Position numbers and translations under genes: made by a program. Below the pieces are notes generated by a model. That model worked only from the letters and a program-made list of their open reading frames with translations. It searched no databases and was not told the DNA's origin. From Vicinamibacterales bacterium (GTDB taxonomy: Bacteria > Acidobacteriota > Vicinamibacteria > Vicinamibacterales > SCN-69-37), in the NCBI GenBank assembly GCA_030827135.1, contig JAURFE010000003.1:262923-326922 (forward strand): a stretch of 64,000 nucleotides of DNA. Direction: 5' to 3'. The number at the start of each line of letters is the position of its first letter. The first letter of the stretch is position 1. This document shows, in pieces, positions 1 to 64,000 of this stretch.

Positions 1-886
1 TCTGGTCCAGCAACGCGCGTGCGCGCCGCTGCAACAGCATCGTCGTCAATCGCTCGGCGGGATTCGCGTCCGGATCCACGGCGAGCGCGGCAGTCATCAG
101 CGTCTCGAACTCGGCCCGATCCTGCCGGGGCACCGACACCGCCATCGCCAGCGAAATATACGGGCCCGGCGACAGGCCTTTCTGCAGCGCCACCGCGCGA
201 TCAAAGTGCCGGCGCGCTTCATCCTGCGACCCGCCCAGCAGTTCCTGGCCGTTGAGCGTGATCATCAGTTCGTGCAGCGCACCGTTCCACCAGCCCGGAT
301 CAAGGGCGAGTCCGCGCTCGGCCATCGCCCGCACGGCCGGGAAGTCAATGGCCAGCGTATCAGGACTCAGCGACATCGCCAGGCCCCAGGACGCCGCGGA
401 CCAATAGAGGAGCTCGACGTCCTCCTTCCTGGCCTTGGTGAGGGCATTCGCCGGATCGATCAACAGCGCCTGCGTGGATCCCTTGAAACGCTCTTCGAGC
501 GCCCGCTGACAGTACCCGTGCGCGCGCATATACATCTTGAGCGTGCGCTCGTCGATCGCCTTCGCCGCCTCGCGATTGGTGTAGCGCACCAGGTCGGCGT
601 CGGTCGCCAGGTAACCGTAGGCATAGGAGGTGAAGCCGCTGCAGGTCGCCCGCAGGAGCGGGACATGCTTCGGGATGGACTCCAGCAGCGACTCGTACGT
701 CTTGAGGCCGAACGGCACGGCCTCGCGCACGAGTTCGGGGTCGTTGTCGGACGTCATCGACGTGCCACCTGCCGACAGGGTGTCCGCCACCATCTTCGTG
801 GCCTTGTTCGAGATCAGGGAACAGCCTGACATGGTGACCACGACCACGACACCGCCGACCGCCCGCTTCCACCGTGCTGCCATCAT
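1..886 (-). CDS. TRAP transporter TatT-component-like lipoprotein (partial)
   Basis: The gene reads leftward and runs off the window at base 1, so about 295 N-terminal residues are visible. It opens with basic residues, a Val-rich hydrophobic stretch and a lipobox (MSGC, Cys about 22), so it should be a lipid-anchored periplasmic protein. The body has helix pairs resembling TPRs (runs such as LLYWSAASWGLAMSL and GLSPGPYISLAMAVS), which matches my memory of the TatT family that accompanies some TRAP transporters. Start: ATG at 886 (second ATG at 883) preceded by GGGAGG. The downstream TRAP genes, if present, lie outside the window, so the transport role is inferred. Confidence 0.7.
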   Translation of the reverse strand, partial: MMAARWKRAVGGVVVVVTMSGCSLISNKATKMVADTLSAGGTSMTSDNDPELVREAVPFGLKTYESLLESIPKHVPLLRATCSGFTSYAYGYLATDADLVRYTNREAAKAIDERTLKMYMRAHGYCQRALEERFKGSTQALLIDPANALTKARKEDVELLYWSAASWGLAMSLSPDTLAIDFPAVRAMAERGLALDPGWWNGALHELMITLNGQELLGGSQDEARRHFDRAVALQKGLSPGPYISLAMAVSVPRQDRAEFETLMTAALAVDPDANPAERLTTMLLQRRARALLDQ

Positions 887-997
887 CAAATCGCCCGCCT
901 CCCGGGAACTTTTGAGTGTGCCACAACCCCGCCGGGGGCTGGCAACCCCTGTCGCCGCGCGGGCGAGACAGCCACGATGACGACCTCTGAAGCGACG

Positions 998-2329
998 CTA
1001 CGTGAGCCGCGCCGCGAGCGTCCGGAGCGCCGCAGCGAGTCGATCGGCGTCAGCCGCGGTGTTGTAGAGCGTGGGCGTCACCCGCACACAGTCGCCTTTC
1101 GCCAGCCCGGTGCGCCAGTGGGTGAAGATCCCGAATTCATCGAGCAACGCGCCAGTGATCGCGACATTGGCCTCCCGGGTGCCTCGGCCATGCAGCCGGA
1201 AGCCCGTAAGGGCCCCAACCATCCCGGGCTCGTCGGGGGTCAGAATATCGATGCCCGTCACGTCGCGCACGGCGCCGACCCACCGGTCGCGCAGGTACCG
1301 CAATCGGGCGGCTTTGTGCGTCATGCCGATTGACGCCTGAAACGCCAGCGCGTCTGGAATGGTCAGAATGGCGGCGAAGTTCGTGGTGCCCGTGTGCAAG
1401 CGGCTGTCGATGCTCTGCAGCGATCCGGGATCACCATGCGCCCGATCGATCGCGTCCAGCCGGCCTTCACGGATGTACATGACGCCCACGCCCACAGGGG
1501 CGCCAACCCACTTGTGCAGGTTGAGCCCCACATAATCCGCATCCAGATCCGCCATCGTCAGCGGCACCTGCCCGAAGGAGTGGGCGGCGTCCACGATCAC
1601 ATCAATGCCACGGGGACGGGCGATGGCAACAATCTCCTTCACGGGCAACACGAGACCGGTTTTGTTGTTGCAGTGGGTCACGAGCAGCACACGCGTCTTC
1701 GGATGTGCGTCGAGCACGCGGCGGTAGGCCTCAAGCACCGACTGGTTCGTCGCCGGTTCTGGTATGTCGAACGTCACCAGTGTGGCACCGGTACGGGCCG
1801 CCAGGGCGTTCATCGCAAACTGCATCGCGTTGTAATCCAGGTCGGCGTACACGATGGTGTCGCCCGTCTTCACGCCGTTGTACTGCCCGATCAACGCCTG
1901 CAGCGCCTCCGTGGCGTTTCGTGAAAACGTGATCTCGTGTGGTGTGGCGCCGAGGAACGTGGCGACCTGCGCGCGCACCTGCGCCGACAAGGCGGGAAAT
2001 TCGCGCCGGGCGAACAGGGAACTGTCGCGATTGGCCCGGTCGACATGGCGGTGATACGCCTCAAGCACGGGACCGGCCATCAGACCGAAGTACCCGGCCT
2101 CCATGTTCGTGACGCCGTCGGTGACGCGATACCGGTCGGCGACCTGGCGCCAGAACTCTTCGTCGCGGGCCGTGTCCTGGGGTGATCTGGATGGCGGCTG
2201 GAGTGGCGGGAAGTCGCGCGGCCCCGGGCCGGGTGTCGATCCGGAAAATGCCGTGGCTGGGGCAGCCATCGAGGCCGCCCCCACAAGGGCGGCGTCCCTG
2301 AGAAACGCACGTCGACTCGGCATCGGCAC
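998..2329 (-). CDS. Tat-exported class V aminotransferase (isopenicillin N epimerase-like)
   Basis: 443 aa. The N-terminus has a twin-arginine signal ([13 protein letters not shown]), so it is probably exported folded with its cofactor. The PLP fold is clear: the phosphate and ring contacts lie in a VDAAHSFGQ block (Asp about 247, His about 250), and the Schiff-base lysine is in [10 protein letters not shown] (Lys about 273). It is related to cysteine desulfurases and isopenicillin N epimerase-like enzymes; the substrate is not predictable. GTG at 2329 or ATG at 2323 are both possible; a TATCGT hexamer ends 5 nt before the GTG and no Shine-Dalgarno is seen. It is divergent from the nitroreductase at 2353. 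Confidence 0.85.
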
Positions 2330-2333
2330 AGCT

Positions 2334-2340
2334 TACGATA
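2334..2340. promoter_or_regulatory. Overlapping divergent -10-like hexamers
   Basis: Seven bases read TACGAT on the plus strand (2334-2339) and TATCGT on the minus strand (2340-2335). They end 13 nt before the nitroreductase ATG (2353) and 5 nt before the aminotransferase GTG (2329). Only 23 bp separate the two genes, so both transcripts would be nearly leaderless. No convincing -35 elements were seen; this is a pattern-based inference. Confidence 0.4.
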
Positions 2341-2352
2341 CTGGCACCTGCG

Positions 2353-3018
2353 ATGCCTGCCCGACTGGTGCCCCTCTCCGACTACCGCGAATATCCCCAC
2401 GACGAGATGCAGACGCGGGCGCGAGCCTTTGCCGCCGACCTGCACCGGCGCCGGACCGTCCGCGCATTCTCGCCGCGCCCGATTCCTGACGGTGTCATTG
2501 ACGACTGCATACGCGCCGCCGGCACGGCCCCCAGCGGGGCCAACCTGCAGCCGTGGCACTTTGTGGTCATCACTGATCCGGCCACCAAGGCCCGTATTCG
2601 CGTGGCGGCTGAGGCGGAGGAGCGTGAGTTCTACGAAACGCGCGCGACCCCGGAGTGGCTCGCGGCCCTGGAACCGCTGGGCACCGACGCCAACAAGCCG
2701 TTTCTCGAGACCGCGCCTGCGCTCATCGCCATCTTCGCCGAGGCGTACGGCGAACAGGCCGACGGCACCAAGGTGAAGCACTACTACGCGACCGAGTCGG
2801 TGGGGATCGCCACGGGACTGCTCGTGGCGGCCATCCACCATGCCGGACTCGCATCGTTGACGCACACGCCAAGTCCGATGGGCTTCCTCAACGAGATTCT
2901 CGAGCGGCCGGCTCGCGAGCGGCCGTTCCTGCTGCTGGTGGTCGGGTATCCGGCCGATGACGCGACCGTGCCGGATATTTCGAGGAAGCCCCTCGACGCC
3001 ATCCGTAGCTCGCGGTAG
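2353..3018 (+). CDS. Nitroreductase-family flavoprotein, iodotyrosine deiodinase-like
   Basis: 221 aa, a usual length. The order of motifs follows the IYD branch of nitroreductases: RRRTVRAFS near the N-terminus (FMN phosphate), [16 protein letters not shown] (FMN ring), the lid-type AEAEEREFY, then [17 protein letters not shown] and a VGYPAD tail. Known members reductively dehalogenate halotyrosines or reduce nitro groups with FMN; which of these applies here cannot be told. It is probably cytoplasmic, with no signal peptide. It stands alone, divergent from the aminotransferase, with a TACGAT hexamer as likely promoter and no clear ribosome binding site. Confidence 0.85.
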
Positions 3019-3026
3019 GTGCTGAA

Positions 3027-3220
3027 TCAGCGAACGACGGCCCCGGCGGAAAGCCGGGTTCCGGTGGCCGTGGCGCCATCCGCCTTGTCGCGCGTGAGTT
3101 CGCCCTGCACACGGAACGCCACTCGTTCATCAGTGCGCCACTCGGCACCAAGACCGGCGCCAAAGGCCGCGCCGGCATCGCTGTTTCGAATCAGCGCGCC
3201 AACGCGACCGTGCGCATAAA
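3027..3220 (-). pseudogene. C-terminal beta-barrel-like fragment
   Basis: In a minus frame different from the neighbouring CarboxypepD-like gene, bases before a TGA at 3027 encode [16 protein letters not shown] followed by alternating polar/hydrophobic strands ([28 protein letters not shown]). This looks like the last strands of a small outer-membrane barrel. There is no start codon in context and the frame merges into the upstream gene, so I read it as a remnant, possibly left by a frameshift that once joined it to the 3191-3553 protein. Weak evidence. Confidence 0.3.
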
Positions 3221-3553
3221 GGTGGCAACGGCCTCGCTGCCTGCAACCGTGAACGGATTGCCGAGGGCCATGACGCCACCCGAGGCATCCATCATCTCAA
3301 TGACGTACGAGCCAGGCGGCACCCGTTCAAACACGAACTCGCCCGCCGCGTTCGTCACGACCGCGGCCGCGACCTGCCCGGAGGCCGTGTTCCGCAACTG
3401 GACCCGGGCATCCGCGATCGCCGAGTTGTTGGTGGTGTAGGTGTAGCCAACGACGCGGCCGGCGGCGGCCTGGGGTTCTGCCGCCGCGGCGGCACCACCC
3501 GCGAACAGAATGACAACGCCCAGAACGGCCGCGCGAATCGTTGGGGTCGGCAT
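3191..3553 (-). CDS. Secreted carboxypeptidase regulatory-like (CarboxypepD_reg) domain protein
   Basis: 120 aa with a Sec-type signal peptide (hydrophobic [13 protein letters not shown], then AAAAAEP). The mature part is one Ig-like prealbumin domain: [20 protein letters not shown], then [19 protein letters not shown]. Such domains normally sit at the N-terminus of TonB-dependent receptors or other surface proteins, so a free-standing copy is either a small surface protein or a truncated one; barrel-like coding follows in another frame just downstream. Divergent from glnS with 21 bp between starts. TAGACT ends 6 nt before the ATG. Confidence 0.65.
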
Positions 3554-3569
3554 GATCGCAGTCTACAAT
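3541..3569 (+). promoter_or_regulatory. Probable glnS promoter, leaderless
   Basis: TTGGGG at 3541-3546, a 17-nt spacer and TACAAT at 3564-3569 form a reasonable sigma-70-type promoter. The -10 ends only 5 nt before the glnS ATG at 3575, so transcription would begin at or next to the start codon. No Shine-Dalgarno is present, which fits a leaderless message. Confidence 0.5.
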
Positions 3570-3574
3570 CAGAT

Positions 3575-5242
3575 ATGGACGCCAAGACCGAGGTTCCCCG
3601 CCTCGATTTCATCCGGGACATCGTCACCGCCGACCTCGCCGCCGATCGGCATCAGGGCCGGGTGGCGACACGATTCCCGCCGGAACCCAACGGATACCTC
3701 CATCTCGGACACGCGAAGTCGATCTGTCTGAACTTCGGCGTCGCACGCGATTTCAACGGGACGTGCAACCTCCGGTTTGACGACACGAATCCGGTGACCG
3801 AGGACGTCGAGTACGTGCGGGCAATTCAGGAGGACGTGCAGTGGCTCGGATTCTCCTGGGATGACCGGCTGTATTACGCCTCGGACTACTTCGAACACCT
3901 GTACGAATGCGCGGTGCAGTTGATCCGCGACGGCAAGGCCTACGTCGACAGCCTGACCGCTGACGAGATTCGGGCGCACCGCGGCACGCTGACGGAGCCG
4001 GGCCGCGAAAGCCCATACCGATCGCGAACGGCAGACGAGAACCTTGACCTCTTTTCGCGGATGCGGGCAGGGGACTTTCCCGATGGCGCGCACGTGTTGC
4101 GCGCGAAGATCGACATGGCGTCGCCCAACATCACCATGCGCGACCCGGTGTTGTACCGTGTGCGTCGCGCCCATCACCATCGCACCGGGGACACGTGGTG
4201 CCTGTATCCGATGTACGACTACGCCCATCCGCTGTCGGATGCGTTTGAACAGATCACCCACTCGCTCTGCACACTCGAATTCGAGGAACATCGGCCGCTG
4301 TATGACTGGCTGATCGCCAACGTGACGGGCCTGCCGTCGCAGCCCAGACAGATCGAATTCGCACGCCTGAACCTGAGCTACACGGTGATGAGCAAACGCA
4401 AGTTGCTGCAGCTCGTGAACGAACGGCACGTCACCGGCTGGGACGACCCGCGCATGCCGACCCTGTCGGGCGTCCGTCGCCGCGGATTCACGCCTGAAGC
4501 ACTGCGGCGCTTCTGCGATGAAATCGGTGTCGCCAAGCGCGAGAACCTCATCGATGTCGGCCTGCTTGAGTTCTGCGTGCGCGAAGACCTGAACGCGCGG
4601 GCACCGCGTGCGATGGCGGTGTTGACACCGTTAAAGGTGGTCATCGAAAACTATCCGGAGGGTCAGACGGAAACGTTTGCGGTCGCGAACCACCCGGATC
4701 GTCCGGAGTTCGGCACCCGGGACGTGCCGTTCAGCCGTGAGATCTATATCGAGCGGGATGACTTCATGGAAGAACCCGCCAGGAAGTTCTTCCGCCTCGC
4801 GCCGGGCCGCGAGGTGCGCCTGCGCAACGCGTACTTCGTGACATGCACAGGCGTCGTCAAGGACGCGACGGGCACGATCACCGAACTCCGCTGCACCTAC
4901 GACCCGGCCACCCGAGGCGGGGATGCGCCGGACGGCCGCAAGGTGAAGGGCACACTGCACTGGGTGTCCGCCGCACATGCGGTGGACGCTGAAGTGCGCC
5001 TCTACGATCGCCTCTTCACCGTCGAGTCTCCGGGCACGGGTGACGCAGACTTCCTCACGCAAATCAATCCCGGCGCCCTTGAAGTGCGCACCGGCTGCAA
5101 ACTTGAGCCGTCGCTGGCACCGGTCGAAGCAGGCGCCCGATTCCAGTTCGAACGAACCGGATACTTCTGCGCGGATTCGGACACGACACCAGGGAGACCC
5201 GTGTTCAACAGAACGGTCACGCTGAAAGACAGCTACAAATAG
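3575..5242 (+). CDS. glnS: Glutaminyl-tRNA synthetase
   Basis: 555 aa, almost the length of the E. coli enzyme (554 aa). It charges tRNA-Gln with glutamine using ATP in the cytoplasm. Class I signatures are complete: [15 protein letters not shown] (HIGH motif, residues about 35-49) and VMSKRKL (KMSKS equivalent, about 270-276). The Rossmann catalytic domain is followed by the beta-barrel anticodon-binding region (from about 340), which is typical of GlnRS rather than bacterial GluRS. Its presence suggests direct glutaminylation. Monocistronic, driven by the likely leaderless promoter just upstream. Confidence 0.97.
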
Positions 5243-5275
5243 CTGGGCAGTTGGGCAGTTGGGCGGGTGTTGGCA
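5243..5275. repeat. Short GGGCAGTTG-type tandem repeat
   Basis: Directly after the glnS stop, the 9-bp unit GGGCAGTTG occurs twice in tandem (5246-5263), followed by GGGCGGGTG. The same GGGCAGTTGG string recurs at about 22280 before another gene, so it appears to be a dispersed low-complexity element. Confidence 0.5.
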
Positions 5276-5301
5276 TGAGGCCTGCTATAGCCCAGGGGTA
5301 T

Positions 5302-5706
5302 ATGCGTCGTTTGTCTACTTTCGTGTTCACTGTGTTGGTCGCAGTCACGGCTTCGGCGTGCACTACCGCCCCCACGGCTCCGGTTGAAGCCACGATCACC
5401 CTCGCCCCTGGCCAGACCAGCGGCGTCGGTGCGCTCTCCGTGAAATTCGTCGGCGTCACCATCGACACCCGGTGCCCAGGCGATGTCATCTGCATCCAGG
5501 CCGGGGATGCGTACATCGCACTGGAGGCCTCGGTCGCCGCCACGCGGCGGGCGTTCGAACTCCAGTTGCTCAACCCGATGAACAGGGAAACCGAGATCCG
5601 GGGCTACAGAATCGCAGTGGAAGAACTGTCCCCGTATCCGTTTGCCTCCCTGCCGCCGATTCGGCAGTCGGACTACCGGGTCACTCTCAAAGTGCAGAGA
5701 CCCTGA
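5302..5706 (+). CDS. Small lipoprotein, function unknown
   Basis: 134 aa from the ATG at 5302, chosen because it puts a signal peptide (RRLSTFVFTVLVAVT) and lipobox (ASAC) at the very start and has AGGGGT upstream; an earlier start at 5251 would bury them. The mature part is rich in short beta-strand segments and contains a Cys pair (CPGDVICIQ) that could form a disulfide, then a strand-rich C-terminus. I do not recognise the family. It lies between glnS and the PBP gene with no clear operon partner. Confidence 0.7.
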   Translation: MRRLSTFVFTVLVAVTASACTTAPTAPVEATITLAPGQTSGVGALSVKFVGVTIDTRCPGDVICIQAGDAYIALEASVAATRRAFELQLLNPMNRETEIRGYRIAVEELSPYPFASLPPIRQSDYRVTLKVQRP

Positions 5707-5732
5707 CGGTCCAGGGTCCGGGGTCCAGGCAC
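5707..5732. repeat. GGTCC-rich short tandem repeat
   Basis: The spacer after the lipoprotein contains GGTCCAGGGTCCGGGGTCC, an imperfect 8-9 bp tandem. It resembles the TGGACTCC/TGGACCCC repeat found inside sucB at 59919-59956 (read on the other strand). Confidence 0.45.
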
Positions 5733-5748
5733 TTCTGACCGTGTAACC

Positions 5749-5838
5749 ATGGACGACGCGGCCTGGGGAGATGCGACTGCGGACCGGATCTACTGGGTCC
5801 GCGACCTGGAACAAACCTTGAAGCGTCATAGCTCTTGA
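5749..5838 (+). CDS. Possible 29-aa upstream peptide coupled to the PBP gene
   Basis: ATG at 5749 opens a 29-residue frame (contains WGDATADRIYWVRDLEQ) whose TGA at 5836-5838 overlaps the ATG of the penicillin-binding protein (TGATG). That geometry would allow translational coupling, and the PBP start has no Shine-Dalgarno of its own. The peptide is acidic/amphipathic and I do not recognise it; it may equally be a fragment of an older gene. Confidence 0.3.
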   Translation: MDDAAWGDATADRIYWVRDLEQTLKRHSS

Positions 5839-7943
5839 TGGCGATTCGAGAGCGTTTGTCTGAAATTGGGCACCGCGTGCGCTCCCTGCATACGCGTATG
5901 GGCCGATGGGCGTGGCCTGCGTGGGCGGCCATGGCCGTTGTGACCGTTGGTGGCATCAACCTCTTTTTTGTCGTGCCCGGGCCCGGCGGCATCCGGTCGG
6001 CCGCCGAAATGCCGGTGTCCACCCTCGTTTACGACCTTCGCGATCGTCCGGTGTTCAGTATCTTCAAGGAACACCGGACGACCGTGGGATTGAAGGACGT
6101 CTCGCCGCACATCATCCGCGCGGTGCTCGCCGTTGAAGACGAGCGGTTCTATTCACACGGTGGCATCGACGCCAGGCGCATCGCCGGTGCCGCGCTCGCC
6201 AACCTGAAGCAGGGGGAACTGGCCCAGGGCGGCTCGACCATCACGCAGCAACTCGCCCGCAAGACGTTTCTGACGGATCAGAAGTCCTTCTGGCGGAAAG
6301 CGCGAGAGATTGTGCTCGCCGTCCGGCTGGAATGGGCCTTCTCGAAGGATGAAATCCTCGAGATGTATCTCAATCGAATCTACTTTGGTCGCGGGTTCTA
6401 CGGCATCGAAGCGGCCGCGCAGGGGTACTTTGGAAAGAAGGCGTCGGCCGTGACGCTCGACGAGGCGGCCCTCCTGGTGGGATTGATTCAGGCGCCATCG
6501 GCCTACGCTCCACCGGCGAACATGAAGAAGGCCCTGGCCCGGCGCACCGTGGTGCTTGCCAGAATGCAGACCGTCGGGGCAATCACTCCGCGTGAAGCTG
6601 AGCGCGCCGCCGGGACGACGGTCCACTTGCGTCGTGAGCTTGGCCAACCAAGATTCGGTGAATATTTCCGCAATCGCGTGGCCATGGAGTTGGTGGAGCG
6701 TTTCGGGGAAGACATGGTCTGGAACGGCGGTCTCCGCGTGTTCACCACCGTGGACCCGGCCATGCAGCGGGCCGCCGAACGCGCACTGACGACGGGTCTC
6801 GCCGCTATCGAAAGACGCCGCGGGTTCTCAGGCCCCCGGGCGGCTCCGGCCTATCTGCAGGGCGCCTTTGTCGCCATCGATCCACGAAACGGACACGTGC
6901 GCGCTCTCGTCGGGGGACGCGACTTCGACGACAGCACGTTTGATCGTGCGATCGACGCACAGCGCCAGGCCGGATCCGCGTACAAGCCCTTCGTCTTCGC
7001 CGCGGCACTTGAAGCTGGTGCGAGTCCGGCCACACTGCTGACCGACCTGAGCTCCTCCACGCGGATTCCCAGCGGCACATGGCGGCCCAACGTCTCCGGC
7101 ACCGACGACCCGGAAGAGATGACCATGCGGGAGGCCCTGCGGGTGTCGAACAACCGCGCCGCCGTGCGGGTGCTCAACACGGTGGGAATCTCAAACGCCG
7201 TGCGGTACGCGACGGACCTGGGGCTGCGCGCGCCGCCGGCGGTGCCGTCACTGGTGCTCGGATCCGGCGAAGTCAATCTGCTCTCGATGACCAACGCCTA
7301 CACGGCGTTTGCCAACGGCGGCCTCATTCATTCCCCGATCTTCATTCGCCGCGTGGAAGATCGCGATGGGCGCTTGTTGTGGCAGGACACGGGCGGGTCC
7401 CATCGCGCAATCTCGGAATCCACGGCCTTCCTGATGGCGGACATGCTCGCGGACGTCGTGAATCGCGGTACCGGCTCCCGCGCACGCGGCGAAGGCTTCA
7501 CGCTGCCGGCTGGGGGGAAGACCGGGACGACCAACGACTACAAGGACGCGTGGTTCGTCGGGTTCACGCCGTCCCTGGTGGCGGGCGTATGGGCCGGCTT
7601 TGATGAACCTCGTCCGATCGCGCCGAATGGCTACGCCACCGGGCTGGTCGTGCCCATCTGGGCGCGATTCATGCGCGAAGCCACCAAGGGGCATCCAGCC
7701 CGCTGGCTGAGTGTCCCGTCCAGTGTCAACAGCGTCCAGGTCTGCCTGCGGTCGGGCCTGCTCCCCACAAACGGCTGTCGCGAAACCACACCGGGTCCTG
7801 ACGGAGAGTTTGTCGAACACGTGGGCTTCGAATTTTTCAGGGCCGGCACGGAGCCACACGAGTTCTGCACCCTGCACGGTGGTCGCGGCTTCTTCGAGCG
7901 CTTCGGCATCCGAAAAGCCGCCTGCGCGATCTTTGGGTGTTGA
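5838..7943 (+). CDS. Class A penicillin-binding protein (PBP1A family)
   Basis: 701 aa from ATG 5838 (an in-frame TTG precedes it). Bifunctional peptidoglycan synthase: one N-terminal membrane anchor (about residues 25-50), a GT51 glycosyltransferase domain with EDERFYSHGG (catalytic Glu about 99) and GGSTITQQLARKTF, then a transpeptidase domain with SAYKPF (nucleophile Ser about 380), SNN and KTGTT (about 560). It acts at the outer face of the inner membrane, polymerising lipid II and crosslinking the stems. The C-terminus carries a Cys-bearing extension (CLRSGLLPTNGC). Length is a little short for E. coli PBP1a but normal for the family. Confidence 0.93.
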   Translation: MAIRERLSEIGHRVRSLHTRMGRWAWPAWAAMAVVTVGGINLFFVVPGPGGIRSAAEMPVSTLVYDLRDRPVFSIFKEHRTTVGLKDVSPHIIRAVLAVEDERFYSHGGIDARRIAGAALANLKQGELAQGGSTITQQLARKTFLTDQKSFWRKAREIVLAVRLEWAFSKDEILEMYLNRIYFGRGFYGIEAAAQGYFGKKASAVTLDEAALLVGLIQAPSAYAPPANMKKALARRTVVLARMQTVGAITPREAERAAGTTVHLRRELGQPRFGEYFRNRVAMELVERFGEDMVWNGGLRVFTTVDPAMQRAAERALTTGLAAIERRRGFSGPRAAPAYLQGAFVAIDPRNGHVRALVGGRDFDDSTFDRAIDAQRQAGSAYKPFVFAAALEAGASPATLLTDLSSSTRIPSGTWRPNVSGTDDPEEMTMREALRVSNNRAAVRVLNTVGISNAVRYATDLGLRAPPAVPSLVLGSGEVNLLSMTNAYTAFANGGLIHSPIFIRRVEDRDGRLLWQDTGGSHRAISESTAFLMADMLADVVNRGTGSRARGEGFTLPAGGKTGTTNDYKDAWFVGFTPSLVAGVWAGFDEPRPIAPNGYATGLVVPIWARFMREATKGHPARWLSVPSSVNSVQVCLRSGLLPTNGCRETTPGPDGEFVEHVGFEFFRAGTEPHEFCTLHGGRGFFERFGIRKAACAIFGC

Positions 7944-7955
7944 CCTCATGAGCAG

Positions 7956-7982
7956 GTAGGGCTCACTGGTTTGTAGTGCGCC
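7956..7982. repeat. Palindromic GTAGGGC...GCGCC intergenic repeat
   Basis: GTAGGGC, CACTGGTTTGTAGTG and GCGCC form a small inverted repeat after the PBP gene. It matches the units found inside the cytochrome oxidase gene (39681-39830) and is read here as one copy of a dispersed REP-like family. Confidence 0.55.
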
Positions 7983-8010
7983 ACGGCGGCGCGCTCAAGC
8001 CCAGCCCGCT

Positions 8011-8230
8011 CTACGAGATCGCGCGGTAGACGGAATATGCGAGCGGGATAAGAGCGCCGACGAGCACGAACCACTTGCCGCGACCGGCGAGGCCCGGCTT
8101 CCCGCGCAGGGTTCCAGTCGGCCATGTGGTTAATGGCCAGGCCGGAAATCCCGTACACCAGCGTCAATGCAACGACGAGGTACCCGACATCCCGGTGGAG
8201 CGTGTTATTCCATCGCCGCCACTGCACCAC
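8011..8230 (-). pseudogene. Internally deleted PepSY-associated membrane protein
   Basis: The first 41 codons from a GTG at 8230 give a typical PepSY_TM N-terminus: basic residues, LHRDVGYLVVALTLVYGISG (first membrane helix) and NHMADWNP. The frame then shifts; in the adjacent frame the sequence GKPGLAGRGKWF, a final membrane helix (VLVGALIPLAYSV) and a stop at 8011 form the expected C-terminus. The whole periplasmic middle of the protein (normally 100 or more residues) is missing, so this looks like an out-of-frame internal deletion. Read straight through, the first frame makes a 94-aa protein ending at 7946. It lies 24 bp downstream of the DUF4920 gene. Confidence 0.65.
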
Positions 8231-8254
8231 ATCACCCGAACTGCGGACTGCAGA

Positions 8255-8722
8255 CTAGAACACCACGGCCCCTTCGCCCTTGATCATCACTTCGACCTTG
8301 GGTCCCGTCACGGTCTTCGGGTCAAACGTCGTCTTCTGTTCCTTCGCGTGTTCGTGGCCCTTGGCAATCTGCTGCGCCACAGAGAGCGTCTCGACCGAGA
8401 TCACACCTTCGACCTTTGCGTTCATCCCCTTGACGGACATGGGAAACACGATCACACCGTCGTCAACCTTGAAGCGAATGGTCTGGAATTCCTTGTCGCT
8501 GCCGAGCGCCAGCCAGCAGCCCATCTGCGCGCAGACGTCAACGATCGGTCCCTGCACCTGCACGCGCTTCCCGTTGTACCTCTCGGGGTTCGCGTAGATA
8601 TCCGACACCCTGGTCGCCTCGGTCAACGTCAACGCCGTGCCGAACTTCTTCTCCTGTGCCGCCACAACCACCGCTGCGGTCGCCACCACCAACACCACCA
8701 TTGCCGCTACTGCCGTACGCAT
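8255..8722 (-). CDS. DUF4920 exported protein
   Basis: 155 aa from ATG 8722, selected because GGAGG stands 8 nt before it and the signal peptide (AVAAMVVLVVATAAVVVAAQ) then begins at once. The body has an OB-like strand pattern: NGKRVQVQGPIVDVCAQMGCW (a Cys pair), then FKVDDGVIVFPMSVKG. This matches the DUF4920 family as I know it, whose members are small periplasmic proteins of unknown role and often lie next to PepSY membrane proteins, as here. The CAQMGCW pair may bind metal or form a disulfide; that is inference. Confidence 0.75.
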   Translation of the reverse strand: MRTAVAAMVVLVVATAAVVVAAQEKKFGTALTLTEATRVSDIYANPERYNGKRVQVQGPIVDVCAQMGCWLALGSDKEFQTIRFKVDDGVIVFPMSVKGMNAKVEGVISVETLSVAQQIAKGHEHAKEQKTTFDPKTVTGPKVEVMIKGEGAVVF

Positions 8723-8786
8723 CACTCTGACCTCCACAAGGATTGATGGCGCGCTACAGTTCAGCGGCCCTGCGTACCGTGGACAC

Positions 8787-9224
8787 TTAGGCCCTCAGAT
8801 GATCGCCTTGCCAGGCCTTGATCATCTGCTTGATGACTTTCTTGTCGTGAATACGGTCGCGAAGCACCGCGACGGCCAGGTCCGGCAACTCGGCATCACT
8901 GGCGAATCGCATCGCGACGAGCTGGGCCGCCGTGAAATCGGGAATCCTGGGGTGCAGGCCTGGAGGCAGGAGCTCGCGCAGCCGCAGCCGCATTTCCAGC
9001 CGGATCACCCGGTCCTGGACCCGGAGAGCAAAAATGCGCGCCAGAAAGAACAGGATCAGCAGCGCCAGTGCCGTCAGGGCATTCACGATGCTGTCACCGG
9101 TCCCAAGGTCGAACATCCGATAACCCGCCCAGCCAAAATTGAGCAGGAGGATCGGAAAAGCGACGAAGTGATAGATCGGGACGAACTTCGCGTGGTTTTT
9201 GTAGGTTTGGACAGGCTCGTTCAT
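8787..9224 (-). CDS. DUF6526-like membrane protein
   Basis: 145 aa starting at ATG 9224, which follows CAGGGAG; a longer reading to 9401 adds only unlikely sequence. Two membrane helices (FVPIYHFVAFPILLLNF and IVNALTALALLILFFLA) are followed by a basic amphipathic cytoplasmic domain (VQDRVIRLEMRLRLREL). This layout matches a small conserved bacterial family that I know as DUF6526; its function is unknown. No operon partner is evident. Confidence 0.6.
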   Translation of the reverse strand: MNEPVQTYKNHAKFVPIYHFVAFPILLLNFGWAGYRMFDLGTGDSIVNALTALALLILFFLARIFALRVQDRVIRLEMRLRLRELLPPGLHPRIPDFTAAQLVAMRFASDAELPDLAVAVLRDRIHDKKVIKQMIKAWQGDHLRA

Positions 9225-9282
9225 CTGGACTCCCTGAGGGTCGAGCATTCCTGAAATGATACCCCGACCGGATCCCGCCCGT

Positions 9283-10075
9283 TCACCCGCGCAAGGTTGC
9301 AGCCGGGTCGAGCCGCAACAATCGCCGTGCCGGAAGCAGGCTGGCAGTCCCGGCGACCAGCAGCAGGAACAGCACCGCGCCGGCGTAGGTCCACGGATCA
9401 CGTTCAGCCACGCCGTACAACATGGTCTGGATCAAATCGGTGGCTGGCACGGCCATGATGGCACCCAGGCTGCCACCCGCAGCCGCCAGGACGAGCCCGC
9501 CCACCATGACCGACCACACCGCGCCGCCAGGCGTGGCGCCAAGCGCCAGTCGGATGCCGAACTCGCCAGTGACCCTACCAAGGTCATCAACAACCGCTGC
9601 TCCGTGGTGGCCGCCGCGCGCACGGTCCACACCGGCGGGAACCAGACAGGGGTGCCAACGATGCCCTGGGAGATCTGCGCCGCCGGCAGGTACACGGTGG
9701 GCGAGGTCACGATCAGCCCAGGCACCATGCCGTCGAGCATGAATCCTGGGCGCATCTGCACGTCCGCGACGACCCCGACGATCTCGCGCTCAGCGCCGGA
9801 CAACCGGATGCGACGCCCGATCGCCTGTCACCATCGGCCGCTCGGCGATATCGCCCGCCTGAAATGCCCGCCCGGCGCGCATAGCGATGCCAAAGGTCGT
9901 GAATAGATCCGTGGAGCCGTACATCACGCTGGCGATCCGCTGGCGTTCGTCAGCAGGGAACACAAAGCCCATGTTGAGCACACGTTCGTACGGCAGACCA
10001 AGCGACACCGCCGCCGATTCAACACTGCCCTCCGGACGTCGGGCCGGGGTATCGTGGTAGCCATGCAGTCAGGTC
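9283..10075 (-). pseudogene. Remnant of an ADOP-type MacB/FtsX permease
   Basis: Three minus-strand pieces in order make one permease tail. About 10075-9800 gives GYHDTPARR, SVESAAVSLGLPYERV and FVFPADERQR. About 9803-9570 continues in another frame with REIVGVVADVQMRPGF and a MacB-like periplasmic core. About 9600-9283 returns to the first frame with FGIRLALGATPGGAVW, three membrane helices and the ending SLLPARRLLRLDPAATLRG. The parts match the C-terminal half of acidobacterial duplicated orphan permeases (normally about 800 aa). Two compensating frameshifts and loss of the N-terminal half make it a pseudogene. Its 5' end overlaps the start of the next gene. Confidence 0.75.
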
Positions 10076-11496
10076 TTGCGAGACGAATGGGACTGGTGGC
10101 CGGACTGGTGGCCGTCATGGTCATGACCAATTGGGCCGCGACCCCGGCGGATGACTGGCCAGGGTTCCGGGGGCCAAACGCCAACGGGGTTGCGGCGGCC
10201 GCGAATCTTCCGGCTACCTGGTCGAAGACGAACAATGTGCGATGGGCCGTGGACGTGCCCGGCCGTGGCTGGTCGTCGCCGGTCATCTGGAAGAACGTCG
10301 TGTACCTGACGTCCGCCATCAGCAAGAAGCCCTTCAAGCAGCCGTCACCTGGCCTCTACGGCAACGACTACATCGCCGAATTGCGCGCGAAGGGTGTGCC
10401 GCTCGCCGAGGTCAACCGGCTCGTGCGCGAGCGCGACAACGAAATCCCCGAGGAGTCGGACGAAATCCGATACGTGCTCTACGCCTTTGATGCGCCGACC
10501 GGCAAGATGCTCTGGGAGCGCGAGGTCCACAAGGGGCTGCCGTTTGGCGGACGTCACCGCAAGAACACGTACTCGTCTGAAACGCCCTTTACCGACGGCG
10601 AACGCCTCTATGTGTCGTTCGGCCAGAACATCGGCATGTTTGCGTTTACGCTCGACGGCAGGCCGCTCTGGAAGAAGACGTGGCCGCCGCAGCGCATCTA
10701 CCTCGACTTCGGCACCGCGTCCTCGCCGGTTGTGCACGACGGCACGGTCTTCCTGCTGCAGGACAGCGAGCAGGAGTCGTTCCTCACGGCGCTCGACGCA
10801 AGGACCGGCGAACAACTCTGGCGCACGGCCCGCGCATCTGAAGGCCTTCTCCACTCGTCCTGGAACACACCCTACATCTGGAAACATTCGACCCGTACCG
10901 AAGTCGTGGTGACCGGCCATCGGTCCGTTCGCTCTTACGCTCTCGACGGCACCGAACTCTGGCGCATCGTGATTCCGGGGACGACGATGCCGACGCCGTC
11001 GGCGTTTTCGGCCAACGGGCTGTTGTTCGTCGGCACGGGTGCCCAGGGTGGCGACGCGAGCCGGCCGTTTTTTGCGATTCGGCCCGGTGCATCGGGAGAC
11101 ATCTCGCTCGGGCCGGAGGAAACATCCAACGCGTTCATCGCGTGGTCACACCCGCGTGCGTCGGGCTACACGCCTTCCCCGGCTCTTGCCGGCGGCCGTC
11201 TCTACCTGCTGCACGACACCGGCATCATGGCCGTGCTTGATGCCGAGACGGGCAAGGAACTCTACAAAGCACGCGTGGGAGGGATCGGGCACACGTTCTC
11301 GGCGTCGCCGCTGGTCGTGGGCAATCACCTCTACTTCCTGGATGAGGAGGGCACCATGATCGTTGTTGAGCCCGGCGCCGAGTACAAGGAAGTGGCGCAA
11401 AATTCGCTTGATGAGATGACCCTCGCGTCACCGGCCGTCGCCGACAACTCGCTCTTCATCCGGACGGAGACGAAGCTGTATCGCGTGGGGCGGTAG
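10063..11496 (+). CDS. Secreted PQQ-type beta-propeller protein
   Basis: 477 aa from ATG 10063 (a GTG at 10054 is in frame). A Sec signal (GLVAGLVAVMVMTNWAA) leads to DDWPGFRGPNANGV, the typical opening of the PQQ-like WD repeat family. Repeated blades follow, each with an xLDaxTGexLW-type turn (APTGKMLWER, ARTGEQLW, AETGKELYKA). Such proteins fold as an eight-bladed propeller; some bind PQQ and oxidise alcohols, but many, including short Acidobacterial ones like this, have no shown activity. TATCGT ends 7 nt before the ATG. The amidohydrolase begins 27 bp downstream. Confidence 0.8.
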   Translation: MQSGLARRMGLVAGLVAVMVMTNWAATPADDWPGFRGPNANGVAAAANLPATWSKTNNVRWAVDVPGRGWSSPVIWKNVVYLTSAISKKPFKQPSPGLYGNDYIAELRAKGVPLAEVNRLVRERDNEIPEESDEIRYVLYAFDAPTGKMLWEREVHKGLPFGGRHRKNTYSSETPFTDGERLYVSFGQNIGMFAFTLDGRPLWKKTWPPQRIYLDFGTASSPVVHDGTVFLLQDSEQESFLTALDARTGEQLWRTARASEGLLHSSWNTPYIWKHSTRTEVVVTGHRSVRSYALDGTELWRIVIPGTTMPTPSAFSANGLLFVGTGAQGGDASRPFFAIRPGASGDISLGPEETSNAFIAWSHPRASGYTPSPALAGGRLYLLHDTGIMAVLDAETGKELYKARVGGIGHTFSASPLVVGNHLYFLDEEGTMIVVEPGAEYKEVAQNSLDEMTLASPAVADNSLFIRTETKLYRVGR

Positions 11497-11509
11497 GGTG
11501 CGAGACGGA

Positions 11510-11515
11510 TACAAT
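11510..11515 (+). promoter_or_regulatory. TACAAT -10-like hexamer before the amidohydrolase
   Basis: TACAAT ends 8 nt before the ATG at 11524, and no Shine-Dalgarno intervenes. It fits the window-wide pattern of a TANNNT box immediately before the start codon. No -35 was identified. Confidence 0.4.
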
Positions 11516-11523
11516 CCGCAGCC

Positions 11524-13185
11524 ATGCGGATGTTCCCCGTGTTCCTGATGCTGACTGCCCTCTCTGCCTGCGCGTCCCCCACGCGGTACGACATCGTCAT
11601 TCGCAACGGCACCATTTACGACGGCAGCGGCGGAACCCCGGTGCGTGGAGACGTGGCGATCGACGCCGACTCGATCGTCGCGGTGGGCGACATCGGATCT
11701 GCCACTGGCGGCACTGAAATCAACGCCGAAGGCCTGGCGGTGGCGCCGGGCTTCATCAACATGCTGAGCTGGGCCGACACCAGGCTCATCGCCGACGGCC
11801 GCTCACAAAGTGATATTCGACAGGGCGTAACGCTCGAGGTCTTTGGCGAGGGCACATCCGGCGGCCCGCTGACCGATGTGATGAAGGCCGAGATTCTCGA
11901 AGAACAAGGCGACATCAAGTACCCGATTGAGTGGACGACGCTGGCGGAGTTCCTGGATCATCTGGTCAAGAAGGGCGTCTCGCCCAACGTGGCGTCGTTT
12001 GTCGGTGCCACAACCGTGCGCGAACACGTGCTCGGACAATCCGACCGCGAACCGACGCCGGCCGAACTTGACACGATGCGAGCACTGGTGGACCAGGCGA
12101 TGCGCGAGGGCGCGCTGGGTGTCGGGTCGTCGCTCATCTACGCGCCGGCGTTTTACGCCAAAACACCCGAACTGATTGAACTGGTGAAGGTCGCCGCCAA
12201 ACACGGCGGGATGTACATCTCGCACATGCGGAGCGAAGGCAACCGGCTCCTCGAGTCGGTCGATGAGCTCATCACCATCGCGCGAGAGTCAGGCGCGCGC
12301 GCCGAGATCTACCACCTGAAGGCCGCGGGCCGCGACAACTGGGGCAAACTCGACGCGGTCATCCGGAAGATCGAAGCCGCACGCGCCGAAGGCCTCGAAA
12401 TCACCGCCGACATGTACACCTATACGGCCGGGTCCACCGGGCTCGACGCGGCCATGCCGCCCTGGGTGCAGGAAGGCGGCTACAAGGCCTGGGCAGGCCG
12501 CCTGCGCGATCCCCAGACACGCCGCCGGGTACTGCGTGAGATGGCCACGCCAACAAACGAGTGGGAAAACCTGTATCTGGCCGCAGGCGCTGAAGGCACA
12601 TTGCTCGTCGGCTTCAAAAATGACGCCCTGAAGCCGCTGACTGGCAAAACGCTGGCAGAGGTCGCCAGGACGCGCGGCCAATCTCCGGAAGAGACTGCGA
12701 TTGATCTCGTCATCGAAGACGGCAGCCGGGTGCAGGTCGTCTACTTCCTGATGTCGGAAGAGAACGTCCGCCGGCAAATGAGCCTCCCCTGGATGAGCTT
12801 CGGCTCGGATGCCGGGTCGATGGCTCCGGAAGGTGTGTTCCTGAAATCGAGCACGCACCCGCGCGCCTACGGCAACTTCGCGCGCGTCATCGGTCGCTAC
12901 ACCCGCGAGGGCGTCGTCTCCCTCCCCGACGCCATCCGGCGGCTGACGTCGCACCCGGCACAGGTGCTCAGAATCAGGAATCGCGGCAGTCTGGCACCCG
13001 GCTACTTCGCCGATGTCGTCATCTTCGACCCCGCCAGGGTCGAGGATCACGCCACATACGAGAAGCCGCACCAGTACGCGACCGGCATGGTGCACGTGCT
13101 GGTCAACGGCGTGCCCGTCCTCACGGATGGCGAACACACCGGCGCCAGGCCCGGGCGGGTCATCTACGGCCCCGGCAAACGGTAG
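11524..13185 (+). CDS. D-aminoacylase-family amidohydrolase lipoprotein lacking the HxH motif
   Basis: 553 aa. Signal peptide with lipobox LSAC (Cys about 17) predicts a lipoprotein. The fold is that of N-acyl-D-amino-acid deacylases: YDIVIRNGTIYDGSG opening, a later ISHMRSEG (His), IYHLKAAG (His), FGSDAGS (Asp) and the closing LVNGVPVLTDGEHTGARPG. However, where the family has the metal-binding HSHxD after GFI, this protein reads GFINMLSWADTR. The first metal-binding histidines are therefore absent, so either it uses a different metal site or it is not an ordinary hydrolase. Compare the intact paralogue at 46819-48507. Confidence 0.85.
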   Translation: MRMFPVFLMLTALSACASPTRYDIVIRNGTIYDGSGGTPVRGDVAIDADSIVAVGDIGSATGGTEINAEGLAVAPGFINMLSWADTRLIADGRSQSDIRQGVTLEVFGEGTSGGPLTDVMKAEILEEQGDIKYPIEWTTLAEFLDHLVKKGVSPNVASFVGATTVREHVLGQSDREPTPAELDTMRALVDQAMREGALGVGSSLIYAPAFYAKTPELIELVKVAAKHGGMYISHMRSEGNRLLESVDELITIARESGARAEIYHLKAAGRDNWGKLDAVIRKIEAARAEGLEITADMYTYTAGSTGLDAAMPPWVQEGGYKAWAGRLRDPQTRRRVLREMATPTNEWENLYLAAGAEGTLLVGFKNDALKPLTGKTLAEVARTRGQSPEETAIDLVIEDGSRVQVVYFLMSEENVRRQMSLPWMSFGSDAGSMAPEGVFLKSSTHPRAYGNFARVIGRYTREGVVSLPDAIRRLTSHPAQVLRIRNRGSLAPGYFADVVIFDPARVEDHATYEKPHQYATGMVHVLVNGVPVLTDGEHTGARPGRVIYGPGKR

Positions 13186-13216
13186 GCTGAACCATGAACC
13201 GATGAACCGATGAACC

Positions 13217-13222
13217 TATAAT
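13217..13222 (+). promoter_or_regulatory. TATAAT -10 element before the kinase
   Basis: A perfect TATAAT ends 9 nt before the kinase ATG at 13232. It follows a tandem of the 9-bp unit GATGAACC(G/T) (about 13194-13216). If used, the transcript would start within a few bases of the ATG. Confidence 0.45.
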
Positions 13223-13231
13223 GCGAGGCAC

Positions 13232-16018
13232 ATGCAGGGAACGCTGGTTCATCAGTACAGGATCCTCGGGCAGCTCGGTGCCGGCGGAATGGGGATCGTC
13301 TACGAGGCCGAGGATACGAAGCTCGGCCGAAAGGTCGCGCTCAAGTTCCTGCCCGAATCGCTGCACCTGTCGGCGGATGCGTCCGACCGCTTCGAACGGG
13401 AGGCCAGACTTGCGGGATCCCTGACTCACCCGAACATCTGCACTGTCCACGACAGCGGCATTTTCGAGGGGCGCCGGTTCTTCGTCATGGAGTTGCTTGA
13501 AGGCGATTCCCTGAAGTCGCTGATCAAGGGCGACCCGCTGCCGGTGGATCGCATCCTCGACGTCGGCTGCCAGATTGCTGATGCACTCGACGCCGCCCAC
13601 ACCAAGGGCATCGTCCACCGCGACCTCAAACCCGCAAACATCTTCATCACGAGCCGTGGTCAGGCGAAACTGCTCGACTTCGGCGTGGCGACGACCGGCC
13701 CGGGACATACGCCCGCGGCGTCTGACGAAACCCGCGCCGCCGCGGACGCGCTCACGACGCCCGGCACGGCGATCGGCTCGGTCAACTACATGTCGCCCGA
13801 ACAGGCGCGCGGCGAACAGCTTGACGGACGGACCGACCTCTTCTCGATGGGCCTGGTCTTGTACGAAATGGCGACGGGGCGACAGGCGTTCGGCGGACAG
13901 ACCACGGCGGTGGTCTTCGACTCCATTCTGAATCGCGACCCGATGCCCGTGCGCGGAGCGAACCCGTCGATTCCCGTCGAGCTCGAGCACATCATCACGC
14001 GCGCGCTCGAGAAGGACCGCCGGATGCGGTACCAGACGGCGGCGGACCTGCTCTCGGAGCTCAGCCGTCTGCGCCGCGACACCTCGGGTCGGACGGCGGC
14101 GACATCGGCGGCCACCGCAACGTCTTCCAGCCGGCCGTCAGGGTTCCGCAGCTTCCTGCCGGTGGCTGTCGGCCTTGGTGTCGTCGCACTGGCGCTCGCC
14201 GGGTATGCCTGGTGGAACACGTCCGCCACACCCGCGTTCACCGAACGCGATCTCATCGTGATTGCCGACTTCGACAACCGCACCGGCGATGTGGTGTTCG
14301 ACGATGCATTGCGGCAGGCAGTGTCGGTGCAGCTGCAGCAGTCGCCGTTTGTGACGCTGGTGCCCGACCAGACCATTCAACGCACACTGCGCCTGATGTC
14401 GCGATCGCCCGAAGATGCGTTGACGAGTGCGACCGCACGTGAGTTGTGCCAGCGCGCGGGAGCCAAGGCGTCCGTGGAAGGGTCCATCGCGTCGCTTGGG
14501 TCGGCGTATGTCATCTCGCTCGGCGTATACAACTGCGCCACCGGCGGGTCGCTCGCGCAGCGGCAGGTGCAGGCGGCGGCCAAGGAAGAGGTGCTGGCGA
14601 AGGTTGGCGAAGCCGTCACGCAGCTCCGTGAGGGTCTGGGTGAATCACTCGCGTCGATTCAGAAATACGACGTGCCGATCACCGACGCCACGACGAGCTC
14701 CCTTGAAGCGTTGAAGGCGTACGGTCAGGCCATCCGCACGCGGCAGACCCGCGGAGACGAGGCGTCCATTCCCTTCTTCGAACAGGCCACACAAATCGAC
14801 CCGCAGTTCGCCCTCGCCTACGCGAAGCTCAGCGTCGTGACCTCAAACATCGGCCGCACAGACGACGCCCGCCGGCATGCGGCATCGGCATTCGCACTGC
14901 GAGACCGGGTCAGCGAGTACGAACGTCTCTACATCGAGTGGAACCACGCCACACGGGTCACGCTCGACCGCGTGGCCGCACGCCGGACGCTTGAGATGAT
15001 GGTCACTGCGTACCCGGGCGACTATGCGACACGAAACAACCTCGGCGTCGCGCTGCTGGCCGAGGCCGAGTTCGAGAAGGCGCTGGAGCAGTATCAGGCG
15101 TCGATGGAGATTGCCCCGAATGAACCGACGCCGGTGGGGAACGCGGCGTATGCCTTGATGTTCCTGGGCCGCCTCGACGAGGCGTTTGCCACGGTGGACC
15201 GGGCCCTGGCGATCCGCCCCGACCCGAACCTGGCGGTCACACGCTGGATGGTGGCGCGGATCAATGCTGATCCCAGGGCCGCCGACTATGAGAAGGTGGC
15301 ACGTGAGCTGGCGAATGCCCAGCAGGTGTTGTTCTCGGAAATGAACCTCGCCGTCTGGGACGGCCGCCTCGCCGACTTCAGGAAAGTGGTGGAACAGCTC
15401 CGGGCGCAAGGCCGCGCGACGCAGAACACCGAACTGGCGGACGGTATGGCCATGGCGGAGGTCGTCACGCTGGCGGTCGTCCAGCGTGGGGAGTGGATCC
15501 CGCAGATGCGGCGTCTGCTCAGCGGCACACTTCCGCCGGCCGGGCTGGCACAGGTCGCCTCCGGGTTGGCGCTTGTCGGTGAAGTCGATGCGGTGCGTCC
15601 GTTCCTGCAACGACTCGAGGCGCTGGACACCAACGACCCGAATCAGATTCAGCCGGGACTGGTCGCGCGCGCACTGGTCGCTGTCGCTGACGGCCGCGCC
15701 CAGGACGGTGCGGACAGGCTCGAGGCCTATCTCGCGCAATATCCACGGGCCCTGGAGCTGCACTACTACCTGGGGCTGGTGCACGAGCGCGCCGGGAAGC
15801 GGGACGATGCGATCGCGCAGTACCGCAAGGCCGTGCAGGCCCGCAACGTCCTCGGTCCGAATCCGGCGGTGATGGCCGCCCGTCTGGCGCTGGGTCAGCT
15901 GCTCAAACAGCAGGGGGACATGGCCGGCGCCAACGAACAGTTCGATACGCTCGAACGGCAGTGGGCCGGCGCGGACCCTGATTTCGCCATGCTGCAGGCG
16001 ATCAAAGCCGCGCGGTAG
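13232..16018 (+). CDS. Transmembrane Ser/Thr protein kinase with C-terminal TPR region
   Basis: 928 aa. Residues about 8-270 are a Hanks-type kinase: [11 protein letters not shown] (P-loop), VALKFLP (ATP lysine), [11 protein letters not shown] (catalytic loop), LLDFGVA (DFG) and MSPEQARGE (APE region). A Thr/Ser-rich juxtamembrane segment leads to one membrane helix (about 306-325), so the kinase is cytoplasmic. The long C-terminal part starts with [10 protein letters not shown], a FlgO/TolB-N-like module, and continues with several TPRs ([35 protein letters not shown]), placing a protein-interaction domain outside the membrane. Such kinases are abundant in Acidobacteriota; targets are unknown. 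Confidence 0.92.
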
Positions 16019-16022
16019 CGCC

Positions 16023-17288
16023 TCAGAGGAACGTCAGCGTACTGCTGCGGAAGTTGCCTCCGAGGATCGGGATCGAATCCGCGCCAAGCCACTGGTCGAG
16101 CACCCGGGCGTAGACGGCGCGGAAGTCGGTTTCATACCGCACGTCGTTGCCGCTGTTCTCGAGCGTGCCGTCCGCGTTGTTGGGATTGAGGCTCGCGGCG
16201 GAGCCATACAGGCCGCCGTTGACGCCGCCACCCAGCGCCATCATCACGCCAGCCGCACCATGGTCGGTGCCCTGACTGCCGTTTTCCATGACGCGGCGTC
16301 CAAATTCGGAGAACTGGAGCACCAGCGTGTCCTGCAGCAGTCCCTGATTGCGCATGTCGTTGTAGAACGTCAGCAGGCTGTCGCCCACCGTACCCATCAG
16401 GTTCGTGTACGCGCCATTGGCCGCATTGGTGCCCTGCCCGGCGTGTGTGTCGAAGCCGCCCGTCTGCACCCAGAACACCTTCGTGCCGATGCCGCGCGCG
16501 ATGGCACCAGCGACGGCCTTCAGGGCCTGCGCCAGGCCGTTGTTTGCATACGTCACCGTGCCGGGGTACGACGCCACCGACGCCACGCGATCAAGCGTCG
16601 CCAATGCGGCCGACGATGTGCCGTTGACGAAGGCGACGTGTGGCCGATCGACCGGCACGTGGGACGCAATGTTGGCCATCGTGGCACGCGAGTACGTGGC
16701 TTCAGTGCCGGTGTTCGGACTGGAGAAGGCGTAGCCGGCCACACTCGGAATCGCCGGCACGCTCACGCGGCGGCCCTCAAGCGCATGCGGCAGTTCGCGC
16801 ACGGTGCTCCACCCGACGAGCGGATCGACGGGGTCAGGCAGGGCATCAAGGTACCGCCCGAGCCAGCCCGCGCCACTCGAGTTGGCCGGATTGGCCGTGG
16901 ACCAGATGTCGGTGCCGAGAAAATGCGAGCGACTGGAATTCGGATAACCCGTGCGCTGGATGATCGCCAGATCACCGGCGTCGAAGATCTGCCGCAGGCC
17001 CGTGAGTCGCGGATGCAGTCCAAGCGCCTTGCCGGTGCGGTCGGCGCCCACCTGCAGCACGCTGGCGGCCGGTACTGCCAGTGTCGGCCGGCGCGAATAG
17101 TAGAACGGGTCCGTATAGGGAACCAGCGTGCTGAGTGCGTCATTGCCGCCGCTCAGATACAGCACCACCAGATTACGGCGGGAGGCACCCTGCGCCCGGG
17201 CGATATCGCTCAGGAAGGCCGGGGCCGCCATGCTGACGGTGAACGCCGTCACCCCGCCTTTGACGAATTGTCGTCGCGTGACCTTCAT
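16023..17288 (-). CDS. DUF1501 Tat-exported protein
   Basis: 421 aa with a twin-arginine signal (TRRQFVKGGVTAFTVSM, cleavage near ARAQ). The conserved features of DUF1501 are present: LVVLYLSGGNDALSTLVPY near the start, a sulfatase/phosphatase-like GGFDTHAGQ, and FSEFGRRV with GSQGTDHGAA near the end. Family members form an alkaline-phosphatase-like fold; their biochemical role is not established. It follows the DUF1800 gene by 15 bp on the same strand, the usual pairing of these families. Confidence 0.9.
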   Translation of the reverse strand: MKVTRRQFVKGGVTAFTVSMAAPAFLSDIARAQGASRRNLVVLYLSGGNDALSTLVPYTDPFYYSRRPTLAVPAASVLQVGADRTGKALGLHPRLTGLRQIFDAGDLAIIQRTGYPNSSRSHFLGTDIWSTANPANSSGAGWLGRYLDALPDPVDPLVGWSTVRELPHALEGRRVSVPAIPSVAGYAFSSPNTGTEATYSRATMANIASHVPVDRPHVAFVNGTSSAALATLDRVASVASYPGTVTYANNGLAQALKAVAGAIARGIGTKVFWVQTGGFDTHAGQGTNAANGAYTNLMGTVGDSLLTFYNDMRNQGLLQDTLVLQFSEFGRRVMENGSQGTDHGAAGVMMALGGGVNGGLYGSAASLNPNNADGTLENSGNDVRYETDFRAVYARVLDQWLGADSIPILGGNFRSSTLTFL

Positions 17289-17303
17289 GATCGGGTCCCT
17301 TCC

Positions 17304-18770
17304 CTACACAAACTGGAACTCGCCGGAACCAACCAGCAAGTGAAACAGGCCGCCCGCCTTGGTGAGCAGCTGCGCGTCCGACCCGGTCCACGTGCCACCA
17401 GCGCGCACGTAGTCGAGCAGGGCCGTATTGACGGCTGCCGGCAGCGGGGGCGTCGACAACTGCCCCGAGACAAAGTTGAGCAACGTCTCAGGCGACGTCC
17501 GATAGTTGCGCGCCGCGTTGCGCAGCTCGAACCGTTGATTGGTGGCCAGCTGGGACGCAAAGTTCATGCGCGCCAGCATGGCACCGGTCGAGAACCAGGC
17601 GGGACCGAGTGCCCAGCCGTTGACGTCGGGCGGCTCAAACAGCTGCTGCCCCATGTTGAGCATCGGCGTCAGCGCGTCATTCACCGAAAAGCCGACGTAG
17701 CCCACTTCCTTCAGCGACCGCACGACATACTCCACGGGCCAGGCGTAGCGGGCGAAGTGGCTGCGGGAACTCCGGAACTTCGTGCTCAGGAACACCTCGC
17801 GCAGCACCGGACGCATCTGCGTGTCGTTCGCAAGGTAGATCCCGGCGATCCGATCCACCCATGCCGCATCCGGCGCCTCGATGTCGCTCACAAACCACGT
17901 CCACAAGCGGCCGGCCAGCCGGCGTGCCGTCTGTGGATGAATCGCCAGCGCATTAATCAGATCCAAACCGTCCTGCAGCCCGTTGGCGGCAGCCCGCGCG
18001 GGAATGACCTTCGACCCGTTGGGATAGATCGCAAACGTGAACGTCTTGGCGTTGGTATCGTGTTGCGCCTGATTGAAGTTGAATACGTACTTCGCAGTGG
18101 GTGTATCGCGTGTGCCCTGCAGGGCGATGTGCCACCCGGTGAACACCCGCGCGGCCGCATACACATCAGCTTCCGTGTAGTTGCCGATGCCGAACGTAAA
18201 CAACTCCATCAGTTCGCGGCCAAAGTTCTCCTGCGGCTGCGCCTTCACGTTGGTGCCGCCATCCAGCCACACGATCATCGCGGGGTCGCGCGCGACTTCA
18301 ACCAGCAGGTCGCGAAAGCTGCCGATGCCAAGCTGGCGGAACATTTCGATCTGTCCACGGACGCCGGCGGTATCCGTGGATGGCTTCGCGTCCATCATCC
18401 GCGTCGCTTCCGTCTGATTGAACGTACCAGCCAGTTTGCTGTACGCCGTTGCGAAGTGGTGATGCCAGAACAGCGCAAGCTTCTCCTGAAGCGGCGCCTG
18501 TGCGTGCACCATTCGAAAGAGCCAGCGCTGACGCGCGTCATTGATCACGATGTTCGGCGTGAACGCACCATTGCGCGCGGTGACGCCGACCAGACCGGGA
18601 TTCTGAATCAGGTGATCAACCTCGGTGGTCGAGGGATCGAAGCCGACGAGTTCTTCAACGATCTCCCTGTAGGACCGACCGAGGTAGGACTCTCGCTCGA
18701 TGGGCGAGGCACCAAACCCTGCACGCCTGAGCAGGTGGTCGAGTAGCGGCCAATCACCGGCACTTTGCAT
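17304..18770 (-). CDS. DUF1800 protein
   Basis: 488 aa. It begins with LLDHLLRRAGFGASP, the recurrent opening of DUF1800, and contains the conserved FWHHHFATAYSKL and the ENFGRELMELFTFGIGNYTE helix pair (quoted in part), then RVFTGW and a long helical C-terminus. No signal peptide is visible at this start, although its DUF1501 partner has a Tat signal, so export by partner hitch-hiking is possible. It is the first gene of a two-gene unit with the DUF1501 gene. Biochemical role unknown. Confidence 0.9.
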   Translation of the reverse strand: MQSAGDWPLLDHLLRRAGFGASPIERESYLGRSYREIVEELVGFDPSTTEVDHLIQNPGLVGVTARNGAFTPNIVINDARQRWLFRMVHAQAPLQEKLALFWHHHFATAYSKLAGTFNQTEATRMMDAKPSTDTAGVRGQIEMFRQLGIGSFRDLLVEVARDPAMIVWLDGGTNVKAQPQENFGRELMELFTFGIGNYTEADVYAAARVFTGWHIALQGTRDTPTAKYVFNFNQAQHDTNAKTFTFAIYPNGSKVIPARAAANGLQDGLDLINALAIHPQTARRLAGRLWTWFVSDIEAPDAAWVDRIAGIYLANDTQMRPVLREVFLSTKFRSSRSHFARYAWPVEYVVRSLKEVGYVGFSVNDALTPMLNMGQQLFEPPDVNGWALGPAWFSTGAMLARMNFASQLATNQRFELRNAARNYRTSPETLLNFVSGQLSTPPLPAAVNTALLDYVRAGGTWTGSDAQLLTKAGGLFHLLVGSGEFQFV

Positions 18771-18828
18771 AGAAATACCCCAGCCCTCCCGTGGTCCCTG
18801 CAGTTAGACCAGACGGGGGCGCGCAATG

Positions 18829-20061
18829 TTACAGCGCACGGGCAAATCCCAGCAAGGCGTCATTTTTGGTCGCGTGTCCCGTGAAATGCCGCAGGGCCGC
18901 CTGCGCCGCCACCCAGGCCCAGGCCTCCCCGTGCCAGCCAAACGCCATAGCAAAGAAATGGAACGGGTAGTTCCGGTGGGGACCAATCCAGGGCAGGCCG
19001 TCCGCCGTCGTCACCACCGGAAGGTCCCAGCCAAACGCCGGCGGAAGGCCGGAAATGTCCGGATATCTGAGGGAAAGCTCGTACATCAGCTGGTTCGTAC
19101 GCTGGAGGACCGCCTTGTCGCGGAGCGTCGCCGGCACATCGGGCCCGGCCAGCCCGGTGAACAACGCCCGGCCATCGGGAAGCCAGCGCAGCCACCGCGG
19201 TGACTCGGTGAACTCGGAATACAGTGCCTCGCGCGGCCCCACCGCACGACGCATCGCCGCCGGCAGGGGCTCGGTCACCACCATGTAGCCGGTCGTCGCG
19301 CGCACATGCCGCTGCAACTGATGGAACACCTTCCCGGGTTCACCGGTGGCGACCACGACACCCTTCGCCGTAATTGTGGCGCCCGCCAGCACCACCGTCA
19401 CTTCCTTGCGCGTAAACGTCGTCTTCTTCACACGCGCGTGTTCAATGATCCTGACGCCCTTCTTCAGCGCCGCGTCGGCAAATCCGCGTCCGGCCTTCAC
19501 CGGATCAATCACGCCCGCATCACGCAGGCGCATCGCGCCCTGCGTCTCCGTGACGAGCGCGGTGCGCGCTGCAGGCGGCCCCACCCACAAACCGTCAAGC
19601 TTCGCCGACTTCCGCGCGGCGATTTCCTTCTTCACTTCAGCCGCGTCATTGGTGAACGGCGCGTTGATCAGGAGATCGGTCGCCGAAAACTCGCAGTTGA
19701 TCTTCAGGCGCCTGAGCGCCGCCGGCAGTTCCTTCGCGGCATCCTTGACGGCCGCAAACGCGATCTTCGCCGGACGGGCGCCGGCCGACTTGGCGCCGGC
19801 CATGAACCCCACATCAGGCGTCGGCAGAATCGCACCCATGGCGTGGCGTGTCGCACCAGACAACAACGTCTCCGCTTCAACCAGCGTGACCTTCAGGCCG
19901 GCATTGGCCAGCACCCACGCGGTGGCGCATCCGGTGAGTCCGCCACCAATCACCACCACGTCCGCCGTGTGATGGCCTCTGAGCGACGGGGCGGCGGCGC
20001 GAGTGGCACGCGCGGCAGGCTTCGCCTTGCGCGTCCAGTAGGACTGTCCGTAATTCGGCAT
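18829..20061 (-). CDS. FAD-dependent oxidoreductase, DAO family
   Basis: 410 aa from ATG 20061; longer readings to 20235 run into the divergent permease gene. The Rossmann FAD motif (VVVIGGGLTGCATAWVLA, then VTLVEAE) lies at about 38-65 and a second FAD contact (GVVVATGEPG) near 230. The C-terminal substrate domain ends with LPWIGPH and a helical cap. DAO-family enzymes oxidise amino acids, glycine derivatives or glycerol-3-phosphate. The divergent neighbours are an amino-acid permease and an amidinotransferase, so an amino-acid substrate is a reasonable guess. TATCCT ends 11 nt before the ATG. Confidence 0.85.
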   Translation of the reverse strand: MPNYGQSYWTRKAKPAARATRAAAPSLRGHHTADVVVIGGGLTGCATAWVLANAGLKVTLVEAETLLSGATRHAMGAILPTPDVGFMAGAKSAGARPAKIAFAAVKDAAKELPAALRRLKINCEFSATDLLINAPFTNDAAEVKKEIAARKSAKLDGLWVGPPAARTALVTETQGAMRLRDAGVIDPVKAGRGFADAALKKGVRIIEHARVKKTTFTRKEVTVVLAGATITAKGVVVATGEPGKVFHQLQRHVRATTGYMVVTEPLPAAMRRAVGPREALYSEFTESPRWLRWLPDGRALFTGLAGPDVPATLRDKAVLQRTNQLMYELSLRYPDISGLPPAFGWDLPVVTTADGLPWIGPHRNYPFHFFAMAFGWHGEAWAWVAAQAALRHFTGHATKNDALLGFARAL

Positions 20062-20107
20062 AGCTACGTCACAGGATAGCCGAGGTCGGTGATAAGGTTC
20101 GCGGACA

Positions 20108-21400
20108 ATGACCACGTCCGGAAGGCCCGGACAACTCGGCTTCGGCATGGCCGTGGCCCTGGTGATGGGCAACATGATTGGATCCGGCGTGTTCCTGCTG
20201 CCGGCTTCACTGGCCGCGTTTGGTGGCCTCAGCATCGCGGGTTGGCTGGCCTCGGCCGCCGGTGCGACGTGTCTCGCGCTCGTATTTGCGCGACTCGCGC
20301 GGCTCTCCCCTGCCGCCGGCGGCCCCTACGCCTACACCCGTCAGGCCTTCGGTGACGTGCCCGCGTTCATGGTCGCGTGGGGGTACTGGATTTCGGTCTG
20401 CGGCACCCTCGCCGCGCTCGCCGTGGCGGGGGTCGGCTACCTCGACCCGTTCATCCCCGGCATCGTGCGCGCACCGGCGCTCGCCGCCCTGCTCGCCATT
20501 GCCATCGTGTGGCTCCTGATCGGCATCAACATCAGCAGCGTCCGCCGCGCGGGGTACGTGCAGGTGGTGACAACCGTCCTGAAAATCATGCCGCTCGCCC
20601 TGGTCGGCATCGGCGGAATGTTCTTCTTCTCGCCTGAGGCCTTCACGGTGCGGGCATCAGGCCCGCGCGAAGTTGTGGGAGGAATCACGGCCGCCGCCAC
20701 GCTGACGTTGTGGGCCTTCCTTGGGCTGGAGTGCGCGACGATTCCCGCAGGCAACATCGCAAACGCCGAACGCACGATTCCGCGCGCGACCGTGGTCGGC
20801 ACCGTGCTCACCGGCCTGGTCTACCTCATCAGCACAATTGGAATCATGTCGCTCGTCCCGGCCGACGTACTGTCAACATCGACCGCACCGTTTGCCGACG
20901 GCGCACGTGCCTTGATCGGGAACACCGCCGCACAACTCGTCGCACTCGGCGCCGCCGTCTCGTGTTTTGGCGCGCTCAACGGCTGGACGCTTGTTGTGGG
21001 CCAATTGCCACTTGCGGTCGCGCGGGACGGCCTCTTCCCCACCGTGTTCTCGAAGGTCTCTGCGTCGGGCACCCCGGTCTCAGGCATGGTGATTGCCGGC
21101 CTGCTTTCCACACTGCTGGTCGCGGCCAACTTCACACGCGACCTGGTCGAACTCTTCACCTTCATCATTCTCATCTCAACGCTGGCCACACTCGTCCCCT
21201 ACACGTTTTGTTCCCTCGCCGCCTTCAGGCTCGGCCGCGAAAGCCTGACGACGAGCATGCGCGTCGTTGCGGGCCTCGCCTTCACCTACTCCCTCTGGGC
21301 CATCGCCGGCGCCGGACAGGAAACCGTCTACTGGGGATACCTGCTGCTCATGGCCGGACTCCCCGTGTTTGTGTTTGTTCGACGACGCGCACATGACTGA
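20108..21400 (+). CDS. APC-family amino acid permease
   Basis: 430 aa with about 12 membrane helices. The first helix carries GNMIGSGVFLLPASLAAFGG, the unwound glycine-rich substrate site of the APC superfamily, followed by GGPYAYTRQAFG. The layout resembles basic-amino-acid/polyamine transporters such as AdiC, but specificity cannot be read from sequence alone. The amidinotransferase gene starts inside its last codons (8-bp overlap), so the two are translationally coupled and probably share a substrate such as arginine or a guanidino compound. TAAGGT ends 9 nt before the start. Confidence 0.88.
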   Translation: MTTSGRPGQLGFGMAVALVMGNMIGSGVFLLPASLAAFGGLSIAGWLASAAGATCLALVFARLARLSPAAGGPYAYTRQAFGDVPAFMVAWGYWISVCGTLAALAVAGVGYLDPFIPGIVRAPALAALLAIAIVWLLIGINISSVRRAGYVQVVTTVLKIMPLALVGIGGMFFFSPEAFTVRASGPREVVGGITAAATLTLWAFLGLECATIPAGNIANAERTIPRATVVGTVLTGLVYLISTIGIMSLVPADVLSTSTAPFADGARALIGNTAAQLVALGAAVSCFGALNGWTLVVGQLPLAVARDGLFPTVFSKVSASGTPVSGMVIAGLLSTLLVAANFTRDLVELFTFIILISTLATLVPYTFCSLAAFRLGRESLTTSMRVVAGLAFTYSLWAIAGAGQETVYWGYLLLMAGLPVFVFVRRRAHD

Positions 21401-22304
21401 CTTCGGCCCCTGGTCCCGGATCATCGTCCGCCACCCCCGTGACGCGTTTGCGAGCGCGGAGAAGATCGCGCGCGAATGGCGCGCGCTGAACTTCACGAGC
21501 GCGCCGGACTTTGTGAAGGCATGCGATCAGTTCGACGGCTTCGTGCGAGCGCTGAGCGAGCACGCACCCTGTGCCGAGCACCGGGCACCAGGCACATCGC
21601 ACTCGGCACCCAGCACTGAGCACCCGGCACTGACGCTTGACTCGGTCTACGTTCGCGACGCGAGCGTGATGTCGAGCCGGGGCGCGATTCTGTGCCGCAT
21701 GGGGAAGCCGCAGCGCGACGCCGAGCCGGCGGCGCTGGCCGAGACGTATCGGGCACTCGGAATTCCCGTGCTCGGAACGATCGAAGCACCGGGCAGACTG
21801 GAAGGCGGGGACTTCACCTGGCTCGGTCCACGACTGGCGGCAGTTGGGCGCGGGTACCGGACGAACGATTCCGGCATTCGGCAACTGCGCGCGCTCCTGG
21901 GAGACACCATCGATGCGCTCATCGAAGTGCCGCTTCCCCACTATCGCGGACAGGGAGACGTCTTTCACCTGATGTCGATCATCAGTCCGGTCGACCGCGA
22001 TCTGGCGGTGGTGTACTCGCCCTTGATGCCCGTGCCGTTCCGGGAACAACTACTGGATCTTGGATACACGCTTGTCGAGGTGCCTGACGACGAGTTTGAG
22101 TCGATGGGTGCGAATGTGCTCGCCGCTGCGCCAAGAATCTGTGTCATGGTGGACGGCAATCCGAAGACCCGTGCGCGCCTCGAGCGTGCAGGGGCGGACG
22201 TTCGGGTTTACGATGGCTCGGAGATTTCGCTCAAAGGCGGAGGCGGGCCTACGTGCCTGACGAGACCCCTGGGTGGATGGGCAGTTGGGGGGATGGGGAG
22301 ATGA
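21393..22304 (+). CDS. Amidinotransferase/dimethylarginine dimethylaminohydrolase-family protein
   Basis: 303 aa from ATG 21393. The guanidino-modifying fold is shown by VYVRDASVM (Asp), RLEGGDFTW, GQGDVFHLMS (catalytic His, about 195) and GGGGPTCLTRPL (nucleophile Cys, about 291). Members hydrolyse or transfer the guanidine of arginine derivatives through a Cys-linked intermediate. It overlaps the permease gene, suggesting uptake and breakdown of one compound. Residues about 56-81 are an unusual low-complexity insert (AEHRAPGTSHSAPSTEHPA) encoded by a short tandem repeat. The C-terminus after LTRPL is also low-complexity. Confidence 0.85.
   Translation: MTDFGPWSRIIVRHPRDAFASAEKIAREWRALNFTSAPDFVKACDQFDGFVRALSEHAPCAEHRAPGTSHSAPSTEHPALTLDSVYVRDASVMSSRGAILCRMGKPQRDAEPAALAETYRALGIPVLGTIEAPGRLEGGDFTWLGPRLAAVGRGYRTNDSGIRQLRALLGDTIDALIEVPLPHYRGQGDVFHLMSIISPVDRDLAVVYSPLMPVPFREQLLDLGYTLVEVPDDEFESMGANVLAAAPRICVMVDGNPKTRARLERAGADVRVYDGSEISLKGGGGPTCLTRPLGGWAVGGMGR
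21561..21633. repeat. In-frame degenerate GAGCACC/GGCACC tandem inside the amidinotransferase gene
   Basis: Units of the kind GCCGAGCACCGGGCACCAG, GGCACAT, CTCGGCACCCAGCACTGAG and CACCCGGCACTG follow one another with a roughly 7-15 bp rhythm. The stretch adds about 24 Pro/His/Ser/Ala-rich residues between two conserved parts of the enzyme without breaking the frame. Confidence 0.6.
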
Positions 22305-22308
22305 GGAG

Positions 22309-22746
22309 ATGATGGAATCGGCAGACAGCATTCGCGCGTTGGTGGTGTTGCACTTTTTGGGACTCGCCATGGGGTTTTCGACCGGATTCGGCAACATGGT
22401 GATGGCCGGCATCATGGCGAAAGCAACGCCCGATGAACGTCGCACACTGTCGAAGTTTCCGCCGGCGATTGCCCGGGTGGGAGACATCGGCCTCGTACTG
22501 CTGTGGGTCACGGGCCTGACGCTGGTCTTTATGAAGTGGGGCGGCTTTGGCGAAATGCCCGGCCTGTTTCACGCCAAGCTCACGGCCGTGGTCCTGATGA
22601 CACTGGGCATTGGATTTGTGCACTCGCAGGCAAAAGGCATCGCCGCCGGCGACCCTGGTGCGATCGCCAGGGCACAGACGGCCGGCAAGATCATCTTTGT
22701 CCTTGCCGTGACGGCCGTCACCCTGGCGGTGTGGACGTTTAACTGA
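22309..22746 (+). CDS. Four-helix integral membrane protein, unknown
   Basis: 145 aa from the paired ATGs at 22309/22312, preceded by GAGGAG; it begins a few bases after the amidinotransferase stop at 22304. Four hydrophobic helices are evident (ALVVLHFLGLAMGFSTGFG, IGLVLLWVTGLTLVFM, LTAVVLMTLGIGFVHS, IIFVLAVTAVTLAVWTF). The HFLG and LFHAKL spacing is reminiscent of the DUF2269/CopD-like membrane proteins, but I cannot assign a family. It is probably the third gene of the permease unit. Confidence 0.7.
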   Translation: MMESADSIRALVVLHFLGLAMGFSTGFGNMVMAGIMAKATPDERRTLSKFPPAIARVGDIGLVLLWVTGLTLVFMKWGGFGEMPGLFHAKLTAVVLMTLGIGFVHSQAKGIAAGDPGAIARAQTAGKIIFVLAVTAVTLAVWTFN

Positions 22747-22750
22747 TGGC

Positions 22751-22776
22751 GCGCCGGACCTGAAGATCCGGCCTCC
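22751..22776. repeat. Palindromic intergenic repeat
   Basis: GCCGGACCTGAAGATCCGGC forms an inverted repeat between the stop of the membrane protein and the stop of the sugar dehydrogenase. Its layout (arm, CTGAAGAT-like loop, arm, GCC) is that of the REP-like family elsewhere. Because the genes converge here it could also serve as a terminator, though no T-run follows. Confidence 0.5.
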
Positions 22777-22777
22777 A

Positions 22778-24007
22778 TTACTTCTTCGGGACGAGCTTGA
22801 GCACGCGACCCTGGGGGCTGTCGGTCACCACATAGACCGCACCCTCGGGGCCCTGCTTCACGTCGCGGATGCGCTCGGGCTTCGGCGTCAGGTCACGCAG
22901 CAGACGCTCCTCGCCAACGACGCGATCGCCCTTGATGTCGAGGCGCACGAGGTTGGTCGTCACCAGGCCGCCGATGAACACACTGCCCTTCCACGCCGGG
23001 AACAAATCACCCGTGTAGAACATCATGCCGCTCGGCGCGATAACGGGATCCCAGTAATACGTCGGCTGTTCGATGCCCTCGCGAGCCGTCACACCCTCGC
23101 GGATCGGTTGCCCGCGATACTCAATGCCGTACGCGGTGTCGGGCCACCCGTAGTTGCGGCCGGCACGGGCGATGTTGAGTTCGTCGCCCCCGCGGGTACC
23201 GTGTTCAACTTCCCACAGGTCACCGGTCGCCGGGTTGATGGCCGCCGACTGCACATTGCGATGCCCGAGCGACCAGATCTCCGGCCGCACGCCCGGCTTG
23301 CCCACAAACGGATTGTCCTTGGGGATCGAACCGTCCGTGTTGATGCGGACGATCTTGCCGATGAGTGTCTCCATGGACTGCGCAAGGGCCCGGCCGGCTT
23401 CCACCTGACGATCGCCCTGCGTCACAAACAGCGTGCCGTCGGGACGGAACACCAGTCGCGAACCGTAGTGGCCACCCGAGACGAGCGACGGCGACTGACG
23501 GTAGATCACCTGGACGTTTTCCACGCGCGGCTGCGCGCCATCCACAAATCGGCCACGCGCCACAGCCGTGTTGTTCGCCTTTTCCGCCTGCGGTTCGGCG
23601 AAGCTCCAGTAAATCAACTGATTGGTGGCAAACGCCGGATCAATCGCAATGTCGAGCAAGCCGCCCTGACCGCGCGGGTCCACCGGCAGAATCCCCTCAA
23701 CCGGCGGCGACAGCGTGCCGTCCGCCGCGACGACACGCATCTGCCCGGCCTTCTCCGACACAAGCATCTTGCCCGACGGCAGGAACTCAAGGCTCCACGG
23801 CGTCGTCAGGCCCTGCGCGACGGTCACCACATCAAACGCGACGTTCGTCAGCCGCTCTGGCGCGCGCGTCTGTCCCTCGAATGCGGGCTTCTGCGTGGGG
23901 GCGTTCGGCGGCGGCTGCGTCACACCCTGCTGCTGCGCAAACACCACGGCCGACACCGCACCCACAGAGGCCGCGGCCAAAAACGAGGTCCGAATCCTGA
24001 AGGTCAT
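22778..24007 (-). CDS. Secreted PQQ-dependent sugar dehydrogenase (Yli/soluble GDH family)
   Basis: 409 aa from ATG 24007, which places a signal peptide ([19 protein letters not shown]) at the N-terminus; a longer reading to 24433 overlaps the next gene. The six-bladed propeller has the expected [19 protein letters not shown] opening, the EKAGQMRVV turn, [12 protein letters not shown] (His in the PQQ site), GHRNVQ and [19 protein letters not shown] near the C-terminus. Members oxidise aldose sugars in the periplasm with PQQ and calcium. TAGGAT ends 7 nt before the start. Monocistronic. Confidence 0.9.
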
Positions 24008-24105
24008 GCTCCAGATCCTACACCGTGAGCAGGAGTCACAGCGAAACACGGACGATACGGACCGCCTGCAGGGAGTGCTGGGGTTGAGCGTGCCAACACG
24101 GCGCA

Positions 24106-24822
24106 CTAAGCGGCGGTCAGCCAGACCAGCGTCAGGACGCTGGCGGCGATCACGGTCCACCCGACGTGACGTAATCGCTTCGCCGAGACCGGCAACCAGG
24201 CGAGGGCCAGAGCCGCCAGACTCAGCGGGATCGCGGCCGGTGACACGACCGGACCCACCGCCGCGCACACGATGGTGCCACCCAGCGCGGCGCTGACCGA
24301 CTGCCCCTTTGTGCGGCGGATCGCGACGTGGACGACACAGGTGGCGGCGGCATAGCCACATGACCAGACGCCCCAGACCGCAAGAGCGGCGGGCCACGGC
24401 ACTCCGCCCTGAAGCCCGACCGGAACACCCCACGCAGGAAGCGCCAGCGCGGCGAGCAGTTCACCTGGCAAAGTGTGTTCGCGGCCAGTCAAGGCACTGG
24501 CCATCGCGACCGCAGAGAGCCCACAGGCCGCCAGGGCTCCCAACTGCGCAGCAGATGTCAGCCCCGGCAGAGACAGCGACGCTCCGGCCAGCCCGACCGC
24601 GCCGAACGTGGCAAGGGACAGCAGGGCGGCGCCGCGCTGCTCCCGGCGGGCGCGCGGCCCGCGACCACCCGTCAACACCAGAAAGCCCTCGTGCGCGAGA
24701 TACCCACCCACAGCGAACAACACGAGCCCCCAGACGGCCCGGTTCGGCGAGCCGAGCACCAGTGCCGTGATCAGCGGAAACGCAATGACGCCATATGTGC
24801 CGTGTTCGCTGGGAAGGAGCAC
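24106..24822 (-). CDS. YwiC-like integral membrane protein
   Basis: 238 aa from a GTG at 24822, chosen because it leaves the family signature [16 protein letters not shown] at the N-terminus and starts one base after the stop of the M20 peptidase gene; a TTG at 24852 is the alternative and overlaps that gene. Six or seven hydrophobic helices follow, with a basic loop ([12 protein letters not shown]). YwiC-like proteins are of unknown function. It is the last gene of the lysine operon; no role in lysine synthesis is established. Confidence 0.75.
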
Positions 24823-24823
24823 G

Positions 24824-25810
24824 TTATCCAAGAAGACGCACGTACGCGTCAACGGCCCGATTCAGCTCATCCAGATCGAGGTATTCGTTGTCGGTATGCG
24901 CGACCGTGATGGATCCGGGACCAAACAACATCGGCGTGCCCCAGTGCGTCAGGAACGGCACATCAGTCGTGTACGCAAAGACCGCCGTCTCGAAACCGGG
25001 CTCGATGTGCAACCGTACGGGCGGCACCACCAATACGTCTTCAATGGCCGCGCAGGTGCCGACCACGTCTTCAAGCAGGTCGCGAACTTCGCGGTAGTCG
25101 CCCACCGTCCGGAACATGAGTTCGGCGGACGCCGTTGGAGGAATCACATTGGGCGCGACACCGCCACTCATCAAGCCGATGGAATAGTTCGTCGGACCGA
25201 GCACATCATCGACAGGCCAATCCGCGTCCCGAAGCGCCACCAGGGCATCGAGCATCTTTTCGATCGCCGACTCGCCGAGATGCGGAAGACTTGAATGGGC
25301 GGCCCGCCCTGTGGCGGTGAGTCGCGCGCGGTACACGCCCTTTGTCGCGACGCCGAGGCGACTGTCGGTCGGCTCGCCATTGATCAACCGTCGCGACACA
25401 TTGGGCCAGGCATTCGCCGCTTTTGCCCCATCGCTGCCTCGCTCTTCACCCGCCACAAACACCAGGCCGACATCGGTCCGCCCTGCCGCACGCGCACGCT
25501 CCGCCGCGGCCACCTGCGCGCCCAGAATGCCTTTGGCATCACACGCACCACGACCAAAGAGTCGACGCCCCTCGATGCGGCTCGGGAAAAACGGCGGCAC
25601 ACAATCGAAGTGTGTGGACAGGACCACCGATGGCTGCTCAATCCGCGCAATGACATTGCATCGCCCGTCGTTGAGCGGCTGCTCATCGACGTGCCACCCG
25701 AGTCCCTGCAGCGTGTGCGCGATGAAACGCGCCACCTCCTGCTCCCGCCCGGTCGTCGAGTCAATATCAACGAGGGCGCGGACGAAGGACACCAGTTCAG
25801 CGTGATTCAT
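24824..25810 (-). CDS. M20 metallopeptidase, probable succinyl-diaminopimelate desuccinylase-like enzyme
   Basis: 328 aa. Di-zinc M20 motifs are complete: STHFDCVPPF (His and Asp), GRGACDAKG (bridging Asp), VAGEERGSDG (catalytic Glu-Glu), and a late AHTDNEY (His). The dimerisation domain begins near GVYRARLTATGRAAHSS. The family includes DapE, ArgE and carboxypeptidase G. It lies 17 bp downstream of dapD, and the pathway needs a desuccinylase at that point, so a DapE role is the most economical reading. It is shorter than E. coli DapE (375 aa), and an acetylornithine or acetyl-lysine deacetylase cannot be ruled out. Confidence 0.8.
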   Translation of the reverse strand: MNHAELVSFVRALVDIDSTTGREQEVARFIAHTLQGLGWHVDEQPLNDGRCNVIARIEQPSVVLSTHFDCVPPFFPSRIEGRRLFGRGACDAKGILGAQVAAAERARAAGRTDVGLVFVAGEERGSDGAKAANAWPNVSRRLINGEPTDSRLGVATKGVYRARLTATGRAAHSSLPHLGESAIEKMLDALVALRDADWPVDDVLGPTNYSIGLMSGGVAPNVIPPTASAELMFRTVGDYREVRDLLEDVVGTCAAIEDVLVVPPVRLHIEPGFETAVFAYTTDVPFLTHWGTPMLFGPGSITVAHTDNEYLDLDELNRAVDAYVRLLG

Positions 25811-25827
25811 GACTCACCCTGCGCACG

Positions 25828-26673
25828 CTATCGAATCCATGTCTCCAGCTCCGTGCGCGTATCCGTCTTGTCGTCACGGTACTTCACGATGACCGGCGTG
25901 GCCAGCGACAAGCCCCAGTCCTTACCGGCGCCCACGGTCACAGCTCTGGCGCCCGGGACCACAACCGCCCCGGCGGGCACAACCAGTGGCTGACCCGGCT
26001 CCGGACGAATAATGACACCGTTGACCAGGTCGTACACCGGGGTTGACCCTGTCAGCACCGTCCCGGCCGCAATCACCGCGCGCGTCTTGATGACCGCGCC
26101 CTCGTAGATGCCGGTATTCCCGCCCACCAGCACGTCGTCTTCAATAATCACCGGCAGGGCGCCGACCGGCTCAATGACGCCGCCGATCTGCGCACCGGCC
26201 GACAGATGCACCCGGGCTCCAACCTGCGCGCACGACCCGACAAGCGCGTGGGAGTCCACCAGCGAGCCCTCACCAACGTACGCGCCAATATTGATGTACA
26301 TCGGCGGCATGCAGACAACGCTCCTGGCGACGAACGCGCCATCACGAATGGTGGATCCGCCAGGGACGATACGAACACCGGACATGGCACCGGGTTTCTT
26401 CAGCGGCATCGTGTCCTTGTCGTAAAACGGCCATTTCCCGTGATCCGCAGAACAATCGACCACGTCGCCAAAGCGGAAACCGAGAAGGATGCCCTGCTTC
26501 ACCCACGCATTCACGCGCCAGCCACTCGGCGCTGACGGATCCGGCTCAGCCGAACGGATCGCGCCTTCGTTCAAACCTCGCTGCAGTTCAAAAAACGCCG
26601 TTCGAGCATCGTCCTTGTTGGCGCCGGCACCCTGGGAGAACAACTCGCCGATGCGGCGTCCGAGATCCGTCAC
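25828..26673 (-). CDS. dapD: Tetrahydrodipicolinate N-succinyltransferase
   Basis: 281 aa, near the E. coli length (274 aa). It transfers succinyl from succinyl-CoA to tetrahydrodipicolinate, committing the operon to the succinylase branch. An N-terminal helical domain (about 1-100) leads to the left-handed beta-helix, visible as hexapeptide repeats (ARSVVCMPPMYINIGAYVGE, SLVDSHALVGSCAQVGARVH). PVIIEDDVLVGGNTGIYEGA follows, as in characterised DapD. The start codon overlaps the dapA stop in an ATGA arrangement (26670-26673), and it is followed after 17 bp by the M20 gene. Confidence 0.95.
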   Translation of the reverse strand: MTDLGRRIGELFSQGAGANKDDARTAFFELQRGLNEGAIRSAEPDPSAPSGWRVNAWVKQGILLGFRFGDVVDCSADHGKWPFYDKDTMPLKKPGAMSGVRIVPGGSTIRDGAFVARSVVCMPPMYINIGAYVGEGSLVDSHALVGSCAQVGARVHLSAGAQIGGVIEPVGALPVIIEDDVLVGGNTGIYEGAVIKTRAVIAAGTVLTGSTPVYDLVNGVIIRPEPGQPLVVPAGAVVVPGARAVTVGAGKDWGLSLATPVIVKYRDDKTDTRTELETWIR

Positions 26674-27587
26674 GCCCGGCCTCCCACAGCAGAGCCTGCC
26701 ACCACCGGCAAGCCGAGGTCGCGCAACACGCCGAGGATCTTCTCCTGCGAGGCCGGCCGTGGCGCCACCACAGGCAACCGGAATGTCTGCTCGCAGAGTC
26801 CCATGGCTGCCATCGCGAACTTCACCGGTCCTGGATTTGATTCCACGAAGTTGACCTGCATCAGCGGCAGCAGCTTGTTGTGCCAGTGTCGCGCGTCCGA
26901 GAGCACCCCATGTTCAAACGCCTCCACCATCTGCGCCATCTCTGCCGGCACGATGTTCGACGCGACCGAGATGATGCCATGCCCACCGAGTGCCATCAGC
27001 GGCAGCGTAATCGCATCGTCGCCCGACATCACGATGAAGTCCGACGGCACGGAATGGCAGATTTCGGCGATTTGGCTGATGTTTCCCGAGGCTTCCTTCA
27101 CGCCGATGATGTTCGGGATGCCGGCGAGCCGGACCAGGGTCGCCGGGTCGATGTTGCAGCCCGTGCGTCCTGGCACGTTGTACACGATGATCGGCAAATC
27201 AGTGGATTCAGCGATCGCCTTGTAATGCTGATACAGCCCCTCCGGCGTGGGCTTGTTGTAATACGGCGTCACGGAGAGGATGCCGTCGGCCCCAGCCGCC
27301 TTCGTCATAGCCGCCATGTGGATGACATCGCGCGTGTCGTAGCCACCGGCCCCGGCCAGCACCAACGCGCGGCCCTGCGCCTCGACCGCCACGAGCTCGA
27401 TCACGCGCCGTCGTTCATCCATCGAGAGCGTGGGCGTTTCGCCCGTGGTCCCGCACGGGACAAGCACGTGGACGCCGGCCGCAACCTGCCGTCGCGCCAG
27501 CCGGCTGATCGCCGGCTCGTCAAGTGATCCGTCTGCTTTGAACGGTGTAATCAGCGCTGTCCCAACTCCGGTAAATGGTCGTCTCAT
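26670..27587 (-). CDS. dapA: 4-hydroxy-tetrahydrodipicolinate synthase
   Basis: 305 aa from ATG 27587; an earlier in-frame start would be translated repeat sequence. A TIM-barrel lyase that condenses pyruvate with aspartate semialdehyde. Seen here: GVGTALITPFKADGSLD at the start, PCGTTGETPTL, the SVTPYYNKPT motif with its catalytic tyrosine, VYNVPGRTG, and GVKEASGN carrying the Schiff-base lysine (about 166). The following MSGDDAITLPLMALGG is also canonical. It lies 52 bp after dapB, the spacer holding a palindromic repeat, and overlaps dapD by 4 bp. Confidence 0.96.
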   Translation of the reverse strand: MRRPFTGVGTALITPFKADGSLDEPAISRLARRQVAAGVHVLVPCGTTGETPTLSMDERRRVIELVAVEAQGRALVLAGAGGYDTRDVIHMAAMTKAAGADGILSVTPYYNKPTPEGLYQHYKAIAESTDLPIIVYNVPGRTGCNIDPATLVRLAGIPNIIGVKEASGNISQIAEICHSVPSDFIVMSGDDAITLPLMALGGHGIISVASNIVPAEMAQMVEAFEHGVLSDARHWHNKLLPLMQVNFVESNPGPVKFAMAAMGLCEQTFRLPVVAPRPASQEKILGVLRDLGLPVVAGSAVGGRA

Positions 27588-27603
27588 TAATCGTCTCCAA
27601 ATG

Positions 27604-27660
27604 GTCGCCTCAAGTTCAGGCGGCCCTACGTACCCAACCTCACCCAACCCTACCCAACCT
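27604..27660. repeat. Palindromic repeat plus CACCCAACC tandem between dapB and dapA
   Basis: GGTCGCCTCAAGTTCAGGCGGCCCTAC (27604-27630) is a textbook copy of the REP-like family, with CGCCT and AGGCG arms and the GCCCTAC tail. It is followed by CCCAACCTCACCCAACCCTACCCAACC (27632-27659), a 9-10 bp tandem that forms the last codons of dapB on the minus strand (RLGRVG). Both may influence transcript processing between the two genes; that is inference. Confidence 0.65.
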
Positions 27661-28341
27661 GTCATTGAGGTAGTCCTCAATCCCCATCCAACCCTTACGC
27701 CCGACCACCCATTGCGCAACGTCGAGTGCGCCGCGCGCGAAGACCGCGCGGTCGCGCACGGTGTGTGTGAGGGTCACCGTTTCGCTCGGTCCGTCAAACC
27801 CGACCGTGTGTATGCCCGGAATGTTGCCTGCCCGGGTGGACGACATGTCGATCGGCCGCCCGTACCCGGCACGCTCCATCGATGTGCGCAGTGTGAGAGC
27901 GGTGCCTGATGGGGCGTCCTTTTTGTGGATGTGATGCGCTTCGTGAATCCAGGCGCCGACGCGCGCGTCGCTGGCGAACCCGGAAGCTGCGGCGTCGACC
28001 GCGCGACGAAAGACATGCAGTCCTATCGAGAAGTTCGACGCCGCCAGTGCGCCGATCCCTGACTGCATGACCAGCCGTTGCACATCCGGCTCGACCGCCT
28101 GCCATCCAGTCGTGCCAATCACCACGTTGATGCCACGCCGGCCCAGGGCGAGGACGTTGCCGAGTACGGCGTCCGGCGTGGTGAAGTCAATCGCGACATC
28201 CACGGGTTCGGTCAGCGCTTCGATGGCCATTGGCCCGCCGGCACTGGAGATGACCGACACCACCTCGCAACCGGCCTCGGCCGCCAGAGCCTCGACCAAC
28301 TGACCCATCCGTCCGTGCCCAAGCAGCAACAGTCGCGTCAT
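27640..28341 (-). CDS. dapB: 4-hydroxy-tetrahydrodipicolinate reductase
   Basis: 233 aa, slightly shorter than the E. coli enzyme (273 aa). It reduces the dapA product with NAD(P)H. The N-terminal nucleotide motif is RLLLLGHGRMGQLVE, a GxGxMG variant. VDVAIDFTTPDA and VVIGTTGW follow. The catalytic region is WIHEAHHIHKKDAPSGTAL (His pair and Lys), and the dimer tail is KGWMGIEDYLNDRL. Its final codons are made of the CACCCAACC tandem repeat, so the natural C-terminus may have been altered. The ATGA overlap with lysC (28338-28341) implies translational coupling. Confidence 0.95.
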   Translation of the reverse strand: MTRLLLLGHGRMGQLVEALAAEAGCEVVSVISSAGGPMAIEALTEPVDVAIDFTTPDAVLGNVLALGRRGINVVIGTTGWQAVEPDVQRLVMQSGIGALAASNFSIGLHVFRRAVDAAASGFASDARVGAWIHEAHHIHKKDAPSGTALTLRTSMERAGYGRPIDMSSTRAGNIPGIHTVGFDGPSETVTLTHTVRDRAVFARGALDVAQWVVGRKGWMGIEDYLNDRLGRVG

Positions 28342-29684
28342 AGGAAAAACGCCTCATGGATGCGGGCCAATGCTGCCGGCAGTTCCTTGTCCGGCAGCAC
28401 GACCGTGATATTCCTGCGTCCGGCCGCCTGCGACAACATGCGGATGGGCACGGGGCCCATCGCCCTCAGCAAGCGGCTCACGAAGGTCGCGTCCCCGGCG
28501 ATGCCTTCACCAACGGCGCACACCACCGCGAGCTGATCTTCCCTCGTCACGTCCGCGAATTCCGACAGTTCCTGAACAATCGCCGGCAGCCTCCGCACAT
28601 CGTCCACCGTCAGCGAGACGGAGACCTCTGAGGTGGTGACCACGTCAACAGAGGTCGAGTGTTTCTCGAACACACCAAACAGCCGATGCAGAAAGCCGTG
28701 CGCCATCAGCATCCGTGTCGATGCGATATCAACGACCGTCACGTTTCGCTTGGACGCCACGGCCGTGAGCGGTTGCCCGGTGGTGGCTCTCGACGCGGTG
28801 ATCAGTGTGCCGGTGGCCTTCGCGTTATGGGAATTGAGAATGCGAACCGGGATGTTCTTTGCGACCGCCGGGAGAATCGTCGATGGGTGCAGGACCTTCG
28901 CGCCGAAGTAGGCCAACTCGGAGGCTTCAGTGAACGACAGTGCAGGCACAAGCTGCGCCGAGGTGATGATGCGAGGATCGGCCGTCAGCATGCCGTCCAC
29001 GTCAGTCCAAATCTGAATTTCGGTCGCATTGAGGCAGGCGCCGACGATGGCCGCTGAGTAGTCGGACCCGCCGCGGCCGAGTGTGGTGGTGATGCCGGCA
29101 GCAGTGGCGCCCACAAAGCCGCCAATAACAGGCACCTTGCCCGCACCCACGATCGGCGCGACGTCGGCCGTCAACCGGGCTTCCGTGTCGTCCATCAACG
29201 GCGCGGCGGCGGTATACGCGTCGCTCGTCACCATCACTTGTCGTGCGTCCACCCAGGTGGCCGGCACACCATGGCTCGAGAGGACGGCGGTGACGATGTG
29301 GCTGCTGCAGAGTTCGCCGACAGCGGCGATGGTGTCGAGCCACCGTGGCGACGTGTCCTGCAGGACACTGAGGGCGCCCACGACGCGCGCCAGTTCATCG
29401 AACTGGCGTGACAGGAACCGCTCCACGTCCAGGCGCATTGCCGGATCCGAAATGACCCCCGCGACATCGATATGGCGTTCGTGCAGGTGGCGCACGGACT
29501 CTCGAGCGCCGTCAGCATCACCGGCACCCGCCTGTGCGGCCAGGCCCAGCAGTCGGTCGGTCGCGCCCCCGAGCGCGGAGACCACCACGACAGGCCGATC
29601 AGACGTCCCGCTGACGATGTCGACCAGCCGGCTGATGGCCGCGCGATCCGCCACCGAGGTGCCCCCGAACTTCAGGACAACCAT
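28338..29684 (-). CDS. lysC: Aspartate kinase
   Basis: 448 aa, the length of a monofunctional enzyme such as E. coli LysC (449 aa). It phosphorylates aspartate at the head of the lysine/threonine/methionine branch. VVLKFGGTSVAD opens the kinase domain, and GRGGSDYSAAI and IWTDVDGMLTADPRI mark the ATP and aspartate sites. ACT regulatory domains occupy about 300-448 (VTVVDIASTRMLMAHGFLH, then a second one), so feedback inhibition by lysine or threonine is likely. Its start overlaps the asd stop by 13 bp, and it overlaps dapB by 4 bp. Confidence 0.95.
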   Translation of the reverse strand: MVVLKFGGTSVADRAAISRLVDIVSGTSDRPVVVVSALGGATDRLLGLAAQAGAGDADGARESVRHLHERHIDVAGVISDPAMRLDVERFLSRQFDELARVVGALSVLQDTSPRWLDTIAAVGELCSSHIVTAVLSSHGVPATWVDARQVMVTSDAYTAAAPLMDDTEARLTADVAPIVGAGKVPVIGGFVGATAAGITTTLGRGGSDYSAAIVGACLNATEIQIWTDVDGMLTADPRIITSAQLVPALSFTEASELAYFGAKVLHPSTILPAVAKNIPVRILNSHNAKATGTLITASRATTGQPLTAVASKRNVTVVDIASTRMLMAHGFLHRLFGVFEKHSTSVDVVTTSEVSVSLTVDDVRRLPAIVQELSEFADVTREDQLAVVCAVGEGIAGDATFVSRLLRAMGPVPIRMLSQAAGRRNITVVLPDKELPAALARIHEAFFL

Positions 29685-30715
29685 GAACCCTCGGCGGCCA
29701 TCAGTTCTGCATTGAGAATCGAGGCGCCGGCCGCACCGCGCACGGTGTTGTGGCCAAGCGTCACAAAGCGATGTGTAAAGACCGGACAGGTCCGCACACG
29801 ACCAACCGACACGGTCATGCCGCCACCAAGGTCTGCGTCCAGTCTTGGTTGCGGACGATTTGGGCTGTCATGGACGACGATCGCCGGCACCGGGGCCGTG
29901 GGAAGCTTCAACTCCTGGGGCCGGCCGGCAAACACCCGGAACGCCTCCACAACCGCGTCAACGGTGGGACGGCTCGCAAGGTCCACGGACACGGTCATCG
30001 TGTGCCCATCGATCACAGGCACACGATTGGTGTGCGCACTGATCAGCACCGGATGCGACACGCGCCCGCCGTCGCTGCCAAGAATCTTCGCGGCTTCCGT
30101 TTCGATCTTCTCTTCTTCGCCGCCGATATACGGCACCAGGTTGCCGAGGATGTCGAATGAAGGAACGCCCGGGTACCCGGCACCTGACACGGCCTGCATG
30201 GTCGACACCACCGCGCGGGTGAGCCCGAACTGGCGCAGCGGCGCCATCGCCATCGCAAGCACCACCGTTGAACAATTCGGGTTGGTCACAATTGCGCCCG
30301 GCCAGCCTTTCACCCGTCGTTGTTCATCGAGCAAGGCCAGATGATCGGCGTTGACCTCAGGAATCAGCAGCGGCACCAGTGGATCCATGCGATGGTTGCG
30401 CGCGTTGCTGAGCACGATGTGACCCGCCTGTGCGAACGCGGTCTCGACATCTCCGGCCACCGAGGCATCCAGCGCCGAAAACACCACTTTCGGGCCGCGA
30501 CCCGGCACACACCCATGCATCGTCATCGCCCTGACATCATCGGACGCCGGCACCGGCAGCCGCCACGGGGCCGCGGCGTCATACCGTTTCCCTTCCGACC
30601 GCTCACTCGCCGCCAGCCACGTCACCTTGAACCAGGGATGTCCTGCCAGCTTGCTGATGAACTGCTGCCCCACCATTCCGGTGGCTCCGAGTACGCCGAC
30701 TTCAATCACTCTCAC
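29672..30715 (-). CDS. asd: Aspartate-semialdehyde dehydrogenase (archaeal/fungal-type)
   Basis: 347 aa from the GTG at 30715 (another GTG at 30709). NADPH-dependent reduction of aspartyl phosphate. The N-terminus VIEVGVLGATGMVGQQF binds the nucleotide, the nucleophile Cys is in VTNPNCSTVV, and the catalytic His in SAHTNRVPVIDGHT. The WLAASERSEGKRYDAA segment and overall length match the branch found in archaea and fungi rather than the E. coli type. It is the first gene of the lysine operon, 70 bp after a terminator-like hairpin. Confidence 0.94.
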   Translation of the reverse strand: MRVIEVGVLGATGMVGQQFISKLAGHPWFKVTWLAASERSEGKRYDAAAPWRLPVPASDDVRAMTMHGCVPGRGPKVVFSALDASVAGDVETAFAQAGHIVLSNARNHRMDPLVPLLIPEVNADHLALLDEQRRVKGWPGAIVTNPNCSTVVLAMAMAPLRQFGLTRAVVSTMQAVSGAGYPGVPSFDILGNLVPYIGGEEEKIETEAAKILGSDGGRVSHPVLISAHTNRVPVIDGHTMTVSVDLASRPTVDAVVEAFRVFAGRPQELKLPTAPVPAIVVHDSPNRPQPRLDADLGGGMTVSVGRVRTCPVFTHRFVTLGHNTVRGAAGASILNAELMAAEGSWLS

Positions 30716-30722
30716 AACGCCC

Positions 30723-30756
30723 CCCAACCCCACCCAACCTCACCCAACCTCACGGA
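30723..30756. repeat. CACCCAACC tandem repeat upstream of asd
   Basis: CCCCAACCCCACCCAACC followed by TCACCCAACCTCACGG is the same tandem seen at 27632-27659 and in part at 30970-30985. It lies between the hairpin and the asd start, overlapping the place where a ribosome binding site would be expected. Confidence 0.5.
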
Positions 30757-30784
30757 GGGCTGACGCCCTTGTGCCTTACAAACG

Positions 30785-30822
30785 CAAAAAACCCGCTGGG
30801 CGCGATGCGCATCAGCGGGTTT
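30785..30822 (-). terminator. Intrinsic terminator in the asd leader
   Basis: On the minus strand AACCCGCTG (30821-30813) and CAGCGGGTT (30798-30790) pair perfectly over 9 bp with a 14-nt loop, and the stem is followed by a run of six T. It lies 70 nt before the asd start and downstream of a short leader ORF, so it can end either the upstream Gfo/Idh operon or act as an attenuator of the lysine operon. Confidence 0.75.
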
Positions 30823-30861
30823 AAGGTACGGCTCCGACTTGTTTTCAGCGTCTGCTGTTTG

Positions 30862-30933
30862 TCAGGCTGTCGCTCCACTCGCCAATGCGCGCGGGACCCG
30901 CTTCAGCGAGGCCCGCTTGATCTTCATTTCCAT
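30862..30933 (-). CDS. Possible 23-aa leader peptide of the lysine operon
   Basis: ATG 30933 to TGA 30862 encodes 23 residues beginning MEMKIKRASLKRV, with three Lys and four Arg. AGG stands 5 nt before the ATG. The ORF precedes the intrinsic terminator by about 40 nt, the geometry of a translational attenuator, though three lysines in eleven codons is a modest concentration. An in-frame ATG at 30948 would lengthen it to 28 residues but has no ribosome binding site. Coding status is inferred from position only. Confidence 0.4.
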   Translation of the reverse strand: MEMKIKRASLKRVPRALASGATA

Positions 30934-30972
30934 ACGCCTGGCAAACATTGCGGAGGGGAGAATACCACAACC

Positions 30973-32211
30973 TCACCCAACCCTCCCCAGGTCCACCGTC
31001 ACTTCTTTCCCCGTCACGATCGCCTGATTGGCCAGGATGCCCACGATCGACGCACGTGCGCCCTCCTCCATCGAACAGACAACCGGCGCACCTTCGGTGA
31101 CACTCTTCAGAAAGTCCATCAACGAGTAGTACAGCGATGGATGCGGCAGGCCGACCCCCGCCTGCAGCTGTCCTTGTTCGGCCAGTTGTGTGGCGTTCGC
31201 AATCAGCACGATGCCTTCTTCCTCCAGCACCTGCTGCCGGGTGGCGTACACCTCCCAGCCCTGCGTCGGGGCGTCGGGTTCCTTGAACATCCACCCGTGC
31301 GACCACATCAGCCGCACCGATCCATTGATGCCGTTGATCAGCTCGTACTGGCCGCCGTACGAATTGGCCAGAGTCGCGCTGTACCGCAACACCGCGCCGT
31401 CGGTCCAGATCAGATCGAGATCGATCGTGTCGGCCACCGTGCGACCGTCCTTGTGATGCCGAACGGAACCGCGCCCTGTGATCCGCTCCGGATAGGAGCC
31501 GCGGCACCAATGGAACACGTCGAATTGCAGCGCACCGACTTCGCCGGCCAACCCCGTGGAGACGGCCGGGTCGAGGCGCCAGCTCGCCTGCGCGTCACTT
31601 TCGCCCGCACTCGCCGGAAACCGCCACGACGTCTTGCGATGCCACTGCCCCGACATCGAGACGATGTCGCGGAGTTCCGACCGAACGAGGGGCTGAGCTC
31701 GTCGATAGGTGGGATTCGACCGGGCCTGGAACCCGGCCTGGCACACAGTCCTGGTGCCGGCAGCCGCAGTCGCCACCGCCAGACAATCCTCGATCGTCGA
31801 TGCAATCGGGGCTTCGCAGTAGACATGACGTCCGGCCGCAATCACGTCTTCGACAATGGCGCGATGAAGATGGGTCGGCGTGGCGACAATGACGGCAGTG
31901 ATGTCGGGTCGGGTTTCAAGCATCACTTTGTGATCGGTGAAGTGTGCGGCCGTGGCGGCGCGCGGCCTGGCCAGCGTGAGGCGGCCTTCGAGGCGATCAC
32001 AGATCGCGGCCACACTCACCTGTGGAATCTTCTGAAGTTCCGCCAGGATGGCGCGGCCGTGACGTCCGAGCCCGATCACCGCCACATTTGTGGCGGCTGC
32101 CTGCGATAACCGCGGCAACAAGTCCGCCAGATCAGGTACCAGCGCCAGTCCTGCCAGCGCACCGACGGTCCGGGTGATGAACGCGCGTCTATCGTGTGGT
32201 GGTTTCACCAT
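30973..32211 (-). CDS. Gfo/Idh/MocA-family oxidoreductase with Tat-like signal (third copy)
   Basis: 412 aa. The N-terminus has DRRAFITRTVGALAGLALV, resembling a twin-arginine signal, then the Rossmann motif NVAVIGLGRHGRAIL. The catalytic-type motif EAPIASTIEDCLAVA stands where the family has EKPxa, so the usual lysine of the EKP motif is replaced by Ala. The C-terminal sheet domain is intact (GEVGALQFDVFHW). NAD(P)-dependent sugar or inositol oxidoreductases belong here; loss of the EKP lysine makes dehydrogenase activity uncertain. Its start lies inside the end of the ApbE gene. Confidence 0.85.
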   Translation of the reverse strand: MVKPPHDRRAFITRTVGALAGLALVPDLADLLPRLSQAAATNVAVIGLGRHGRAILAELQKIPQVSVAAICDRLEGRLTLARPRAATAAHFTDHKVMLETRPDITAVIVATPTHLHRAIVEDVIAAGRHVYCEAPIASTIEDCLAVATAAAGTRTVCQAGFQARSNPTYRRAQPLVRSELRDIVSMSGQWHRKTSWRFPASAGESDAQASWRLDPAVSTGLAGEVGALQFDVFHWCRGSYPERITGRGSVRHHKDGRTVADTIDLDLIWTDGAVLRYSATLANSYGGQYELINGINGSVRLMWSHGWMFKEPDAPTQGWEVYATRQQVLEEEGIVLIANATQLAEQGQLQAGVGLPHPSLYYSLMDFLKSVTEGAPVVCSMEEGARASIVGILANQAIVTGKEVTVDLGRVG

Positions 32212-32896
32212 GGGCGTAGCCTACCGGAAAAGTGGACGGTGCTCGACCAAGAACCACCAGCGCGGTCGCCCACGCATCGCAGACACGCGCCGACGGGCCG
32301 GTCACAACGACGGGATGGGGGCTGGTCACAGTGACAGGCACCTTCGTCCGGGGATCGATGATGTGCGCGGTGGCCTGGGAGGAGGCGTCCGAGACGGCGA
32401 ACGCGGTGTCTGCAAGATGGAGCGCACGGGTCTCCACTGACACCCGCCACGGGTGGCCGGCGGGGTCGAGACCCAGGGCGATACCGCTGCTGGTACCGCC
32501 GTGCATGAACGCCGTCGTGACACCGTGGCGCCGCAGCAATCTGGCACAGCAGTCGAGGGCGTGCCCCTTGCCGATGCCACCGAGGTCGATGGACATCCCC
32601 TCGCGGGTGAATCGGATCGTGTGCGACGTCGCGTCGAGGATCAGCGCATCGGCATCACCCCGGGTGATGTCGAACGCGCCACCCGAGTCGCGCCAGGCCA
32701 GACTGGCATCAGTCAGCAGGTCCCAGGTGTCGTCGTCACATCGCACCACCTCATGGGCGGCGGTGCGGTTGACGTGCGACACCCAGCTGTCGGGCGCAAA
32801 GCGGCTCAGGCGGTGATGCCAGTCCTCCACTTCGGCCATGACAAGTTCGCCGATCGCCTGTGAGGTCGCAGCCACCAGTTCAAACCGCGTCCCCAT
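32189..32896 (-). CDS. apbE: FAD:protein FMN transferase (ApbE family)
   Basis: 235 aa, shorter than typical ApbE (about 300-340 aa) and without a signal peptide at this start. MGTRFELVA (FAD-binding opening), RFAPDSWVSHVN, SGGAFDIT, SIDLGGIGKGHALD (Mg/FAD site), and the HIIDPRTKVPV block are canonical. ApbE attaches FMN to Thr of flavoproteins such as NqrB/C or periplasmic reductases; no obvious target is encoded in the window. The frame is open without an ATG upstream back to the previous gene, so the true start could be earlier. It overlaps the next Gfo/Idh gene by 23 bp. Confidence 0.85.
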   Translation of the reverse strand: MGTRFELVAATSQAIGELVMAEVEDWHHRLSRFAPDSWVSHVNRTAAHEVVRCDDDTWDLLTDASLAWRDSGGAFDITRGDADALILDATSHTIRFTREGMSIDLGGIGKGHALDCCARLLRRHGVTTAFMHGGTSSGIALGLDPAGHPWRVSVETRALHLADTAFAVSDASSQATAHIIDPRTKVPVTVTSPHPVVVTGPSARVCDAWATALVVLGRAPSTFPVGYAHGETTTR

Positions 32897-32928
32897 GGCC
32901 GCGGTCGCAAATCGCCGGAGGTCGTCGC

Positions 32929-34230
32929 TCAGAGCTTGCGGACCTTGCCGCTTCTCGGGTCGTACCCGAAGGCGGCCTTCTCCCAGAATGAGCGCTGCGC
33001 GAGATCAACGATCACCATGACCTTGGTGCCGAGTTCCACGTCGCTTCGTGGCTGCTGACGCGTCCGGATGCAATCGATCCAATGCCGGCGCAGCGTCTCC
33101 TGCGCGTCGAGCACTTCACCTTCCGGCGCAATCTCCCGTTCCTCGACCTCGTCCGCCCAGATCCGCTCCGGGCGAATGATCGCGTTGCGGCCGCCGACAA
33201 ACAGGTTGGCCTTGTGCCCCCGGATAATTCGTTCCAGTCCGAGTTCGTTGCACGTGGACCCGGCCACCACCATTGTGTGATCCTGCTCGAAGTCGATATT
33301 GATGTTGATCTGGTCAGGATTCTCCATCGCCTTGTCGATCATGTGGCCGCCGGTGGCAACCACGCGCGTGGGCCAGCCGACGTTGAGCGCCTTCAGCGTC
33401 GGCGTGACGTGATGCACCAGCAGGTCGCCGATGATCCCCGACGAGTACTTCTTGTAGCGACGCCACCGCGCGTAAATCAGCGGATCCCAGCGGACCTTGC
33501 CGAGCGGCTTGCACCACTCATCCCAGTCGAGATTCGTGCCGGGATTCCACGCCTTGTCCAGCGCGTAGTAGTTCCATTCACCCGTCTTCGAATTGCGGCA
33601 ATAACTCGTCTGGCTCCAGACGGGTTTGCCGATGGCCCCTTCGGCAATCAGTTTCTCGGCCGCCATGTAACTGGGCGTCATCACAAACTGTGTGCCGACA
33701 CAGACAATGACCTGGGGATTGGCCTGCGCGACCTTCCTCAGACGCTGCGCGTCCTTGAGGTTGAGCGTCATCGGCTTCTCGACGTACACGTCCTTGCCCG
33801 CCTTGATGGCATCCTCCGCGACGCGGCCGTGCCAGTGTTCGGGGGTGGCAATCAGGACCCCATGGATGTCGGGACGCGCGAGCACCTCCTGATACCGGCG
33901 ATAGGTCGGCACATCGCTGTTCTGCAGCCGATCGACCTGCGTCTTGGCATTGGCTGCGCGGGGGTCACACAGATCGCACAGCGCTTCGATGCGCACAGGA
34001 CGGCCATCACGCGCATTACGCGCAAACCCCTGCGCGTGCCCGGTGCCCATCCCCCCGGTGCCGATGATGGCGATCTTGACGACATCGCCTTCGGCCAGCG
34101 GCGCGCGGGGCCGTGCCTGTGGGACGGGGTCCAGATCCTCGGCCGCGTCCACCTCCCGCGCGGCCATCCCAGCCGCCATCGCTGCCGCCGCCGTCGTCTT
34201 CAGAAAATCACGCCGTGTCTTCACGCTCAT
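32929..34230 (-). CDS. Gfo/Idh/MocA-family oxidoreductase, Tat-exported (second copy)
   Basis: 433 aa. Clear twin-arginine signal ([20 protein letters not shown]). Rossmann motif [16 protein letters not shown], then [15 protein letters not shown] and VYVEKPMTL with the family's EKP lysine. The C-terminal domain includes [18 protein letters not shown] and [11 protein letters not shown]. The group is the Tat-exported Gfo/Idh subfamily, which is thought to oxidise sugars in the periplasm with tightly held NAD(P). Its start overlaps the stop of the sugar isomerase gene in an ATGA arrangement. Confidence 0.9.
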
Positions 34231-35126
34231 CGGGATATCTCCGTTCGAATGCGTTCAAGCAACTGCTTTGTTTTGGCGATGCCTTCACGTTCAGGCAACT
34301 TCGATCCCTCATATTCGATGCCCACCCACGATCGGTACCCGGCATCGAGCACGATCTTCATGAGGCGCCGGTAGTCCTTCTGCGCCTCGTCGCCGTTCTC
34401 GGCAAAGTCATGCGTCTTCGCCGAGACGGCCTTGGCGAAGGGCATCAGGTCGGTGACGCCCTGGTAGCGGTCGTATTCGTAGAAGTTGCCGAAGTCGGGC
34501 AGCGTGCCGCAGCGGGGATGGTCCACCATCTTCATGACGCCGGCCAGCCACTGGCCGTTGGACGACAGGCCGCCGTGATTCTCCACCACGACATTCAGAT
34601 TCATCGGCGCGGCGATGTCGGTGAGCTTCCGCAAACCGTCAGCCGCAAGTTTCTGCTGCTCCTCGAACGAACCGACGCTCGCGGCATTCACCCGAATGGT
34701 GACGCAACCGAGCACCTTCGCGGCTTCGAGCCACTTGCGGTGATTCTCGACAGCCTGGTCACGCACGGTCGCGTCGGGGTCACCGAGGCGGCCTTCGCCG
34801 TCGACCATGATCAGCCACTGCGTGACGCCTTCACCGGCCGCGCGCGTGTTCATCTCGGCAAGGTAGGCCGCATCCCGTGCCCTGTCCTTGAAGAACGAAT
34901 TCACATACTCGATGCCGTCGATACCAAAGTCGCGTTTGGCCACCCGGGCAAAGTCGAGGTGATCGATTTCCTTGGCCCGCAGCGTCCGGTGGAGCGACCA
35001 CTGGGCGAGCGAAATCCGGAACAGCGGCGCCGATTGCGAGGCTGCCCACACGTCCGAGAAGGGCGCCACCGCCATCGCCCCGACCGTCGTCTGTAAAAAC
35101 GTCCGCCTGGTCCACTCACCGCTCAT
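34227..35126 (-). CDS. Sugar phosphate isomerase/epimerase-like TIM barrel, Tat-exported
   Basis: 299 aa from ATG 35126, with GGGAGGAAG upstream and a twin-arginine signal ([18 protein letters not shown]). The xylose-isomerase-like TIM barrel is visible: [46 protein letters not shown] (metal Glu/His) and [10 protein letters not shown] (metal Glu). Related enzymes epimerise or isomerise sugars or keto-sugars with divalent metal. It overlaps both neighbours by 4 bp (ATGA at 35123-35126 and 34227-34230), so it is strictly co-translated with the two Gfo/Idh genes. Confidence 0.9.
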
Positions 35127-36244
35127 GACTTCCTCCCAGCCACCTTGACGACTCGCCCGCCGTTGGCCGCCGATCGATCCACGGCCATACAGACCCGCAT
35201 CGTGACGTCCGCGTCGAACACATTCAGGTGTGTCTCGCGTTTCTCGAGCACACACGCCACAAGCTCATCAATCTCGCCCTGGAAGGGGTGGTGTGCAACA
35301 TCCGCCGACCCCGGCATGATTGTCTCCACCCGAATCGCCCGGGCGCCGGTTGACGTCACGACTTCGTGGAAGGTGACGTCGAGGAACGGACACGCGCGGC
35401 GCAGGGCGTCCGGATCAACTGGCGTATCCTGCCAGAGAATCAGGTCGTCACGAAGGGTCGCCCGGTCCCCCATCATCTCGACGCCAAACGTGTACGGCAG
35501 CTGCAGATCGGTGGAACTGACCAACTGGGCGAGCACGGGTTGTCCGCGTCTTGCGCCGCTCGGTGTCATGGTCAGATTGGCGATCACGGATGTCGGCCAC
35601 TGGTAACCGGCCGTGATCGTGGACTGGAATGCCGAGACCTCGGTCACTTCCAGGCCGGTGCACCATCGGAGTGCATCCACGGCGTGGCACCCTGCGGCCA
35701 ACAGATGGCTGCGGCCGCTCTTCTTTGTCCGCACCCACGACCAGCCGGAATACCAGTCGGTCACACGCGACAAGTACTGGAAGCGCGCAAACACCAGCCG
35801 CCCCAGCCAACCCTCCTCACGCAGCCATCGCGCGAAGCGCAGATACGGGTTGTAGTGCAATTCAAAGGACACGATGGTCCGCACGCCGGCCGCGCGCACC
35901 GCGTCCCGGATACGTCGCAGTTCAGCCTCATCGAGGCCCGTGGGTTTTTCGAGCAGGATGTGTTTGCCGGCTTGTGCGGCTGCCACCGCCTGGCCAACAT
36001 GCAGGTGGTTCGGCGTCGCGATGGAGATGATGTCAACGTCAGGCGCGGTCAGCAGGTCCCGGAATCGCGTGGTAAACCGCGCGTCGGGAAACGTCAGACC
36101 CGCGTCAGCAAGTCGTGCCCTCGCCCGTGTCTCGTCCCGGCCGCACAACGCCACAACCCGGCACCGTGGATTCTTCGCAAACGCCGAAAGATGCTGAGTC
36201 GCGACCCAGCCCACCCCCACAAGGCCAACCCCCAACGTCTGCAC
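35123..36244 (-). CDS. Gfo/Idh/MocA-family oxidoreductase, cytoplasmic type (first copy)
   Basis: 373 aa without a signal peptide. [16 protein letters not shown] forms the nucleotide site, then [15 protein letters not shown] and LLEKPTGL (EKP lysine), and [20 protein letters not shown] in the hinge. The C-terminal domain carries [13 protein letters not shown], which holds the conserved His pair region. Likely an NAD(P)-dependent oxidoreductase acting on a sugar or cyclitol. It starts 33 bp after the small membrane protein gene and overlaps the isomerase gene. Confidence 0.9.
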
Positions 36245-36276
36245 GGGGGAAGCATACGACAGGTTCTTCTATCACC

Positions 36277-36600
36277 TCATCGGGGCTTGAGGGCCAGCCG
36301 GAACGCAATGGCGCCCAGCACCAACGCTGCGCCCACGCTGGGCAGCACGCCGATCCGCTCAGACCACTGCGCGCGACTGAAGAACAGCCACCAGCTGAGG
36401 AGGCCGACAAACGCGAGCAGGCCCCCGAAGAGACCGAGCATCCCAAGCGGCATGCCGACCAGCTCCGAGTCCGGCACCAGCGCCGGCACGCCATAGGTCA
36501 GCAATAACTGGACTGTGACGAGGACGATACCGGGCGTGAGGCGGAGGCGTTTGCCCATGCCCGAACTCGGGCGGAGAGCGGCCACTACTTGTTCCTGCAT
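36277..36600 (-). CDS. Small three-helix membrane protein, likely a truncated membrane anchor
   Basis: 107 aa from ATG 36600, or 93 aa from ATG 36558; the first overlaps the DUF1080 gene's end. Three membrane helices (GIVLVTVQLLLTYGVPALV, MLGLFGGLLAFVGLLSWWLFF, VGALLVLGAIAF-like) surround SRAQWSERIG. This resembles the N-terminal anchor of Acidobacterial membrane-bound PQQ-propeller proteins, whose propeller would normally follow; here the gene ends after ALKPR. It may be a truncated derivative or a genuinely small protein. Confidence 0.55.
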   Translation of the reverse strand: MQEQVVAALRPSSGMGKRLRLTPGIVLVTVQLLLTYGVPALVPDSELVGMPLGMLGLFGGLLAFVGLLSWWLFFSRAQWSERIGVLPSVGAALVLGAIAFRLALKPR

Positions 36601-37391
36601 GCGGCCGGATCCGGCTTGCAGTGCTCCATACTCATGATTTCGATCTTGCGGAACTCGGTGGGAGCCGTCTCGGCCTGGATGGCGATGTACCCGCCGGTCA
36701 GCGGCGTCCCGTCGATCTTGACGGCCGGATCGGTCGGCGATGCGTTGCCGCCGCCAATTTGCGGCTTTGTGTATTCGAGCACCGTCTCGCCGTCGATCGT
36801 GTGCCGGATCAGGTCGTCACCAAGCACAAGGACTTCCACGCGCACCCACTGGTCGCCGTCATAGGTCTTCGACGCGGAGTTCGTGCAGTGCGCCGTCCGC
36901 AGCTGGTCTGCCAGCATCACGTGCGTCCCGGGCGTGCAGAGATTGGCGGTGGACCGGAGGCCGCTGCCCAGTCCCCCGAGGAACTGCACCTCGATCGAAA
37001 TGGGAAAATCCTGGTCACGCACCATCGTCTTCGGATCCTGCGCGTGGAGCATGAAGCCGTTATTGCGCACGGCCCATCCGAGGCCGCGGCCGGCCGCCGC
37101 GAGCTGCTCACCGACAAAGCGATACTCGGCGGCGATGCGGTAATGGGTGAACGGGCGCTCGTAAAAAAGGTGGCCGAATTCGCCATCGAAACTCGTCCAC
37201 TTGTCGTAGGCCACCTTCAGCACGCCGTTCTCGACGCGGAACGTGTCATGCAGATTGACGCCAAGCTCGTGTTTGGCGAACTTGGGTGTCCACCCCGTCA
37301 GGTCGCGGCCATTAAACAGCGGCGTCCATGAGGGTGACTGGTGCACCAGAGGCAGGGCAAGCGCGCTGACAAGGAGAAGCCGTAACAACAT
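36585..37391 (-). CDS. DUF1080 protein (3-keto-disaccharide hydrolase-like), secreted
   Basis: 268 aa from ATG 37391, which gives a signal peptide (LLRLLLVSALALPLV). The concanavalin-like jelly roll of DUF1080 is clear: WTPLFNGRDLTGWTPK, a YRIAAEYRFVGE strand, NNGFMLHAQDP, and the closing GGYIAIQAETAPTEFRKIEI. Some family members hydrolyse 3-keto-glycosides produced by Gfo/Idh-type glycoside 3-dehydrogenases, and this gene heads an operon with three Gfo/Idh genes and an isomerase, so that role fits. The C-terminus has a Cys-containing tail (HCKPDPAACRNK). Confidence 0.88.
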   Translation of the reverse strand: MLLRLLLVSALALPLVHQSPSWTPLFNGRDLTGWTPKFAKHELGVNLHDTFRVENGVLKVAYDKWTSFDGEFGHLFYERPFTHYRIAAEYRFVGEQLAAAGRGLGWAVRNNGFMLHAQDPKTMVRDQDFPISIEVQFLGGLGSGLRSTANLCTPGTHVMLADQLRTAHCTNSASKTYDGDQWVRVEVLVLGDDLIRHTIDGETVLEYTKPQIGGGNASPTDPAVKIDGTPLTGGYIAIQAETAPTEFRKIEIMSMEHCKPDPAACRNK

Positions 37392-37496
37392 GGCGGCATT
37401 GTCGCAGGGCCAGGAGCCCATGACAACGAATCCGGCCCAATAAAACGGGTGGCGATAACGCGGGTCCTTGAGCAATTCCAGCGCGCGGTAGACGCT

Positions 37497-37524
37497 TGGC
37501 CGACTCAAGTTCAGGCGGCCCTGC
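37497..37524. repeat. Palindromic intergenic repeat
   Basis: TGGCCGACTCAAGTTCAGGCGGCCCTGC has the same CTCAAGTTCAGG core and GGCC arms as the copy between dapB and dapA. It lies in the 147-bp gap between DUF1080 and the TsdA-like gene, which otherwise holds nothing I can name. Confidence 0.6.
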
Positions 37525-37538
37525 TTCTTCTGGTAACC

Positions 37539-38501
37539 CTACTTCTTCTTATAGAAAGCCTCGATGGGCTGGAACGGGCCGAACTTGTGCTGTTCGAGAG
37601 GGAACGGATCTCCGAACGGCGGATACGGCGAGTCCACCGGCTTGGTTGACCGATCCGGATAGTCGAGGGCCAGTCGGTCCGGGCTCATCAGGGGCCGCGG
37701 CTGTGCATTGATGAAGGCCGAGACGTCGTACGCCTGATCGTCAGTCAGGTCCGGCTTCCCGAACGGCATCTTGGCCTTGATGAACCGCGACGCCGTGATC
37801 ACGCGCGTCATCCCCGCGCCATTGTTATAGGCATCGTCGCCCCACAACGGGGGGAAGACGTAGCCACGGCGTGGGTCGGCGGACGCGCGCAGGCCGAGAC
37901 CATCGCGACCGTGACACAGCGCGCACTTTTCGGCGTAGACCTCGCGGCCCGCTTCAGGGGACGCCGAGCGATTCGGTGTGCGGAACGGCGACGGCTCGTT
38001 GATGGCTTTGGCCGCGGCCGGCATCGCCGCGAATTCTTCGCTGAGCGACCGGATGTACGCCACCATCGCGTTCATTTCAATGCCGTCACGCGGAAGCACG
38101 CGCCCATTCATGCTGCGTTCCATGCAGCCGTCGATGCGGTCCTTGAGGTCGCCCTCACGGCCGTCGCGGCCGGAAAACCTCGGGTACTTCTGATAGGTCT
38201 CGGTCAGTGAGAGCTGCCCGGTCATGGCACCGGTCTGCAGATGGCACGATCCACAATTCAGGCGGCCGCCCGTATATCGCATCCCGGGATCCGGATGATC
38301 CGGTCCGAGCAACAGGTTCGTCTGCGCGATGAGGCGGCGCCCGTACTCGGCAGTGGCCTCAGCCTGCACACCGGCGTCGTCGGTTCGGGCGCGATCGCGC
38401 ATCACAAACCAGGTGGCGGCCAGGGCGGTGAGCCCGAGCACGCCGGTCACGACCAGCGCGGCGACGAGACCTGACGAGGGGCCTGCAGTGGATTGAGTCA
38501 T
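37539..38501 (-). CDS. Diheme cytochrome c, thiosulfate dehydrogenase (TsdA)-like
   Basis: 320 aa with one N-terminal membrane helix (VAALVVTGVLGLTALAATWFV). Two haem sites: CGSCH (about 83) and CALCH (about 192). Between and after them are TsdA hallmarks: GCMERSMNGRVL, YVFPPLWGDDAYNNGAGM, RFIKAKMPFG, AFINAQPRPL and a QHKFGPFQP tail. TsdA couples two thiosulfates to tetrathionate and passes electrons to c-type acceptors. It overlaps the end of the oxidase gene by 4 bp (ATGA), so electrons from sulfur could enter the oxidase directly. The substrate is inferred from family resemblance. Confidence 0.82.
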   Translation of the reverse strand: MTQSTAGPSSGLVAALVVTGVLGLTALAATWFVMRDRARTDDAGVQAEATAEYGRRLIAQTNLLLGPDHPDPGMRYTGGRLNCGSCHLQTGAMTGQLSLTETYQKYPRFSGRDGREGDLKDRIDGCMERSMNGRVLPRDGIEMNAMVAYIRSLSEEFAAMPAAAKAINEPSPFRTPNRSASPEAGREVYAEKCALCHGRDGLGLRASADPRRGYVFPPLWGDDAYNNGAGMTRVITASRFIKAKMPFGKPDLTDDQAYDVSAFINAQPRPLMSPDRLALDYPDRSTKPVDSPYPPFGDPFPLEQHKFGPFQPIEAFYKKK

Positions 38502-41128
38502 CGATTCCGTCTCGCACGCGCATCGTCGGCCATCTGTTCCCGGAAAAACTCGCCGACGTAGAGCGCCACTGCCATCATCTCATCCTCGGACAGCCGGGAG
38601 GACCAGGACGCCATCATGGTGCCCTCAACCCCGTCACGAATCGTCTGTACGGCGTTTGCAGATTTCTGCTGGCGGAAATTCGTGGGCGGCACCGTCAGTT
38701 GGTGGGCGGCCCATCCATCACCCGCCCCGCGTGCGCCGTGACACTGTGCGCAGTTCTCCGCGTAGACGCGCGCGCCGATCACGCGCTGGTCGTCGGTCGG
38801 GCCGATGCGGTCGTGCTTCATCTCGCCGGCTGCGAGGCCCACACGCGGAATGTACGCGACCAGCGCCGCAAGGTCCTCGCGTGGGAGGTCGCGCCATGCC
38901 GGCATCGATGTGCCGGGCCCTCCGTGCCACAACGCCTGCGCGAGGCGGGCGTTCGAGTACCAATGCGCGCGAAGATTCGCGGGTCTCGGGATGAGCGCCA
39001 TCGCGGCCGGCCCTTCGCCCTGGCCCGTGACCCCATGACAGGTCACGCAGTAGCGGCCATACAACTGCTCACCGAACACGGCGTCGCCGTCTGGAGGCAG
39101 CGCCGGCACGTCACCGATGCGGCGTGGACGCGCAGGACTCGCATTCAACGACGTGTTCGAGCTGCCCTCGGCCAGTTCGCGGGCGCGGCCGAGTGTTTCG
39201 AGATACGCCACCAGATCGCGGGCTTCCTGTCGTGGCATCGTCGCATCGCCGCTAAACAGGTGTCGATACGCCGGCATCACCGATTCGGGGACGACAAGCC
39301 GCGGGTCATACAGATGCGCGAGATGCCAATCTTCCGACCGCGTGCTGCCGGTTCGCGACAAATCGGGGCCAATCCGTCGCGTGCCCAACATGTGCGGATA
39401 ATCGCGCCCCCCTTCCCAGGCCAGTGTCGGCGCGCCAAAGCGCGCTTGATCCGCTGCGGTGAAGCGAATCTGCTGTGTGTGGCAATAACTGCACCCTTCA
39501 CGCGCGTAGATGTCGCGACCGCGTTCTTCTGATGCCGTGAGTGCGAGCGTGACCTCAGGACCGAGATCACGCGCCTGCTGGTCCAGTGTGCGCGTCGGCC
39601 ACACACCCAGCGACGCCACCGAAAACACAAAGAACCCCACGCCGGCGACGAAGGCTGACAAATACGCCATCCGATGTACGTAGGGCCCGCTGGTTTGTAG
39701 CGGGCCATCGTTGAGCGCGCTGGGTTGCAGCGGGCCATCCTTGAGCCCGCCGGGTTGCAGCGCCCCCTCGTAGGGCGCGCTGGGTTGTAGCGCCCCCTCG
39801 TAGGGCGCGCTGGGTTGTAGCGCGCCAGTCATCAGCCCCCGCAGAAGATCCAGAAACCCGCCGAGGATCAGGAGTCCTGTCGCCGAACGCGTGATCCAGG
39901 CGTGTTTGGAGGCGACCACCGAATCGATCCATGGCGCGCCGGAGTGCCAGAGCTGGGCCTGGATGAGACCGGCGACGGTGAGGTCGATCACCATCAACAA
40001 CAGCCCGGCGAACAGCCACCAGTACGCGCGGTTGATCGCGGTCGCATTGAAGCGCACGCCGGGCGTGCGTTCCCAGGCGTGGACCAGGCCTCCGGCGGAG
40101 GCAAACGTCGCGAACCCCAACATCGCCAGATGCGAGTGACCGATCACCCAATCGGTGAAGTGCACGACCTGATTGACGGCCATGAACGCTTGCAGCGATC
40201 CCTGCACGCTCACCACGAGATAGAAGATCGTCGACATGACGACGAAGCGAAGGCCGACATCTTTCGGGAACACGCCGGCACCACGCAAAGACATCAGCAG
40301 ATTGGTCACCACCAGGATCACGGTCACACCGAGCAGCGCCGAGGCGGTGATCGCCGTGACCTGCGCGGGCATCGGAATGACGGAATAGATGTAGTGATGG
40401 GTGCCGTTCAGTGGATACAGGAAGAACAGCAGCCAGAAGCCCAGCATCGACAGCGAATGTTTGTAGATCGGCTTCCCCGTGGACGCGGGGATGACAAAGT
40501 ACAGAATCGCGAGCGCCAGCGGAGTGACGAACAGGCCCACCGCGTCGTGAATCCACAGTCCGCTGAAGGCGGCTCCTGCGGCGCCCGGCACAAATTCCGG
40601 CACGATGTTGCCCATCGGATACGAGAGCACCGTGAACACCAGCGCACCGATGACATACCAGCTCGAGACGTACAGCGACTCCAGACCGCGCGCGAAGAAC
40701 CCCGGCAGAAACTGGATACCCGCAAGGATCAGGCCGACCCAGACGAACGCATCAACGATCAGAGGAAATTCGGCCCACTCGAGTGGCTGGCTGACACCCG
40801 CGAGCACGAGCACCCAGCCGGGCACCATGACGGCGAGATTCCACAGTCCGAACAGCCACCAGCCCAGACGTTCGCTGGTGACCGGCCGGCCGGTCAGCTT
40901 CGGCACGGCGTAATACAGGAATGCGAAAAACGAATTGGCGAGCCAGCCGAGCATGATGCCCTGCGTGTGGGCATAACGAATCCGCCCCCAACTGAGCGCC
41001 GGGGTACCGGCACCAAGATCTGGCAGCCAAAGCTGTATTGATGCAATCAGTCCGAAGGTGACCGACAGCAGTATCGTCCCGAGGGCTGCAAGTCCATGGG
41101 CTCGGACGAGGCCGGCCTCGGCACGCAT
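38498..41128 (-). CDS. Fused cbb3-type oxidase: CcoN + CcoO-like + two cytochrome c domains
   Basis: 876 aa. Residues 1-430 are CcoN: haem and CuB ligands are visible in RYAHTQGIMLGWLANSFF, SGLWIHDAVGLF, NGTHHYIYSVIP and VVHFTDWVIGHSHLAMLG. Residues about 433-483 are a repeat-encoded Pro/Gln/Ala linker. A single membrane helix (about 490-510) leads to a CcoO-type domain with CSYCHTQQ (about 545), then two more cytochrome c domains, CVTCH (about 693) and CAQCH (about 791). A complete cbb3-like oxidase, normally three genes (ccoN, ccoO, ccoP), is therefore encoded as one chain reducing oxygen at the inner membrane. Co-transcribed with a DsrE-like and a TsdA-like gene. Confidence 0.9.
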   Translation of the reverse strand: MRAEAGLVRAHGLAALGTILLSVTFGLIASIQLWLPDLGAGTPALSWGRIRYAHTQGIMLGWLANSFFAFLYYAVPKLTGRPVTSERLGWWLFGLWNLAVMVPGWVLVLAGVSQPLEWAEFPLIVDAFVWVGLILAGIQFLPGFFARGLESLYVSSWYVIGALVFTVLSYPMGNIVPEFVPGAAGAAFSGLWIHDAVGLFVTPLALAILYFVIPASTGKPIYKHSLSMLGFWLLFFLYPLNGTHHYIYSVIPMPAQVTAITASALLGVTVILVVTNLLMSLRGAGVFPKDVGLRFVVMSTIFYLVVSVQGSLQAFMAVNQVVHFTDWVIGHSHLAMLGFATFASAGGLVHAWERTPGVRFNATAINRAYWWLFAGLLLMVIDLTVAGLIQAQLWHSGAPWIDSVVASKHAWITRSATGLLILGGFLDLLRGLMTGALQPSAPYEGALQPSAPYEGALQPGGLKDGPLQPSALNDGPLQTSGPYVHRMAYLSAFVAGVGFFVFSVASLGVWPTRTLDQQARDLGPEVTLALTASEERGRDIYAREGCSYCHTQQIRFTAADQARFGAPTLAWEGGRDYPHMLGTRRIGPDLSRTGSTRSEDWHLAHLYDPRLVVPESVMPAYRHLFSGDATMPRQEARDLVAYLETLGRARELAEGSSNTSLNASPARPRRIGDVPALPPDGDAVFGEQLYGRYCVTCHGVTGQGEGPAAMALIPRPANLRAHWYSNARLAQALWHGGPGTSMPAWRDLPREDLAALVAYIPRVGLAAGEMKHDRIGPTDDQRVIGARVYAENCAQCHGARGAGDGWAAHQLTVPPTNFRQQKSANAVQTIRDGVEGTMMASWSSRLSEDEMMAVALYVGEFFREQMADDARARRNR
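39681..39830. repeat. Five in-frame 30-bp palindromic repeats inside the oxidase gene
   Basis: Five consecutive 30-bp units begin at 39681, 39711, 39741, 39771 and 39801. Each has the form TAGGGC or TTGAGC, GCGCTGGGTTGTAGCG (or a close variant), then GCC or CCC and a 3-4 base joint. Because 30 is a multiple of three, they encode a 10-residue repeat (GALQPSAPYE) five times. The same palindrome is found once at 7956-7982 between genes. There are no unique spacers, so it is not a CRISPR array. Confidence 0.9.
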
Positions 41129-41135
41129 AGCAGTT

Positions 41136-41801
41136 CTACCCGACGGTGATCAGGCTGTAACCATATTCCTGGGCACGCATGATACCGACCACGCCTGCCG
41201 ACATGATGTGCGCGTTCGCCACCATGTTTGATTCGAGCTCCTTGTAGACGGCCGCGCGGTCACCACCGTCACCAGCGATTGCGCCGGCATACAACCCGGT
41301 CGCAAGTCCGCACACGATGAAGTGGGCGCCGCGGGCGGCCAGCCGATCCAGGGGCGGGCGTTCGCCGGAGTTGAACGGATTCGACGTCGGCGTCACACCG
41401 TTGGCCGGCTTGTACTCCGTGAGTTCGGTGAAGACCTTGCCGTACTTCGCCCACATGGCGTTGTTGAACGCGAACGCGGTGGCGTCATGGCGCAGGCACA
41501 ACACGACGGCCATGTCGGCGTTTTCAAGCTGATACCCGGTGCGGCTCGCGTTAAAGACGTTGCTGGAGTACCCGATCCCCTGGCCGGCGCCGTTCGCCGT
41601 CACGCTGTCGAGCACCACACGATGTTTGCCCGGGATCTTGTCCAGCCACGCGTCAATGGCGTGCCGCGCCGGCTGGAACGCCGTGGCGGCAGGCGCCGGG
41701 GCCTGTGCCGAGAGATCACGTGCGGCGCCCACCATCAGGCCTGCGGTGGCCGCACCCACACCCGTCAGCAGTTTGCGCCGGTCAATTCCTTCGTTGGCCA
41801 T
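41136..41801 (-). CDS. Tat-exported DsrE/DsrF-like protein
   Basis: 221 aa with a twin-arginine signal (DRRKLLTGVGAATAGLMVG). The mature part reads like a DsrE-type sulfur-relay fold: SSNVFNASRTGYQLENADMA, then VVLCLRHDATAFAFNNAMW, and LAARGAHFIVCGLA, with a Cys (VCGLA) in the place where family members carry a reactive cysteine. It lies 7 bp before the oxidase gene and in one unit with a TsdA-like gene, so a periplasmic sulfur-handling role is plausible but unproven. Confidence 0.65.
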   Translation of the reverse strand: MANEGIDRRKLLTGVGAATAGLMVGAARDLSAQAPAPAATAFQPARHAIDAWLDKIPGKHRVVLDSVTANGAGQGIGYSSNVFNASRTGYQLENADMAVVLCLRHDATAFAFNNAMWAKYGKVFTELTEYKPANGVTPTSNPFNSGERPPLDRLAARGAHFIVCGLATGLYAGAIAGDGGDRAAVYKELESNMVANAHIMSAGVVGIMRAQEYGYSLITVG

Positions 41802-41820
41802 GGGAAACCTCGCGGGGATT

Positions 41821-42450
41821 CTACCGCACCGTCACGGTCTTGATGACCTGCGGCGTGAGGGGCTTGCTCATGTTGCCGTCTCCACCCATCTCGGTTGGAG
41901 TATTCGCAATGGCGTCCACCACGTCCATCCCAGTCGTCACCCGCGCGAAAATCACGTAGGCCGGATCGAGCGGATACGTCTCGTGCATGATGAAAAACTG
42001 GCTGCCGTTCGTATTCGGGCCTCGGTTGGCCATCGCGACAATGCCTCGTCGGTAACCATCCCGATACAGTTGCGATTCGCGGTTGATTTCGTCTGGAAAC
42101 GATCCGCCCCACGCACTTTCGCCCCCTTGTCCCGTGCCCAGCGGGTCGCCGCCCTGGAGCATGAAGCCACGCACAACACGATGGAACGTCAGCCCGTTGT
42201 AATACCCGTGTTCAGCGAGTAACCGGAAATTCTCGACGGCCTTTGGGGCATCCGCCTCGAGGAATTCAATCTGGATGGGGCCGGCGTTGGTCTCGATCAC
42301 GGCCGTCTTGCCGCCAGAGCTCGTCGCGCCTGCGGGCACCTTCGGATTGCCCGACCCCGGCGACGACCCACAGGCCGCGACACTGACTGCGGCCGCACAG
42401 ACAACGATGCGTAAAAAGTGAGTGTTCAGCACACGATGAGGATAAGCCAT
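41821..42450 (-). CDS. Lipoprotein cyclophilin-type peptidyl-prolyl isomerase
   Basis: 209 aa from ATG 42450, giving a signal peptide (FLRIVVCAAAVSV) with lipobox VAAC. The cyclophilin domain is complete: ETNAGPIQIEFLEADAPKAV, TFHRVVRGFMLQGGDP (active-site Arg, Phe and Gln), ANRGPNTNGSQFFI and a late VIFARVTTGMDVVD. It catalyses cis-trans isomerisation of Xaa-Pro bonds in exported proteins, probably at a membrane face. It precedes the DsrE-like gene by 19 bp on the same strand and may be the first gene of that unit. Confidence 0.9.
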   Translation of the reverse strand: MAYPHRVLNTHFLRIVVCAAAVSVAACGSSPGSGNPKVPAGATSSGGKTAVIETNAGPIQIEFLEADAPKAVENFRLLAEHGYYNGLTFHRVVRGFMLQGGDPLGTGQGGESAWGGSFPDEINRESQLYRDGYRRGIVAMANRGPNTNGSQFFIMHETYPLDPAYVIFARVTTGMDVVDAIANTPTEMGGDGNMSKPLTPQVIKTVTVR

Positions 42451-42527
42451 CCGGGGGCGAGGGGATGGTGCCAGGCGACGTGCGGGGCCTCGGCGCCGCG
42501 CAGTTGAAACCCGGTGCACCATGCGGG

Positions 42528-43300
42528 CTAGCGGGATGTGGCCGGCACGGACTGGGCGGAGTCGCTAGCCCAGTTGAGAATCACGTTGAGCTGGCGCGGC
42601 ACCGAGCCGGGATCGGGGCGGGTCATCAGGAAGCGTTGGCCGTCGGGTGAGACGTCGTAACCCGTGAGAGCACCGATGGCGCCGTCGACGCGCACCGGCA
42701 CGGCGACCAGAGCATTGCCCTCGATGTAGAACAACTCCCTGCCGTCGCGCGACCAGCGGGGCTTGCTCCCTCCGCGGCTGGAGACCGGGGTTCGATTGGC
42801 TCCCGCCGGGTACGACTGCATGTAAATCTCGTCCTGTCCCGACTCGTTCGACGTATAGACGACCCAACGCCCGTCGGGCGAGAACTGGCCATCCATTCCG
42901 TTATACCGGGTGACTCGCAGGGGCACGGTCTGTCCGTCCGGCGACAGGATCCAAAGGTCCATGCCCGTGTCGGGGTGCTGTTCCCTGAAGATCAGCGTCC
43001 CATCGGCGCTGATCGATGCCGGGAACTGGTTGTAGGGGCGTTGGAGTAGCACGTCCGCAGGCCGCGATCCGTCGGTGGGCTGGGTGTAGATATCCCAGTC
43101 GCCGCCGCGATTCGAGGCGTAGATGAAGCGCAATCCGTCATGGGTCCAGACGCCGGTAAAGTTCGCCCCGGTAGCCATCAGGGGGCTGCGAGTGCCGCGT
43201 TCCAGATCGAGAATCAAGAGGGAGGGTCCACCCCTGACCGAGGTGTCTCGATAGCGTCTCGACGCCAGATCGATTGAGAGAATGTTCACTTTGGGTTTCG
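42528..43300 (-). pseudogene. Orphan C-terminal PD40/TolB-like propeller of a protein kinase or peptidase
   Basis: The readable frame (GTG 43289 to 42528, 253 aa) is all beta-propeller: GLRFIYASNRGGDWDIY, FSPDGRWVVYTSNESGQDEI, PRWSRDGRELFYIEGN, then YDVSPDGQRFLM and LNVILNWASD. This is how large Acidobacterial Ser/Thr kinases or PD40 proteins end; the kinase and most blades are missing and no signal peptide is present. The fragment begins within a few bases of the outer attC site of the integron (43303), so the array appears to abut or interrupt it. Confidence 0.65.
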
Positions 43301-43302
43301 CA

Positions 43303-43378
43303 GTCTAACGCTAGCGCTCACCCGCGGCCGTGCACGGTTCCTGACACCGCGGCCGTCGGGTGCAGCGCGATGTTGGGC
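43303..43378 (-). repeat. attC site (76 bp) after cassette gene 43383-43934
   Basis: Read on the minus strand it starts with GCCCAAC (R'', 43378-43372) and ends with GTTAGAC (R', 43309-43303), matching RYYYAAC and GTTRRRY. Inside, GCGCTGCACCCG pairs with CGGGTGAGCGC, leaving one extra G in the R''-proximal arm; that extra base is the attC orientation mark and agrees with the gene's minus direction. Central arms GGCCGCGG/CCGCGG give further pairing. It begins 4 bp after the gene's stop. Confidence 0.85.
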
Positions 43379-43382
43379 GGCT

Positions 43383-43934
43383 TCATCGCATGGGTACGAT
43401 ACTCTTCTCGCGCTGGTGTGAGCGTCGCCATGCCGGCCCATCGCCGATCTTCTCGACTCTCGTCACGAAGGTCAGGACCGCGACTCCAGCCCGAGCCGTA
43501 ACTTCCCAACATCCCGGAGTGGCAAAGATCAGAGCGGTCGCCTGAAAACCAGTGGCGGTTGGGGCGGCGCTCTCCGCAAGAAGGGCCGGAGCAGGACCAT
43601 CTAGGCGCCGCCCCTCAACGGTCAACCGCTCGTGCACCGAGCGTTGAAAACCAAACTTCATCCCGAGCCAACCTTCGGGAGTGACGAACCCGGAACCGCC
43701 AGCTTTCAATACCACTGTGCCGTCGGGCCACAGTCCGAAGGGCCCCACGGACAACTTCGAATTGCCAAAGCTACCCCGATTGGGTTCGCCACCGTCAGCG
43801 ACGACCTCGTTCGGCTTGGTGACCGGACATGCGACGGACTGTTCAGCCGTTGTTTGCGACTGTTGGCCCGCACCATCAATCGACGTTGCGCTCAACAACA
43901 CGACGACAAAAAGGCCACACTGAAGCAGTCTCAT
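43383..43934 (-). CDS. Cassette gene: secreted protein of unknown function
   Basis: 183 aa from ATG 43934, with GGGGGC 9 nt upstream and a signal peptide (LLQCGLFVVVLLSATSI). The mature part contains CPVTKPNEVVADGGEPNRG, LSVGPFGLWPDGTVVL, then TPEGWLGMKFGFQR and a C-terminal TPGCWEVTARAG, i.e. a compact, strand-rich, glycine-rich domain with a Cys pair. I recall similar proteins among environmental hypothetical proteins but cannot name the family. Flanked by an attC on each side, it is a typical single-gene cassette and probably lacks its own promoter. Confidence 0.8.
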   Translation of the reverse strand: MRLLQCGLFVVVLLSATSIDGAGQQSQTTAEQSVACPVTKPNEVVADGGEPNRGSFGNSKLSVGPFGLWPDGTVVLKAGGSGFVTPEGWLGMKFGFQRSVHERLTVEGRRLDGPAPALLAESAAPTATGFQATALIFATPGCWEVTARAGVAVLTFVTRVEKIGDGPAWRRSHQREKSIVPMR

Positions 43935-43983
43935 ATGCACTTTGCCCCCAGGTCGAGACCATAGCACTGTTGTCGACTTGTCC

Positions 43984-44057
43984 GCCCAACGCCAGCCGTC
44001 AGCCGCGGCGGCGCTCGTCATTACACGCGACGCCGTCGGCTGCACGGCGTGTTAGAC
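43984..44057 (-). repeat. attC site (74 bp) after cassette gene 44090-44293
   Basis: On the minus strand: GTCTAAC (R'', 44057-44051) to GTTGGGC (R', 43990-43984). GCCGTGCAGCCG in the left arm pairs with CGGCTGACGGC in the right, again with one extra G on the R'' side, giving minus-strand orientation. It lies 32 nt after the gene stop and just before the start of the next cassette, as expected. Confidence 0.85.
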
Positions 44058-44089
44058 CGCCCGCAGGCGGAATCGACAACAACTTATGC

Positions 44090-44293
44090 TCAAGCAGGTT
44101 TCACCGAGCGTCGACGTTTGTAAAAGTGGCAAGCGCCGAGGAAGATCGGAAAGAACACGATCTGCGACACTCGATCAACGGCCGATTCCGACAGACCGAT
44201 CGTGCCGCCAAGAAGCGTGAGCGCGATGCTGACCCCGAGCGCTGGAATCAACGCCATCCCAACGATTCTCCAATCAATCGTCTTGAATGTCAT
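44090..44293 (-). CDS. Cassette gene: 67-aa two-helix membrane protein
   Basis: 67 aa, ATG 44293, with GGAG about 10 nt before it. Two membrane helices are evident (IVGMALIPALGVSIALTLLGG and VSQIVFFPIFLGACHFY) with a positively charged C-terminus (KRRRSVKPA), implying a hairpin with a cytoplasmic tail. No family recognised. Its stop lies 32 nt before the attC at 44057. Confidence 0.7.
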   Translation of the reverse strand: MTFKTIDWRIVGMALIPALGVSIALTLLGGTIGLSESAVDRVSQIVFFPIFLGACHFYKRRRSVKPA

Positions 44294-44331
44294 AGTTAGG
44301 TGTCTCCAGAGATTTCACTGCTAACAATACT

Positions 44332-44359
44332 GCCACTACGTGATGGCCGATCTAGTGGC
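44332..44359. terminator. Stem-loop between cassette genes
   Basis: GCCACTA (44332-44338) and TAGTGGC (44353-44359) form a perfect 7-bp stem with a 14-nt loop, downstream of the small glycine-zipper gene on the minus strand. It may be a weak terminator or what is left of an attC; recognisable R'' and R' boxes are not present here. Confidence 0.4.
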
Positions 44360-44427
44360 TGCGTCCCCTTCCTTCCGCGAGCGGCATGAAGAGCCCACTC
44401 GTGGATGATTACCTTGAGGACGGTGGG

Positions 44428-44586
44428 TCAGCTTGAAGAGCGTCTGGCCGCACCGCGCCGTGCGGCCCCGGCGGCGGCACCAAAGAGCAAGCCAATCACC
44501 ATGCCAACAACCAGGTGCCCCATCGCGATCCCGAAAATCATCCCCAGGACCATTCCGCCACCTGCTGTTAGTCCCCGTCTCTTCAT
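44428..44586 (-). CDS. Cassette gene: 52-aa glycine-zipper membrane protein
   Basis: 52 aa. ATG 44586 has an excellent ribosome binding site (GGAGG, 4 nt before it), which supports expression although the protein is short. Sequence: a basic start (MKRRG), then GGGMVLGMIFGIAMGH and LVVGMVIGLLFGAAAGAA, two glycine-rich helices with GxxxG spacing, and a basic Ser tail (RRGAARRSSS). Glycine zippers favour oligomerising membrane hairpins. A longer overlapping reading in another frame (44336-44731) looks non-coding. Cassette nearest to intI. Confidence 0.65.
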   Translation of the reverse strand: MKRRGLTAGGGMVLGMIFGIAMGHLVVGMVIGLLFGAAAGAARRGAARRSSS

Positions 44587-44759
44587 CTTGCCTCCAAAAG
44601 GCACACGATTTCTTCAACCGATCAAACGTGATCCGCGATACCAGGAAACGCCATGAGAGCACTGCGTCTGTGGCTCCAGTGTTCTGCAGGAGGTGCCCGC
44701 GCCCAATGTTGCCGGCGAGTTTACTGTTCACGAGCCCTACTCGGCATTCCGATCAGTCG

Positions 44760-44910
44760 GTCTAACTAACTATTAACCTGCAAAGCACCCGGCCTTATTT
44801 CTGCGAGTCCCGCAGCATAACAACGTGCTCGCGTCGGGTAGAGTCGCAGCGTAAGTTGCACAACGCGCGGATGTTAACACGAGGTGTTGCTGCAGCGACG
44901 GGCTGTTAGG
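44760..44910 (-). other. Integron attachment region (attI or a long attC) next to intI
   Basis: The minus-strand core GTTAGAC at 44766-44760 is where the first cassette joins. Upstream toward intI there is no gene for about 200 bp. CTGCAGCAACACC (about 44894-44882) and GGTGCTTTGCAG (about 44787-44776) are imperfect inverted arms, and CCCTAAC at 44910-44904 is one base off an R'' box. This could be attI with integrase-binding repeats or a roughly 150-bp attC; I cannot decide. Confidence 0.5.
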
Positions 44911-44964
44911 GCTGCGAGTTCTGCAGTGTCGTGAGCGACGGGCGTCGCTGCATAACATGGCGCA

Positions 44965-45927
44965 TCAGAGTCGATCCGCAGGGCTCCGCACACCAAGCGC
45001 GCCCCGCTCGGCCACATGGGTATAGAGCATCGTCGTGCTCACATCCGCATGGCCAAGTAACTCCTGAATCGTCCGGATGTCATAGCCATCCTCCAACAAG
45101 TGTGTGGCAAACGAATGCCGAAAGGTGTGGCAGCCGACCCGCTTGGTCAAGCCCGCCGTGGCAACGGCGCGCTTAACTTCGCGCTGCACGGCCGTTTCGT
45201 GCAGGTGGTACCGCGTCGGTGGTCCCCAACGTGGGTCATCACAGACCCGCGTCGCTGGGAAGAGGAACTGCCATACCCACTCCTTCGGCGCGTTTGGGAA
45301 CTTTCGGGCCAATGCGTCAGGCAGCGCCACCGCGCCGAGACCGCGCCTCAGATCAGCTTCGTGGCGCGCTTTCACGCGGACCAGGTGCTCCCGGAGCCGC
45401 TCCCGAACAGCGTCAGGCAACGGCACCAACCGATCCTTGGCCCCCTTGCCGCGCCTGACCGTGATCTGCCGTCGATCGAAGTCGATGTCCTTGATGCGCA
45501 GCGCCAGCGCCTCATTCAACCTCAGGCCGGCACCGTACAGAAGCATCACGATCAGCCACACACTCCCTTGCAGTCGCCCCAACACGGCTCGCGCCTCGTC
45601 CCTGGACAACATCACCGGGAGCCGACTGGGCGTCCGGGCACGCACCACACCCGGCATCTGGTCCAACGGTCGATCCAGCACCTTGTTGTACAGAAAAAGA
45701 AGCGCCGACAGGGCCTGGTTCTGAGTGGAGGCGCTGACCCTCTGGTTGACCGCGAGGTGCGTCAGATAACGCTCCACCTCGACGGCACCCATCTCGGTCG
45801 GATGACGCGTACCACTGAACAGGATGTACCGTCGAATCCACACGACATACTGGGTTTCCGTGCGCGGGGAGTAGTGCCCGCGCCGGAGGGCATCACGGAC
45901 ACGATCGAGCAAACGCGGCTCTGCCAC
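44965..45927 (-). CDS. intI: Integron integrase
   Basis: 320 aa tyrosine recombinase. The catalytic set is complete: Arg136 ([10 protein letters not shown]), Lys about 161-164 (GKGAKDR), His267/Arg270 (CHTFRHSF), His293 ([10 protein letters not shown]) and Tyr302 (TTMLYTHV). Residues about 201-240 form the insertion that distinguishes IntI from XerC/D ([20 protein letters not shown], then [11 protein letters not shown]). It recombines attC sites, folded as single strands, into attI. GTG 45927 is the likely start. It lies 104 bp after the DUF2164 gene on the same strand, in a gap that contains an imperfect GC-rich inverted repeat (about 45983-46014). Confidence 0.95.
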
Positions 45928-46031
45928 GCCGGACCGTATGAAAAAATCGTGCCGCCGGAGGCGAAGGTTTCGAGCCTCACTCCGCGGAGGTCCGGCAGCC
46001 GTCCGCCGCGGTCACCCGGCGCGACGAAGGG

Positions 46032-46292
46032 TCACGCCCTGCTCTTCGGCACCCAGTACTGAAACTCGTGTTCGTAACAGCTGCCCTCGAGGTCCACAAC
46101 CTTGGTCTCGAAGTACCGCTGCGCATCGGAAATGGCCTTGTTGTAGATGCTCGGCCCGATCTCCTTCAGACAGAAGTCGAGCAGCATCATCGCCTTCAGA
46201 TCACCGATGTCCTGATCCATGTGTTCAGCCACGAATCGCTTGATGGATTCGCGCAGTTGTGTCGATGTGTCCTGAGACAGGTGAATAGCCAT
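46032..46292 (-). CDS. DUF2164 protein
   Basis: 86 aa from ATG 46292 (a TTG at 46307 would add five residues). IHLSQDTSTQLRESIKRFVA, then DIGDLKAMMLLDFCLKEIGPSIYNKAISDAQ (quoted in parts) and CYEHEFQYW at the C-terminus match DUF2164, a family of small acidic helical cytoplasmic proteins of unknown function. It is the gene immediately 5' of intI and is probably part of the stable chromosome rather than the integron. Confidence 0.85.
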   Translation of the reverse strand: MAIHLSQDTSTQLRESIKRFVAEHMDQDIGDLKAMMLLDFCLKEIGPSIYNKAISDAQRYFETKVVDLEGSCYEHEFQYWVPKSRA

Positions 46293-46336
46293 ATCAAGCT
46301 GGTCCAATCATGAATGCCGGCTGCAGCGCCAGGTGT

Positions 46337-46708
46337 TCAGCGATGCTGGTCGATCAGGATGGCATTGCCATCCGGATCCACCAGGGTAATGTGCGCGGGT
46401 CCGGTCGTCGACTCATCACACTCCGTCGTCAGCGCCACACCGGCCGCTTTGAGCGTCCGCTGCAGGTCGCGCACATCGGTGAACGGATCAACCGCCTGCG
46501 CGTTCTGATCCCAGCCGGGATTAAACGTGAGAATGTTCTTGTCGAACATGCCCTGAAACAACCCGATGATGTGATCGCCATTCTTGAGGATGAGCCATCC
46601 CTGCGCCTCATCGCCGCCCATGGCGGCAAATCCGAGCTTGGCGTAAAAGGCCTTGGACGCCGCAATGTCCTTGACGGCGAGGCTGACGGAAAAAGCACCA
46701 AGATTCAC
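46337..46708 (-). CDS. VOC-superfamily (glyoxalase-like) protein
   Basis: 123 aa from GTG 46708, which has TTGGAG 7 nt before it; an upstream GTG at 46726 lies in a repeat. Two beta-alpha-beta-beta-beta modules are visible: [37 protein letters not shown], then [16 protein letters not shown] and [19 protein letters not shown] proteins include glyoxalases, dioxygenases and antibiotic-binding proteins. Metal-binding His/Glu are only partly in place, so the reaction cannot be predicted. Confidence 0.8.
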
Positions 46709-46722
46709 GAGACACTCCAATG

Positions 46723-46814
46723 GCACGCTGGAAACCAGCGTGCCCTACTGCGGCACGCTCAAGACCAGCGCGCCCTACTGACTGCGGCACGCTCAAACCC
46801 AGCGTGCCCTCCTG
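46723..46814. repeat. Three tandem palindromic repeats between the VOC and D-aminoacylase genes
   Basis: Three units begin at 46723, 46753 and 46787: GGCACGCTGGAAACCAGCGTGCCCTAC, GGCACGCTCAAGACCAGCGCGCCCTAC, and GGCACGCTCAAACCCAGCGTGCCCTCC (each quoted in part in the family's arm-loop-arm-CTAC form). Arms are GGCACGCT and AGCGTGCC. The spacing is 30-34 bp, as in the copies inside the oxidase gene. Confidence 0.8.
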
Positions 46815-46818
46815 ACGT

Positions 46819-48507
46819 TCAGCGCGTAATCACCTTCCCAGGCAGCGCCCAGGTCGGCTTGGACTGATCCACCACGGCGACCCCGTTCACAAACACGTAG
46901 TCAATGCCTTCCGAATACTGATGCGGCTCGAAGAAAGTGGCCTTGTCGCGGATGGTCGCCAGATCGAACACCACCAGGTCAGCGACCATCCCCTCACGGA
47001 TGAGGCCACGGTCGCGCAGGCCCATGATTTGCGCCGGAAGGGACGTTGACGAGCGGATCGCCGACTCCACCGTAATCACGCCGCGCGTCAGCGCGTAGTG
47101 ACGAATCTTGCGCGGGAAACTGCCATAGAACCGCGCGTGTGTGGACGGCGGTCCATCAAGCAACGCAATGCCGCCATCCGTGGACGTCGCCACCCACAGC
47201 TGCCTGGCATACGCCTCCATGTCCCCCTCGTCCATCGAGAACCCGCGCATGCGCGCGCCCCCCGCACGGGTGGGGAGGCCTTCGAGCTGGATCTGAATCG
47301 CCGCTTCAACAGGGTCCACCCGCCACAACGCCGAAATCTCCGCGAGCGTCTTGCCGTACAGCGATTTGTCCGTGTACTCGTACACCACGACGTTGCTGGC
47401 GCCACCCCGGCGCGCAATCTCGTGCGCAATGTCAGACCGCACGGTCTTCGCCAGCGCCTGATCCATCAGCGTCTTTCGCAACGCCTCCGCACGCCCGCCG
47501 GCGGCCTGCGTTGCGCCCGTTGATCTGGTCGCCCAGTCGGGAATGAGCACCGTCGATCCGTCAGTGCCGCTGGTGGGATAAGGGTACTGATCCGCCCACA
47601 CGTCCACGCCCCGCGCCCGCGCACGCTCAATCAACCCGATGGCGGCCGCACTCGATCCCCAGTAGTTCGCGCCCTTGGCCTTGATGTGTGACGCCACCAC
47701 CTTCGCGCCGCTCTTCTCACCGATCTCAATCGTCTCGCGCACGGCATCAAGCAGCGTCGGCGGTCCCGGCCCGTCCTGACTCGGCACATACCAGAGCGGA
47801 TCGCTGCCCTCGCTCCGTTCATGCGAGATATAGACGCCATCAAACGCCGGCAACTCCTTCGCGAGTTCCACCACCTCGTCCGTGGTGCTCCAGCGGCCTG
47901 GCTCGTACTCAAGGCCGGCCGACAGGCCGACGGCGCCCTCCTGCAGCGCCTGCCGCACCAGCGCCCGCATCTTCACAATTTCCTCGTCAGTCGCCGGCCG
48001 GCGGGTGTCGCGACCCATCGCCTGCGTCCGCACCGCACCATGCCCGACCAGCAACATCGTGTTGGGACCAATCTGATTCTTCTCAATCTGCGCCCGCTGC
48101 GTCGCAATGGGCCACGGCGACCGGCCATCCTGATTGACGACCACGGTCGTGATGCCCTGCGTCACAAGATTCGGAGCGGCGCGAATCTGCGCATTCTGGT
48201 CCCGAAACCCGCCCTGCACGCGCGCGCCATCATCCGCATGCGAGTGGATGTCAATGAACCCCGGCGAGATGTACTTGCCTGTGGCATCAATCACCCGGGC
48301 GGCTTTGGCGCCGGCCAACCGGCCAACGGCCACAATCCGGCCATCACGCACACCGATGTCCGCCGGAAACCACGGATTGCCCGTGCCGTCGTACACCCGG
48401 CCGTTCTGAATCATGAGATCAAAGGTCTGCGGAGAAGCCTGTTGCGCAGCCAGCGCCACAGCCCCCGCCACGGACAGGGCCAGTCCCACAAGAAGTCTGG
48501 ATTTCAT
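46819..48507 (-). CDS. Secreted N-acyl-D-amino-acid deacylase (D-aminoacylase family)
   Basis: 562 aa with a signal peptide (RLLVGLALSVAGAVALAA). Unlike its paralogue at 11524, it has the full metal site: GFIDIHSHADDGA (HxH and D), a central GLSAGLEYEP, ISHERSEGSDP (His), VVASHIKAKG (His), and a C-terminal VNGVAVVDQSKPTWALPG. It hydrolyses N-acyl-D-amino acids or related D-amino dipeptides in the periplasm. TAGTCT ends 6 nt before the ATG. It is divergent from an S9 peptidase, which suggests shared use in peptide breakdown. Confidence 0.9.
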   Translation of the reverse strand: MKSRLLVGLALSVAGAVALAAQQASPQTFDLMIQNGRVYDGTGNPWFPADIGVRDGRIVAVGRLAGAKAARVIDATGKYISPGFIDIHSHADDGARVQGGFRDQNAQIRAAPNLVTQGITTVVVNQDGRSPWPIATQRAQIEKNQIGPNTMLLVGHGAVRTQAMGRDTRRPATDEEIVKMRALVRQALQEGAVGLSAGLEYEPGRWSTTDEVVELAKELPAFDGVYISHERSEGSDPLWYVPSQDGPGPPTLLDAVRETIEIGEKSGAKVVASHIKAKGANYWGSSAAAIGLIERARARGVDVWADQYPYPTSGTDGSTVLIPDWATRSTGATQAAGGRAEALRKTLMDQALAKTVRSDIAHEIARRGGASNVVVYEYTDKSLYGKTLAEISALWRVDPVEAAIQIQLEGLPTRAGGARMRGFSMDEGDMEAYARQLWVATSTDGGIALLDGPPSTHARFYGSFPRKIRHYALTRGVITVESAIRSSTSLPAQIMGLRDRGLIREGMVADLVVFDLATIRDKATFFEPHQYSEGIDYVFVNGVAVVDQSKPTWALPGKVITR

Positions 48508-48580
48508 GACGGAAGACTACCCGAGAACTCTGGAACTTCGGACCCTCGACTTGGCGGTATCATGCCCGCGGGAGAACACC

Positions 48581-50767
48581 ATGCGCCGCCACACTCTGCT
48601 TGCTGCCCTCGCGCTTGCCGTCGTTTCGTCAGGTCCACTTGCCGCCATCCAGACGCCGGCCCCCCGGCTGATGACCGTTCGCGACACGCAGAACTTCGTC
48701 GCCGTCGGCAGTCCGGCCATCTCTCCGGACGGCCAGTGGGTGCTCTACACCCGCGCAGTGCGCGATTGGGACGATGCGCAACTGAGAACGAAGACACACA
48801 TCTGGCGGGTGAAGATCGACGGAACGGAGGCGCGGCAACTGACATTCGGCGCGGCGAACGCGACGTCGCCGGCCTGGTTCCCGGATGGGAAACGCGTCGC
48901 CTTCCTCTCCTCACGTCCCCCGGCCACGGGCCCAGCGCCGGCAGCCGGCGCCGCGGCGGGTGCCGAGGCCGCCGGCAATCAGGTCTTCCTCATGTATACC
49001 GACGGTGGTGAAGCGTGGCAGGCCACCAAACACGAAGGCGGCGTATCGAGCTTCTCGATCGCGCCCGACGGTCGCACGCTGATTCTCACAGCGCAGGATC
49101 CCCTCACTGCCGACGACCGTCGGCGGACCCGCGATCGTGATGATGCGGAGGTGGTCGACGAGCGGTTTCGCTGGACGCACCTGTGGTCGTTTGATGTGGA
49201 GTCCGGCAAGTCCGAGCGCGTCACCAAAGGGGACTTTGTGGTCAGCGATCCGCAGTGGTCCCCTGACAGCCGGCGGATTGCGTATGTGACGCGGCCCACC
49301 ACAAAGGTGGACGACTCGGCGTGGTCGGACGTGTGGGTCACGGACCTGGCGGGCAACACGAAGAAGTTCTTTGACAACCCCGGCCCCGATGCGTCGCCGC
49401 GGTGGTCACCCGATGGCAAGACGCTCGCGGTGGTGTCGAGCGATCGCCCCGGCAATACGCAGTGGTATTCGAAGTTGTATCTGTTCCCGGCCGAGGGCGG
49501 CACGCCGAAGGTGCTGCTCAAGGACTTTGATTTGGATTTCGGCACGCCGATGTGGGCACCGGATGGACGCATCGTGTACTGGTCCACCGGCCAGGGCACC
49601 AAAGTCGCCCTCTTTGGAGTGGACGTGACGACCGGCGAGTTGACTACGACGCGGGCGCCGATGGCCGGCGTCAACGGCGCCTGGCAGTTGTCGAAGGACG
49701 GATCGACCTGGGTGTTCAGTCACAACACGGGCGCGCTGACGCCCGATCTGTGGGCCGTGCGCCGCCAGGGCGACGCGTATGCCGCCCCGGTGAAGTTGAC
49801 CAACGCGAATCCGTGGGTCCGTGAGGGCGTGAAGCTCGGCACCGTGGAAACGATCCGGTGGCGCAACTCTGAAGGCGGCACGATCGAGGGTGTGCTCACC
49901 AGGCCGGTGGACTTCAAGGCCGGCACGCGGTACCCCCTGATCGTGAATCCACACGGCGGCCCCAGCGGCGCCGACCTGGAGGGCTTTTCGTCGTTTAACC
50001 AGGTGCTCGCGGCCAATGGCTTTCTCGTGCTGCAGGTGAACTTCCGGGGCAGCACAAACTACGGCCAGAAACATCTGAACGCGAATCAGAACAACTGGGG
50101 CATCGGCGACTACGACGACATCATGACGGGCGTCGATCACCTGGTCGCCGAACGGCTCGCGGATCCGGACCGCATGGTGGCCTACGGGTGGAGTTACGGC
50201 GGCTACATGACGTTCTGGATGTCGACGCAGACCAACCGCTTCAAGCTGATCTCTCCTGGTGCCGGTCTGACGAATCTCTACTCGATGTATTCAACGACGG
50301 ACATTCCTGCGTATCTCGGATGGTTCTTCGGCACGCCCTGGGACAACCAGGCCATCTACGACAAGCTGTCGCCCATCCGGCACGTGAAGAACGTGACGGC
50401 GAAAATCCTGATCATGCATGGCGCAAATGATGCGCGCGTGCCGCCCACGCAGGCGGATGAGTTCTATCGCGCGCTGAAGGATCTCAAGAAGGACGTCACG
50501 TATGTGCGCTATCCCCGTCAGGGGCACGGCATCGCGGAAACGCGGCTCGCGATGGACCGCCTGCGACGTTATGTCTGCGCGTTCACCGATGCCGTAGGCA
50601 TGACCTCCACCACAGAGAAGTGTGAGAAGGGTGTGCCCGTGCCGGACGCCGGCGAACCGGCCGGCCGTGGAGGATCAGGAGCGGGGTTGATCGATGTCAC
50701 CCTTCCATGGAGTGGTGATGCCACCCCGCTCCTGTTTCATCCAACCGCGGCCGGGGTCTTTCGCTAG
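48581..50767 (+). CDS. Secreted S9-family (acylaminoacyl/dipeptidyl) peptidase
   Basis: 728 aa from ATG 48581, which follows GGGAG and begins a signal peptide (RRHTLLAALALAVVSSG). Earlier in-frame starts run into the divergent deacylase. Residues about 30-420 form a TolB-like propeller (ISPDGQWVLYTR, WSPDSRRIAYV, WSPDGKTLAVV). The alpha/beta-hydrolase domain carries YGWSYGGYMT (catalytic Ser), HGANDARVPPTQ (Asp) and RQGHGIAE (His). It probably removes dipeptides or blocked amino acids from exported peptides. A roughly 50-residue low-complexity C-terminal extension is unusual. Confidence 0.92.
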   Translation: MRRHTLLAALALAVVSSGPLAAIQTPAPRLMTVRDTQNFVAVGSPAISPDGQWVLYTRAVRDWDDAQLRTKTHIWRVKIDGTEARQLTFGAANATSPAWFPDGKRVAFLSSRPPATGPAPAAGAAAGAEAAGNQVFLMYTDGGEAWQATKHEGGVSSFSIAPDGRTLILTAQDPLTADDRRRTRDRDDAEVVDERFRWTHLWSFDVESGKSERVTKGDFVVSDPQWSPDSRRIAYVTRPTTKVDDSAWSDVWVTDLAGNTKKFFDNPGPDASPRWSPDGKTLAVVSSDRPGNTQWYSKLYLFPAEGGTPKVLLKDFDLDFGTPMWAPDGRIVYWSTGQGTKVALFGVDVTTGELTTTRAPMAGVNGAWQLSKDGSTWVFSHNTGALTPDLWAVRRQGDAYAAPVKLTNANPWVREGVKLGTVETIRWRNSEGGTIEGVLTRPVDFKAGTRYPLIVNPHGGPSGADLEGFSSFNQVLAANGFLVLQVNFRGSTNYGQKHLNANQNNWGIGDYDDIMTGVDHLVAERLADPDRMVAYGWSYGGYMTFWMSTQTNRFKLISPGAGLTNLYSMYSTTDIPAYLGWFFGTPWDNQAIYDKLSPIRHVKNVTAKILIMHGANDARVPPTQADEFYRALKDLKKDVTYVRYPRQGHGIAETRLAMDRLRRYVCAFTDAVGMTSTTEKCEKGVPVPDAGEPAGRGGSGAGLIDVTLPWSGDATPLLFHPTAAGVFR

Positions 50768-50970
50768 AACCCGAAGCGGATGCCCGCCTGCACTTTGCGT
50801 GGATTCATGCGGTTGAACACGTTCTGCGCCGACGCGTAGACCTCGATGCGGAAGCGCGCGTTGGCCGCGCCGCCGCCACTGCCGCCAGTCGCGGCGCAGG
50901 TGCCGATGCCCCACGTGTAGGACACCCGGCCACCGAGATCCCACTGGGCGGCGGTCGTGAGGCTCAATCG
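50764..50970 (-). pseudogene. C-terminal fragment of a TonB-dependent receptor-like protein
   Basis: Minus-strand codons ending at 50764 read WDLGGRVSYTWGIG, NARFRIEVYASAQNVFNR and KVQAGIRFGF, i.e. the last strands and the terminal aromatic residue of a large Acidobacterial outer-membrane receptor. About 25 residues that usually separate FNR and the last strand are missing, and everything upstream is lost. It overlaps the stop region of the S9 peptidase. Remnant rather than a gene. Confidence 0.6.
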
Positions 50971-51313
50971 CGAGGTGCTGACCACACAGCTCATTTCTGC
51001 GCTCGTTGAACGCTTCTTCCCGAACGAAGACGCCAATCATTATCGCGTCGCGATCGTTGACCGGGCCAACGGGCGACTGTTTGCACGGGGACTTGCCGAG
51101 CACGAGACCGTGGATTCACTGCATGTCGATGCGACGGGCACGTTTTTCACCGGTGCCCGACACGAAGTGAGCGCCCGCATGGCTGCCGAGACGCGGGTGT
51201 TGCCGCGGCAGGTGGAAACGTCACGTGTGCGCACGGTGGCTCCCGAACCCAACCCCCGCAATCCGGAATACATCCTGACCGTCCACGGCCTCGGCTACAA
51301 GTTCGTCGGGTAG
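50957..51313 (+). pseudogene. Chimeric fragment ending in an OmpR-type regulator tail
   Basis: An open frame of 118 codons ends in NPRNPEYILTVHGLGYKFVG, the final strand pair of a winged-helix response regulator. The preceding 70-80 residues (HYRVAIVDRANGRLFARGLA, HETVDSLHVDATGTFF) look like a sensor domain fragment but not like the rest of a regulator. There is no ribosome binding site and no receiver domain. I read it as debris of a two-component system fused by deletion. Confidence 0.4.
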
Positions 51314-51315
51314 AC

Positions 51316-51342
51316 GGCAGCCTGAAACCCTGGCTGCCCTAC
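51316..51342. repeat. Palindromic intergenic repeat
   Basis: GGCAGCCTGAAACCCTGGCTGCCCTAC: arms GGCAGCC/GGCTGCC, a short loop and the CTAC tail; a single copy of the dispersed family, located between the regulator fragment and the ABC permease stop. Confidence 0.7.
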
Positions 51343-51345
51343 CTG

Positions 51346-53045
51346 GTGAGATACAGATTTTCGAGGCGCTTCGTCACGAGCGTCGACGCCAGCGTGAGCA
51401 GCGGCATCGTGATGACCAGCACGAGTCCGAGCCAGCCTGCGGAGACGGCAAGCGTCGCCGCATCGCTGAAGCGCGGACCGATGAGCAAGATCAGGCCTGG
51501 GGGTGCGGCCGCGATGATGACAAGGATGGAGCCGGCGAGCATCGCGGCGCCGTGGGGGTTGCCGCCGGATCCGGTCTTGCTGAGGTCGGCGGCGACAGGA
51601 AACAGCGCGGAAATCGCGGCCGCAATCGGCGCCAGTGTGAAGAACGTGGCACACCCGGCCAGGGCGACAGCCAGCCAGAGGAACACCGGCCCGCCGCCAG
51701 TGGTCACAAGCGTGACGATCAAGGCCAGCAACGCGGCGGTGCCAAACAGGCCGAACGTGCCGGCGGCTTTACCCCACACCAGATTTCGCGCACTGATGGG
51801 CAGGAGCCACTGGAGCGTCAGGCCCGCGCGGTCCGAGGCGAACTGGTTCATCGTGAAAGGTTGCATGGCATAGACCGCAAAGATGAGACTCGCACCGAAA
51901 ACAAGGTGGCCGTAGTTGGGGATCTGCGCGATCCAGTCAGCCTCATCCGGCGTGCGCGCCACCACAACCGCGAGCAACCCCAGCATCGGTCCGGGCAACA
52001 GGACGGCGAGCCGCCCGCGCACGGACTTCAACCCCGTGCGATATTGCGCGGCGGCCACCGCAGACGCCTCCAGCCCCAGCAACGGCACCCGCGGCAACCA
52101 CGCCAGAGGCTGTCTGCCGCGACGACGAGACTGACCGTCGCCGGCGTCAAGCAACTGCTGATGCACCAGCCCTGACAAGAGGTAGAGGATGGCGGCCTGC
52201 ACCCACAGGCCGCCGATCCATGCCACGGCCTGTGCAGGCGCGCGCCCGACGGTGGCCGCCGCGAGGGCCTGCCCATACATCTCGGACGGCAGCGCCCGCG
52301 TCCACGCCGGCAGCACCGATTCCACCCGCTCGATGGAAAACCCTTCAGCCTTGCGACCGTCGACCCGAGCCGCCCGCTCGTCCCTGGCGGCGTCTCCGAC
52401 AAACACATGTGGGAGCAGACCGACCACGGAAATGACCGCGACAAAAACGAGCGTGGACCATTCCGCGCGCCGACGGTCACGCATCAGCCAGGCCGCCAGA
52501 AAACTGACAAGCGCACTGAGCGACAGAAGCACAGCCAACAGCGCAAGCGCGCCGACGAGCATGAAGACTCCCGCAGTCACTCCGCCACCTGCCACGAGCG
52601 CAACCGCCATGAGCAGCAGCGCCGGCACAATGACAAAGATCCACGGGTCGGCGATGCCTGAGTGCACCTCGACAAAGTGCAGAATCCGGCGACTGATCGG
52701 GAGCAGAAGCAGCCGCGCGTACTTCGACCCCGACTGCGTGCTGACACCAAGCGGCATAAAGGTGACGATCAGCAGCTGGGCGGCCAGCACCGCGCGACAG
52801 ACGAGGACCACCACTTCCGAGGCCGGACCGCCTTTGGCGAGAACCAGACCTCCGGTGACAGCACCGACACCAAGGGCAATGACCGATCCAAGTGAGAACA
52901 CCACGATGGCTGCCGGCGCCACGAGGGCCAGCACCCGTGAGATCTGCTCAAGCGTGTCGCGCCGCGTCGACCCGCGAACCCCGTTGAGCAGGAGCCGCCA
53001 GCGCAACCAGGCGAACGCGCGCAGCTGCCTCATCCGGCGAGCCAC
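51346..53045 (-). CDS. ABC-2-type exporter permease
   Basis: About 566 aa with a dozen or so hydrophobic helices, for example APAAIVVFSLGSVIALGVGA, VFMLVGALALLAVLLSLSAL and GWLGLVLVITMPLLTLASTL. No signal peptide. The large size, with two similar halves, is that of ABC-2 family permeases with a fused second half. It overlaps the ATPase gene by 16 bp (53030-53045). The substrate is unknown; such pairs export lipids, drugs or antibiotics, or act in membrane repair. Confidence 0.85.
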
Positions 53046-53809
53046 CCCATGACGGGTGCCGCAGACCGCTCGGCCCCCACCAGTTCAAGGAACACCTCTT
53101 CAAGGGTCTTGCCCACGCCGATGCCCGCCCGCAGCTCGTGCATCGGCCCCTGCGCCACGAGTTTGCCGCGCTGAATGACGCCGATGTGATCGCACAACCG
53201 CTCGACGACCTCGAGAATGTGCGACGTCAGGAAGACCGTGCCGCCACCACGCACAAACTGGGAGAGCAGTTCCTTGATTTGTCTGGATGCCACAGCGTCG
53301 ATGCCCTCAAACGGCTCATCCAGAAACAGCAACCGGGGCGCCGGGAGCAAGGCGGCCGACAGCGCCAGCTTCTTGCGCATGCCGTGGGAGTAGTCCGCCA
53401 CCATGTCCCCGGCCGCTCCGATCAGGTCCATCAGGGTCAGCAATTCCTCGGATCTCGCGCGGAGGTTCGCCGCGTCCAACCCGTGCACCTGCCCGACAAA
53501 CGACAATGTCTCGGCGCCGGTCAGCCGATCGAACAACGCGAGATCTTCGGGCACCACGCCGATGCGCCTTTTTACAGCGACGGGATCGCGCAGGGGGTCA
53601 ATCCCGAGGACCCGGACCTCACCGGAGGTTGGTTTCAGCAGACCCGTCAGACACTTGATGGTGGTGGACTTTCCAGCCCCGTTGGGTCCGAGGAAGCCAT
53701 AGAAGCTGCCCTTGGGCACGTGCAGGTCGATTCCGTCGACCGCATGCAGGTCACCGAAGGCCTTCTTCAGGCCGCGAGTCTCCAGAGCTGGTTCGGCGTC
53801 GGTCGTCAT
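53030..53809 (-). CDS. ABC transporter ATP-binding protein
   Basis: 259 aa. All nucleotide motifs are present: GPNGAGKSTTIKCLTG (Walker A, about 38-53), YSHGMRKKLALSAAL (signature), LLFLDEPFEGID (Walker B), and a late HILEVVERL (H-loop). The DRLTGAETLSFVG helix and the length are typical of the CcmA/ABC-2 exporter group. It precedes its permease with a 16-bp overlap. The pair forms an exporter of unknown substrate at the inner membrane. Confidence 0.92.
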   Translation of the reverse strand: MTTDAEPALETRGLKKAFGDLHAVDGIDLHVPKGSFYGFLGPNGAGKSTTIKCLTGLLKPTSGEVRVLGIDPLRDPVAVKRRIGVVPEDLALFDRLTGAETLSFVGQVHGLDAANLRARSEELLTLMDLIGAAGDMVADYSHGMRKKLALSAALLPAPRLLFLDEPFEGIDAVASRQIKELLSQFVRGGGTVFLTSHILEVVERLCDHIGVIQRGKLVAQGPMHELRAGIGVGKTLEEVFLELVGAERSAAPVMGWLAG

Positions 53810-53819
53810 CCAGAGGAGA

Positions 53820-54179
53820 TTACATGCGTTTTCCCCAACGAACGAAGGCGATCACGGCCACCGCCGCTCCGCAGTACGCAAGCGAGACGGGCAGCCGAAA
53901 GTCCGGGCTGAGATTGGTCGGCAGCAGGCCTCCAACCATCCCAGTCGTCACAACAACCGCTGTGGCTACGGCGCCCGCCACGGCCAGCGCATCCCCGGGC
54001 GGGCGTCGCTGCGTCACGAGCCATCCGCCAATGGTCGTGAGCCCTGCCGCGAGGGCCCGCGCCACAATCACCGCCACGCTCGCCTCGTCTCTGGATCCGA
54101 GCGATGCGAGCAGCAGCGTGAAGCCGTAGATCGCCAACACGCCATCAACCATGAGGGTCACGCCCACCACGCGCCGCAT
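53820..54179 (-). CDS. Small integral membrane protein, unknown
   Basis: 119 aa from ATG 54179, chosen over longer readings because upstream codons lack coding character. Four hydrophobic helices: VVGVTLMVDGVLAIYGFTLLL, ASVAVIVARALAAGLTTIGGW, AVAGAVATAVVVTTGMVGGLL and VSLAYCGAAVAVIAFV. A basic loop (VTQRRPPGD) sits in the middle. It lies 10 bp upstream of the ABC ATPase gene on the same strand, divergent from the histidine kinase, so it may be part of the exporter unit. Confidence 0.6.
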   Translation of the reverse strand: MRRVVGVTLMVDGVLAIYGFTLLLASLGSRDEASVAVIVARALAAGLTTIGGWLVTQRRPPGDALAVAGAVATAVVVTTGMVGGLLPTNLSPDFRLPVSLAYCGAAVAVIAFVRWGKRM

Positions 54180-54198
54180 CCGTGTAGTATGACTGCGG

Positions 54199-56334
54199 AT
54201 GGTGGGCGCCCTCCTCAAGGACTGGATTGTCAGGCTGGCCGTCCTGATTTGGGTCGCGGCCGTGGTGTTGTACGCATGGCCCGGCGTCGACACGGCGATC
54301 CTCGCCAGGTACGGCAACACCTACTACGGCATCCCGACGCTTTTTCCAATCGTGCTGGCGGCCTAGTGGGGCATTGCCCGGCTGCCGGAGCCTTCGGAAC
54401 GGCGGTTCTGGATTGTGCTCGGTTTGGGGTTTGCGGCCTGGTTGGCGGTCACGGTGCCGTGGGTGCTTGTCCGGAATGAGAACTGGACGCACGCGCTCGA
54501 CCTGACCATGGAGTTCGGCTACCTCCTCTACTACATCTTCTTCATCCTCGCGATCGAGCTCCGGCCGCACGAAAAGAGCAGCGGGTCACTGACAGAGAAG
54601 GAGCGGCACCTTCGGACGGCCGGCTGCACTGTCTTCGGGTTTTTCCTCCTGTGGTACTTCGTCCTCGTGCCGGCGTCGTACTTGCCAGGCGACTACAACA
54701 CGTCGATGCCGTCGTTCACGATGTACATCCTGCTGGATGTCATCATCGTCGCCCGGTTGCTCTGGATGAGGAGGGAAACGTGGTCGGTTCGCTGGAGTCT
54801 CATCTACGCCTGGCTGGCGGTGGCCGCCACAGTGGTCATGGCTGGAGACGTGCTGGAGCTGTTTGCGTATCGGGTCAACAAAGACCTGGTGCGGGAGGGG
54901 CAGTGGCTGGACCATCTCTGGATGGCGCCTGGCCTCCTTTTCACTCTCGCCATTCGCTCACGGCACGTGGCATTTCCGGCCGAACAGTGTGTCCTGAATG
55001 AACCCGCCGCGCGGGAGCGGACCACACAGGCCGGGCACATCCTCATGGTCACGGCATTCGCACTGCCGTTCCTGCACTACGCGGTGTACGCGGCCGGATT
55101 CTTCAGCTCGGATGCCGGGCGCCCCATGCACGAGGTCATCGCGATCCTGAGTAAGGTGTCGCTGGGCGCATTTGCCCTGGCCGCCTATCGTACGCTCGAG
55201 CGGGAACGAGAGACGATGGCCGCCACGGAGCGGCGCCTGCTCGATGAACTCAGCGTGGCCCGCAAAATGGACGCGGTCGCCCGCCTGGCCGGATCGGTCG
55301 CGCACGACTTCAACAATCTCATGCAGGTCGTGCGGGGACGGGCCGAGATCATCGGTCAGCAGATCGGTCCGGACAACCCGCTGAACGAAGATGTGCGCCA
55401 GATTCGGGCCGCCGCCGCCAGAGCCGCAGACCTCGCTTCCCAGTTGATGACGTTTGGACGCAAACAGCAGATCACGCTGCAGTCGGTAAGCCTGCACGAT
55501 TTGCTCGAACGGACGGGCACGCTGCTCAGGCCGCTCCTCGACGACCGGCATCGCCTCGTCATGAATCTCACCGCCACCGCCGACGTCGTGCGGCTCGATC
55601 CGCGGCAGTTCGAGCGCATCATCCTCAACCTGGCCACCAACGCCAGGGACGCGATGCCCACCGGCGGCACGATCACCATCACGACGGCGAACCAGGACCC
55701 AGGGGGATTCGGCATGACCCCGGGCGTGAACCGCATCGCGCTGCAGGTGACCGATACCGGCTCCGGCATGGACGCCGAGACCATCAATCACATCTTTGAA
55801 CCGTTCTTCACCACCAAACACGAACGCGGCGCCGGCCTTGGCCTCGCGATCGTGCACGGGCTTGTGCAGCAGTTTGGCGGCACGATCTCCGTGCAGAGCG
55901 CACCCCGATGCGGCACCACATTCACTCTGACGCTGCCGGTGGTGACCGACACCCCTGTCCCGACGGGCGCCCCACAGCCCGTCGCCGACGATACGGCACC
56001 AGGCGCGCTCCTGATTGTTGAGGGAGACACCAGGAACCGGCAACTGCTGCGGCGTCTGCTCACGGACCTTGACCGGCCCGTGCTCGCCACCGCCACAGCG
56101 GCCGAGGCCCTGCTGATCTCCGGGCGCTACAGCGGCCCGATCGGCCTGGCCGTCATCGACGTCACGATTGAAAATGGCCGGTCACTCGTCCGGAGACTGC
56201 GCGAAGCCAGACCCAGTCTCAAAGTCCTTCTGCTCGCACAAGACCAGCCTATAGATGTCGAACCCGGCGACGAATTGCTGCGGGAACCCTTCGAGCTGAC
56301 GGACGTCCTCACGAAAGCAAAAGCGCTCTTCTAG
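54199..56334 (+). pseudogene. Hybrid sensor histidine kinase interrupted by an in-frame TAG
   Basis: From ATG 54199 one frame runs for 712 codons but has TAG at 54364-54366 (codon 56), within a membrane helix region (PTLFPIVLAA, stop, WGIARLPEPSER). Downstream are more membrane helices, a HisKA region (SVAHDFNNLMQVVRGR, phospho-His), a complete HATPase (NLATNARDAMPTGG, DTGSGMD, GLGLAIVHGL) and a receiver-like domain with its Asp (AVIDVTIENG) but no conserved Lys. Either the gene is inactivated, or translation restarts at a GTG at 54415 (639 aa), or the base is a sequencing error. TAGTAT lies 8 nt before the ATG. Confidence 0.7.
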
Positions 56335-56347
56335 CGTACGGACGGCC

Positions 56348-58267
56348 CTACACGTCGAGTTCTTCGGCCGCTTCGGCGTTGGCCATGATGAAGCGGAATC
56401 GTGCGGAAGGGTCCTTCCCCATCAGCTCATTGATGATCCGGTCGGTGGCTAACTGGTCGTCGACCGTCACGCGCAGCAACCGTCTCGTCCTCGGATTCAT
56501 CGTTGTCTCCCAGAGCACCTTGGGCATCATTTCACCCAGGCCCTTGAAGCGCGTGATGTCCGTTTTGCCCCGACCAGTCGCCCTCCTGAGGATGTCGTCG
56601 CGGTGCCGGTCGTCGGTCGCCCAGTGCGTCTCCTTGCCGATGTCGATGCGGTACAAGGGAGGCTGTGCCAGATAGACCTTGCCGGCCGTGATGAGCTGCG
56701 GCATGTGGCGGAAGATGAACGTCAGCAACAACGTCGCGATGTGATGGCCGTCCGAGTCGGCGTCGGCAAGGATAATAACTCTGCCGTACCGCAACTTTGA
56801 CAGTTCGAAGCCTTTGCCGATGCCGCACCCGAGCGCGGTCACCAGGTCCGAGAGCTCACGATTCTCCAGGACCTTGGCGGTCGTGGCGCTTTCGGCGTTC
56901 AACACCTTGCCGCGAAGCGGAAGGATCGCCTGCCGGGCACGATCACGCCCCTGTTTGGCGGATCCACCGGCCGAGTCGCCTTCCACGATGAAGATTTCGC
57001 TTTCTTCCCGGCCCGAGGAGGTGCAGTCACTGAGCTTGCCTGGCAGGGTCAGACGCGACGACGTCGCGGACTTCCTGGTGACTTCGGCCTGCGCCGCGCG
57101 GCTGGCTTCGCGGGCCCGTGCTGCAAGAATGATCCGCGCCACGATCTGCTCGGCCGTGCTCCGGTTGTGATTGAGCCAGTGCTCAAGCGCCGGGCGCGCC
57201 ATCGAGTCGACGATATTGGCAACCTCCGGATTATTGAGGCGGTCTTTCGTCTGCCCCTGAAACTGCGGCTCCGTGATGAAAATGCTGAGCACGCCGATCA
57301 TGCCCTCGCGAATGTCTTCCGCCGTCAGCGTCACGCCCTTGGGCGACAGCGAATGGGTATCGATGAAATTACGAATGGCCTTGCCAAGCCCGGCGCGCAG
57401 TCCGTTTTCGTGTGTGCCGCCGGAGGCCGTCGGGATGCCGTTGACGTAGCTGCGGAGATGCTCGTCGGTCGCTTCGCTCCACTGCAGCACAACATCGAGT
57501 TTCAGGCCGGACTCCTCATGCTCCCGCGTCTGCGAAAACGCCAGCTCGTGCACCGGCTTCGCCTTCCGCTCGACCATGATCTTCCGGAGGTAGTCGACGA
57601 TGCCCTCGGCGTGCTCGAAGACCTCGCGCTTCTGCTGCTCCCCTTCGGCCGCCTCGTTTTCGAACGTGATCTTCAGCCCCTTGTGCAGGTAGCTGGCCAC
57701 CTCAATGCGCTCGCGAATGATCGCGGCGTCAAACTGGGTCTTCGGGAAGATCGTCGAGTCCGGCCGGAAGAACACCGTCGTGCCGGTGCCTCGGGCCGGG
57801 CCCAGCTTCTTCACGCCACCCTGCGGCGCACCCTGTCTATACCGCTGCTCCCACGTGGCTCCGTCCCGCTTGACGGTGGCGACAAGCTCACGTGACAGGG
57901 CGTTGACGACCGAGGCGCCGACGCCATGCAGACCGCCGGCGGTCTTGTAGTTCTGCCCCTCGAATTTGCCGCCCGCGTGCAGGGTCGTGAAGATCACTTC
58001 AAGCGCGCTGGTTTTTGTCGTCGGATGTTTATCAACCGGAATGCCGCGGCCGTCATCACTGACCGTCAGTGATGCACCATCGGCATGCAGGGTGACGGTG
58101 ACGTTGGAGGCGTGGCCATTCATGGCCTCGTCGATCGAGTTGTCGAGGATTTCCCAGACGAGGTGGTGCAGGCCGGGGGACCCGACGCCGCCGATATACA
58201 TGCCCGGACGCCGGCGGACGGGTTCGAGGCCTTCGAGAACGGTGATGTCTTTGGCGGTATACGACAC
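56348..58267 (-). CDS. Type IIA DNA topoisomerase B subunit (GyrB/ParE)
   Basis: 639 aa. The GHKL ATPase domain shows VRRRPGMYIGG, ILDNSIDEAMNGH (Mg-binding Asn), DDGRGIPVD and GGLHGVGASVVNALS. TOPRIM features are EGDSAGGSAKQGRD (about 423) and ILADADSDGHHIATL. It ends with NAEAAEELDV. The length and lack of a gyrase B insert fit either a gyrase or topoisomerase IV subunit; without the A subunit I cannot separate them. It works in DNA supercoiling or decatenation. GTG 58267 is the likely start, with TACCGT 9 nt before it. Confidence 0.95.
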   Translation of the reverse strand: MSYTAKDITVLEGLEPVRRRPGMYIGGVGSPGLHHLVWEILDNSIDEAMNGHASNVTVTLHADGASLTVSDDGRGIPVDKHPTTKTSALEVIFTTLHAGGKFEGQNYKTAGGLHGVGASVVNALSRELVATVKRDGATWEQRYRQGAPQGGVKKLGPARGTGTTVFFRPDSTIFPKTQFDAAIIRERIEVASYLHKGLKITFENEAAEGEQQKREVFEHAEGIVDYLRKIMVERKAKPVHELAFSQTREHEESGLKLDVVLQWSEATDEHLRSYVNGIPTASGGTHENGLRAGLGKAIRNFIDTHSLSPKGVTLTAEDIREGMIGVLSIFITEPQFQGQTKDRLNNPEVANIVDSMARPALEHWLNHNRSTAEQIVARIILAARAREASRAAQAEVTRKSATSSRLTLPGKLSDCTSSGREESEIFIVEGDSAGGSAKQGRDRARQAILPLRGKVLNAESATTAKVLENRELSDLVTALGCGIGKGFELSKLRYGRVIILADADSDGHHIATLLLTFIFRHMPQLITAGKVYLAQPPLYRIDIGKETHWATDDRHRDDILRRATGRGKTDITRFKGLGEMMPKVLWETTMNPRTRRLLRVTVDDQLATDRIINELMGKDPSARFRFIMANAEAAEELDV

Positions 58268-58303
58268 GCGGCCTCTACGGTACCATGCAGCGCTTCCGGT
58301 CGC

Positions 58304-59062
58304 TCACTGGCCGCCGGCCATCAGACGTTTGCGCACCTTCTCCACCTCCTGGTGGAAGAGATACAGCGCGTCTGCCTTGCCGGACGGATCGGTGAAGTCA
58401 TAACTTCTCCCGCTCCGAATCTTCAGCTTCAGGTTCTTCTGCAGAAAATCCGCCGTGAACGATTCAAGGTTCGTCAGCGGCACGTTGAAGCCGTCGTCTT
58501 TGTTCGTGGTCTCGTAGCGGATGCCGTCGGGCGTGGCAATGAGTGTGCCGGAGCACGATCCGACCCGGTGTTTGTGCGTCACCGCAATTTTCTGATCGAG
58601 CCTGATCGTTTTCAGGGAAATCGTGATGTCACGGGAACCGGGGATGATATCGAAGAACTCGGCCACGCTCTCGTGCCCGGGCGCCTGCACATTGACCTTG
58701 CGCTGACCAGGCTGGACCCCGTCGATGGTAGCGGGAGCCGTGCCGACAAACTTGTTGTCGATGAACACCTGCGCGCCGGGTACATCACTGTCGATCCGCA
58801 ACGTCGCGGTCGTTGGGGCGATGGGTGCCACGGGCACAGGGGGGGCGACCGGCGGCGCATCCGGCGGCGGGGTCGTCGGGCGCGGCGTCACGGCAGTGGT
58901 GGCAGGCGCGGGGACCGGAGTGGATGGGACCGCCGCCGACGCACGCGGCGCCGATTCCTCGACGACCGGCTCCGGAGACGAGCCCAGATAACCCAACGAA
59001 TATGCCGCCGCCACGCCGGCCACGGCAAGAACCACCACTAAGACCAGCGCCTGTCGGTTCAT
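58304..59062 (-). CDS. PEGA-domain membrane-anchored protein
   Basis: 252 aa from ATG 59062, overlapping the sucB stop (ATGA). One N-terminal membrane helix (ALVLVVVLAVAGVAAAYSLG) is followed by a Pro/Ala/Val-rich linker (about 30-85) and a PEGA domain: RIDSDVPGAQVFIDNKFVG, then QPGQRKVNVQAPGH. The C-terminal part (IRYETTNKDDGFNVPLTNLE) looks like a PH-like fold. PEGA domains sit outside the membrane and are thought to bind carbohydrates or proteins. Translational coupling with the TCA-cycle genes is unexplained. Confidence 0.8.
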   Translation of the reverse strand: MNRQALVLVVVLAVAGVAAAYSLGYLGSSPEPVVEESAPRASAAVPSTPVPAPATTAVTPRPTTPPPDAPPVAPPVPVAPIAPTTATLRIDSDVPGAQVFIDNKFVGTAPATIDGVQPGQRKVNVQAPGHESVAEFFDIIPGSRDITISLKTIRLDQKIAVTHKHRVGSCSGTLIATPDGIRYETTNKDDGFNVPLTNLESFTADFLQKNLKLKIRSGRSYDFTDPSGKADALYLFHQEVEKVRKRLMAGGQ

Positions 59063-60198
59063 CACGCCTCGATCAGGAGAACACCGGGATCTTCAATCAA
59101 TTCCTTCACACGCACCAGAAAACGCACGGCCTCCGAGCCGTCCACAATACGGTGGTCGTAGGTGAGGGCGGTGTACATCATCGGCCGGAGCACGACCTGG
59201 CCGTTGACGCCGACCGGACGTTCCTTGATCGCGTGCAGGCCCAGAATGCCCACCTGGGGCGGATTCAGGATCGGCGTGCTCATGAGCGAACCAAAGACAC
59301 CGCCGTTGGTGATGGTGAACGTGCCCCCGCGCAGGTCGTCGAGGGTCAGCGTGTTCTCTTTCGCCTTCACGGCAAAGTCGCGGATGCACTGCTCGATGCC
59401 GGCGAATGACAACTGATCAGCGTCTTTCAGCACGGGGACCACAAGGCCCTCAGCCGCACCGACGGCGATCCCGATGTCGAAGTACGGCTTCAGCACCATG
59501 TCGTGGCCGTCGATCTCGGCGTTCAGCCTCGGGAAGTCGCGCAGTGCGGCAACCGTGGCCTTCACAAAAAATGACGAGAAGCCGAGCCCCACGCCGTGTT
59601 TGTCCTTGAACGACTGCTTCTGCCGCTCGCGCAAGGCCATGACCGCCGACATGTCCACCTCGTTGAACGTCGTGAGCATCGCGGCTGTCGCCTGCACTTC
59701 CACCAGACGCTTCGCGATCGTCGCGCGACGTTTCGACATGCGTTCACGGATATCAGTCCGCGGCTTGCCCGCCGTCGTTGTCGGTGCCTTGGGCGCAGAC
59801 TTCCGCACGTCCTCGCGCGTCACGCGCGGGCCATCAGCCTTGACCGCCGCAAGCGGCACATCCTTCTCCCGCGCTTCCCGCCGCGCCGAAGGCGTGGCAG
59901 GTACCGTCTCGGACCCCTTGGACTCCTGGACTCCTGGACCCCTGGACCCCTGGACCGCAGCGCCCCCTTCAATGGTGCCGAGCACGTCGCCAATTTTGAC
60001 GTCGGCCCCTTCGGCGTGCGCGATGGAAGCGAGGACGCCGGATTTTGACGCGCTCACTTCGACGTCCACTTTGTCGGTCTCAAGTTCCACGATTGGTTCG
60101 CCGACGGTCACGGCGTCGCCCTGCTTTTTGACCCAGCGACGGACACGCGCATCGACCACGGACTCGCCCATCTCGGGCACCAGAATCTTGACGGACAT
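59062..60198 (-). CDS. sucB: Dihydrolipoyllysine-residue succinyltransferase (2-oxoglutarate dehydrogenase E2)
   Basis: 378 aa from ATG 60198, which overlaps the sucA stop. Lipoyl domain: [20 protein letters not shown] and [11 protein letters not shown] (lipoyl Lys about 43). The linker (about 78-93) is encoded by an 8-bp tandem repeat. A peripheral-subunit-binding domain follows ([20 protein letters not shown], in part), then the catalytic domain with [12 protein letters not shown] and the catalytic His in DHRIVDGSE. It transfers succinyl to CoA in the core of the complex. ATGA overlaps link it to sucA and the PEGA gene. Confidence 0.93.
59919..59956. repeat. 8-bp tandem repeat inside sucB
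   Basis: TGGACTCC occurs twice (59919-59934), then TGGACCCC twice (59935-59950), then a partial TGGACC. It encodes part of the linker between the lipoyl domain and the subunit-binding domain. Because the unit is 8 bp, gain or loss of one copy would shift the frame. Confidence 0.75.
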
Positions 60199-63008
60199 CA
60201 GCGTTTGCTCCCTTCCCACACACGGGCAATCAGGTGCTCCTGATTACGCGCGTGACGCGCGGCCGACCCCTCTGCGGGGCTCGAACTGCGCGGCCGGGCG
60301 ATGACCGACACCGGCACATCACCCACCAGTTCCTGCAAGGGCGTCCGGATGAACTCCCACGCACCCATATTCTCCGGCTCTTCCTGCATCCAGACGACCT
60401 CTTTGGCCTTCGGGTACCGGGCGAGCGTCTCACGAATCGCGACATCCGGCACGGGATACAGCTGTTCGACGCGGCACACCGCCACGTGGGGATGGGCCGC
60501 GCGGTCGGCATGCGTCAGCAGATCCACCGCCACCTTGCCGGTGCAGAACACGACCCGCTTCACCTTCTTCGCCGCGGCGGCGTCCGGCGCGAACTGCGGA
60601 TCGTCGATGACCGGCATCCAGCGGCCGGTGGCGAGATCCGAGGGGGCGGACGCCACAAACGGATGGCGCAGCAGGCTCTTTGGCGACAACACAATCAGCG
60701 GGAGCGGATCAGTGAGCAGGAGCGCCGCCTGACGCCGAAGCACGTGGAAATACTGCGCAGCTGTCGTGCAGTTGACCACCCGCATGTTGATGTCGGCCGC
60801 CAGTTGCAGGAACCGCTCCGGCCGTGCGCTAGCGTGATCGGGCCCCTGCCCTTCATGCGCATGAGGGAGCAGGAACACCATCGACGGTTCCTGGCCCCAC
60901 TTGGCGCGCGCGGACAACACAAACTCGTCCAGGATCGTTTGCGCGCCGTTGATGAAGTCGCCGTACTGCGCTTCCCAGATGACCAGACGCTCCGGCGCCT
61001 GCACGTTGTAGCCATATTCAAACCCGACCGCCGCATTTTCGCTGAGCGGACTGTTGTGAATTTCGAAGGCTGCGCGCGCCTGTGACAGATGCTGCAACGG
61101 CACACACATGTCGCCGGTGTTGGCATCGGACAACATCGCGTGACGATGGCTGAAGGTGCCCCGGCCCACGTCTTCACCGGTGAGCCGGATCGGGGTGCCG
61201 TCTTCAAGGATGGAGGCCATGGCCAGTTCTTCGGCGGCGGCCCAGTCGAGCGTACGGTCATTCGGTGACGCGAAGGCCTGCCGGCGTCTGTCGCGTGTGC
61301 GCTCGAGTTTCCGATGCACCGTGAATGACGCCGGCACCGCGAGCAGCGCGGTATTGAGGGCCGAAAGGCGATCGAGCGCCACGGCCGTCCGGGTCTGCGC
61401 CGCCAATCCGGGTGGCGCGATGTCAGGCGTTGGCTCAATGAAGTGTTTGTCGGGGTCGAGGCTGTCGTACTTCGCCTGCAGCGCGCCCATCGCGGCCTGC
61501 AGCCGTTCAGCGGCAGTGGCCAACGGCATCACACCGCGTACGTCGAGGGTGCGCGCCCATAACTCTCGCACCGTGGGGTGCGCGGTGATCTTCGCGTACA
61601 TCACCGGCTGCGTGAATGCCGGCTCGTCGCCTTCATTGTGCCCGTGACGTCGATAGCCGACGAGGTCGATGATTGCATCGCGACGGAACTTCTCGCGATA
61701 CGCAAACGCAAGGCGGGCCGCCGCCACACACGCCTCAGGATCGTCGGCGTTGACGTGGAAAATCGGCACTTTGAAGCCGCGCGCCAGGCCGCTCGCATAC
61801 AACGTGCTGTACGAATCTTCCGGTGTGGTCGTGAAACCGATCTGGTTGTTGGCGATGATATGAATCGTGCCGCCGGTGGTGTATCCCTCAAGGCGGTGCA
61901 GGTTCAATGTTTCGGCCACCACGCCCTGACCCGGGAAGGCGGCGTCGCCGTGAATCAGCACTGGGAGCACCGCATCCGGATCAAACACCGGTGCCCCGGG
62001 CCGGCTCGCGTCGGTGCCGGCCGCGCGGGCCATGCCCACAAGCACAGGATCGATCGCTTCGAGGTGACTCGGGTTTGGCGGCATCGAGACGATGAGGTCC
62101 ACCTCTTCGCCACCTTCAATCGCGCGTGATGCACCCAGGTGGTACTTCACGTCGCCGGCCCACTGCACGCCTTCGTTCTCAAGAGCGCTTCGCACGGGGT
62201 CCTTGAACTCGGCGAGAATCTGTTCATACGGCTTGCCGAGCACATGGGCCATGACGTTCAGCCGGCCACGGTGGGCCATCGCGATGAACGCGCGCCGGAT
62301 GCCGGCCTCCGCAGCCTCGGCAATAACTTCGTCAAGGACCGGCACAAGTGTGTCGAGACCTTCGATGGAAAAACGGGTCTTGCCGGGGAACGTGCGATGC
62401 AGGAACCGCTCAAACCCCTCAACCTCGGTAAGACGATTCAACAACGCGACGGGATCGATCGGATCGGCGGGAGGATGGAACCGGCCCGACTCCACCACCT
62501 CACGCAGCCACTTGCGTTCCTCGGGCACAAAAATGTGCGCAATGTCGTACCCGATCGTGCCGCAGTAGATCTCGCGGAGCCGGGTCACAACATCCCACAT
62601 TGACTCGAGACCCCTCGCGACATCGCCATGGATCAGCGACGCAGGCATCGCGCGCAGATCCGCCTCCGTCACGCCATGTGTCTGCGGCTCAAGCGCGGGA
62701 TCCCCCAGCGGTCGGCTGCCCAGCGGATCGATCTGCGCGGCCAGGTGGCCATACCGGCGGATCGACTGTGCAAGGTTGACAGCACCTACGACCTTGTCGG
62801 GATCCAGAGATCGAACTGCCGAAGTTCCGGCGTGCCGGGGTTCCACAGTGCCCGAGTGCCGGGGTTCCGAAGTTCGGGGAGGGGTCCACCGCTTGAAGAA
62901 GTCTCGGGTCGCGTGATCCACAGACGAGGGGTCGCGACGATAGGCGTCGTACAGCTCGAGGACATAGCCCTCGTTAAATCCGCGGAAATCGTTCTGATCG
63001 AAGGACAT
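60198..63008 (-). CDS. sucA: 2-oxoglutarate dehydrogenase E1 component
   Basis: 936 aa from ATG 63008; the family length is about 930, and a longer reading to 63314 is not supported. Thiamine-diphosphate enzyme that decarboxylates 2-oxoglutarate and passes succinyl to E2. [16 protein letters not shown] is the E2-binding opening. [37 protein letters not shown] and [12 protein letters not shown] mark the ThDP region. The late part has [17 protein letters not shown] and EEPENMGAW. Residues about 44-65 are a repeat-encoded insert ([16 protein letters not shown]). It is the first gene of the sucA-sucB-PEGA unit. Confidence 0.95.
62813..62878. repeat. 24-bp in-frame tandem repeat near the 5' end of sucA
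   Basis: GTGCCGGGGTTCC occurs at 62832-62844 and 62856-62868, 24 bp apart, flanked by CCGAAGTTC-type half units. The 24-bp step encodes an 8-residue repeat ([16 protein letters not shown]) in the linker between the N-terminal E2-binding segment and the E1 core. Confidence 0.7.
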
Positions 63009-63102
63009 ATGGCTCAACACGCCCCCCAGGGCGTGAACCATTGATGTTATCACCGGGTCGTGGCCTCGCCCCCGTGCTAGAGTCGCCGTCGGGGCCTTCC
63101 TG

Positions 63103-63534
63103 TTGCCAACGTTCGTAAAATCCAGCCGCTTCGAGGCGCCAGTCGACTCTGTCTTTGCGTTCCACGAGCGGGAGGACGCCTTGACACTGCTCTCCCCCTC
63201 CTTCCCGCCAGTGACCGTGATCAGCCGAACCGGCGGCATTCGGGCCGGTGCCAGGGTTGAACTGCGAATCGGGCCAATCACCTGGATCGCGGCCCACACG
63301 GAGTACGAACGCAACCGCTTGTTCGTCGACGAGCAGATCAGTGGTCCCTTTGCCCGCTGGGTCCATCGTCATGAATTCGCGGACGAAGACGGACGGTGTC
63401 GCCTGACCGACCGCGTCTCGTTCGAGTTGCCAGGAGGGCGGATTGTGAATGCACTCTTCGGTTGGGTGGTCGCCCTCGCCCTCCGCCCGATGTTCCACCA
63501 TCGTCACGCCGCGACCCGGAAGTACGTGGCATAA
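63103..63534 (+). CDS. SRPBCC-family protein (START-like ligand-binding)
   Basis: 143 aa from a TTG at 63103. The helix-grip fold is suggested by FVKSSRFEAPVDSVFAFH at the N-terminus, then SPSFPPVTVISRTGG, a strand ladder (ARVELRIGPITWIAAHTEYE) and the C-terminal long helix (NALFGWVVALALRPMFHHRH). SRPBCC proteins bind hydrophobic ligands, and some act as cyclases or coenzyme Q-binding proteins. The TTG is the only start in this frame before the conserved region. It is divergent from sucA and followed after 11 bp by a VOC gene. Confidence 0.8.
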   Translation: MPTFVKSSRFEAPVDSVFAFHEREDALTLLSPSFPPVTVISRTGGIRAGARVELRIGPITWIAAHTEYERNRLFVDEQISGPFARWVHRHEFADEDGRCRLTDRVSFELPGGRIVNALFGWVVALALRPMFHHRHAATRKYVA

Positions 63535-63545
63535 TCCGCCGCACC

Positions 63546-63917
63546 ATGAAGCGAAATCCTGTCGGCTGGTTCGAGATTTACGTGCAGGACATGTCACGCG
63601 CGAAGGCGTTCTACGAGACGGTGCTGGGAAGCACGTTGTCCCCGTTGGGCCCCCAGGAACTGCAGATGGAGGCCTTCCCCGCTGACATGACGTCACCAGG
63701 CACGGGTGGCGCACTCGTGAAGTTCGACGGGATGCCGTCGGGCGGCAACAGTGTGCTGGTCTATTTCAACTGCGACGACTGCGGGCTCGAGGGCAGCCGT
63801 GTCGGCGGAGCGGGCGGACAGGTCGTGCGCGACAAGATGTCGATTGGCGACTACGGGTTCGTCGTGCTGGCGACCGACACCGAAGGCAACATGTTCGGCC
63901 TTCACTCGATGGTCTAA
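63546..63917 (+). CDS. VOC-superfamily protein (glyoxalase/bleomycin-resistance-like)
   Basis: 123 aa from ATG 63546. NPVGWFEIYVQDMSRAKAFY opens the first module and VLVYFNCDDCGLEGSRV, a Cys-bearing segment, the second. The end GFVVLATDTEGNMFGLHSM is characteristic of the DUF-type VOC proteins annotated as glyoxalases. The reaction is not predictable. It lies 11 bp after the SRPBCC gene, and the two may form one unit with the gene that follows after 3 bp. Confidence 0.85.
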   Translation: MKRNPVGWFEIYVQDMSRAKAFYETVLGSTLSPLGPQELQMEAFPADMTSPGTGGALVKFDGMPSGGNSVLVYFNCDDCGLEGSRVGGAGGQVVRDKMSIGDYGFVVLATDTEGNMFGLHSMV

Positions 63918-63920
63918 TCA

Positions 63921-64000
63921 ATGGTCAACCGCTACGCCATCGCAGGCCTCGTGCTCTCCGTGCTCGTCCTGCTGCCCGGCCTGTTCCTGCCGGTCATCAC
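63921..64000 (+). CDS. Membrane protein, 5' end only
   Basis: ATG 63921 starts 3 bp after the VOC stop and the frame runs off the window. The 26 visible residues are a signal anchor or first membrane helix (AGLVLSVLVLLPGLFLPVI). The family cannot be named from this. Confidence 0.55.
   Translation, partial: MVNRYAIAGLVLSVLVLLPGLFLPVI

Follow-up and report, generated by a model that had tools for sequence, protein, structure and literature searches.

Within the window, that is, the whole 64,000-nucleotide stretch of DNA that was analysed, we observed a minus-strand gene in which ccoN and a ccoO/cytochrome c gene of a cbb3-type oxidase form a single open reading frame (ORF), with a tandem array of short palindromic repeats (REPs) lying between the two parts. 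The genome that carries the window is referred to as G000 and its sister species as G011. The features of the locus, together with the related intergenic repeats in the window, are as follows.

38498–41128, minus strand: fused ccoN-ccoO/cytochrome c gene, 876-aa cbb3-type oxidase; ORF open throughout, assigned by its domains
39827–41128, minus strand: CcoN part, 12 predicted membrane helices; 93–70% identical to the CcoN of relatives
38498–39679, minus strand: CcoO part, one membrane helix and three CxxCH cytochrome c domains; FixO and CBB3 domains
39680–39706, plus strand: REP unit, 8/8 stem pairs, encodes GPLQTSGPYV; the unit that G011 also retains beside ccoO
39710–39736, plus strand: REP unit, partly degraded, 6/8 stem pairs, encodes GPLQPSALND
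39740–39766, plus strand: REP unit, degraded, 4/8 stem pairs, encodes GALQPGGLKD
39770–39796, plus strand: REP unit, 7/8 stem pairs, encodes GALQPSAPYE
39800–39826, plus strand: REP unit, 8/8 stem pairs, encodes GALQPSAPYE
7956–7982, plus strand: intergenic REP, 13 bp past the stop of a penicillin-binding-protein-like ORF
7988–8014, minus strand: intergenic REP in opposite orientation, pairing with that at 7956 in a BIME-like manner
46722–46812, minus strand: tandem run of three REPs next to the 3' end of an ORF resembling an amidohydrolase

Using TRF, the array was detected at 39679–39827 as 5.0 copies of a 30-bp unit (score 172), and its units occupy 39680–39826 as five tandem copies in frame with the minus-strand gene. 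The pattern GTAGNNNNCGCTGGNTTGNAGCG, with up to three mismatches allowed, matched at 39680, 39710, 39740, 39770, and 39800, as well as at 7956, at 7992, and three times within 46726–46812; these ten matches in the window compare with 0.29 expected by chance, and no shuffle reached ten. Moreover, the ORF at 38498–41128 stays open across the array, and its encoded peptide includes MTGALQPSAPYEGALQPSAPYEGALQPGGLKDGPLQPSALNDGPLQTSGPYVHRMAYLS. The sequence-only reading, which had placed five in-frame tandem copies of a palindrome in the terminal oxidase gene and, between genes, the same palindrome at 7956 and a related one around 46723–46814, is borne out on these points, though some of its description needs refining. 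The unit is a palindrome, but more than that, namely a REP that on the strand opposite the gene reads GTAG-GGCGCGCT-GGGTTGT-AGCGCGCC, with a GTAG head, an 8-bp stem, and a 7-nt loop. Two of the five copies are partly degraded (6/8 and 4/8 stem pairs), the copy at 7956 has a divergent partner at 7988–8014 on the other strand, and the array sits where, in relatives, two genes meet. The resulting linker in G000 is MTG-ALQPSAPYEG-ALQPSAPYEG-ALQPGGLKDG-PLQPSALNDG-PLQTSGPYVHR-MAYLS, and that in G011, with three units, is LTG-PLQTSGPYVQ-PLQTSGSHGG-PLQTSGPYVHR-MAYLS. The array RNA is predicted to be strongly structured and very stable (z −5.37), in keeping with the earlier expectation that the palindromes would make hairpins in the message.

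In the 876-aa protein, a COX1 domain spans residues 8–419, a FixO domain residues 500–632, and cytochrome c domains residues 686–858, and thus the repeat-encoded peptide sits between the CcoN and CcoO/cytochrome c parts, as had been proposed. A CcoN fold with 12 membrane helices and a CcoO mono-heme domain place the protein with the cbb3-type oxidases, and the top PDB folds in a Foldseek search were CcoN chains of cbb3 oxidases (TMt 0.85–0.87). Against the NCBIfam equivalogs, the scores fell below the cut-offs (157 vs 583 bits for TIGR00780 and 116 vs 201 for TIGR00781), and on these domains and scores the oxidase is a divergent, cbb3-like rather than a canonical one. In the AlphaFold model (mean pLDDT 84), the CcoN helices cover residues 2–433, and residues 444–481, nearly all with pLDDT below 50, lie between the helix at 400–433 and the CcoO anchor helix at 482–522, so that the repeat-encoded stretch is predicted to be disordered between two membrane helices. 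By analogy with cbb3 topology, the linker is probably in the cytoplasm, since its ends adjoin the last CcoN and the first CcoO membrane helices. Between G000 and G011, dN/dS values of 0.042 for CcoN and 0.084 for CcoO (dS about 0.9) indicate that purifying selection acts strongly on the two enzyme parts, and the value in the linker, drawn from few sites, is 0.55. Directly upstream of ccoN, at 41136–41801, there is a 221-aa ORF with a signal-like N-terminal stretch that gave no Pfam or NCBIfam match and is kept upstream of ccoN in four relatives (G010, G013, G007, and G011). Elsewhere in the window, an ORF at 44965–45927 resembles a tyrosine recombinase/integrase, and a tandem repeat of GGACCCCT (5.6 copies) is found at 59911–59956.

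The palindromic unit belongs to a dispersed family. Among 22 different units from G000 and G011, 94% of the stem pairs are kept, with both-sided changes at four of the eight pairs, and the stem covariation score was 0.302 as against 0.085 for shuffled units (0/500), the slid controls also collapsing. Our census, which combined loci found by two patterns with the sequence stretches around the matches and is therefore a lower bound, gave for G000 at least 120 units, grouped in 56 clusters, and for G011 77 units in 39 clusters, most of them outside genes in both genomes, and this agrees with the earlier proposal of a genome-wide and mainly intergenic unit. When seven genomes of the genus were scanned, we found 63 pattern matches in G000 and 45 in G011, but none in the other five, and a reversed control pattern had no match in any of the seven. 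G000 also has a RAYT gene (105.4 bits for NCBIfam REP_Tyr_transpos, cut-off 80), whose counterpart in G011 is 76% identical, and in each genome the gene is flanked on both sides by REPs of the GTAG family; in fact, the closest RAYT (at least 76% identity) and the REP family co-occur in the same two of the seven genomes. Because the unit has the anatomy of GTAG-type REPs (GTAG and then an imperfect palindrome, 20–40 bp), a high copy number with a mainly intergenic location, and a RAYT flanked by the same REPs, the repeat is, as judged from these features, part of a GTAG-REP/RAYT system like those reported in PMC2817692 and PMC3733652. RAYT is the presumed agent of their mobilisation. A second Y1_Tnp transposase gene in G000 (C11:1080536–1080898) adjoins a rho-like gene; it may belong to another repeat family, since our pattern searches matched no REP of the GTAG family near it.

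Here, we noticed that the two strands of the unit differ in their coding capacity. The strand opposite GTAG lacks a stop in all three frames in 113/120 units from G000 and 68/77 from G011 (181/197), the corresponding counts for the GTAG strand being 8/120 and 3/77, and the former, as it is open in all frames, therefore tolerates translation. Hence, to call the repeat non-coding, as had been done, is apt in so far as most copies are intergenic, but as a REP the repeat comes with a RAYT of its own, and in the oxidase gene it is read on a strand that is stop-free in every frame. In-frame intragenic clusters number three in G000 after removal of one chance match. The dnaX gene of G000, for the DNA polymerase III tau/gamma subunit (C11:1241329–1243089), has two in-frame REPs in a Pro-rich linker, 48 bp apart and each encoding ARSNPARPT, and the gene for the E2 dihydrolipoamide acyltransferase (C33:116460–117812) has two that are 63 bp apart and encode GALQPSAPY and GALQPSAPH after the peripheral-subunit-binding domain. 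At this E2 site, there is one REP in G011 and none in four other members of the genus. In addition, a SNF2/helicase-like ORF of G011 (C12; L163:289–1863) has two REPs in frame towards its C-terminus, 48 bp apart. The dnaX gene of G011 has an independent single REP that is read on the GTAG strand, and a strict rule that the opposite strand is always the one read was softened for this reason. A FAD-binding oxidase at C7:6373 was rejected as a REP-bearing gene, its REP-like stretch being a chance match because the relatives align without an indel. The spacing of neighbouring units is a multiple of three in 9/9 cases within genes and in 13/49 elsewhere (Fisher p = 4.7e-5), a result that is partly implied by the in-frame state and in which units from a single array do not count as independent observations.

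Among the relatives, CcoN and CcoO are separate ORFs in G010, G012, and G013 (same genus) and G007 (same family), with the CcoO start lying in an ATGA or GTGA overlap; the same-genus orthologues are 75–76% identical, and CcoN relatives at 93–70% identity are encoded by a separate gene in most cases. Within the genus, the fused gene is found only in G000, with five REP copies, and in G011, with three, the latter on record VFZF01000007.1 of a separately deposited MAG; those other members that possess the oxidase encode it as two genes. This record is labelled Acidimicrobiia, while its oxidase groups with those of Acidobacteriota, and the public name looks wrong. Across 120 genomes of the order, all orthologues of at least 70% identity are separate except those of G000 and G011, the distant fused oxidases of the same order (about 30% identity), which are probably paralogues, having been left out. 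In a set of 80 loci from named genomes, the two genes are separate at every locus that bears an Acidobacteriota label, and they are fused in G011 itself (L063, the record labelled Acidimicrobiia). Those from Gammaproteobacteria and planctomycetes are mostly fused, with linkers unrelated to the REP, and the repeat-encoded peptide, sought in these distant homologues, is absent. Such fusions are common in Gammaproteobacteria and present in Planctomycetota, and thus REPs are not required for a fused gene to arise or to persist. In a concatenated CcoN and CcoO tree, G000 and G011 group with the separate genes of the same genus (SH-aLRT 93) and one origin with the gammaproteobacterial fusions is rejected (AU p = 0.0021), but the tree of CcoN only lacks the power to exclude one fused clade (AU p = 0.21). 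Because the tree is unrooted and CcoN alone is not decisive, gain and loss are separated by parsimony and not by the tree alone. Moreover, since every other Acidobacteriota orthologue that we examined has ccoN and ccoO as two genes, the earlier picture of an insertion into the oxidase gene holds for the unbroken frame but not for a pre-existing single gene, as the array itself would have made the fused gene.

Given that, within the genus, the REP family and the fusion are both confined to G000 and G011, and that the relatives keep separate genes, we consider it highly probable that a REP array replaced the ccoN/ccoO junction in the ancestor of these two species and thereby fused both genes. 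In the simplest reading, the REP came first and the fusion followed. A GTAG-REP, presumably mobilised by RAYT, would have entered the junction of an ancestral operon in which ccoN and ccoO overlapped by ATGA or GTGA, with the loss of some 60–75 bp (same-genus relatives serving as the yardstick), among them the stop of ccoN and the start of ccoO. What was left would be an array of REPs whose reading strand is the one opposite GTAG, and, as this strand is stop-free in every frame, the ccoN frame would have run on into ccoO. The array would then have gained or lost whole 30-bp (10-residue) units, which would keep the frame, to give five here and three in G011. If the gene is translated and functions as one protein, the presumably flexible linker, rich in Pro, Ala, Gly, Ser, and Gln, would tether the CcoO membrane anchor to CcoN and set the CcoN:CcoO stoichiometry at 1:1.

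Alternatively, an ordinary deletion across the overlap may have fused the genes first, and REPs would have invaded the tolerant linker later. This order of events is in line with the fact that, in the same genome, REPs did enter flexible linkers that dnaX and E2 already had, and with the non-REP fusions elsewhere. However, we found no fused, REP-free relative among the orthologues examined, those of the same genus being separate at 75–76% identity, and the ccoN tail, the ccoN stop, and the ccoO start are all gone in G000 and G011, and in neither species can a remnant of tail or start be recognised between the enzyme parts and the REPs, which makes fusion before REP entry unlikely. Slightly less likely again is that CcoO is still made separately from the ATG of MAYLS, and that the array is mainly an intercistronic RNA element. 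While this ATG adjoins the array and matches the MSYL/MAYL near the CcoO start in relatives, and the array RNA is very stable, the ancestral overlapping start has been lost, and no Shine-Dalgarno-like stretch is visible ahead of the ATG, which follows the last hairpin by a few bases; in both species, moreover, there is no stop between the parts and the array length is a multiple of three. An assembly or binning artefact might be suspected, as G000 and its relatives are fragmented drafts (mostly 60–660 contigs) and G011 is a MAG, but the array is far from the ends of its 382-kb contig, and an artefact is very improbable because G011, another species deposited separately, carries the corresponding fusion with another number of repeats on an independent contig of 161,766 bp. 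Finally, a local coding minisatellite born of slippage in the oxidase gene and merely resembling the intergenic palindromes has next to no likelihood, for although the units are tandem and the first two in the linker nearly identical, the unit has the GTAG head and covarying stem of the genome-wide REP family, and that dispersed family is absent from relatives without the array.

Replacement of the junction by a REP array bears on gene fusions in general, which are usually ascribed to plain deletion or recombination, whereas here a mobile repeat would supply the linker. The junction concerned is in a core respiratory enzyme, and relatives preserve the unfused state, making this a testable case of non-coding repeat DNA turned into protein sequence and suggesting that "junk" repeats can build gene fusions. 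It also yields a simple rule, namely that coding use is likely where one strand is stop-free, which can be checked in any REP-rich genome. Whether REPs of the present family are a recurrent source of ready-made linkers, with the stop-free orientation fusing overlapping genes and 30-bp steps tuning linker length, we regard as an evenly balanced question.

REPs in coding linkers are already known, but a core-enzyme fusion that REPs built out of two operon genes appears to be without precedent, and among open-licence papers we found none on the REP-driven joining of such genes. The Rickettsia palindromic elements, compared here by description only, are likewise read in frame in proteins that are unrelated to one another (Ogata et al., 2000, 2002, via PMC10969869), though they are described as about 150-bp insertions into existing genes, and the present repeat is of 27–30 bp. 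For intragenic GTAG/CGTC REPs, grouped units are reported to code for 20–82 residues and are suspected to lie in flexible linkers (Di Nocera et al., 2013; PMC3733652); as presented there, these inserted into genes that already existed, DNA repair genes in many cases, and the account of them mentions no two-gene fusion. The bifunctional CcoN-CcoO (PRK14485/NF011053) and the fused homologues of Gammaproteobacteria and Planctomycetota have the same domain order and a similar linker length, but their linkers are unrelated to REPs and the fusions fall in separate clades, and our fused protein scores 272 bits against NF011053 (cut-off 1080). The GTAG REPs with RAYT (TnpA-REP), or REPtrons, of PMC2817692 and PMC3733652 share with the present family the GTAG head, the short imperfect palindrome, a RAYT flanked by the same REPs, and tens to hundreds of mostly intergenic copies with BIME-like pairs. 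In contrast to these, the family described here resides in an uncultured acidobacterial genus, and one of its arrays joins two operon genes.
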